NCBI GenBank assembly: GCA_035308905.1
Contig: DATGFS010000070.1
Span: 1-34,206, forward strand
Length of the DNA stretch: 34,206 bases
Source of the DNA: a bacterium
GTDB lineage: Bacteria > Sysuimicrobiota > Sysuimicrobiia > Sysuimicrobiales > Segetimicrobiaceae
Reading direction: 5' to 3'
Shown here: one piece after another, positions 1 through 34,206 of the stretch
Layout of the letters: the number at the start of each line of letters is the position of its first letter
Numbering within the stretch: position 1 is the first letter of the stretch
Position numbers and translations under genes: made by a program
Notes under the pieces: generated by a model
Told to the model about the DNA's origin: nothing
Seen by the model: the letters and a program-made list of their open reading frames with translations, nothing else
Databases searched by the model: none

Positions 1-24
1 AAGGTCTGCCCTTGGTGAGACATC

Positions 25-1038
<1,014 letters not shown>

Positions 1039-1051
1039 TCGGCGCCGCCGC

Positions 1052-2044
1052 ATGTTCTCCCACCGTCCGCTGCCCGAGCCCGCGTCGCCGCCTGCCGGCC
1101 GCTCCGCGGCCGGCGACCATGTGTCTGACGCCGCGGGGGCACCCGCCGCGGCCGCGCCGCGGGATCAGGCCGGGCTGCTCGATCCGGCGTTTCTTCAGCG
1201 GCTCGAAGCGCTCAGCCTCGTCAGCCGGCGCCGCGTGCGGGGACGGCAGCGCGGCGAGCGGCGCAGCCTGGTGCGGGGGCGCGGCATCGAGTTCGACGAC
1301 TACCGCGCGTACGAGCCCGGCGACGATTACCGCTACATCGACTGGAACATCGCCTCCCGCCTCGACCGCCTGTTCGTCAAGTTGTTCAGCGAGGAAGAGG
1401 ATCTCGACGTCCACCTGCTGATCGACACGAGCCGGTCGATGGCCGCGGGCGCGCCGAGCAAGCTGCTCCTGGCCAAGCAACTCGCCGCCGCGATCGGCTA
1501 CATCGGCCTCGTCAACCTCGATCGCGTCGAGGTCGGCGTCTTCTCCTCCGGCCCCGGCCCGCGGTTGAGCCGGCTGCGCGGCCGCGGCCGCGCCTTCGAC
1601 CTCCTGCGGTTTCTCGACGGCATCGCGCCGGAGGGCACGACCGACCTCGGCCTCGCGCTGCGGCGAACGCTCGACGAATCGCCCCGCCGCGGGCTGCTCG
1701 TCGTGATCTCCGACCTGCTCGATCCTCACGGCTATGAGGACGGCCTGCTGCGGGCGCGGCACCATGGGATGCAGACGTTCGTCATTCACGTCCTCGCCGA
1801 GGACGAACTCGCCCCGCGGCTGTCCGGCGAGCTGCGCCTCATCGACGCGGAAACGGGCCGGGCCGTGGAAGTGACGATCGACGCCGACGCCCTGCGGGCC
1901 TACGCCGAGGCGCGCGACGCCTACCTCGAGGGCATCCAGCAGTTCTGCTTCCGGCACGGCATTGACTATCTGCGGACGACCTCGACCGTGCCGGCCGACT
2001 CGCTCGTGCTGCGCTACCTCCGGCAGGGAGGGTTGGTGCGGTGA
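1052..2044 (+). CDS. DUF58 domain protein (vWA-like)
   Basis: A 330-aa DUF58 protein, the standard partner of MoxR ATPases. The signature is clear: an Arg-rich segment followed by GIEFDDYRAYEPGDDYRYID near residues 76-95, then a vWA-like core that opens with LLIDTSRSM near residue 122, which carries the DxSxS MIDAS-type motif. The first 45 residues are Pro/Ala/Arg-rich and poorly conserved in look; part of this segment is encoded by a hairpin repeat at 1094-1121. The ATG at 1052 lies 13 bases after the moxR stop; an in-frame start at 968 would overlap moxR heavily and is unlikely. The stop overlaps the next start as GTGA (2041-2044), so the two are probably translated together. The biochemical role is not established for this family. 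Confidence 0.9.
   Translation: MFSHRPLPEPASPPAGRSAAGDHVSDAAGAPAAAAPRDQAGLLDPAFLQRLEALSLVSRRRVRGRQRGERRSLVRGRGIEFDDYRAYEPGDDYRYIDWNIASRLDRLFVKLFSEEEDLDVHLLIDTSRSMAAGAPSKLLLAKQLAAAIGYIGLVNLDRVEVGVFSSGPGPRLSRLRGRGRAFDLLRFLDGIAPEGTTDLGLALRRTLDESPRRGLLVVISDLLDPHGYEDGLLRARHHGMQTFVIHVLAEDELAPRLSGELRLIDAETGRAVEVTIDADALRAYAEARDAYLEGIQQFCFRHGIDYLRTTSTVPADSLVLRYLRQGGLVR
1094..1121 (+). repeat. Copy C of dispersed hairpin/ACCATG element
   Basis: GCCGGCCG, CTCCG, CGGCCGGC, G, ACCATG: the same 8-5-8 geometry as copy B, with perfect arms. It matches copy B at 23 of 28 positions and weakly beyond. It lies in the variable N-terminal part of the DUF58 gene and encodes PAGRSAAGDH there. Confidence 0.45.
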
Positions 2045-3834
2045 CCTTCGGCGCGCCGGCCACGCTGTGGGCGCTCGCGGCGGTCCCGGTGCTGGTCGTG
2101 CTCTACCTGCTGCGGGTGCGGCGCCGGGAGCACGTCGTGAGCAGCGTGCTGCTGTGGGTGAAGTCGCAGCCGTCGTGGGCGGCGTTTCGTCCCTCGCGCC
2201 GCGTCGAGCGGAGCCTGCTGCTGCTGCTGCAAATCGTCGCCGCGGCCGGCATCGCAATGGCGCTCGCGCAGCCCGCGCTCCTCGGCTGGACGGCCGGGAA
2301 TGGGGACGTGGTGCTGGTGCTGGACGGGTCGATGTCGATGCGCGCCCGGGATGTGGCCCCGACGCGATTCGATCGGGCTCGGGCCGAGGCGCGCGACGTG
2401 CTGGCGCGCCTCGGCCCGGGCCACCGCGCGGCCCTCGTGCTCGCCGCCGCGCATCCGCTCGTGCTCGTTCCGCCGACCGCCGACCGCCGCCGACTCGCCG
2501 CCGCGCTGGCCCAGGCGCAGCCGTGGGACGTGGCCGGCGACGTCCGCGGGGCCGTCGATCTGGCCGTACAGCTCGTGCCGGGACCGCGCGGACGGATCTT
2601 CGTTTGGACCGACGCCGCGCGATCGCCCGTGCCGGCGCTGCCGAACGTCACCACCCGCGTCCTCGGCGCGGCGGACGATAACACCGGCATCGTCGCCCTG
2701 CGCGTCGTGCGGGACGCGGAGACCGTCCAAGCCCTCGTGCGGGTGACCAACTTCGGCCGCGCGGCGGTGCGCGCGCCGCTGCGCGTGACGCGGGACGGCA
2801 GCCCGGTGTACGGCGAGACCCTCGCGCTGGCCGCGGGCGAAACGCGGACCGTCGTGTTCCCGGTGTCTGCCCCGCGGGGGGAGGCGGACGCCGGCGTGCT
2901 GCGCGCGCAGCTCGACGTGCGCGACGCGCTGCCCGACGACAAGACCGCGGACGCGCTCCTCGCGCCCGCTCCGCTGCCGTCCGTGCTGCTTGTCGGGCCG
3001 GACGATCCGCCGCTCGAGCGGCTGCTGCGCGTCGCGCCGGTCTCGCGGGCCGCGGTGACGCGGGAGACCGACCCCGCCGCGTGGCGCGGCTACGACGTGG
3101 TGATCCTCGACCGCGTGACGACCGGTGCCGTGCCGCCCGGCCGCTACCTGGCGATCGGGACTGTCCCGCCGAACCTGCCGGCCAATCCCTCCGGCGTCGT
3201 CGACGCGCCCGACATCGCGACATGGGACCGGCGCGATCCGGTGCTGCGGTTTGTCGACTTCGGGGACGTGCACGTCCGTCAAGCGCTGCGGCTCGCCCCC
3301 GAATCCGGGCACGTGCTCGCCGCGGGACCGTCGCCGCTCCTGTGGGCGTACGAGGGCCGGGGGTTGCGCGCGATCGTCCTCGCATTCGGTCTCGCGGACT
3401 CCGACCTTCCGCAGCACGTCGCGTTCCCGGTGCTGTTGGTGAACAGCCTCGCCTGGCTCGGCGGCGACGCCGCCGACCTCCACGCCGGGCAGACGCTGGA
3501 GGTACCGGCGGCGGGCGCGGATCGGGCGGTGCTGCGGCGGCCCGACGGGGCGCGCATCGACGTGGCGGCCCGGGATGGCGTGTTTTCGTTCGCGCTGCCG
3601 CGTGCCGGCGTGTACCGGCTGACCACACCGGCCGGCGAGCGGGCGGTGTCGGTGAGCGCCGGGTCCGAGGCCGCCGGCCTCATCGCCCCCGGCGTGTCCG
3701 GCGCCGCGTCACCCCCGCCGGTCCAGCAGGTGCTGGCCCGTCTCGCGCTCTGGCCTTGGCTCGTGCTGGGGGCCGTCGCGGTAGCGCTCGGCGAGTGGGC
3801 GCTCGCTACCCGGCGGCACGGCGGGGACGCCTGA
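2041..3834 (+). CDS. BatA-like membrane protein with vWA domain
   Basis: A 597-aa membrane protein. The N-terminus has the BatA/aerotolerance N-terminal domain: a hydrophobic helix at residues 5-24, the LLRVRRRE turn, a SSVLLW segment and a second helix near 58-80. A vWA domain follows with MIDAS motif DGSMS near residue 94. A long region of beta-rich CARDB-like character (VRVTNFGRAAVRAPLRVTRD) leads to a C-terminal helix near 565-590 and a short basic tail. The vWA domain is expected outside the membrane or between the helices. The GTG start at 2041 overlaps the DUF58 stop, and the stop overlaps the next ATG as TGATG. Assignment to the BatA-like family is good; the function is not known beyond co-action with MoxR. 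Confidence 0.85.
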   Translation: MTFGAPATLWALAAVPVLVVLYLLRVRRREHVVSSVLLWVKSQPSWAAFRPSRRVERSLLLLLQIVAAAGIAMALAQPALLGWTAGNGDVVLVLDGSMSMRARDVAPTRFDRARAEARDVLARLGPGHRAALVLAAAHPLVLVPPTADRRRLAAALAQAQPWDVAGDVRGAVDLAVQLVPGPRGRIFVWTDAARSPVPALPNVTTRVLGAADDNTGIVALRVVRDAETVQALVRVTNFGRAAVRAPLRVTRDGSPVYGETLALAAGETRTVVFPVSAPRGEADAGVLRAQLDVRDALPDDKTADALLAPAPLPSVLLVGPDDPPLERLLRVAPVSRAAVTRETDPAAWRGYDVVILDRVTTGAVPPGRYLAIGTVPPNLPANPSGVVDAPDIATWDRRDPVLRFVDFGDVHVRQALRLAPESGHVLAAGPSPLLWAYEGRGLRAIVLAFGLADSDLPQHVAFPVLLVNSLAWLGGDAADLHAGQTLEVPAAGADRAVLRRPDGARIDVAARDGVFSFALPRAGVYRLTTPAGERAVSVSAGSEAAGLIAPGVSGAASPPPVQQVLARLALWPWLVLGAVAVALGEWALATRRHGGDA

Positions 3835-6587
3835 TGCCGCTCGTGACCTTCGCCCGGCCGCTCGCGCTGCTGTTGCTGCCGTGCGTGGTGCTGGTGCTGC
3901 GGTTGGGCGGCCGCCGCGCCGGCCGGCGGTGGCGCATCGCGTCCGCGCTGCGCGCGGCGATGGTGGCGCTGCTCGTGCTCGCAGCGGCCGGTCCGGCCGT
4001 GCGCGTGCCCGCCACCGGCGCGTCCGTCGTGTTGGCGGTGGACCGTTCCCTCAGTGTGACGGCGTCCGGCGCCGGGGACACGGAGACCGCGTTCGTGCGC
4101 GGCGCGCTCGCCCGCATGCGCACGCAGGACCGGGCCGGCGTGATCACGTTCGGCGGGCGGCCCGCGCTGCGGGTTCCCGTGGCGCCGCGCGTCGAGGCCG
4201 GCGATCTCGGGGTCGGGCCGGAGCCCGACGCGACCGACATCGGGGCCGCGCTCGATCTCGCGCGGAGCATCCTTCCCGCCGAAGGGACGCGGCGCATCGT
4301 ACTGCTGAGCGACGGCGGCGAGAACAGCGGCGACGCCGCGGCGGCCGCGCGCGCGGCGGGCGCGGCGGGCATCCCGATCGATGTCGTGCCGCTCGGCGGC
4401 CCGCCGGCCGCGGACGTGCTGGTCGACGATGTGGTCGCGCCGCAGGAAGTCCGGCCCGGCGAACGGTACGAGGTTCGCGCAGTCTTGGAAGCCACGGCCG
4501 CCGCCTCGGCGACCGTCACCCTCCGCCGAAACGGCGTATCCAGCGCGGTTCGGCAGCTGTCGCTTGCGCCGGGCGAGACCGCGGTCCGCTTTCCCGAGAT
4601 CGCGCTTACCCCGGGCCCGATCCGCTACACTGTCGACGTCGAGTCATCGCCGAGCGCGCTGGCCGGCAACAAGCACGGCGAGGTCCTGGTCGTGGTCCGC
4701 GGGCGGCCCCGCGTGTTGTTCGCCTCGGACGGAGGCCGGCCGCTCGCCGAGTGGCTCCGCCGGCAGGGGATGGACGTGGACGTGCGGTCGCCCGACGGGA
4801 TCCCCGCGTCGCCGGGCGACCTCGCGCCCTACGCCGGCGTCGTGCTGGACGACGTACCGGCCACCGAGTTGAGCCGCACGCAGCAGGAAGCCCTGCGCAC
4901 GTTTGTCGCCGCGGCCGGCGGCGGCCTCGCCGCGATCGGCGGGCCGCACAGCTTCGGGGTCGGTGGCTATGCCGGCACGCCGCTCGAGGCGGCGCTGCCC
5001 GTCAAGATGGACGTACGGCAGACCGCCACGCTGCCGACCGTCGCGATCGTGCTCGTGATCGACACCTCCGGCAGCATGGAAGCGTTCGGCACCGAGCTGG
5101 CCAAGGAAGAGCTGGCGAAGGAAGTCGCCGCGTCCGTCATCGACCATCTCGGCGAGCACGACCTGATCGGCGTGATCACGTTCGATCAGGAATATCGCTG
5201 GCTCGTGCCGATGACCGAGGCGCGGTTCCGGAGCCGCGTGCTCGAGGAGATCGCGAAGCTGCAGGCGGGCGGGGGCACCGTCATGTACCCGCCGCTCGAG
5301 GCGGCTCACACGGCGCTGCGGACCTCACCCGCGCGGCTCCGGCATGTGATCGTGGTGAGCGACGGGCTCACCGATCCCCCGCCGGCGGGCGCCAGTTTCC
5401 GTGCGCTGGCCACGGGCATGGCGCGAGACCGCGTCACCTTGAGCACGGTGGCGATCGGACACGACGCCGATCTCGCCCTCATGCGCAACCTCGCGGCGTG
5501 GGGGCTCGGCCGCACCTACTTTGCGAAGGATCTGTACGCGATCCCCGAGATCTTCACGACCGAGGCGTTCCTGGCCACGCGGTCGTACCTGATCGAAACC
5601 CGCTCGCCCCTCGGTCGCGGCGGCGCGGCGCCGACCCTGGCCGGCCTCTCCGCGCCGCCCCCGGTGGACGGCTACGTGGCCACGGTGCCGAAGCCTTCGG
5701 CCGACGTGGCGCTGTCGAGCCCGCGCCGCGATCCGGTGCTTGCGACCTGGCAGTACGGGCTCGGCCGCGCAGTCGCGTTTACGTCCGACGACGGCCTGCG
5801 ATGGACCTCGGGGTGGGGGACCTGGCCGGACGCCGCGCGCTTCTGGTCACAGGCCGTGCGGTGGATGCTGCGTGACGAAGGCAGCGGCCTGTACGCCGAG
5901 ACGACCGCCTCCGGCGGGGAGGGGCACGTCGTGCTCGACGTCCGGCGGCCCAACGGTGCGCCGTGGAGCGGTCTTGCCGTCACGGGGCGCGTCTCGGCGC
6001 CTGACGGCGCCGAGCGGCCGATCGCCCTCGCCGAGACGGTGCCGGGACGGTACGAAGGGGCCTGGCCCGCCGCGGCGCCGGGCACCTACGCGGTCGTCGT
6101 GGGCGCGCGCGAAAACGCCGCCCTCGTCGGCACCCGCATCGCCGGACTCATCGTGCCGTACTCGCCCGAGCTGCGGCCTGCACCCGGCGGGCCCGCGCTG
6201 TTGAGCCGCATCGTGGAAACCGGCGGCGGCGCGTTTCTTTCGGATCCCGCGGACGTCTTCCGGCCGGGGCCGGGCAGCGGCTCGCGCGACGCATGGCCGC
6301 CGCTCGTCGCGGTCTCGCTGGCGCTTCTGGTGACGGAGGTAGCGGTGCGGCGGGTGCCGGCGCTGGCCGAACGGCTGGCCCTCGCGGCAGGGGCACTGAC
6401 GCGGTGGCGCGGAGGCCCGCCCGGCGCGCGCGCCGCGCGCGCGGGCGACGACGCAGCCTACGACGCGGCGGACCGGTGGGCGGCGGAGGACGCGGCGCAC
6501 GCCGAGGAGGACGCGCTGCGCGCCGCGTCCATGGAACACGCCGCGCGGCTCTACATCGCGCGTCTGCGCGGCGGCCGCCGTAGTTGA
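3834..6587 (+). CDS. Large membrane protein with two vWA domains and a GATase-like domain
   Basis: A 917-aa protein of the vWA / putative glutamine amidotransferase family. Two N-terminal hydrophobic helices (about 6-24 and 37-55) are followed by a first vWA domain with MIDAS DRSLS near residue 69. A class-I GATase-like fold spans about 292-388 (RPRVLFASDG to LPVKMD) and lacks an obvious catalytic Cys nucleophile. A second vWA domain opens with IVLVIDTSGSME near 405. A beta-rich region and a helix near 820-840 precede an acidic/Ala-rich cytoplasmic tail. The ATG at 3834 overlaps the previous stop; a longer open frame back to 3081 only shadows that gene. It is the last gene of the MoxR cluster. 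The family is recognisable; the role is unknown, perhaps a scaffold for MoxR-dependent assembly (inference). Confidence 0.85.
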   Translation: MPLVTFARPLALLLLPCVVLVLRLGGRRAGRRWRIASALRAAMVALLVLAAAGPAVRVPATGASVVLAVDRSLSVTASGAGDTETAFVRGALARMRTQDRAGVITFGGRPALRVPVAPRVEAGDLGVGPEPDATDIGAALDLARSILPAEGTRRIVLLSDGGENSGDAAAAARAAGAAGIPIDVVPLGGPPAADVLVDDVVAPQEVRPGERYEVRAVLEATAAASATVTLRRNGVSSAVRQLSLAPGETAVRFPEIALTPGPIRYTVDVESSPSALAGNKHGEVLVVVRGRPRVLFASDGGRPLAEWLRRQGMDVDVRSPDGIPASPGDLAPYAGVVLDDVPATELSRTQQEALRTFVAAAGGGLAAIGGPHSFGVGGYAGTPLEAALPVKMDVRQTATLPTVAIVLVIDTSGSMEAFGTELAKEELAKEVAASVIDHLGEHDLIGVITFDQEYRWLVPMTEARFRSRVLEEIAKLQAGGGTVMYPPLEAAHTALRTSPARLRHVIVVSDGLTDPPPAGASFRALATGMARDRVTLSTVAIGHDADLALMRNLAAWGLGRTYFAKDLYAIPEIFTTEAFLATRSYLIETRSPLGRGGAAPTLAGLSAPPPVDGYVATVPKPSADVALSSPRRDPVLATWQYGLGRAVAFTSDDGLRWTSGWGTWPDAARFWSQAVRWMLRDEGSGLYAETTASGGEGHVVLDVRRPNGAPWSGLAVTGRVSAPDGAERPIALAETVPGRYEGAWPAAAPGTYAVVVGARENAALVGTRIAGLIVPYSPELRPAPGGPALLSRIVETGGGAFLSDPADVFRPGPGSGSRDAWPPLVAVSLALLVTEVAVRRVPALAERLALAAGALTRWRGGPPGARAARAGDDAAYDAADRWAAEDAAHAEEDALRAASMEHAARLYIARLRGGRRS

Positions 6588-6645
6588 ACTACCTTGACGC
6601 CGCGGCCGCGCACGTACGAGTGAGTCAACTGCCTTGCGCGTCTAA

Positions 6646-7371
6646 TTAACGGCAGACCGCCAGCAGCGCTTCCGGACGCTCGAGCCGGTGGTCCGGCCGC
6701 TCGGCCAGCACCGCGTCCAAGTGTTGGGCGCCCCACAGCGCGGCCGCGGTACCGGCGCCGGCCCCGCGGCCGGCGGCCATGTCCTCGACGCTGTCCCCGA
6801 CCATGAGCGCGTCCGCGGCGGCGACACCGAGCAGGCGGGCGCCGAGCGCCACGGGTTCCGGATCCGGCTTGTGGCGGCGCACGTCCTCGTCCACGACGAC
6901 CGCGCGGCACCACCGGTCCAGGCCGAACGCGCGCACCGCGGCGCCGGCCGTGGCGCGCCGCTTCGACGTGACGATGCCGAGGAGATAGCCGCGCGCGCTC
7001 AGCGCGTCGAGCACGTCCGGCACGCCCGGGAACAGCCGCACGCGTTCGTCGTGCATCGCGAGGTAGCGGCGGAGATACTCCTGCGTCAGCTCGTCGGCGC
7101 GGTCGGGCGCGAGCGCGTGGAACTTGGCGCGAACCGGCCAGCTCCAGCTGCGCAGCGTCTCCTCGCGGTCGAGCGTCCGGCCGAGCAGCGTCCGGCAGGT
7201 CTCGACGAAGGACGTCACGATCAGGTCGGCGCTGTCGAGGAGCGTGCCGTCCAGGTCGAAGAGCACGGCCCGGTACGGCCGTGCCGGGCGACCTGCCTGC
7301 CGACCCGCGGCGGGCGACGATGAAATTGAAGCGCCCGGCAACGATGTCATTAGAATCACGGGGTCGCTCAT
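6646..7371 (-). CDS. HAD-superfamily phosphatase (PpaX/Gph-like)
   Basis: A 241-aa HAD hydrolase that probably removes phosphate from a small metabolite. Motif I is VLFDLDGTLLDS (nucleophile and acid/base Asp), motif II is the Thr/Ser of GIVTSK, motif III the Lys of RRHKPDPEP, and motif IV GDSVEDMAAG. The cap lies between motifs I and II, as in phosphoglycolate and pyrophosphate phosphatases (PpaX/Gph); the real substrate cannot be read. The ATG at 7371 overlaps the stop of the alcohol dehydrogenase as ATGA; an open frame to 7482 lies inside that gene. About 27 residues precede motif I, and part of this extension is encoded by a dispersed repeat at 7296-7332. It converges with the vWA cluster 58 bases away. 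Confidence 0.88.
   Translation of the reverse strand: MSDPVILMTSLPGASISSSPAAGRQAGRPARPYRAVLFDLDGTLLDSADLIVTSFVETCRTLLGRTLDREETLRSWSWPVRAKFHALAPDRADELTQEYLRRYLAMHDERVRLFPGVPDVLDALSARGYLLGIVTSKRRATAGAAVRAFGLDRWCRAVVVDEDVRRHKPDPEPVALGARLLGVAAADALMVGDSVEDMAAGRGAGAGTAAALWGAQHLDAVLAERPDHRLERPEALLAVCR
7296..7332 (+). repeat. Copy A of dispersed element (AT-rich core conserved)
   Basis: 31 of 37 bases identical to copy B before pheS, including ATGAAATTGAAGC without change. The hairpin arms are decayed here. On the minus strand it encodes part of the N-terminal extension of the HAD phosphatase. Confidence 0.55.
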
Positions 7372-8585
7372 CCGCGCCAGGCGTCCGCCGGGCGGCCTTC
7401 CCACATCGCGGTGTAGAGTGAGAGCAGCGGCTCGCCGGCCAGCGGACGCGGATTGTTCGGACGCGGGTAGCGGGCCAGGCACTCGTCCACGAGCTCGGGA
7501 AGACGCTCCCGCTCGAGGCCGAGGGTGCGCAGCGCTTCGGGCATCCCGACGTCGAGCCCGAGCGACTGCACGCGGCGCACCGCGCCGCCGTCCGCGGCGT
7601 CCGCTCCGCCACCGGCCGCCGTGTCATGGCCGCCCGCGGCCGCCCCGATCCGCCGCAGGCGATCCGCCGCGGCATCGCGGCTGTACGCCATCGCGTACGG
7701 CAGGGCGAGCGCGCACGAAAAGCCGTGCGGGAGATGCAGCCGGTTGGCGATTGTGTAGGCGATCGAGTGCCCGAGAATCATGCCGGCGTTGAGCGTGAGC
7801 CCGCCGAGGTAGGCCGCGAGCGTCATCTGCGCCCGCGCCTGCGTGTCGCCGCCGTCGGCGTAGGCGCGCGGCAGCGCCTCGAAGATCAGCCCGATGCCCC
7901 GCGACCCGGTGATGTCGGTGAGCGGCGTCGCGCCGGACGACAGCATGCCTTCGACGCAGTGGCTGAGCGCGTCGAGGCCGGTGTGCGCCGTGACCGTCTT
8001 CGGCAGCGAGTGCGTGAGGAGCGGATCGAGCAGCACGCCGGCGGCCAACAGATGCGGATGGCTGTTCGCGAATGCCTTGCGGCTGTCGTGGGTGATCACC
8101 GCGTTCTGGCTGGCCTCGGCCCCGGTGCCCGCGGTCGTCGGCACGAGGATCGTCGGCACCGACGGCGCGGCGAATCGCCGGCCGATCTCGTGCGTATACT
8201 CGAGCACCCCGCCGGGATTTCGCACGAGCGCCGCGGCCAGTTTGGCGACGTCCATCACGCTGCCGCCGCCGACGGCACAGACGAGGACGGGAGAGACCCG
8301 GCGGGCCAGCGCCGCGGCCCGATCGGCGACCTCGGCGCTCGGCTCGCCGGGGATGTCGGCGAAGCGCTCGAGCGCAAAGCCGGCGGCGGTCAGGCCGTCG
8401 GCGACCGCCCGCGCCAGCCCGAGCCGGTCGACCACGGCGTCCGTGACCAGGAGTGCCGTGCCGGGCGCGATGCCGAGCTCCGCCACGCACTCGCCGATGC
8501 GTTCCGAAGCGCCGTCGCCGTACCAGACTCGGCTCGGACCGCGGAAGGGACGGGGAACGATGGGCTGCATCGACCGGGCGGACAC
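7368..8585 (-). CDS. Iron-containing alcohol dehydrogenase
   Basis: A 405-aa group III (iron-dependent) alcohol dehydrogenase that interconverts an alcohol and an aldehyde or ketone with NAD(P). The nucleotide-binding GGGSVMDVAK, the phosphate/metal region TTAGTGAEASQ and the metal-site segments TGLDALSHCVEG and GHSIAYTIANRLHLPHG are present, with the expected Asp and three His ligands. The GTG at 8585 is chosen because GAGGAGG sits six bases upstream; ATG 8570 (five codons inside) is the alternative. The open frame up to 8690 lacks a ribosome site. The C-terminal domain contains a Gly/Ala-rich insertion (AAAGGHDTAAGGGADAADGG) not typical of the family. It is co-translated with the HAD phosphatase. 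The substrate is unknown. Confidence 0.9.
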   Translation of the reverse strand: MSARSMQPIVPRPFRGPSRVWYGDGASERIGECVAELGIAPGTALLVTDAVVDRLGLARAVADGLTAAGFALERFADIPGEPSAEVADRAAALARRVSPVLVCAVGGGSVMDVAKLAAALVRNPGGVLEYTHEIGRRFAAPSVPTILVPTTAGTGAEASQNAVITHDSRKAFANSHPHLLAAGVLLDPLLTHSLPKTVTAHTGLDALSHCVEGMLSSGATPLTDITGSRGIGLIFEALPRAYADGGDTQARAQMTLAAYLGGLTLNAGMILGHSIAYTIANRLHLPHGFSCALALPYAMAYSRDAAADRLRRIGAAAGGHDTAAGGGADAADGGAVRRVQSLGLDVGMPEALRTLGLERERLPELVDECLARYPRPNNPRPLAGEPLLSLYTAMWEGRPADAWRG

Positions 8586-8660
8586 GGAGGGCCTCCTCGG
8601 CAAAGAAAAATCGTGCCGTGACCGGCACGTCGCGGCGCACCGCGTCTCACCGCGGTCGCG

Positions 8661-8690
8661 TTGACCCGTCGTCGGCACGGATGATACCAT
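8661..8690 (+). promoter_or_regulatory. Candidate sigma70 promoter of the MTA phosphorylase gene
   Basis: TTGACC (8661-8666), an 18-base spacer and TACCAT (8685-8690) preceded by TGA, an extended -10. The expected start is near 8697, about 26 bases before the GTG. It lies in the divergent gap between the dehydrogenase and the phosphorylase. Read by eye only. Confidence 0.45.
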
Positions 8691-8722
8691 CGGGTCGGCG
8701 CAGGGTAAAGGAGGCGTAGCGG

Positions 8723-9523
8723 GTGGCGCAGGCCGAGATTGGGATTTTCGGGGGGTCCGGCTTCTATTCGCTCCTCGACGACGCGCGGGAACTGAAGATC
8801 GAAACGCCGTACGGCGAGCCGGCCGACGTGGTGACGGTCGGAGAGCTGGCCGGCCGTTCCGTGGCTTTCCTGCCGCGCCACGGCCGCACGCACCGCCTTC
8901 CGCCGCACCGCATCAATTACCGCGCGAACGTCTGGGCGATGAAGTCGCTGGGGGTCCAGTGGCTGATCGGGCCCTGCGCGGCCGGGAGTCTTCAGGCAGC
9001 CGTGCGTCCCGGCGACTTCGTGGTATGCGATCAATTCGTCGACCGGACGTGGGGCCGGCCGGACACGTTTTACGACGGACCGGTCACGACGCACGTGTCG
9101 GCGGCGGATCCCTACTGCCCGACGCTGCGGCGGCTCGCGGTTGAGGCCGCGCACGCGGTCGGGATCCCGGTCCGGGATCGGGGGACGGTGGTGGTGATCC
9201 AGGGGCCGAGGTTCAGCACGCGCTCGGAGAGCCGGTGGTTCCGGGACCAGGGCTGGGAAGTCATCAACATGACCAATTACCCCGAGTGCATCCTTGCCCG
9301 AGAGCTCGAGCTCTGCTACGTGAACATCTCGCTGATCACGGACTACGACGTCGGCGTCGAAGGCGACGCGTCGGTCGATCCGGTGAGTCACGAGGCGGTG
9401 CTGCGGGTGTTTCAGGAAAACAACGAGCGGCTGCGCCACCTGCTGGTCGCCTTGATCGGGCGCGTGCCGCGGGCCCGGGACTGCTCCTGCGCGCGCGCGC
9501 TCTCAACCGCGCGCATCGAGTAG
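8723..9523 (+). CDS. mtnP: S-methyl-5'-thioadenosine phosphorylase
   Basis: A 266-aa MTA phosphorylase that splits methylthioadenosine into adenine and methylthioribose-1-phosphate, salvaging the by-product of polyamine or AdoMet metabolism. It shows the N-terminal phosphate loop GIFGGSGFY, phosphate-site RHGRTHRLPPHRINYRAN, QGPRFSTRSESRWFR and the substrate motif NMTNYPE. The TDYD pair of Asp residues in SLITDYDVG marks a 6-aminopurine (adenosine-type) enzyme, as opposed to a guanosine/inosine one. The GTG at 8723 has AAAGGAGG eight bases upstream. The C-terminus carries a CSC (Cys254, Cys256) motif, a CXC type known in Sulfolobus and Pyrococcus homologues, where it supports disulfide exchange and heat stability. 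No other methionine-salvage gene is adjacent. Confidence 0.92.
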   Translation: MAQAEIGIFGGSGFYSLLDDARELKIETPYGEPADVVTVGELAGRSVAFLPRHGRTHRLPPHRINYRANVWAMKSLGVQWLIGPCAAGSLQAAVRPGDFVVCDQFVDRTWGRPDTFYDGPVTTHVSAADPYCPTLRRLAVEAAHAVGIPVRDRGTVVVIQGPRFSTRSESRWFRDQGWEVINMTNYPECILARELELCYVNISLITDYDVGVEGDASVDPVSHEAVLRVFQENNERLRHLLVALIGRVPRARDCSCARALSTARIE

Positions 9524-9534
9524 GGAGGCGCGGG

Positions 9535-9813
9535 GTGGCGGTGCTCGTGCGGGACCAAACTGGGCGCGTCAGCGGGATCGTGGTCTTTACGCTCGGGGTT
9601 CTGCTGCTGCTGGTGGTCTTCTACCTCGCCTACCTGGAGCTCGTCGCGTCGGGGGCGCTGGCCGGCACCGCGGGCGGCCGGTCGGCGGGGGACATAGCGT
9701 TGTTTGTGGCCGCGAAGGGCCTCTTCTTGTTTGTGTTGGGGTTTGTCGCATCGGCGATCGCCAACAAAGGGATCGCGCTCTACCAGGCCGCGGGGGGCCA
9801 GGACGCCGGCTAG
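9535..9813 (+). CDS. Small two-helix membrane protein
   Basis: A 92-aa protein that I do not recognise. Residues 13-36 (IVVFTLGVLLLLVVFYLAYL) and about 54-74 (ALFVAAKGLFLFVLGFVASA) form two strongly hydrophobic helices separated by a short Gly/Ser loop, so it is a small integral membrane protein with both ends likely on the same side. The GTG at 9535 has GGGAGG six bases upstream and follows the MTA phosphorylase stop by 11 bases, suggesting one transcript. The open frame extends upstream but only shadows that gene. No catalytic motif is visible. Confidence 0.7.
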   Translation: MAVLVRDQTGRVSGIVVFTLGVLLLLVVFYLAYLELVASGALAGTAGGRSAGDIALFVAAKGLFLFVLGFVASAIANKGIALYQAAGGQDAG

Positions 9814-9901
9814 GACGGCGCCGACTCGGACGGCAACGCCGCCGGGAGGCCGCGACGCCGCCGGAGGCCCTTGGACGATCAGATCGGGGTGGAGGCGAAT
9901 C

Positions 9902-10261
9902 ATGGAGCTTGAAGTGGCAGTGCGCACCAACGGCAACGTGACCGTCGTCGACGTGTCGGGCGAGGTGGATCTCTACACCGCGCCGCGCCTCGAGGAGGCC
10001 CTCGCCAAGGCGTCGGGGCGCACGCCGCCGTTGATCGTCGTCAACCTCGGCAAGACCACGTACCTCGACAGCACCGCGCTGCGCGTGCTGACGGCCGTCT
10101 TCAAGCGCGTGCGCGAGCGGCAGGGGGAGATGGCGATCGCCGAGGTGCAGCCGAAGATCGCCAAACTCTTCACCCTGACGGGACTCGATCAGGTGCTGCC
10201 GCTCTGCCCGACCGAGCGCGAGGCGCTCGACAAGGTCCATCACCCGCCGGCCGGCACGTAG
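9902..10261 (+). CDS. STAS-domain anti-sigma factor antagonist
   Basis: A 119-aa single STAS domain of the SpoIIAA/RsbV type. In partner-switching systems the unphosphorylated protein binds an anti-sigma kinase and frees a sigma factor or other effector; phosphorylation of a conserved Ser turns it off. The family pattern is clear: VVDVSGEVDLYTAPRLEEAL, then LIVVNLGKTTYLDSTALRVL, with the probable phosphorylation site at Ser57 in DST (56-58), and a C-terminal LFTLTGLDQVLPL. The ATG at 9902 has TGGAGG upstream. The next gene, 36 bases downstream, encodes a PP2C phosphatase that could dephosphorylate it. No RsbW/SpoIIAB-type kinase gene lies in the window. Confidence 0.9.
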   Translation: MELEVAVRTNGNVTVVDVSGEVDLYTAPRLEEALAKASGRTPPLIVVNLGKTTYLDSTALRVLTAVFKRVRERQGEMAIAEVQPKIAKLFTLTGLDQVLPLCPTEREALDKVHHPPAGT

Positions 10262-10297
10262 CAGCGTCCGCCGGACCGTCCGCCGGGCGACTCGACA

Positions 10298-12586
10298 ATG
10301 AGGCGACGGACCAGGATCCGCGGTAAGATCGCCGCGGTGATCCTGATCTGCATGATTCCGGTCCTCGTTCTCGCGGTTGTGCTCTACGCCGAGCGCAACG
10401 CGGACCGCCGCAGCACCGTCGTGCGGACCCAGGAAGATCTTGCCCGCGCGCTCGCGGAAGACGTGAACACGTTTTTCGCGACGGCGGTGCACACCGAGCG
10501 CGTGGCCGGCGCGGCGGTGACCGCGCAGCCCTATCCGGTGAGCGGGATCGCGCAGCTCTTTGCCGCGATCCGCCGCGGCGAGCCGGGTTTTCTCCGTCTC
10601 ACGCTCGCCGATCCCGAGGGCCGGGTGGAGGCGGGCGATCCCCCGTCGCCGCCGAGGGCGCGCCTCAGCGGTCAGGCATTTGACCTGGTCCGAGGCGGCG
10701 CCCCATGGGCCGTCGGGCCGCCGCGCCTCTCGGCGGGCCGCCCGGTGGTGGAAGTCGCCGCGGCGATCACGAACGGCGGCGTCGCTGCCGCGATCGTGGA
10801 CGGGGTCGTCGACCTGACGCTGCTCCCGGCGTCCGCGCCGACGGCGGCCACGCCCGAGGCGGACGCGGTCGTGCTCGACGGCGCCGGCTCCATCATGTTC
10901 GACCTGCGCGCCGGCGCGCGTCCGGCGGAGCCGCTGCGCGCGGTTCCCGCCGTAGCGGCCGCCCTGCAAGGGCGCATCGGCTACATCGAGGCGTACGTGG
11001 ATCCCACCACCCGCGCCCGGGACATCGGCGCGGCGGTGCCGATCTCGTCCCTCGGCTGGGCCGCGGTCGTCCTCGTGCCGGAATCGTCCGCCTACGAGCC
11101 GGTCAGGCGGGAAACGCTGACCGAGGCGATCTGGCTGATAGCCTACGTCACCCTTGGGCTCGGGCTCGCGTGGGTGCTGGGCGGCGAGTTGAGCGCGCCG
11201 ATTCAGGCGCTCGCACGCGCCGCGGCGCGGGTGGGCCGCGGCGAGGTCGGCTATCGCGTGCCGGTGCGGCGCACGGACGAGCTCGGCGATCTGGCCGCGG
11301 CCTTCAATGAGATGAGCGCGCAGCTCGAGCGATCCGTCGCCGAGATGAGCGCGGTGCAGGGCGTGAGCGACGTTGCGCTCTCGACCGTGCGGCTGAACGA
11401 ACTGCTGCCCCCGCTCGTCCAGCGCATCGTGGCGGCGCTCGGCGGCGACAGCGGCGCGATCTGGTTCGTCGACGACACGACCGGCGAACTCGTCTTGCCG
11501 GAGGCGTTCGGCGGAATTCCCGGAACCGCGCGGCGCCTGCCGCCTGGGGAAGGCCTCGCGGGGCGCACCGCGCAGGGGTACCGCGCCGTGCAGACAGTGG
11601 ATGTCGAAGCCCTTCGGGCGGTCGACCCCGATCTCGCCGCCCACGACGTCCAGGCCGCGCTCAGCGTGCCGCTCCGCGCCGGCGGCCAGACGATCGGGGT
11701 GATGCAGGTGTTCTCGCGCAGGCCGCGCGAGTTCGGACCGGCGGAGATCCGGCTCGTCGAGACGTTCGCCGACCGCGTGGCCCTCGCGGTCGGCAACGCG
11801 CGGACCTACCAGCAGCAGCAGGAGATCGGGCGGATCATCCAGCACGCGCTCATGCCGGCGCCGAGCGTCCGTCTCCCGGGCCTCGCGGTGGCCGGCCGCT
11901 ATCAGCCGAGCCGCGAAGTCGGCGGCGACTTCTACGCCGTGCTGCCGCTCGCCGACGGGCGCGTGGGCCTCGCCATCGCCGACGTGGCCGGGAAGGGCAT
12001 TCCCGCCGCCACGCTCGCCGCGCGGACACGCTACCTGCTCGAGGCGCTTGCGTTCGACGGCCGCGATCCCGCCGACGTGCTCGCGCGGCTCAACGCCGCG
12101 CTGGTCCGCGATTCGGCGACGTCGCTGTTCGTGAGCCTGTTCTACGGCGTGGTCGCGCCCGCCGCCGGGATCTTCCGGTTCGCCAGCGCGGGGCACGTGC
12201 CGCCGGTGCTGCTGCGCGCCGACGCGCCCGACGCGGCGCTCCTCGACGTCACCGGCCTGCTGCTCGGTATTCTGCCGGAGGCGCGGTACGTGTCGCACGA
12301 GACGGCCGTCGGCCCCGGCGACCTGATCGCGCTGTACACCGACGGGCTGACGGAGGCGCGCCGCGCGGACGGCGAACAGTTCGGCGAGCCGCGCCTGGCT
12401 GCGGCCGTTACGGCGGCGCGGGACGGGACCGCGGAGGACATCGCCGACGCGGTGATGCGCGCCGTCGCGGACTGGGCGGGCACGGGCCCGCGCGATGACC
12501 GCGCGCTCGCGGTAGTGCGCCTGCTTCCGGTCGAGGCGCAGGCCGCGGCGGGACCGGCGGGCCGGACCACCACGGTCGTCCCGTAG
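10298..12586 (+). CDS. Membrane-bound SpoIIE/RsbU-type PP2C phosphatase with Cache, HAMP and GAF
   Basis: A 762-aa sensor phosphatase. A first membrane helix (about 11-29) and an extracytoplasmic Cache-like sensor (about 35-265) lead to a second helix (about 276-294), HAMP (SAPIQALARAAARVGRGEVG, about 298-350), a GAF domain (about 365-505) and a C-terminal PP2C domain of the SpoIIE type. The phosphatase motifs are VGGDFYAV near 541, IADVAGKG, SAGHVPPVLL, YTDGLTEARR and GPRDDRALAVV near 730; their Asp residues bind the metals. The obvious substrate is the phospho-STAS protein just upstream. The ATG at 10298 has no clear ribosome site. It ends four bases from the convergent menA stop. The signal sensed is unknown. 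Confidence 0.92.
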   Translation: MRRRTRIRGKIAAVILICMIPVLVLAVVLYAERNADRRSTVVRTQEDLARALAEDVNTFFATAVHTERVAGAAVTAQPYPVSGIAQLFAAIRRGEPGFLRLTLADPEGRVEAGDPPSPPRARLSGQAFDLVRGGAPWAVGPPRLSAGRPVVEVAAAITNGGVAAAIVDGVVDLTLLPASAPTAATPEADAVVLDGAGSIMFDLRAGARPAEPLRAVPAVAAALQGRIGYIEAYVDPTTRARDIGAAVPISSLGWAAVVLVPESSAYEPVRRETLTEAIWLIAYVTLGLGLAWVLGGELSAPIQALARAAARVGRGEVGYRVPVRRTDELGDLAAAFNEMSAQLERSVAEMSAVQGVSDVALSTVRLNELLPPLVQRIVAALGGDSGAIWFVDDTTGELVLPEAFGGIPGTARRLPPGEGLAGRTAQGYRAVQTVDVEALRAVDPDLAAHDVQAALSVPLRAGGQTIGVMQVFSRRPREFGPAEIRLVETFADRVALAVGNARTYQQQQEIGRIIQHALMPAPSVRLPGLAVAGRYQPSREVGGDFYAVLPLADGRVGLAIADVAGKGIPAATLAARTRYLLEALAFDGRDPADVLARLNAALVRDSATSLFVSLFYGVVAPAAGIFRFASAGHVPPVLLRADAPDAALLDVTGLLLGILPEARYVSHETAVGPGDLIALYTDGLTEARRADGEQFGEPRLAAAVTAARDGTAEDIADAVMRAVADWAGTGPRDDRALAVVRLLPVEAQAAAGPAGRTTTVVP

Positions 12587-12590
12587 CGGC

Positions 12591-13514
12591 TCAGCGCGGT
12601 CCCGCCAGCAGCAGCGCGGCGGCGACCAACAACCCCGTGCGCTGGTGCAGCTTGGCTGTGCCGCGGAGCGCCTCGGTCAGCACGACCGGATCGGTGTCGC
12701 GGCCGACGCGCCGGCAAAGCGCCGCGGCCGCCGGCGCCGTGAGGAGACCGGCCAGCGCGAGCGGCGGCAGCCCCCGAAAAACCACCGCCGCGGCAATCGC
12801 GGCGTAGGCCGTCCCCACGAGCGCGATGTACTCCGCACGCGTCGCGCGTTCGCCGATCAGGGTGGCGAACGTGCGCTTCCCGCTCCGGCCGTCGGCGTCC
12901 AGGTCGCGCAGGTTGTTGACGACCAGCACCGCCGTCACGAGCGCGGCCATCGGCAGCGAGACCCACCAGGCGCCGGCGCCGAGGGCGCGGACCTGCACGA
13001 AATATGCCCCCAACACGATCACGGGGCCCATGAAGATGAAGACGACCAGGTCCCCGAGTCCGATGTAGCCTAGGGGCAGCGGGCCGCCGGTATACGCGTA
13101 GCCGGCGAGCACGCTCAGGATCCCGGCCACGAGCACCGGCCATCCGGCGACGGCGACGAGGCAAAGGCCGAGCGCGCTGCCGGCCGCGAACAGCGCCAGG
13201 CCGCCGGCGAGCACCGCGCCGGGGGCCAGCAGACCGTGCTGGATGAGACCGCCCGGGCCGACCGACGCGCCGTTGTCGACGCCGCGCGCGAAGTCGTAGT
13301 AGTCGTTGACCATGTTGGTGCCGGCCTGGATGGCGACGGCCCCGCCGAGCGCGGCGAGGAAGATCAATGGATCGAAGTGCCCGTCCCGCGCGGCCGCGGC
13401 GGTCCCCGCAACCACCGGCGTGACCGAGGCGGTCAGCGAGTAGGGCCGCGTCGCGCGCCACCACAGCGCGAGGCGCCCCGGCGTCGGTGACACGACGGCC
13501 GGCGTGGAAGACAT
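12591..13514 (-). CDS. menA: 1,4-dihydroxy-2-naphthoate prenyltransferase (MenA)
   Basis: A 307-aa membrane prenyltransferase of the UbiA superfamily that attaches the polyprenyl chain to dihydroxynaphthoate in menaquinone synthesis. About eight hydrophobic helices are visible. The first Asp-rich motif, GTNMVNDYYDFARGVDN, and the second, VNNLRDLDADGRSGKRTFA, have the spacing and KRT ending typical of MenA as opposed to UbiA. The ATG at 13514 gives a usual MenA length; an open frame upstream only shadows the permease gene. A GC-rich hairpin lies directly before the ATG where a Shine-Dalgarno would be. It follows the ABC-transporter operon by 29 bases and may be cotranscribed with it. No other men gene is in the window. 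Confidence 0.88.
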   Translation of the reverse strand: MSSTPAVVSPTPGRLALWWRATRPYSLTASVTPVVAGTAAAARDGHFDPLIFLAALGGAVAIQAGTNMVNDYYDFARGVDNGASVGPGGLIQHGLLAPGAVLAGGLALFAAGSALGLCLVAVAGWPVLVAGILSVLAGYAYTGGPLPLGYIGLGDLVVFIFMGPVIVLGAYFVQVRALGAGAWWVSLPMAALVTAVLVVNNLRDLDADGRSGKRTFATLIGERATRAEYIALVGTAYAAIAAAVVFRGLPPLALAGLLTAPAAAALCRRVGRDTDPVVLTEALRGTAKLHQRTGLLVAAALLLAGPR

Positions 13515-13539
13515 GGTGGGCGGCCGCTTGTCGGCCGGC
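13512..13539 (-). repeat. Copy D of dispersed hairpin/ACCATG element
   Basis: On the minus strand this reads GCCGGCCG, five bases (ACAAG), CGGCCGCC, C, then ACCATG. The ATG is the menA start codon. It matches the copy before pheS at 24 of 28 positions and shares its 8-5-8 stem geometry with one stem mismatch. It occupies the region where the menA ribosome site should be. Confidence 0.5.
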
Positions 13540-13543
13540 GGAG

Positions 13544-14299
13544 TCACGCCCGCCAGGGCAGCACCCGCCGCTCCAGCCAATCGAGCGCGGCGGTGGCGAT
13601 CCAGCCGAGCGCCGCGGTCACGAGCAGCCCGGCAAACATCACGTCGATCGCGAAGATCTGGTACGCGCGCCAAATCAGGTGGCCGATGCCGGCGTCCGAG
13701 CCGAGCAGCTCGGCGCCGACGATCACGATCAACGCGAACCCCATGCCGAGCTTGAGCCCCGTGAAGATCGACGGCAGCGCCCCCGGGAGCGCCACGGTCG
13801 CAAACACCGCGGATCCGCGCGCGCCGTACGCGCGCGCGATGCGCATGTAGGCCTCGTCGAGACCGAGGACGCCGGCCATGGTGTTGAGCAGCACGAGGAA
13901 GAAGATGCTGAGCGCGACGATGCTGAGCTTCGACGCCTCGCCGATGCCGAGATAGAAAATGATCAGCGGGTAGACGGCGATCTTGGGGATCGGATAGATG
14001 GCCGAGACGAGCGGCATGAGGGCGGCGCGCACGGACCGGCTCAGGCCCATCGACAGGCCGACGGCGACCGCCGGCACGGCGCCGAGGAGGAAGCCGAGCA
14101 CGATGCGCTGCACGCTCACGGCCACGTTGTAGGGCAGTTCGCCGGTCCGCGTCATGGCGGCGACCGTTCCCAGCACCGTGCTCGGCGCCGGGACGTAGCG
14201 GGCGTCGAGCACGCCGGCGCGGCTCAGGCCTTCCCAGAGCGCCAGCAGCGCGATCGGCGACAGGACGGCGAGGACGCGGTCCGCGGCGCGTCCCTTCAC
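13544..14299 (-). CDS. ABC transporter permease (SsuC/TauC family)
   Basis: A 251-aa inner-membrane permease of the sulfonate/nitrate/taurine importer family. Six or so helices are visible, beginning VLAVLSPIALLALWEGL; the family features YVPAPSTVLGT and the cytoplasmic EAA loop (MRIARAYGARGSAVFATVALPGALPSIFTGLK) are present, followed by VGAELLGSDAGIGHLIW. The start overlaps the ATPase stop as ATGA (14296-14299). With the ATPase and binding protein it forms a complete importer. The substrate cannot be read from sequence; families of this type carry sulfonates, taurine, thiamine precursors, riboflavin and others. Confidence 0.92.
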   Translation of the reverse strand: MKGRAADRVLAVLSPIALLALWEGLSRAGVLDARYVPAPSTVLGTVAAMTRTGELPYNVAVSVQRIVLGFLLGAVPAVAVGLSMGLSRSVRAALMPLVSAIYPIPKIAVYPLIIFYLGIGEASKLSIVALSIFFLVLLNTMAGVLGLDEAYMRIARAYGARGSAVFATVALPGALPSIFTGLKLGMGFALIVIVGAELLGSDAGIGHLIWRAYQIFAIDVMFAGLLVTAALGWIATAALDWLERRVLPWRA

Positions 14300-15093
14300 G
14301 GGGCCGGCCTCTCAATCTCGGTCTCGAGATCGTCCCACAGGCGTGCCGTGAAGGTCCCGTAGGCCGGATCCCGGCGGACCTCGCGGTACCCGCGGGGACG
14401 CGGCAGCGGAACGGGGATATCCGCCTTGATCCGGCCCGGCCGGGCGCTCATGACCAGCACCCGGTCGGCCAGGCGCGCAGCCTCGTCGAGGCTGTGGGTC
14501 ACGAACAGAATGGTGGGCCGCTGCTCCTGCCAGAGCGTCAGCAGCTGGTCTTGCAGCACCAGGCGCGTCTGCTCGTCCAGGCTCGCGAACGGCTCGTCCA
14601 TCAGCAGCACGGCCGGGTCGGACGCGAGCGCGCGGGCGATGCTGACGCGCTGGCGCATACCTTCCGAGAGTTGCCGCGGATACGCGTCGCGGAACGCCCA
14701 GAGGCCGACGCGGCGGAGCTCGGCTTCCGCCCGCCGGGCGCGCTCCGGGCGGGGGATCCCGAGCATGCGCAGACCGTAGTCGACGTTGCCGAGCACCGTC
14801 ATCCACGGAAAGGTGCAGATGCCCTGAAACACCACCGCGGAAGCGAGCCGCCCCGGCTGCGCGGGTGGCACCGCGACCGTCCCGCCCGTCGGCCGCAGCA
14901 GGCCGGCCAGGATATGGAGCAGGGTCGTCTTGCCGCAGCCCGACGGTCCGATCAGCGCGCAGAATTCCCCGGGCGCGATCCGCAGCGACACCTCCCGTAG
15001 CGCGAGGATCTCCCCGCGGTCGGTGCGGTAAGCGTGCGTGACCGCGGACGCCGCGAGCGCGGCGTCCCGCTGCGCGAGGACCGCCGCCTTCAT
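14296..15093 (-). CDS. ABC transporter ATPase (SsuB/TauB family)
   Basis: The 265-aa ATP-hydrolysing subunit of the same importer. Walker A is GPSGCGKTT (near residue 49), the Q-loop lies in [13 protein letters not shown], the ABC signature is a slightly altered LSEGMRQR (usual form LSGGMRQR), Walker B is [13 protein letters not shown] and the switch His is in FVTHSLDEA. It should sit on the inner membrane face as a homodimer. Start and stop overlap both neighbours by four bases, so the operon is tightly coupled. An N-terminal stretch of about 14 residues precedes the domain. Confidence 0.93.
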
Positions 15094-16133
15094 GGCGACG
15101 GCGTAAACGGTCCCGCGAGCGCGAGCGCCCGCCGTACGAAGGAGGTGTCGACGTAGGCCCGCGGCGGCAGCGGCCGCGTGTAGGTGAGCTCGCCGCGCGT
15201 TCGGAAGAACTCCTCGAGCCGCACGAAGTCGTTAAAGTTCAACTCCCCGTTCGGTTCGTAGTACGGCCGCCGCGCCCGCAGCACGACGTCCGCGGGCACG
15301 CCGGTGTACTTCTGAATGATGCGGGCCACGTCGGGCCGGCGGAAGCCGCCGCCGGAGAGATCGCGGCACGCGCGCAGCCAGGCGACCATGAATCCCACCG
15401 CGTGGTCGGGGTGGCTGCGCATGAACTCGCCGCCGAAGTACGCCGCGGTGACCTGGACGCCGTTGATGAAGTCGTCGCTCAGCACGGCGATCTGCCCGCG
15501 GTCCTCCGCGAGCGTGGCGAGCGGCTCGCCGAGGAGGCCGGCCGCGATCGCGCCGTTGGCCAGCGCCGCCGGCACGTCCGGAAAGTTCACCTCCACCGGC
15601 TGGATGTCGGCGAGCGTCAGCCCGCCGCGCAGCATCGCCGCGTTCAGCCAGAACTCGGTCGCGGATCCGAGCACGTTGACCGACACTCGCTTGCCGCGGA
15701 GGTCGCGCACGGCGCGGATCTCTCCCGCATCGTGCGCCCGGCGGCTCACCACAAGCGGCGTGCTCACCGGCGGGCGCTCGAGATGGACCGGGCCGACGAC
15801 CTTGAAATCGAGGCCGCGCGCCGCGGCGTTGAAGACGCCGGCGCCCAGTCCGCCGATCACGGCCTCGGCGCGTCCGCTCGCGAGCACCACGAACGCGGAG
15901 GTGCCCCCCGGCGTGCTGATCAGCTCCACGTCCAGCCCTTCCCGCGTGAAGTAGCCGCGCTCAATCGCGACGTACAGCGGGGCGAAGATGAGCACCGGAA
16001 CGTGCACCACGCGGATGTGCAGGGCCGGTCGTGTCTGCCCGCGCGCCGGCGCGGGCGCCGCCAGCCGCCCGGCGGCGCCGCCCAATGACGATAGGCTGAG
16101 CGCGAGCGTCAACATGGTCCGCCGGCTCATCAT
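15090..16133 (-). CDS. ABC transporter substrate-binding protein (NMT1/SsuA/TauA type)
   Basis: A 347-aa exported periplasmic-type binding protein. The N-terminus MMSRRTMLTLALSLSSLGGA is a signal peptide; the twin Arg of SRRTML resembles a Tat signal but the hydrophobic core also suits Sec. The mature part shows the NMT1/SsuA pattern: VPVLIFAPLYVAIERGYF, GLDVELISTPGG, LRGKRVSVNVLGSATEFWLN and DFINGVQVTAAYFGGEFM. ATG 16133 overlaps the TetR stop as ATGA and has AAAGGAG eight bases upstream; ATG 16130 directly follows. The open frame to 16238 lies in the TetR gene. The ligand is unknown. Confidence 0.9.
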   Translation of the reverse strand: MMSRRTMLTLALSLSSLGGAAGRLAAPAPARGQTRPALHIRVVHVPVLIFAPLYVAIERGYFTREGLDVELISTPGGTSAFVVLASGRAEAVIGGLGAGVFNAAARGLDFKVVGPVHLERPPVSTPLVVSRRAHDAGEIRAVRDLRGKRVSVNVLGSATEFWLNAAMLRGGLTLADIQPVEVNFPDVPAALANGAIAAGLLGEPLATLAEDRGQIAVLSDDFINGVQVTAAYFGGEFMRSHPDHAVGFMVAWLRACRDLSGGGFRRPDVARIIQKYTGVPADVVLRARRPYYEPNGELNFNDFVRLEEFFRTRGELTYTRPLPPRAYVDTSFVRRALALAGPFTPSP

Positions 16134-16765
16134 GAGCCATTCTCCTTTCGCGCATCCGCCGCGCCGATGCTTCGGAGCAGCAGCACTCTGAGGTCTGGAA
16201 GCCGATCGGTCACGCGACCCTCGCCCGTGACCAGCCACTGCGTGATCACCTCGTTAAGCGTGCCGAGCCACGCCTGTGCGGCGAGCGCCGTGTTCTGGGA
16301 GGGGATCGCGCCCTCGACGACCGCGCGGTCGAGATGCCGTTGAATGACCTGGGCGAAGCGGCGATGGATGTCGAGACGTTTCTGCTCGAGGGCGGGGCTG
16401 AGCCCGACCGCTTCGACGAGCAGGATCTTCACCAAATCCCGCCGCGCCTCGGCCGTCTCCAAGACGACCCGGAGCGCGCTTTCGACCTTGCGGAGCGCCG
16501 TCGGCTCGTCGGCGATCGCCGCTTCGGCACCGGCTTCGACCACGCCGGCGACCGCGTCCATCAGCGTGAGAAACACGTCTTGCTTGCTCGAGAAGTAGTG
16601 GTAGAATGCGCCCTTCGACGTCGCCGACGCCGCCACGATGTCGTCGACTGTCGTGCCGTGGTAGCCTCGCTCGGCGAAGACCTCCATCGCGACGTGAAAC
16701 AGACGGTCCCGCGTCGCGGTCGCGGCCGCCGAGCGCCGGGGCCTCTGAGCTTCGCGAATGGACAT
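16130..16765 (-). CDS. TetR-family transcriptional regulator
   Basis: A 211-aa TetR/AcrR-type regulator. The DNA-binding helix-turn-helix lies at about residues 36-65 (TTVDDIVAASATSKGAFYHY followed by FSSKQDVF); the rest is a helical ligand-binding domain with the C-terminal WLGTLNEVITQWL segment. It is the first gene of a run in which each stop overlaps the next start: binding protein, ATPase, permease, then menA. A perfect 20-bp palindrome 10 bases upstream of the start is the probable operator, implying autorepression and control of the transporter operon. No Shine-Dalgarno is seen before the ATG and a -10-like box lies 5 bases from it, so the message may be leaderless. Confidence 0.92.
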   Translation of the reverse strand: MSIREAQRPRRSAAATATRDRLFHVAMEVFAERGYHGTTVDDIVAASATSKGAFYHYFSSKQDVFLTLMDAVAGVVEAGAEAAIADEPTALRKVESALRVVLETAEARRDLVKILLVEAVGLSPALEQKRLDIHRRFAQVIQRHLDRAVVEGAIPSQNTALAAQAWLGTLNEVITQWLVTGEGRVTDRLPDLRVLLLRSIGAADARKENGS

Positions 16766-16770
16766 GCCGG

Positions 16771-16777
16771 ATAATTA
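16771..16777 (-). promoter_or_regulatory. Candidate -10 box of the TetR gene, leaderless spacing
   Basis: On the minus strand TAATTAT ends five bases before the ATG at 16765. It is an AT-rich island in very GC-rich DNA and partly overlaps the operator. Transcription would start at or next to the A of the ATG. No good -35 box is seen. Confidence 0.35.
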
Positions 16778-16795
16778 GACCGACGCGTCGGTCTA
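16776..16795. promoter_or_regulatory. TetR operator, perfect 20-bp palindrome
   Basis: TAGACCGACGCGTCGGTCTA is identical to its reverse complement over all 20 bases. It lies 10 bases upstream of the TetR start and overlaps the presumed -10 region. Repressors of this family usually bind such palindromes beside their own gene, so autoregulation of the TetR-transporter operon is likely. Confidence 0.75.
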
Positions 16796-16934
16796 TCCTT
16801 TTCAGGGGTTCACCCGTGCGAGCCTCGCAGTCGGTCCGCGATTAGTCGATCCACGGGCCGAGGAGTCCAGCGACGCAATACGGAACATGACCACCCGCTG
16901 ACAACGATCGCGCCATGAGATTGGGGGGATCGAT

Positions 16935-18329
16935 GTGCGCCGCCGCCAGAGTCGTACCTCATCACGGCCGTCTGGCAAGACCCAGGCTCGCGCGAGGACG
17001 GCCGCCCGCCCCGCGGCCGGCGCGGCGGCGAAGCGCCGCGAGGGCAGGGTGATCGGTCGCGGCGCGCCGTCGAGCAATGCCCAGCCGGTCGGAACGACAT
17101 CGGCGCTCGGTTTCGCGTTCGGCAATCCCCACCCGACGCCTGACGACTACAATACCCTCGATCCGAAAGACGTGTTCGCCGATGCCAACATCAAGTCGAC
17201 GCCGTCGCCGGAGCCGGTGCCTCCGCCGTGGCGGACGCCGCCCGTGCTGGCGTTCTCGGACGTGCTCGGCGCGGATATCCTCTCGCAGATTCAGCAGTCG
17301 GGGCGAATCGTGTTTCACGCGGTCGGCGACACCGGAGGGATCAAGCAGCCGTCCGACCAATTCGCGGTCGCGGACGCGATGAGCGCCGATCTCGCCGGTG
17401 CGACGTACGCGGCCGGGCGGCCGGCGTTCTTCTTCCATCTCGGCGACGTCGTCTATTACTACGGGCAGGAGCGCTACTACTACGACCAGTTCTACGATCC
17501 GTACCGGGACTACGACGCCCCAATTTTCGCCGTACCCGGGAACCACGACGGCGTCCTGTTTCCGGGCGAGCCGGTCAAATACTCCCTCGAACCGTTCTGC
17601 AATAATTTCTGCACGGCGACGTCGATGCACCATGTGGTCGCCCAGGGCTGCGCGCGGACGACGATGACGCAGCCCGGTGTCTACTTCACGCTCGACGCGC
17701 CGTTCGTGAAGATCATCGGGCTGTACTCGAACACGAGCGAAGGCGCGACGCAGGGGCTGATCAGCGGGCCGAAGGTGGGCCCGGCGCAGCTCGCGTTTCT
17801 GCAGAGCCAGCTGCAGACGGCGGCCGCCCAACGCGCGAAGAACGACCGGCGCGCTCTCGTCATCGCGGTGCACCATCCGCCCTTCACCGGCAGCGGGAGT
17901 CACACGCCGAATCCCGCGATGCTCGCCGATATCGACGCGGCATGTCAGAAGGCCGGCATCTATCCCGACGTCGTGCTCTCGGGCCACGCCCACCTCTACG
18001 AGCGATACACGCGGACGGTCGCCGGGCGGCAGATTCCATACGTGGTGGGCGGGAACGGCGGCTACTTCAACCTGTCGGGCTTCAAGCCGGGCGCCGGAGG
18101 GAAGCAGCCGAAACCGCCGGTGAAGGGAACGGACGCCGCCGGCAACCCGCTGACCTTGGAATCGTTCGCCGACAAGCTCTACGGGTACCTCAGGCTCACG
18201 GTCACTCCTGGGACGCTGTCCTGTGAGTTCGTGAGCGTGGACAAGGCCACCGGGAAGAAGACGGTCCCGGACGCGTTCAATCTCAATCTCGCCGCGCATC
18301 AGGTGACGTCCCGGCCGCGCGCATCGTGA
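16935..18329 (+). CDS. Metallophosphoesterase, purple acid phosphatase-like
   Basis: A 464-aa calcineurin-superfamily phosphoesterase. The metal-binding blocks appear in the order known from purple acid phosphatases: GDTGG (about 130), GDVVYYYG (about 169), GNHDG (about 202), AVHHPPF (about 312) and GHAHLYER (about 349). The block GDxxY has the Tyr that binds the iron in purple enzymes. The N-terminal 60 residues are basic and Ala/Arg-rich and do not look like a signal peptide, which is unusual for this family. A Tyr-rich stretch follows the second block. GTG 16935 has a GGGGGG run seven bases upstream; GTG 17049 is an alternative that removes the basic segment. The gene is divergent from the TetR gene and stands alone. 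The substrate is unknown. Confidence 0.85.
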   Translation: MRRRQSRTSSRPSGKTQARARTAARPAAGAAAKRREGRVIGRGAPSSNAQPVGTTSALGFAFGNPHPTPDDYNTLDPKDVFADANIKSTPSPEPVPPPWRTPPVLAFSDVLGADILSQIQQSGRIVFHAVGDTGGIKQPSDQFAVADAMSADLAGATYAAGRPAFFFHLGDVVYYYGQERYYYDQFYDPYRDYDAPIFAVPGNHDGVLFPGEPVKYSLEPFCNNFCTATSMHHVVAQGCARTTMTQPGVYFTLDAPFVKIIGLYSNTSEGATQGLISGPKVGPAQLAFLQSQLQTAAAQRAKNDRRALVIAVHHPPFTGSGSHTPNPAMLADIDAACQKAGIYPDVVLSGHAHLYERYTRTVAGRQIPYVVGGNGGYFNLSGFKPGAGGKQPKPPVKGTDAAGNPLTLESFADKLYGYLRLTVTPGTLSCEFVSVDKATGKKTVPDAFNLNLAAHQVTSRPRAS

Positions 18330-18393
18330 CGCGGACGCGGACACGTGTTTGTGAAACCCGTGCGGCCGGACGGGAGGCGGGCGCGGGTTGTCG

Positions 18394-18422
18394 TTGACCG
18401 TGCCTGCCGTCCGTGGTATAGT
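18394..18422 (+). promoter_or_regulatory. Sigma70 promoter of the infC operon
   Basis: TTGACC (18394-18399), exactly 17 bases, then TATAGT (18417-18422). The expected transcript starts near 18429-18430, leaving a leader of about 138 bases before infC. It lies 65 bases after the phosphoesterase stop. This is the best-matched promoter in the window. Confidence 0.75.
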
Positions 18423-18436
18423 TTCTGGTGCCAAGC

Positions 18437-18489
18437 AGAAGCCATCCGCTTCTCACCTCATGGCGCGCCCGAGGCGCCGTCGATGAGGT
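18437..18489 (+). ncRNA. Structured 5' leader of infC (two hairpins)
   Basis: The first hairpin is AGAAGC (18437-18442), loop CATCC, GCTTCT. The second has an outer stem ACCTCAT/ATGAGGT (18455-18461 with 18483-18489), an inner stem GGCGC/GCGCC (18462-18466 with 18474-18478) and a GTCG bulge. The elements fold independently just after the predicted transcription start. They may be part of a ribosomal-protein (L20) or IF3 autoregulatory leader; I cannot match a known class by eye. Confidence 0.5.
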
Positions 18490-18512
18490 CGGCACGATCG
18501 AGGTTGTGCGAG

Positions 18513-18537
18513 GGGGTGGCAACGCCGCCCCTTTTTT
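18513..18537 (+). terminator. Intrinsic terminator in the infC leader (attenuator)
   Basis: GGGGTGGC, loop AAC, GCCGCCCC (one T-G wobble) followed directly by six T residues (18532-18537). It lies between the promoter and infC, 29 bases before the start codon, so transcription of the whole operon could be attenuated here. It lacks a clear T-box core sequence. Confidence 0.7.
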
Positions 18538-18566
18538 GTTTGGGCAACCAAGGGGGTTGAGGTTTT

Positions 18567-19079
18567 ATCGACCGAGAGATCAGGATCAACGAGCGTATTC
18601 GGGCCCGTGAGGTCCGGCTGATAGGGGATGCGGGGGAGCAACTCGGCGTCGTGCCGACGCGTGACGCGCTCGTGCGCGCGCAGGAGGCCGGGGTCGACCT
18701 GGTGGAGGTCGCGCCGACCGCCAACCCGCCGGTGTGCCGGATCATGGACTTCGGCAAGTACAAGTACGAGCAGGCGAAGCGCGAGCGGGTCGCCCACAAG
18801 AAATCGAAGACCTCGGGACTGAAGGGCATGCGGTTGAGCCCGAAGATCGGGCAGCACGACCTGGAAACGAAGACGCGCGCCATCACGACGTTCCTCAAGG
18901 ACGGCGACAAGGTGCGGGTCTCGATGTGGTTCCGGGGACGCGAGATGGCGCACCCGCAGATCGGCGAGCAGATCTTGAAGCGGATGGCGCAGCAGTTGGC
19001 CGAGGTCAGCGTGGTCGAGCGGCCGCCGCTGATGGAAGGCCGCAACATGATCATGATCCTGTCGCCGAAGAAGAACTGA
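18567..19079 (+). CDS. infC: Translation initiation factor IF-3 (near-cognate ATC start)
   Basis: A 170-aa IF-3, which binds the 30S subunit, checks start-codon pairing and prevents early subunit joining. The N-domain REIRINERIRAREVRLIG and the linker/C-domain RIMDFGKYKYEQAKRER to MIMILSPKKN are canonical. The N-terminal homology begins upstream of the first ordinary start (GTG 18651, which would remove about 28 conserved residues). An in-frame TGA at 18558-18560 limits the frame, and no ATG, GTG or TTG lies between. ATC 18567 is the best start: it gives IDREIRINE, in register with IF-3 genes that start with ATT, and GAGG or AGGGGG lies upstream. Rare starts let IF-3 repress its own mRNA in other bacteria. 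ATC 18579 or 18585 are less likely alternatives. Confidence 0.88.
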   Translation: MDREIRINERIRAREVRLIGDAGEQLGVVPTRDALVRAQEAGVDLVEVAPTANPPVCRIMDFGKYKYEQAKRERVAHKKSKTSGLKGMRLSPKIGQHDLETKTRAITTFLKDGDKVRVSMWFRGREMAHPQIGEQILKRMAQQLAEVSVVERPPLMEGRNMIMILSPKKN

Positions 19080-19089
19080 GGGGGACGAG

Positions 19090-19287
19090 ATGCCGAAACT
19101 CAAGACACACCAGGGGACGGCGAAGCGGATCCGCGTCACCGCGCGCAAGCGGCTGCTCCGCGGCCGCCAGCTCGGCGGCCATCTGATGGTCGGGAAGTCG
19201 GCCAAGCGCCGGCGATCGCTGCGGCAGCTGCGGGAGATCGAGCGCACCGATCGGGCGCGGCTCGCGCGGCTGCTTCCCTACAAGTGA
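19090..19287 (+). CDS. rpmI: 50S ribosomal protein L35
   Basis: A 65-aa basic ribosomal protein of the large subunit. MPKLKTHQGTAKRIRVTA at the start and the C-terminal LLPYK are typical of L35. The ATG lies 10 bases after infC and has GAGGGGG upstream. It keeps the conserved infC-rpmI-rplT order; no frameshift or unusual feature is seen. Confidence 0.97.
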   Translation: MPKLKTHQGTAKRIRVTARKRLLRGRQLGGHLMVGKSAKRRRSLRQLREIERTDRARLARLLPYK

Positions 19288-19333
19288 GCTCGCGGCCCCG
19301 GCCGCGCGATAGACGGATGGGGGGGACGGACGA

Positions 19334-19687
19334 ATGGCACGCGTAAAGCGCGGGGTGACGACCCGTCGCCGGCACCACAAGGTCCTGAAGCTGGCCAAGG
19401 GCTACTGGGGCAAGAAGAGCCGCTGGTTCAAGCTCGCGAACCAGACGGTGCACCGCGCGCTGCAGCAGGCGTTCAACCACCGGCGGGCGCGCAAGCGCGA
19501 CTTCCGGCGGTTGTGGATCGCGCGCATCAACGCGGCGGCGCGCATCCACGGGACATCGTACAGCCGGCTCATCTGCGGTCTCCGGCGCGCCGGCATTCAG
19601 GTGAACCGCAAGGTGCTCGCCGATCTGGCCGTCCGCGACGACCGCGCGTTCGAAGCGCTGGTCAAGCGGGCGCGTTCGGACGAGTAG
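19334..19687 (+). CDS. rplT: 50S ribosomal protein L20
   Basis: A 117-aa L20, needed early in large-subunit assembly and able, in other bacteria, to repress its own operon by binding the leader m[23 protein letters not shown], the helical [20 protein letters not shown] segment and the C-terminal [19 protein letters not shown] are standard. The ATG at 19334 has GGGGGGA about 8 bases upstream. It ends the ribosomal block; a GC-rich hairpin follows 52 bases later. Confidence 0.97.
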
Positions 19688-19739
19688 GTCCCATCGAACA
19701 GCCGCCACCGAGCCGGAACCTGCTTCGACCGTAAGTCAC

Positions 19740-19762
19740 GGGCCCTCCCTCCGGGAGGGCCC
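19740..19762 (+). terminator. GC hairpin after rplT
   Basis: A perfect 10-bp inverted repeat, GGGCCCTCCC / GGGAGGGCCC with loop TCC. No T-run follows (GAATCGTA), so it is a weak intrinsic terminator at best and may instead stabilise the 3' end or be read through into the methyltransferase gene. Confidence 0.55.
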
Positions 19763-19805
19763 GAATCGTACCCGGAGCGCCGCGGAGGCGCGGACCACGC
19801 AGGAG

Positions 19806-20615
19806 GTGGGTGCGTCGACCATCTCGAGCCGGCACAATCCATTCGTGCGCGAGCTCCGCGCCACGTTGCGGGCGCCGAGCCGCCGCTCGGGGGTCTGCGC
19901 GATCGAGGGGTGGCGGCTGCTCGAGGCCGCGGTCGCCGCCGGCGTGTCGTTCGACGCGCTCGTCGTGACCGAGGCCGCCGCCGCCGATCCCGCCGCCGCC
20001 CGGATCTATGAAGCGGCGCGCGCGCGCGCCGCGCGCGAGATCACCGTCACGCCGGACGTGTTGGCGGCGCTGACCCAAGTGCCCGCTCCGCAGGGGGTGC
20101 TCGCCGTCGCGCCGCGGCCCGCCGCCGCGCCGCTCGCGCTGGCCGCGGGGGCGGAGACGCTCGCGGTCGTGCTGGACGCGATCCAGGACCCCGGCAACGT
20201 GGGGACGATCGTCCGTACCGCCGTCGCGTGCCGGGCGACGATCGTCGTGGCCTGCGGCCCGACGGCTGACCCGTTCGCGCCGAAGGCGCTGCGGGCCTCG
20301 GCCGGCGCGGCGTTCCTGGTGCCGATCGCGTTCGCGGCCGGGGCCGACGAGGCGGAGGCCGCGCTGCGGTCCGCGGGGGTCCGCATCGTCGTGGCCGACG
20401 CGCACGCCCCCTCACCGCCGACCCCGGCGACGTGGGTGCGTCCGCTCGCGCTGGTCCTCGGCAGCGAAGCCGCGGGCCCGGCGCTGGTCTGGCGCGCGCA
20501 CGGCGGAGCCGCGGTGCGGGTGCCGGTGCTGGGCCCCGTCGAGTCGCTCAACGTCGCGGCGGCCGCGGCCGTGCTCCTCTATCAGGCCGCGGGACTCCTC
20601 TCGCCGCGCGCTTGA
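19806..20615 (+). CDS. TrmH/SpoU-family RNA 2'-O-methyltransferase
   Basis: A 269-aa SPOUT RNA ribose methyltransferase, probably acting on 23S rRNA as in RlmB/TsnR. The N-terminal substrate-binding domain starts with ISSRHNPFVRELRATLR and includes VCAIEGWRLLEAAV. Motif 1 is LDAIQDPGNVGTIVRTA, motif 2 LALVLGSEAAGP and motif 3 LGPVESLNVAAAAAVLLYQ, the trefoil-knot AdoMet site. The start is uncertain: GTG 19806 is the only usual start that keeps the N-terminus, but the strong AGGAGG (19801-19806) overlaps it and is thus too close. The position between rplT and pheS is conserved in many bacteria. The target nucleotide cannot be read. Confidence 0.88.
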   Translation: MGASTISSRHNPFVRELRATLRAPSRRSGVCAIEGWRLLEAAVAAGVSFDALVVTEAAAADPAAARIYEAARARAAREITVTPDVLAALTQVPAPQGVLAVAPRPAAAPLALAAGAETLAVVLDAIQDPGNVGTIVRTAVACRATIVVACGPTADPFAPKALRASAGAAFLVPIAFAAGADEAEAALRSAGVRIVVADAHAPSPPTPATWVRPLALVLGSEAAGPALVWRAHGGAAVRVPVLGPVESLNVAAAAAVLLYQAAGLLSPRA

Positions 20616-20635
20616 TCCGGGCTGCGGCGGACGTG

Positions 20636-20644
20636 TGTTATACT
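20636..20644 (+). promoter_or_regulatory. Extended -10 promoter upstream of the YqzL-like gene
   Basis: TGTTATACT: TATACT at 20639-20644 preceded by TG and one base. The nearest -35-like element, TTGATC, is 21 bases away and poorly spaced, but extended -10 promoters need little -35. It would drive the small gene and perhaps pheS-pheT. Confidence 0.5.
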
Positions 20645-20728
20645 AAGGCCGCATTTCAATCCACTCCGCGACGGCGGCGACCCACAGATGGTGCCGTCGC
20701 GCAGTCGTCGCAGCACGACGGGGGACGC

Positions 20729-20860
20729 GTGGTGGAAATCGCGTGGACGCCGGAATGCTTCTGGCGTCTGTTCGAGGCGACCGGCTCTATCTGGGCGTAC
20801 TTGATCTATCGGGACCTGACGGACGGCGAAAGCCGTTGGGTGTTGCCCATCCTGAACTGA
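20729..20860 (+). CDS. YqzL-like small protein
   Basis: A 43-aa protein whose core CFWRLFEATGSIWAYLIYRD resembles the YqzL family of short Gram-positive proteins (aromatic W/F, TG[SN]I, AYL.Y..). The function of that family is not known. GTG 20729 (with a second GTG next to it) has GGGGGA three to six bases upstream, and an extended -10 lies 85 bases before. It sits between the rRNA methyltransferase and pheS, and a strong hairpin follows 68 bases after its stop. Shorter than typical automated gene-calling limits, so likely to be missed. The family resemblance is by eye. Confidence 0.6.
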   Translation: MVEIAWTPECFWRLFEATGSIWAYLIYRDLTDGESRWVLPILN

Positions 20861-20928
20861 CTCCTGTTCGCGACCGCACCCGTTCCGCCCGTACCAGGTG
20901 AGTTTCGCTCCGACGATCTCGTAGGGAC

Positions 20929-20957
20929 CGCACTTCTGTCCCTCGGACAGAAGTGCG
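20929..20957 (+). terminator. 13-bp perfect hairpin upstream of pheS
   Basis: CGCACTTCTGTCC (20929-20941), loop CTC, GGACAGAAGTGCG (20945-20957), a perfect stem. The following TTGCTGTTCC is only moderately T-rich. It probably ends the YqzL-like transcript or attenuates readthrough into pheS. The surrounding 20861-20984 holds no other gene that I can support. Confidence 0.6.
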
Positions 20958-20984
20958 TTGCTGTTCCGGGGGCGGCCGCGTCCC

Positions 20985-21022
20985 GCCGGCCGACTTGCGG
21001 CCGGCAACCATGAAATTGAAGC
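20985..21022 (+). repeat. Copy B of dispersed hairpin/ACCATG element
   Basis: GCCGGCCG, ACTTG, CGGCCGGC, then AACCATG and AAATTGAAGC. The 8-bp arms are perfect. The last 37 bases match copy A (7296-7332) at 31 positions, including an identical ATGAAATTGAAGC run, striking in DNA this GC-rich. It is intergenic, 21 bases before the pheS start. Confidence 0.6.
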
Positions 21023-21043
21023 CGCGCGCGACCGGAGGCGATC

Positions 21044-22069
21044 GTGGAGAACGTCGCATGGATTGAAGAGATCCGCGCGCAGGCGACGCGGGATATCGAA
21101 GCCGCCGGCGACACGGCGGCCCTCGAGGAAGTCCGCGTCCGGTATCTCGGCCGGTCGGGCCGGATCACGCGGGCCTTCCGCGACGTGGCCGCGGCCCCCG
21201 CGGAGGACCGCCCGGGGCTCGGCCAGGCCCTTAATCACCTCAAGGATTACGTCGAACTCGCGCTGGCCAAGCGCCGCGACATACTTGGCCAGGGCGCGCG
21301 CGCGACACTCGCCGCCGCCGAGCGGATCGACATGACACTTCCCGGCCGGCCGCTCGCGCGCGGCCGCGCCCACATACTCGCCCGGACGGCGGGCGAGATC
21401 GCCGAGATCTTCCGCGGGATGGGGTTCGACATCGAAGACGGTCCGGAAGTCGAGCGGGACCACGACAACTTTGAGCGGCTCAACATGCCGCCGTATCACC
21501 CGGCGCGCGACGCGCAGGACTCGTTCTACCTCGACGCCGAGTGGATGCTGCGCACGCACACGACGGTGGTCGACGTCCACGTGATGGACGGCCGGCGGCC
21601 GCCGATGCGGGCGGTGGCCGCCGGCCGCTGCTACCGCCGCGATCCCGTCGACGCCAGCCATTCGCCGATGTTCCAGCAGATCGACGGGTTCATGGTCGAC
21701 GAGGGCGTCCGGTTCTCGGACCTGAAGGGCGTCTTGTACGAGTTTGCGCGACGCTACTTCGGGCCCGAGACGCGCGTGCGCTTTGTGCCGTCATACTTCC
21801 CCTTCACCGAGCCGAGCGCGGAAATGGCCATCGGGTGCGTGATGTGCGGCGGCCGGGGGTGCGCCGTCTGCAAACGATCCGGATGGCTCGAGATCTTGGG
21901 GTGCGGGATGTTCCATCCGCGCGTGCTGGAGATGGCGCGGATCGACCCGCAGCGCTACACCGCGTTCGCGTTCGGGATCGGGATCGAACGGCCCGCGATG
22001 CTCAAGCACCGGATCGACGACATCCGGCTCTTCTACGAAGACGACGTGCGGTTCTTGCGGCAGGTGTAG
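21044..22069 (+). CDS. pheS: Phenylalanyl-tRNA synthetase alpha subunit
   Basis: The 341-aa catalytic subunit, which with PheT (alpha2beta2) charges tRNA-Phe. An N-terminal helical arm (about 1-85) is followed by the class II core: motif 1 region GRAHILARTAGEIAEIFRGM, motif 2 with AVAAGRCYRRDPVDASHSP and FQQIDG, the Phe-pocket SYFPFTEPSAEM, and motif 3 FGIGIERPAMLKHRI. A four-Cys pair in CVMCGGRGCAVCK is common in Gram-positive-type PheS and may hold zinc. GTG 21044 has GGAGG five bases upstream. Seven bases separate it from pheT. Confidence 0.97.
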   Translation: MENVAWIEEIRAQATRDIEAAGDTAALEEVRVRYLGRSGRITRAFRDVAAAPAEDRPGLGQALNHLKDYVELALAKRRDILGQGARATLAAAERIDMTLPGRPLARGRAHILARTAGEIAEIFRGMGFDIEDGPEVERDHDNFERLNMPPYHPARDAQDSFYLDAEWMLRTHTTVVDVHVMDGRRPPMRAVAAGRCYRRDPVDASHSPMFQQIDGFMVDEGVRFSDLKGVLYEFARRYFGPETRVRFVPSYFPFTEPSAEMAIGCVMCGGRGCAVCKRSGWLEILGCGMFHPRVLEMARIDPQRYTAFAFGIGIERPAMLKHRIDDIRLFYEDDVRFLRQV

Positions 22070-22076
22070 GGGTCCG

Positions 22077-24269
22077 ATGCGGGTTCCGCGCGAGTGGCTC
22101 GAAGCCTACGTCGATCTCGGCGACGTCTCGACGGAGACGCTCGCGGAGCGTCTGGCGACGGTGGGGCTGCCCGTCGAAGCGGTCGAGCCGGTCGGGGACG
22201 ACACTGTGCTGGACGTCGAGGTGACGGCCAACCGGCCGGACTGCCTCTGCATTATCGGCATCGCCCGCGAAGCGGCGCTGCTCTTTGGGCGCGCGCTGCG
22301 GCTGCCGGAAGGTCTCGAGAGCGCGCCGCGGGTGCGCGCCGCACGGCCGGCCTCTCGCGCCGCATCGAAGCCGGCACGGTCCGGGCGGGGCCGGTCCGCG
22401 GCGTCGCCTGCGTCTGCGCGGCGCGCTGGCGGGACCGACGTCCACCGGCGGGTGTCCGTCACGGTCCGGGATCCCGAAGGTTGTCCGCGGTTCACCGCGA
22501 CGGTTCTCGACGCGGTCCGCGTCGGCCCGTCACCGGCGTGGATGCAGCGGCGTCTGGAAGCGGCCGGCGTGCGGGCGATCAACAACGTCGTCGACGTGAC
22601 CAACTACGTCATGCTCGAGATGGGCCAGCCGATGCACGCGTTCGACCTCGCGCGGGTCGGCGGCCGGCGGCTGATCGTGCGCCGGGCCCGGCCCGGAGAA
22701 ACCCTCGTGACGCTGGACGGCGTCGCGCGAACCGTGGACGAGGAGTCGTTGGTCGTTGCCGACGACACGCACGCCGTCTCGCTGGCCGGCATCATCGGCG
22801 GACAGGACACCGAGATCGGTCCGGACACGACGGCCGTCCTGCTCGAGGCGGCGTACTGGCATCCGCCCGGGATCGGCCGGACGAGCCGCAGGTTCGGCGT
22901 GCGCACCGAGGCGTCGAGCCGGTTCGAGCGCGGCGCAGACCCCGAGGGGCCGGTAGCGGCCCAACGCCGCGCCGGACTGCTGCTCGCGGAGGTGGCGGCC
23001 GCCCGCCCCGCGCCCGGACTGATCGACGTCTACCCGCGGCCGCGGCTCCGGCCGACGATTCGCCTGCGGCCGTCGCGCGCCGATGCGGTGCTCGGGATCG
23101 CCATCCCGCGCGGAGAGATGGTTCGCGCGCTGCGGGCGCTCGGGTGCGACGTGCGGCCCGGCGCCGCGGCCCTGACCGTTCGTCCGCCCACGTACCGTCC
23201 CGATCTGACGCGGGAAGAGGACTTGATCGAGGAAGTGATCCGGGTCCACGGCTACGACCGCGTACCGCTCACGATGCCGCGAGGGGTGACGACGCCGGGG
23301 CGGGTGTCGGCGCCCGTCGCCGAGGAGCGGCGAGTGCGCGGCGCACTGCTGCGCGCCGGGCTGACCGAGGTGATGACGCTCACGCTGGCGGCGGCCGGAA
23401 GCCCCGCCGCGGACGGCGACGGCGCGCCGGACGGTGCGGCCGCGGTGCGGCTGGTGAATCCGCTCACCGCCGAGCACGCGGCGCTGCGGCAATCGCTGCT
23501 GCCGGGACTGCTGCGGGTGCTCGCCACCAACGCATCGCGGCGTCAGCACGACGTGCACGTCTTCGAGCTCGGCCACGTCTGGCAGGCGGCGAAAGGCGGC
23601 GGCCGGCCGGAGGAGCGCCGGGCCGCGGGCATCGCGGTGATGGGCCGGTGGCGGTGGGGCTGGAACGTGCCGGCCGACGGCGTACTCGCCGATGCCTACC
23701 ATCTGCGCGCGGTGCTCGACGCGCTGCTCGACGATCTCGACATCACCGGTGCCGCCGTCGCGGCGGACTCCTCCGCGTCGTCTCTGCTGAACGGGACGCC
23801 CTGGTGGCATCCGGGACGTGTCGCCGCGCTGATGCTCGCCGGGCGTCCGGTGGGGCGCTTCGGGGAGCTCCATCCCGAGCTCGTCGACCGGGAGCGGCTG
23901 CCCGACCGGCCGTGCCTGGCCGAGCTCGATCTGGAATCGCTGCTGGCCGCGGCCCGTCCGAGCCGCGCCTACACCGGTCTCCCCCGGTATCCGGACGTAG
24001 AGCGGGATCTCGCGGTCGTCCTGCCGGAAACGCTGCCGGCGTCCGAGATCGAGCGGCTGATCCGCGAAACCGCGGGCCCGCTGCTGGAAGCGGTTGAGTT
24101 GTTCGACGTGTACACCGGGTCCCCGGTGCCGCCGGGCCACCGCAACCTCGCCTACCGCCTGCGGTTCCGCGCGGCGGACCGCACGCTGACCGCGCCCGAG
24201 GCGGAGGAAATCATGGCCCGAATTCGAACAGCCCTTCAGAGTCAGACAGGCGGGCAGCTGCGAGCGTGA
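22077..24269 (+). CDS. pheT: Phenylalanyl-tRNA synthetase beta subunit, lacking the OB (tRNA-bind) domain
   Basis: The 730-aa beta subunit of PheRS, which recognises and edits. The order B1 (MRVPREWLEAYVDLGD), VTANRPDCLCIIGIARE, B3/B4 (NNVVDVTNYVMLEMGQPMHA, the editing site), B5 (DLTREEDLIEEVIRVHGYDR), the inactive synthetase core and the C-terminal FDX-ACB anticodon-binding domain (YPDVERDLAVVL to the end) is intact. The EMAPII-like OB domain normally inserted between B1 and the NRPDC segment is absent, which explains the length below the usual near 800. A low-complexity Ala/Arg/Ser insert of about 45 residues (22320-22445) separates NRPDC from the B3 region. Confidence 0.95.
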   Translation: MRVPREWLEAYVDLGDVSTETLAERLATVGLPVEAVEPVGDDTVLDVEVTANRPDCLCIIGIAREAALLFGRALRLPEGLESAPRVRAARPASRAASKPARSGRGRSAASPASARRAGGTDVHRRVSVTVRDPEGCPRFTATVLDAVRVGPSPAWMQRRLEAAGVRAINNVVDVTNYVMLEMGQPMHAFDLARVGGRRLIVRRARPGETLVTLDGVARTVDEESLVVADDTHAVSLAGIIGGQDTEIGPDTTAVLLEAAYWHPPGIGRTSRRFGVRTEASSRFERGADPEGPVAAQRRAGLLLAEVAAARPAPGLIDVYPRPRLRPTIRLRPSRADAVLGIAIPRGEMVRALRALGCDVRPGAAALTVRPPTYRPDLTREEDLIEEVIRVHGYDRVPLTMPRGVTTPGRVSAPVAEERRVRGALLRAGLTEVMTLTLAAAGSPAADGDGAPDGAAAVRLVNPLTAEHAALRQSLLPGLLRVLATNASRRQHDVHVFELGHVWQAAKGGGRPEERRAAGIAVMGRWRWGWNVPADGVLADAYHLRAVLDALLDDLDITGAAVAADSSASSLLNGTPWWHPGRVAALMLAGRPVGRFGELHPELVDRERLPDRPCLAELDLESLLAAARPSRAYTGLPRYPDVERDLAVVLPETLPASEIERLIRETAGPLLEAVELFDVYTGSPVPPGHRNLAYRLRFRAADRTLTAPEAEEIMARIRTALQSQTGGQLRA

Positions 24270-24338
24270 ATCCCGGGCCCTACGAGGAGACGCGGTCCGG
24301 CGTAGCGCTCCCTGGGGAGGCATAAGGGGGAGGGCCGG

Positions 24339-24866
24339 ATGCCCCGCACGATCACACTGAACTGGATCGACTGGGTCACCCTCGCGATCGTGCTGGTGTC
24401 GATTCTCCGGGGCGCGCGCTTCGGCGCGCTGGCCGGCCTGCTCGATCTCGGCGGGCTCGTCGCGACCTATCTCACGGCGGCGGCCCTGTACCCGCGCGGC
24501 GCCGAGTTGCTGCGCCGGTTGCCGGGCCTGAGCCGATCCTGGGAAGGACTCATCGCGTTCGTCGTGATCTGGCTCGCGCTGTACCTGCCGCTCGGCATCC
24601 TGATCCGCTGGATCTTCGCCCGCGCGCAGTTTCCCGCGTCCGGCCTCCTGGGCGGCATCCTGGGCGTGGCCCGCGGGATCGTCCTCGCCACCTCGCTGCT
24701 CATGCTGACGCTCGCGGCGCCCTTTCGCGGCGTCGTCACGGCGGACGCCCATCGGTCGCAGGTCGCCCCGTATCTGTTGAGCGGCAGCGAGCGCGTCCAG
24801 GCGATGCTGCTGCCCGCGCTGCCGGTGCACGTGCCGAGGCTGGGCCCGGGCGGCTCCACGTTCTGA
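24339..24866 (+). CDS. CvpA-family membrane protein
   Basis: A 175-aa membrane protein of the CvpA (colicin V production) family, found near pheT, polX or mutS2 in many bacteria; its exact role is unknown, with links to envelope stress and membrane integrity. Four hydrophobic helices are seen: WIDWVTLAIVLVSILRG, the ALAGLLDLGGLVATYLTAA pair, LIAFVVIWLALYLPLGILI and GGILGVARGIVLATSLLML. The GFARG-like turn typical of the family appears as LRGARFGALAG. ATG 24339 has AAGGGGGAGGG eight bases upstream. The stop TGA forms CTGA with the probable polX start. Confidence 0.82.
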   Translation: MPRTITLNWIDWVTLAIVLVSILRGARFGALAGLLDLGGLVATYLTAAALYPRGAELLRRLPGLSRSWEGLIAFVVIWLALYLPLGILIRWIFARAQFPASGLLGGILGVARGIVLATSLLMLTLAAPFRGVVTADAHRSQVAPYLLSGSERVQAMLLPALPVHVPRLGPGGSTF

Positions 24867-24898
24867 TCAGCCCTCGGAACCTCGAACTCGCTCACCTC

Positions 24899-26629
24899 TT
24901 GTCGGAGATCGCCGACTTTCTTGAGCTCAAGCAGGAATCGTCGTTCCGGGTCAATGCCTACCGCAAGGGCGCCCGCGCGGTCGAGAGCCTAAGCGAGGAC
25001 GTCGCGGCCGTCGCCGCGCGCGGGGAGCTGCGAAAGATCCCCGGCGTCGGCGCGGGCCTCGCGGAGAAGATCGAGGAGTATCTTCGCACGGGCGCGATCA
25101 CGTACCATGAGACCCTGCGGGGCGATCTCCCGGCCGGGCTGCCGGAGTTGATGACGATTCCCGAGGTCGGGCCCAAGACGGCGCTGCTGCTGTACCGGGA
25201 GCTCGGCATCGCCGACGTGGACGCGCTCGAGCAGGCCTGCCGCGACGGACGCGTGCGCGCGCTGCCGCGGCTCGGCGCGCGGTCCGAGACGAACATCTTG
25301 AAGGGGATCGAGCGGCGCCGGCAGCAGGGCACGCGCCGGCCCGCCTTCGAGGTACGCCCGCTCGTGGACGCGGTGGTGGACGGGCTCCGGCGTGCGGCGG
25401 GCGTCGAGGCGGTGAGTGTGGCCGGGAGTCTGCGCCGGCTGCGCGATACGGTCGCCGACATCGACATCGTGGTCGGGGCGGTGGACCCGCCGGCGGTGAT
25501 GGGGGCGCTCGTCGCGCTGCCCCAAATCGCGCAGGTGCTGTCGAAGGGTCCGACCCGGGCGAGCGTGCTGCTCGGCCGCATGGCCGTCCAGTGCGACGTG
25601 CGGGTGGTCGAGCCGGTCTCCTACGGCGCGGCGCTGCAGTACTTCACCGGCAGCAAGGAGCACAACGTGCGCCTGCGGGAGATCGCGGTGCGCCGCGGGC
25701 TGCGCATCAACGAGTACGGCGTGTACGACGTCGCCGCGGCGCCCGCGCCCGATCCGGCCGGGGACGCCGCCGGCCGGGCCGGCCGCCGGATCGGCGGGGC
25801 GACCGAGGAAGAAGTGTACGCCGCGGTCGGGCTGCCGTGGATTCCGCCCGAGATTCGGGAGGGGCAGGGCGAAATCGAGGCGGCGCAGCGCGGCGAGCTG
25901 CCGGCGCTCGTGACGCTCGAAGAGATCCGCGGCGACCTGCACATGCACACGCAGTGGAGCGACGGCAAGGACACCGCGGAGGTGATGGCGCGGGCGGCCG
26001 CGTCCCGCGGCTACGAGTACTGCTGCATTACCGATCATTCGCAGTCCCTCAAGTTCGCGCGCGGCGTCACGGTGGAGGATCTGCGGGCGCACGCGGCGGC
26101 CGTCCGCGGGCTGTCCGACGCGGTGGGGATCCGGGTGCTGATGGGCGCCGAGGTGGACATTCTCGGCGACGGATCGCTCGACTATCCCGACGACGTGCTG
26201 GCCGGGCTGGATCTGGTGGTCGGCTCGATCCACAGCCGGTTCCGGATGGCGCGCGACGAGATGACGAAGCGGGTGATCCGCGCGCTCGAGCATCCCCACC
26301 TCGACGTGCTCGGCCATCCGACGGGGCGGCTGATCGGCGAGCGCCCGCCGTACGACCTGGACATTGACGCCGTCCTCGAGGCCGCGCGGCGGACCGAGAC
26401 GGCGATCGAGATCAACGCATCGCCGGACCGGCTGGACCTGCCCGACGTGCACGTCCGGGCGGCCCGTGAGCGCGGCGTCCTGGTCGCGATCGACACCGAC
26501 GCGCACCAAAAGGCGCACCTCGCGTTCATGCCCTACGGCGTCGGCGTCGCCCGGCGCGGTTGGATGGACGCGGCCCACGTCGTCAACGCCTGGCCGCTCG
26601 CCACGCTGCTCGCCTTTTTGGCCCGCTAG
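24899..26629 (+). CDS. polX: DNA polymerase X with PHP domain
   Basis: A family-X DNA polymerase/3'-5' exonuclease used in base-excision and gap repair. Helix-hairpin-helix motifs ([24 protein letters not shown]) precede the nucleotidyltransferase core with [18 protein letters not shown] near residue 176, where the Asp pair binds metal. The C-terminal PHP domain starts [11 protein letters not shown] (about 345) and has ITDHSQ, GSIHSRF, HPTGR and IDTDAHQ. Size fits full-length bacterial PolX. TTG 24899 is the first ordinary start (576 aa) but lacks a ribosome site and cuts the conserved N-terminus; CTG 24863, overlapping the CvpA stop as CTGA, is in frame and adds 12 residues (NLELAHLL region) that look homologous. 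It precedes the glycosylase by two bases. Confidence 0.93.
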
Positions 26630-26631
26630 GC

Positions 26632-27447
26632 GTGGCGCCGCGTCTGCCGCGGACGTTCTTTGCGCGCCCGACGATCGTCGTCGCCCGCGATCTCCTCGGT
26701 TGCTACCTGGTGCACGAGACCTCCCACGGGCGCCTGTGCGGCCGGCTCGTGGAGGTCGAGGCGTATCTCGGACCGCGCGATCCCGCGAGCCACGCCTACC
26801 GGCGCACCCCGCGCAGCGAAGTGATGTGGGGCCCCCCGGGCACGGCCTACGTCTACTTTAGCTACGGCAATCACGCGTGCCTGAACGTCGTGACGGAGCC
26901 GGAAGGCATCGCCGGGGCGGTGCTGCTCCGGGCGATCGAGCCGGTCGACGGCATCGACGAGATGGCGCGCCGGCGCGGGACGGGCGTGCCGCGGCTGATC
27001 GGGGGAGGGCCGGGCCGGCTCACCGAGGCGCTCGGCGTGACGCTGGCCGACAACCGCGCGGATCTCGTGCGGGGACCGCTCTACCTCGCGCGCGGCGCGG
27101 CGCCGCGCCGGATCGTGGCGACGCCGCGCATCGGGATCTCGGTGGCCACCGACGTGCCGTGGCGCTTCGTCGATTCGGACTCTCCGTGCCTCTCGCGGCC
27201 GCTCGGCAGGAGGCCGCGGAAGCGGCCGGAGGTCCCGCGCAGACGGGGCAGGAGGCCGCGGAAGCGGCCGGAGGTCCCGGGCAGACGGGGCAGGAGGACG
27301 CGAAGCGGCCGGAGGTCCCGCGCAAGACGGGGCAGGAGGCTGCGGAAGCGGCCGGAGGTCCCGCGCAGACGGGGCAGGAGCGGTGCGCCGGTGCGCCAAA
27401 GTGCGCCTGACAGATCGGGCGGCCGCGGTCGTGCGGCACGGGGGTGA
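26632..27447 (+). CDS. 3-methyladenine DNA glycosylase (AAG/MPG family) with repeated basic tail
   Basis: A 271-aa alkyladenine DNA glycosylase that removes damaged purines. The family core ends near residue 193: ARDLLGCYLV, catalytic Glu in RLVEVEAYLGPRDPASHAY, EVMWGPPGTAYVYFSYGNH and GGPGRLTEALGV are visible. The core ends with WRFVDSDSPCLSRPLGR, where the family normally stops. About 75 further residues, rich in Arg, Lys and Pro (unit RRPRKRPEVPRRRG), come from a 42-bp tandem repeat. GTG 26632 lies two bases after polX. The stop overlaps the acyl-CoA ligase start as GTGA, which supports the tail frame as the one used. The pairing with polX makes a repair operon. Confidence 0.9.
   Translation: MAPRLPRTFFARPTIVVARDLLGCYLVHETSHGRLCGRLVEVEAYLGPRDPASHAYRRTPRSEVMWGPPGTAYVYFSYGNHACLNVVTEPEGIAGAVLLRAIEPVDGIDEMARRRGTGVPRLIGGGPGRLTEALGVTLADNRADLVRGPLYLARGAAPRRIVATPRIGISVATDVPWRFVDSDSPCLSRPLGRRPRKRPEVPRRRGRRPRKRPEVPGRRGRRTRSGRRSRARRGRRLRKRPEVPRRRGRSGAPVRQSAPDRSGGRGRAARG
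27207..27380 (+). repeat. 42-bp minisatellite, four copies, inside the glycosylase gene
   Basis: Units at 27207-27248, 27249-27290, 27291-27332 and 27333-27374, plus a six-base partial. Copies differ by few bases. Unit 3 has lost one G and gained one A, so its length is kept but its central reading frame shifts and is restored. In the gene's frame each unit gives 14 residues rich in Arg/Lys/Pro; a second frame is also open. Confidence 0.9.
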
Positions 27448-29114
27448 ACCGTCCGGTGCAGGGGGAGGGGCGCGAACGGCCGTGGGACCGCTTCTGGCCG
27501 GACCACGTCCCGCGGTCCATCGAGTATCCGGCGCAGCCCGCCTCGTGGATTCTCCTGCGCAACCTCCCGCACTACGCCGAGCGCCCCGCGATCCGTGTGG
27601 TGGATCCGGAGACCGCGGAGGAGCGCGGGCGGCTCACGTACGACGAGCTCTGCGCCCGGTCGCGGGCGCTCGCGGCCGGACTCGTCCGCGCGGGCGTCCG
27701 CCGGGGCGAACGCGTGGCGTTCTTTCTTCCGAACTCGCCGGCGCTGATCGCGGCCTACTTCGGGACGTGGCTGGCCGGCGCCGTGGGCGTGCCGTGCAAC
27801 CCGATGCACAGAACCGCAGAACTCGAGTATCAGCTCCGCGACGCGGAGGCGTCGGTGCTGCTCACCTCCGGGCCGCTGTACCCGACGGCGGCGGAGGTCG
27901 CCGCGCGCCTTCGGATTCCGGTCTTCGTGGCGCCGGTCGGCGCGGCGGCGGGCCGGCCGGCGGACGGGCTTCCCGACGGGGCGACCCCGTGGACGGAGCT
28001 GTTCGCGTCCGCGGACGGATTCGAGCCGGTCCCCGTCGATCCGGACGCGGACCTCGCGCTTCTGCTGTACACCGGCGGCACGACCGGCGCGCCCAAGGGC
28101 GCGATGCTGACCCATCGGAACATCGTCGCCAACACCGTCCAGTTCGCCACGTGGTACGGGTTCGAGGAGGGCGGGGAAACCTGCATCGCGGCCCTCCCGA
28201 TCTTTCACAGCGGCGGCATGGCGGGCGCGATGAACGTCCCGTTGTACGCCGGAGCGGCCCTTGTGCTCTTCGAGCGGTTCCGCCCGGCAGGGATCGCGCG
28301 GGCCATCGCCCGTTACGGGTGTACGCGGTTTTTCGGCGTCCCGACGATGTACGCCGCGATTCTGAACCTGCCGGACTGCCGCGATTACGATCTGTCCTCG
28401 CTGCGCGTCTGCCGCACCAGCGCGGCGTCGCTGCCCGCGGCGGTGAAGGCGCGATTCGACGAGCTGGCGGGACGCGAGATTCTCGTCGAAGGGTACGGGC
28501 TCAGCGAGACGAGCCCGCTCGCCGTCGCGAATCCGCCGCGGCGCAGCAAGGCCGGCGCGATCGGCATTCCGCTGTCCGACACCGACGCCGCCGTCGTCGA
28601 TCCGCGAACGGGCGCGGCGGCCGCGCGCGGCGAGCCGGGAGAGCTGGTGCTGCGCGGGCCGCAGGTGATGCGGGGCTACTGGCGCAGGGCCGAGGAGACC
28701 GCCCTGGCGTTCCGCGGCGGGTGGTTTCACACCGGCGACATCGCGCGGCTCGACGAGGAGGGCTACTTCCAGATCGTCGACCGCCTCAAGGACGTCATCA
28801 ACACGGCCGGGTACAAAGTGTGGCCGCGCGAGGTGGAGGAAGTCCTGTATGCCCATCCGGCGGTGCAGCTCGCCGCGGTCGTGGGCATGCCCGACGTGTA
28901 CCGGGGCGAGACGGTGAAGGCCTTCGTCGTGCTCCGGGACGGCGCCGGCGGCGTCACCGGCGACGAGATCACCGCGCACTGCCGGGAGCGTCTCGCGGTC
29001 TATAAGGTGCCCCGCGAGGTGGAGTTCCGGGCGGCGCTGCCGATGAGCGGGGCCGGCAAAATCCTGAAGCGCGTCCTGCGCGACGCGTCCGCCTCCGGAA
29101 ACCGTGAGATTTGA
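27444..29114 (+). CDS. AMP-dependent acyl-CoA synthetase (fatty acid-CoA ligase-like)
   Basis: A 556-aa ANL-family ligase that activates a carboxylic acid as acyl-AMP and then the CoA thioester. The P-loop is LLYTGGTTGAPKGAMLTHRN (about 208-227), followed by ALPIFHSGG, YGLSETSPL, the hinge WFHTGDIARLDEEGYFQIVDR and the adenylation Lys in SGAGKILKR near the C-terminus. The sequence resembles medium/long-chain fatty acid ligases, but the substrate cannot be fixed. GTG 27444 overlaps the glycosylase stop. Its stop overlaps TTG 29111, an alternative start of the next gene. Adjacent to an oxoacid:ferredoxin oxidoreductase, it suggests acyl-CoA or organic-acid metabolism (inference). Confidence 0.93.
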   Translation: MNRPVQGEGRERPWDRFWPDHVPRSIEYPAQPASWILLRNLPHYAERPAIRVVDPETAEERGRLTYDELCARSRALAAGLVRAGVRRGERVAFFLPNSPALIAAYFGTWLAGAVGVPCNPMHRTAELEYQLRDAEASVLLTSGPLYPTAAEVAARLRIPVFVAPVGAAAGRPADGLPDGATPWTELFASADGFEPVPVDPDADLALLLYTGGTTGAPKGAMLTHRNIVANTVQFATWYGFEEGGETCIAALPIFHSGGMAGAMNVPLYAGAALVLFERFRPAGIARAIARYGCTRFFGVPTMYAAILNLPDCRDYDLSSLRVCRTSAASLPAAVKARFDELAGREILVEGYGLSETSPLAVANPPRRSKAGAIGIPLSDTDAAVVDPRTGAAAARGEPGELVLRGPQVMRGYWRRAEETALAFRGGWFHTGDIARLDEEGYFQIVDRLKDVINTAGYKVWPREVEEVLYAHPAVQLAAVVGMPDVYRGETVKAFVVLRDGAGGVTGDEITAHCRERLAVYKVPREVEFRAALPMSGAGKILKRVLRDASASGNREI

Positions 29115-29140
29115 CGCGTTTCCGGCACCTGGTGTACAGT
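29111..29140 (+). promoter_or_regulatory. Candidate internal promoter before the ferredoxin subunit
   Basis: TTGACG (29111-29116), 18 bases, TACAGT (29135-29140). The -10 box ends nine bases before GTG 29150, so a transcript from here would be nearly leaderless. It overlaps the end of the acyl-CoA ligase gene and would make the oxidoreductase genes independently transcribed. Confidence 0.4.
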
Positions 29141-29149
29141 GGGTGTACC

Positions 29150-29437
29150 GTGCCGCTGTTTGAGCCCGCGAAAGCGAAGAAACAGCTGCCCCCCTCCGAC
29201 AAGTGGAGCGTCACCGTCGAAAAGAATTTCTGTAAGGCCTGCCGGTTCTGCATCGACGTGTGTCCCGTCGACGTGTTCCGGTGGAGCACAGAGGTCAACA
29301 CGATCGGCTGGTTCCCCATCGAGGTGGCGCACGAAGCGAACTGCGTCGGCTGCATGCTCTGTTACCAGGTCTGTCCCGACTTCGTGATCAACGTCGAGCC
29401 GAAAAAGACGAAGGCCCCTCGGGAGGGCGCGGCGTGA
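29150..29437 (+). CDS. korD: 2-oxoacid:ferredoxin oxidoreductase, ferredoxin (delta) subunit
   Basis: A 95-aa ferredoxin subunit that carries electrons from the oxoacid oxidation site to free ferredoxin. Two [4Fe-4S] motifs are complete: FCKACRFCIDVCP and NCVGCMLCYQVCP. GTG 29150 gives the usual short N-terminus (MPLFEPAKAKKQLPP). GTG 29132 and TTG 29111 (overlapping the ligase stop as TTGA) are in-frame alternatives; none has a good ribosome site. The stop overlaps the alpha start as GTGA. The gene set delta-alpha-beta-gamma resembles korDABC of 2-oxoglutarate oxidoreductases. Confidence 0.85.
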   Translation: MPLFEPAKAKKQLPPSDKWSVTVEKNFCKACRFCIDVCPVDVFRWSTEVNTIGWFPIEVAHEANCVGCMLCYQVCPDFVINVEPKKTKAPREGAA

Positions 29438-30672
29438 TCGCCCCGTCGGTGGCGTCCGTCCGGCTCGTCGCGCCGTGGGCGGAGTGGAACACGCGCTTCA
29501 CCGACGGCCGGCGGGTGCTGGAGACCGGAACGTTTGCGCTCACCGAAGGCGCCATCGCCGCGGGCTGCCGCTTTTTCGCCGGCTATCCCATCACGCCGGC
29601 CACCGAGATCGCGGAGCACATGTCGAAACGCCTTCCCCAGGTCGGCGGCTACTACGTGCAGGCGGAGGACGAGCTGGCCGGCGTCCACATGTGCGCCGGC
29701 GCGAGCCTCGCCGGGCTCAAGGCGATGAGCGCGAGCTCCGGCCCCGGTTACACATTGATGCACGACGCGTACGGATGGGCGGTCGCAAACGAGGTGCCGC
29801 TCGTGATCGTCGACGCGATGCGGGTGGGGCCGGTGAGCGGCATCACCGGCGCGCCGGGCCAGGGCGAGTTCTACATCGCACGCTACTGCTCGCACGGCGG
29901 CAACATCGAGAGCCTCGTCCTGTCGCCGGACAGCGTGCAGGAGACCTACTGGCTCACGATCGACGCGCTCAATCTGGCGGAGCGCTTCCGCACCGTCGTG
30001 ACGATCCTGACCGATCAGGTGATCTCGGACATGCAGGAGGATCTGTTCCTGCCGCGGTCGGCGGACGACCTCGCGGAGATCGTGGTCCCCCGGCGTCACA
30101 ACACGGAGATGCCGTTTTACCCGCAGGGCTCCGACGCGATCGACGTCGCGCCGAACGTGGTGGGGCAGGGGACCGGGGTGTGCGTCTCTGCCTACACTCA
30201 CACGCCCGAGGGCTACGACATCGAGGAGATGGAAGCGCACTGGGACCAGTCGATCCGGCTCATCAACAAGATCCGCCGTCACCGCGAGGAACTGCTGCGG
30301 TACGAGGCGGTGGGGCTGGACGACGCCGACGTCATCGTCGTGGCGTACGGCGCGACCGCCCGCACGGCGAAGACCGCGGTCCTGCGGGCCCGCCGGGCGG
30401 GGGTCCGGGCCGGTTTTCTCCGGCTCATCACGCTGTGGCCGTTCCCCGACGAGCTGTTCACCCGCGACGTGCCCTACGTCGTCTGTGAGCTCAACTACGA
30501 CGGGCAGCTCGTGCGGGAGGTCCAGCGGGCGGCCCCGGCGCGCGACCGCGTGCACTTCATGGGCAAGAGCGCCGAGCTCCATACGGTGGAGGAAGTGCTC
30601 CGGGCGCTCGACGGAGTGGTGAAGGGACAGGGCATTCCCGCGATGCCGTACATCTGGACGGAGGTGCGGTAG
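29434..30672 (+). CDS. korA: 2-oxoacid:ferredoxin oxidoreductase alpha subunit
   Basis: A 412-aa alpha subunit. The N-terminal pyrimidine-binding domain has LTEGAIAAGCRFFAGYPITP, then YVQAEDELAGVHMCAGASLA and SSGPGYTLM, the conserved substrate/TPP-contact blocks. The C-terminal domain II reads VIVVAYGATARTAKTAVLRA and LITLWPFPDE. The enzyme decarboxylates a 2-oxoacid to acyl-CoA and reduces ferredoxin; sequence and order resemble 2-oxoglutarate (Kor) enzymes, though a branched-chain oxoacid type (Vor) cannot be ruled out. GTG 29434 overlaps the delta stop; an open frame back to 29260 only shadows delta. Three bases separate it from beta. Confidence 0.9.
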   Translation: MIAPSVASVRLVAPWAEWNTRFTDGRRVLETGTFALTEGAIAAGCRFFAGYPITPATEIAEHMSKRLPQVGGYYVQAEDELAGVHMCAGASLAGLKAMSASSGPGYTLMHDAYGWAVANEVPLVIVDAMRVGPVSGITGAPGQGEFYIARYCSHGGNIESLVLSPDSVQETYWLTIDALNLAERFRTVVTILTDQVISDMQEDLFLPRSADDLAEIVVPRRHNTEMPFYPQGSDAIDVAPNVVGQGTGVCVSAYTHTPEGYDIEEMEAHWDQSIRLINKIRRHREELLRYEAVGLDDADVIVVAYGATARTAKTAVLRARRAGVRAGFLRLITLWPFPDELFTRDVPYVVCELNYDGQLVREVQRAAPARDRVHFMGKSAELHTVEEVLRALDGVVKGQGIPAMPYIWTEVR

Positions 30673-30675
30673 CCG

Positions 30676-31515
30676 ATGGCCAACCGCCTGGTCGAGAAGT
30701 ACCTGCGGCCGAGCCAGATCCCGACGAAAGCGTGCCACGGATGCGGCATCGGGATGATCGAGAACTGGATCCTGCAGGCCATCGACGAGCTGGGCTGGTC
30801 GCGGGAGGACGTCGTGTTCATCACCGGCATCGGCTGCGTCGGGCGGCAGACCTACGCGACCTGGGGCGGCGACAACGTCGGCGCGACCCACGGCCGCGCG
30901 CTCGCCGTAGCGACGGGCCTCAAGGTGGCCCAGCCCGACAAGAAGTACGTGGTGGTGGTCGGCGACGGCGACGCGGCGGCGATCGGGACGTCCCATCTGA
31001 TCCACGCGGCGCGGCGCAACCTCGGCGTGACCGTGATCTGCGAAGACAACATGGGGTACGAGTCCACCGGCGGCCAGTTCTCGCCCACCACGCCGGCGGG
31101 GTACGTGATGAACTCCAGCCCGTACGGCATGGTCGAACCCAGCTTCGACCCGTGCGACATCGTGAAGGCCGCCGGGGCCACGTTCGTCGCCGAGTACACC
31201 GCGGTGCAGTGGCTGCAGACGAAGAAAGCGATCAAGAAGGCGCTGCAGAACGACGGGTTCTCCTTCGTGCACGTGCGGTTCCAGTGCAACGAGAACTTCG
31301 GCGCCTACGCGCTCGGCACGCGCGACACCGTCGCCAACATTCAGTGGATCGAGGACCACACCCGCGGCGTCGACCGCGACGGCAGGCCCACCGAGTTCAC
31401 TTGGGAGACCGGTATCAAACATGACGCGAGCAACAGCCGGCCGGAGTTCTCGCGGCTGCTCCGCGACCTCAATACCCGCGTTGCCGCCGGGAACGGCCGG
31501 GGCGGTCACGGCTGA
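30676..31515 (+). CDS. korB: 2-oxoacid:ferredoxin oxidoreductase beta subunit
   Basis: A 279-aa TPP-binding beta subunit. CHGCGIGMIENW carries a Cys pair of the family, GIGCVGRQTYATW follows, then GATHGRALAVATGLK and the TPP/Mg motif GDGDAAAIGTSHLIHAARRN with the downstream EDNMGYESTGGQFSPTTP block. Only part of the four-Cys cluster pattern of PFOR-type beta subunits is visible. ATG 30676 directly follows the alpha stop. The C-terminal tail GNGRGGHG is short and Gly-rich. Confidence 0.92.
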   Translation: MANRLVEKYLRPSQIPTKACHGCGIGMIENWILQAIDELGWSREDVVFITGIGCVGRQTYATWGGDNVGATHGRALAVATGLKVAQPDKKYVVVVGDGDAAAIGTSHLIHAARRNLGVTVICEDNMGYESTGGQFSPTTPAGYVMNSSPYGMVEPSFDPCDIVKAAGATFVAEYTAVQWLQTKKAIKKALQNDGFSFVHVRFQCNENFGAYALGTRDTVANIQWIEDHTRGVDRDGRPTEFTWETGIKHDASNSRPEFSRLLRDLNTRVAAGNGRGGHG

Positions 31516-31534
31516 GGCGCGCGGGGGGCCGGCC

Positions 31535-32074
31535 GTGGCAGCCACGGGCGTTCTGACGAAGGCCCGCACCGAGATCCTGATCAGCGGCTTTGGCGGCCAG
31601 GGCGTCGTGCGGATGGGCCAGATCCTCGGCCTCGCCGCGATCCGTCAGGGGATGCGCGTCACGATGCTCAAGAGCCACGGCACCGAGACCCGCGGCGGCT
31701 ACGTCCGCGCGCAGCTCGTGGTGGCGCCCGAATACGTCGACAGTCCGGTCGTGGAGCACGCCGACTACTTCGTCGCGTTCTCGCAGTCGGCTTACAGCAA
31801 GTTCTACGAGCTGGCCTCGGGGGCGATTCTGTACGACCCCGACATGGTGACGAAGGTGCAGCCGCGCGACCCGGAGCGGCACGTGCGCGTGCCGGCGACC
31901 GCGCTCGCGAAGGAGCGGTTCAACAACGCGCTGTTTGCCAACTCCATCATGCTGGGGGCGCTGACGCGCCTCGCCGGACTCGACGCCGGCGCGGTGCGCG
32001 CCGCGATGCTCGAGGTGCTGCCGCGGTTCCATGACGAGAACGCGACGGCGTTTCTACTGGGGTGCGAGCTCTAG
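31535..32074 (+). CDS. korC: 2-oxoacid:ferredoxin oxidoreductase gamma subunit
   Basis: A 179-aa gamma subunit, the CoA-binding/structural part of the complex. The family opening EILISGFGGQGVVRMGQILG is followed by KSHGTETRGGYVRAQLVVA and FANSIMLGALTRLAGL. GTG 31535 has a GGGGGG run upstream and lies 19 bases after the beta stop; the longer open frame from 31421 lies inside beta and is unlikely. The gene converges on the HD-GYP gene with a four-base overlap of the stops (32071-32074). Confidence 0.92.
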   Translation: MAATGVLTKARTEILISGFGGQGVVRMGQILGLAAIRQGMRVTMLKSHGTETRGGYVRAQLVVAPEYVDSPVVEHADYFVAFSQSAYSKFYELASGAILYDPDMVTKVQPRDPERHVRVPATALAKERFNNALFANSIMLGALTRLAGLDAGAVRAAMLEVLPRFHDENATAFLLGCEL

Positions 32075-33987
32075 CCTTCCCGCTTCAAAACGTCGCAGAA
32101 CGCGTCGACCACCTTGGGGTCGAACTGCGCGCCCGCGCAGCGGCGGAGTTCCGCGACGGCGTCCAGTGAGTACACCATCGCCCGATACGGCCGCACCGTC
32201 GTCATCACGCCGTACGCATCCGCCACGGCGAGGATTCTCGCCCCGAGCGGAATCTGGTCGCCCTTCAGGCCGTCCGGATACCCCTTACCGTCCCACTGTT
32301 CATAACGGTGGCGGAGAATCGCCGCGACGCCCTGCATCCCCTTGACCGGCCGCAGCACCTGCTCCGCAAGCGCCGGAACGGCGCGCACGATGCCGCGCTG
32401 CTGCTCCGTCAGGCGGGAATGGCCGCGGAGAATCGCTTCCGGCACGCCGATCTTCCCGAGATCGTGCAGCAAGGCCGCGCGGCGGAGGTCCACGATCTCC
32501 TCGCGGCTGCAGGACAGCATGCCGGCCGTGGCCTCGACCCACGCCTCCAGGCGCTCGCTGTAGCCGGCCCGGTGGCCGTCGCGGTCGTCGAGGGCCCGAC
32601 CGAGGATCTTGACCTGTTCCTCGGCTTTGAGCGCGCTGCGTTCCGCGTTCAGCAATTTGGCCGCGCGCTCGACGAGCAGCGGGTAGAGCTCCTCGAGGGC
32701 CCAGGGCGTCGGAAGGGGTCCGCCGAGCTCGTAGGCGGCTCCCGACGGGACCGGCCCGGCCGTGCCGTTCGACGGTTGTGGAGATGGCGCTGCGGCGGGG
32801 GGCTCGACGGGGGCCGTCGCCGGCTGCGGCGTCGGGACGGGGTCGGCCGGCGGGGTCGGGACAGAGCCGGCCGGCGGCGTGCTGTCGGCCGACAACGTTT
32901 CTCTCAGACGCGCGCTTTCCGCTTCCAAGATCCGCTTGGCGTCGGACACGGGCGTTCGTTCGGCCGGCGGCTCCGGCCGCGGGTCGGCCTGCCGGACGGG
33001 GGTCTCGAACAGCTCGCGCCGCATCGCCACGAGCCGCGCGCTCTCGCTTTCGAGCTCCTGCCGGGCCGCGGTGATCTGCGCGTCGAGCGCTTCACGGGCC
33101 GCCGTCGCGAGCCGCGCGCTCTCGCTCTCGAGCTCCTGCCGGGCCGCGGCGATCTGTGCGTCAAGCGCTTCGCGGGCCGCCGCGACGCGGGCGTCCTCCG
33201 AGGCCAGGTCGTCGCGCGCCTTCGTCAGCCGCACGTGCTCCGAGGCAAGGCGCGCCCGCTCGATCTGCAGCTCGTTCTGCACCGCCAAGAGCCACAGGTT
33301 GAGCGCCGCCAGCTGTTGACGCGCCTGGTCGAGCCGTGCGCGCTGCGCTTCCAGCTCGCGGTGCGCCTCGGACAGCGACGTGCCCTCGGTCTGCAGAATG
33401 CGCAGCGCCTCGGCGATCCGGACGTCGTCCGCGCCGGCGTCCGGTTGGGGCCCGCCGGCCCGTTCGGCTAACAGGGCACATTCCAGCGCTGTCGCCCCCT
33501 GCATCGCCAGCGCCAGCATGACGTCGAGCTCAGCCGCAGACCAGCTGCGCGGTGCGTCGAAGCAGCAGACGATCGATCCGAGCCTCTTGCCGCCGCGAGT
33601 GAGCGGCCACGAGGCAACGGCGCGGTAGCCCTCGCGCTCCGCGGTCTGGCGCAGCCCGTCATCTTGCGGAAGGTCCCGGACGTCGGAGACGATGACGGGG
33701 CCGGATCCGGATGTGCTGCGATGCTCGGGGATCCCGCCGCGCGAGGCCCACAGGCGCGTCGCCTCGCCGTCCGGGGCGGAGAGGTACACCGCGCCGCGCT
33801 GCCCGCCCGTCAGAGCCAGGGCGGCCACCCCGATCGCCTCGGCGGCGTCGGCCACCGACGTGGACCGCTTCAACGTTCCACTGAGGCTTACGAAACGTTC
33901 TATTAAATTGCCGCCGGAGGACGGAGTGGGAGACTCCTGGTCCCGACGCACCAGCGTACCAGCCTGAGGAACGCCGTCGTCCGTCAT
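32071..33987 (-). CDS. GAF / coiled-coil / degenerate HD-GYP domain protein
   Basis: A 638-aa signalling protein without membrane helices. A GAF-like domain (about 27-172), a long coiled coil (about 185-325, with a two-copy 26-residue repeat), a Pro-rich linker (about 342-405) and an HD-GYP-type domain (about 450-638). HD (AALLHDLGKIGVP) and GYP (WDGKGYPDGL) are kept. The other usual metal-binding residues are replaced: the HS.R His is Tyr (GYSERL), the HP His is Val (RAVPAL), HHE is RYE and the late D of VYDAL is Gly (AYGVM). It may bind but probably not hydrolyse cyclic-di-GMP (inference). ATG 33987 has GGTGGGG six bases upstream. Confidence 0.88.
   Translation of the reverse strand: MTDDGVPQAGTLVRRDQESPTPSSGGNLIERFVSLSGTLKRSTSVADAAEAIGVAALALTGGQRGAVYLSAPDGEATRLWASRGGIPEHRSTSGSGPVIVSDVRDLPQDDGLRQTAEREGYRAVASWPLTRGGKRLGSIVCCFDAPRSWSAAELDVMLALAMQGATALECALLAERAGGPQPDAGADDVRIAEALRILQTEGTSLSEAHRELEAQRARLDQARQQLAALNLWLLAVQNELQIERARLASEHVRLTKARDDLASEDARVAAAREALDAQIAAARQELESESARLATAAREALDAQITAARQELESESARLVAMRRELFETPVRQADPRPEPPAERTPVSDAKRILEAESARLRETLSADSTPPAGSVPTPPADPVPTPQPATAPVEPPAAAPSPQPSNGTAGPVPSGAAYELGGPLPTPWALEELYPLLVERAAKLLNAERSALKAEEQVKILGRALDDRDGHRAGYSERLEAWVEATAGMLSCSREEIVDLRRAALLHDLGKIGVPEAILRGHSRLTEQQRGIVRAVPALAEQVLRPVKGMQGVAAILRHRYEQWDGKGYPDGLKGDQIPLGARILAVADAYGVMTTVRPYRAMVYSLDAVAELRRCAGAQFDPKVVDAFCDVLKREG
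33031..33186 (-). repeat. 78-bp tandem duplication in the coiled coil
   Basis: Two adjacent units, 33031-33108 and 33109-33186, nearly identical. Each encodes 26 residues beginning AREALDAQI, with QELESESARL inside. The duplication keeps the reading frame and the coiled-coil heptad-like pattern, so it lengthens the helix. Confidence 0.85.
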
Positions 33988-34166
33988 CGCCGCCCCCACC
34001 GTAAGGAGCCTTGTGCCCCACTCGGGGTTGCGCCAGACCAACCGGCCGCGTCCCGCGGCTCGACCCCGCCGCGCCCCGGCGGTGTCTAGGTTCAGATAGA
34101 TCCGACTACACTTGACACTCGGTGCAACGGCGGCATCGGGGCCGCTTCCGGCCGTTGGGCGGTGGC

Positions 34167-34172
34167 TATACT
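34167..34172 (+). promoter_or_regulatory. -10 box before the last gene, leaderless spacing
   Basis: TATACT ends nine bases before ATG 34182, with no Shine-Dalgarno in between (GGCACCACC). No convincing -35 at 17 bases. The divergent gap 34042-34166 holds nothing else I can support, apart from a TTGACA-like word near 34114. Confidence 0.4.
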
Positions 34173-34181
34173 GGCACCACC

Positions 34182-34206
34182 ATGGCCATCCTCAAGCCGT
34201 TCCTAC
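34182..34206 (+). CDS. Start of a gene, probably DUF1015 family (partial)
   Basis: Only eight codons are in the window: MAILKPFL. DUF1015-family proteins commonly begin with a motif of the form MA.I.PF(R)ALRP, so this is the best guess. The rest is outside the window, so the call is weak. Confidence 0.4.

Follow-up and report, generated by a model that had tools for sequence, protein, structure and literature searches.

The strongly basic C-terminal tail of an alkyladenine DNA glycosylase (AAG) encoded in the 34,206-nucleotide stretch of bacterial DNA analyzed here (the window) is very probably encoded by four tandem units of a double-hairpin repeat of about 42 bp that is dispersed, probably mobile, and, among the genomes searched, confined to a single genus. 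Because the unit is scattered through the genome, mostly at gene ends, the tail probably arose as a by-product of repeat spread and not as a DNA-binding part made for the enzyme.

The glycosylase was identified by a Pfam search (PF02245, methylpurine-DNA glycosylase; residues 9 to 184 of 271; E = 2.6e-64; 216 bits) that covered profile positions 2 to 180 of 181, and human AAG chains (e.g., 3qi5_A) aligned with residues 4 to 187. From the putative start codon, GTG at 26632, to the TGA at 27445 to 27447, the reading frame stays open across all four units (Table 1). Past residue 190, the predicted protein carries a tail of 81 amino acids, 37 of them Lys or Arg, to which the units contribute 56 residues. 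Tandem Repeats Finder (TRF) placed the array at 27205 to 27380 (period 42, 4.2 copies, 93% matches, score 315), far above chance. The first-pass annotation of this DNA had described in-frame 42-bp units that lengthen the glycosylase with a strongly basic C terminus, as well as a GTGA overlap with the next gene, and both descriptions hold. The AAG gene of a sister species (G002; locus L040) is also followed by a similar AMP-binding gene, as read by eye from the DNA. The second open frame through the repeats that had been pointed out is likewise present (26877 to 27410). However, over the glycosylase core a codon score was positive in the glycosylase frame (+0.38 per codon) and negative in both other forward frames (−0.60 and −0.66); the second frame, which would read Ala/Glu/Gly, was therefore rejected as a real gene there. 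Elsewhere in the window, at positions 33030 to 33182, 78 bp are duplicated in tandem (93% matches between 2 copies); this repeat is apparently unrelated to the 42-bp family.

Table 1. Features of the glycosylase gene, its repeat array, and related sequence in the window
Feature	Position	Strand	Basis
AAG/MPG (alkyladenine/methylpurine-DNA glycosylase) gene including repeat-coded tail	26632..27447	+	PF02245, alignment to human AAG, open frame to TGA
Array of four 42-bp units plus terminal GGCAGGAG (27373-27380)	27205..27380	+	TRF, repeat search, comparison with L039 and L040
Unit 1	27205-27246	+	
Unit 2	27247-27288	+	
Unit 3	27289-27330	+	
Unit 4	27331-27372	+	
Boundary sequence GGCAGGAG, also single copy in repeat-free sister alleles	27205..27212	+	DNA of L038, L039, L040
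Hairpin 1 of unit 1, GGCCGC-GGAA-GCGGCC	27212..27227	+	Fold; family covariation
Hairpin 2 of unit 1, CCCG-loop-CGGG	27234..27247	+	Fold; family covariation
Unit 3 of the other length subtype, total length unchanged; end includes two bases common to unit 4	27289..27332	+	
What is left of the earlier genus tail that lacks repeats, GAPVRQSAPDRSGGRGRAARG; sister-species counterparts SGSPGRQNAPGRS and RGVPVRQSARSRA are colinear	27381..27444	+	
GTGA: glycosylase stop TGA (27445-27447) overlapping GTG of next gene (27444-27446)	27444..27447	+	
AMP-binding (acyl-CoA synthetase-like) gene downstream of glycosylase	27444..29114	+	Pfam PF00501, PF13193
Weak degenerate second repeat copy, just 5' of ATG 9901	9841..9889	+	27.7 bits, E 0.0012

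We searched for the repeat in the genome from which the window comes (G000; 4.0 Mb, 81 contigs) and in two sister species, the other genomes of the genus (G001 and G002). With the glycosylase array as the query, a DNA search returned 43 places in G000, and a two-unit query returned 46. A covariance model built from 15 units of G000 gave at least 79 matches in that genome, 24 in G001, and 22 in G002; these copy numbers are lower bounds, since 150 first-look candidates were scored per genome (150 of 15,905 in G000). Among 28 further genomes, 12 had 1 to 4 weak model matches (best, 29.2 bits) and 16 had none among the candidates scored. The 42-bp repeat family is confined to one genus among the genomes searched. 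The recurrence of the unit at dozens of unrelated gene ends does not support the earlier proposal of a glycosylase-specific DNA-contact tail, and this dispersal also led us to reject that proposal as the origin. Rfam covariance models gave no match in the window from 26600 to 27700 at E values up to 1, and nothing reached a gathering score in 20 loci. We found no report of this 42-bp repeat family in the literature searched; as far as its main text goes, the paper on the phylum Sysuimicrobiota (PMC11604079) does not contain the word "repeat."

The unit consensus is GGCAGGAG-GCCGC-GAA-GCGGC-CGGAGGTCCTGCG-NN-AGACGGGG, with two bases common to successive units, and it contains the Shine-Dalgarno-like motifs AGGAGG and GGAGGT. 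Each unit has two hairpins, both with covariation. The count was made on 113 matches aligned to the model, 109 of them distinct. Pairing held in 95.7% of cells and both-sided changes occurred at 8 of 10 pairs, with 47 double-change cells compared to a shuffled mean of 1.2 (0 of 500 shuffles as high); the alignment was fitted to the structure, which favors pairing, and sliding the partners abolished most of the signal. A loose unit pattern found 58 units, 8 of which were judged to be chance and dropped, leaving 50. A period of 42 bp was present in 29 of 41 distinct regular G000 units, 15 with variable segments of 13 + 8 nt and 14 with 14 + 7 nt, and periods of 45, 51, and 66 were also found. 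Unit 3 of the glycosylase array does carry the compensating −1/+1 change attributed to it at first reading (13 + 8 nt versus 14 + 7 nt in units 1, 2, and 4). Since both arrangements are common in the family, this change is a family-wide subtype difference and is not private to the glycosylase. Private differences are present in each of units 2, 3, and 4. A longer variant with a 66-bp period has an extra hairpin of the GCATCTTTGGCCCGCGCCGCAGGCCCAGA type inside the loop of hairpin 1 (L087 2203-2270, L081 1307-1374, L199, L205, L207, L212, and L192). Pieces of this hairpin type also adjoin other copies, which suggests a second, nested repeat family.

To place the copies relative to genes, we used a custom codon score trained on long open reading frames (ORFs) of the genus in place of proper gene annotation. 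The 113 matches, after removal of four duplicate rows (L079 overlapping L032), gave 103 placed arrays, and the position census was restricted to 68 arrays that scored 38 bits or more and had 330 bp of flank on each side. Intragenic arrays numbered 7 of 68, compared to 58.5% of 4,000 random points in the same loci. The upstream gene was sense to the array in 42 cases and antisense in 12, and for the downstream gene the counts were 52 sense and 8 antisense; the remaining arrays lacked a clear gene on that side. In 36 of the 42 cases with a sense upstream gene, its stop lay at −60 to +110 of the array start (16% for random points). These stops fell mostly immediately before or immediately after the array, so that an array is either silent between genes or a C-terminal tail. 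Some copies form an N-terminal extension of the next gene. Copies therefore sit mainly sense-oriented at junctions of co-directional genes, and the flanking stop and start positions decide whether a copy is silent and intergenic or lengthens a protein at its C or N terminus. Among 56 strong arrays followed by a sense gene, 24 had the first in-frame start codon, as a candidate start, 3 to 21 nt past the element. One copy in G002 (L180 1405-1448) lies in a ribosomal protein operon between rpmJ (L36)-like and rpsM (S13)-like genes, both named by eye.

Reading phase was counted in 20 C-terminal and 13 N-terminal translated copies that were picked automatically; L025 belongs to both sets, and the N-terminal set excludes the AAG array's own alternative frame. 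Phase 1 or 2 was read in 18 of 20 C-terminal and 13 of 13 N-terminal copies. The Arg-rich phase 0 was nominally read in 2 of 33 (AAG and L210) but in 1 of 33 after the peptides were read, L210 being a 40-bp degenerate copy whose peptide is of the usual Gly/Ala type. The AAG tail is thus basic because its array is read in the Arg-rich phase, one of three possible, with codons such as GGC AGG AGG. The net charge of its 80-amino-acid stretch is +33, whereas other C-terminal tails range from −2 to +3 (computed for 13 of 19). Of the 28 Arg codons in the array, 13 are AGG or AGA, compared to 0 of 24 in the glycosylase core, an excess that is as expected of a recent insert; across 71 long ORFs of the genus, AGG contributes 3.3% of all Arg codons. 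We read the phase counts as selection acting generally against the Arg-rich phase, AAG being the exception. In AAG, the Arg-rich tail may be harmless because the protein binds DNA, or it may be useful.

Comparison with the sister species revealed repeat-free alleles. In both G001 and G002, AAG has a single GGCAGGAG where G000 carries 168 bp (4 × 42) more. Beyond the insert the G000 sequence rejoins the sister-species tail without indels, and the sequence flanking the insertion point is in the same reading frame in the two sister species. Even without repeats, their tails of 39 and 28 amino acids are basic, with Lys or Arg at 9 of 39 and 10 of 28 residues and net charges of +8 and +9. AAG stops 0 to 7 amino acids past the core in 9 of 9 other family genomes, and a distant relative (G027; L049) has its own repeat-free tail of 32 amino acids with 9 Lys or Arg. 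Two further differences were counted by hand. Argininosuccinate lyase (ArgH) is 28 residues longer in G000 than in G001, corresponding to 84 bp (2 × 42), and threonyl-tRNA synthetase (ThrRS) has an insert of 37 amino acids (111 bp) in G000, where three units, the last one partial, follow MAERTP; G001 has MAERISVDQITLRLPDG at that place, and G002 has an apparent decayed repeat copy. The repeat-free alleles of the sister species could be contracted arrays, although gain in G000 would be the simpler history. Of the 51 strong arrays in G000, 5 have a site that is also occupied in a sister species, one in G001 (valyl-tRNA synthetase, ValRS) and four in G002. This count would miss decayed copies, and it was reached from raw values of 3 of 51 (G001) and 4 of 51 (G002), which became 1 and 4 when matches to neighboring copies were dropped. 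Because so few sites are shared, the family appears to come and go, unlike fixed control elements. The gene named ValRS by eye from its N terminus has a two-unit N-terminal array in both G000 (L085 2336-2379 plus its neighbor) and G001 (L156 1407-1450).

The first-pass annotation had interpreted the tail as a part of the glycosylase selected to raise nonspecific DNA contact and sliding. The net charge of +33 over 80 amino acids is compatible with such a role, as are the host, a DNA-binding repair enzyme with the sole array clearly in the Arg-rich phase, the basic charge of the sister tails before any repeat (+8 and +9), and the independent 32-residue tail of L049 in G027 with its 9 Lys or Arg. 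We nevertheless consider this explanation quite improbable, given that the element provides ThrRS, ArgH, and other proteins with near-neutral extensions, that the codon usage of the tail is foreign, and that it is found in 1 of 3 species of the genus. Of the earlier interpretation, the in-frame basic extension by a minisatellite stands; the glycosylase-specific contact part is not supported, since the unit is dispersed and AAG ends within 7 residues of the core in all nine relatives. Another reading is a coding-adapted family, with an open 14-codon unit, covarying hairpins, sense-oriented junctions, and filtering by translation, in which essential enzymes, ThrRS and ValRS among them, would have repeat-coded termini and the AAG array, alone in the disfavored Arg-rich phase, would have been kept, or even recruited, for DNA contact as a +33 tail. 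On present evidence this appears unlikely. Somewhat easier to entertain, as a tentative alternative, is that the repeats are functional RNA elements kept at junctions for mRNA protection, a block to read-through, or downstream translation, with coding tails as side effects. The strong sense bias and junction location point in this direction, together with the covarying hairpins, the candidate starts 3 to 21 nt past the element (24 of 56), the Shine-Dalgarno-like AGGAGG and GGAGGT, and the lowered translation described in PMC12306157 for REPs close to stop codons. However, only 5 of 51 strong G000 sites are common with the sister species, no Rfam match was obtained, and long coding arrays in essential genes are hard to fit with regulators.

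Mobilization of the units by a Y1 tyrosine transposase, as in a classical REP/RAYT system, would account for their size, hairpins, dispersal, genus restriction, and intragenic copies, all of which resemble the REPs described in PMC3733652. We regard it as very improbable, because the Y1/RAYT transposase domain (PF01797) was matched in 0 of 3 genus genomes, which are incomplete metagenome-assembled genomes (MAGs), compared to 5 of 14 control genomes, the consensus lacks GTAG at the hairpin foot, and the arrays run head to tail. Hardly credible is an assembly artifact, in which the presence or copy number of the array would be wrong in a metagenome-derived contig. The AAG array does occur in one genome only, and arrays do break assembly, since two contigs of G000 (C13 and C72) start inside the same array type; but units 2, 3, and 4 have private differences, and relative to two sisters the insert comprises exactly a whole number of 42-bp units, with the tail rejoined without indels. 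The two contig ends (G000:C13:2-151, L082, and G000:C72:1-101, L083) begin in the same 40-bp-period array and probably join. That array seemingly has ThrRS on one side and, on the other, a leader containing a terminator-like hairpin. A T-box leader before ThrRS, suspected by eye, received no Rfam confirmation at the gathering score and was rejected.

We favor the explanation that the tail is a by-product of a spreading repeat. The element would spread via a trans-acting route, and slippage or unequal recombination would lengthen the arrays; the 8-bp boundary repeat would be of use to both. The boundary GGCAGGAG could represent a target duplication, microhomology, or the scar of a contracted array; no regular target-site duplication emerged among the copies, many single copies lacking the 3' GGCAGGAG. 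Insertions would persist at protein termini or in short intercistronic gaps that can accommodate them, and, as RNA, the two intergenic hairpins of each unit could protect mRNA or affect nearby translation. In AAG, exactly 4 × 42 bp lies in frame at GGCAGGAG within an older basic tail, and the array would have landed in the phase reading GGC AGG AGG that other translated copies avoid. The resulting Arg-rich tail may be tolerated since its host protein binds DNA, and, judged from the sequences compared here, a DNA-contact role would not be needed to account for it.

The DNA-contact mechanism proposed earlier is probably not the cause of the tail, and the broader result is a dispersed, genus-specific repeat that coding sequence can accommodate. 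Such a repeat can lengthen proteins in multiples of three bases, and its reading phase seems filtered (1 of 33 clearly Arg-rich), making the cost of each phase testable. The case also counsels searching the rest of a genome before a function is assigned to a repeat-coded tail, here in a family that belongs to a poorly known lineage of uncultured bacteria.

The closest known kinds of repeat are REPs, Rickettsia palindromic elements (RPEs), and mycobacterial interspersed repetitive units (MIRUs). RPEs are described as short, selfish palindromes that insert in frame into unrelated protein genes, sometimes adding a segment to the protein, and an RPE-bearing Gmk is reported to be translated and active (PMC2229807, PMC10969869). 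The present repeat resembles them in its in-frame insertion in unrelated genes with empty alleles in relatives (AAG, ThrRS, and ArgH). However, RPEs as described measure about 105 to 150 bp, have terminal inverted repeats, and occur in Rickettsia, whereas the repeat here is a 42-bp unit with two hairpins from a different lineage, arranged in sense-oriented, head-to-tail arrays mostly at gene ends, and so does not belong with them. MIRUs are presented in PMC12548453 as mobile-looking repeats at junctions of co-oriented genes with a −4-nt stop/start overlap, each carrying its own ORF that couples to the gene and whose ends overlap the genes on either side. By contrast, in the phases read the present unit has neither a start nor a stop codon, and the frame of its neighbor runs through it, which sets it apart from MIRUs.

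REPs share features with the present repeat in size, hairpins, dispersal, gene-end position, and coding copies. According to PMC3733652, they are dispersed hairpin repeats of 20 to 40 bp, often just 3' of stops and between co-directional genes, and intragenic REPs are known, including in DNA repair genes, with clusters encoding 43 to 82 amino acids; reduced translation is reported where a REP lies less than 16 nt from a stop codon (PMC12306157). GTAG, given in PMC3733652 as the defining feature of GTAG REPs, is absent from the consensus, which begins GGCAGGAG-GCCGC, and the associated RAYT transposase was found in none of the three incomplete MAGs of the genus. CGTC REPs are characterized there by a CGTC tag, an 8- to 9-bp stem with A-T at its first positions, a 4- to 5-nt loop, a CCA tail, and mainly head-to-head dimers; the reverse strand of the present unit has CCCCGTCT at one end, but its stems are 6 and 4 bp and its arrays run head to tail, an arrangement reported as absent or underrepresented for GTAG REPs and negligible for CGTC REPs. 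Moreover, the best conserved parts of the unit include GGAGGTCC between the hairpins instead of a simple palindrome. Since REP-decorated repair genes and clusters of 43 to 82 residues are already reported in PMC3733652, the phenomenon is known in kind. What is distinctive here is the 42-bp double-hairpin unit, its head-to-tail arrays, its strong sense bias, and its phase bias.
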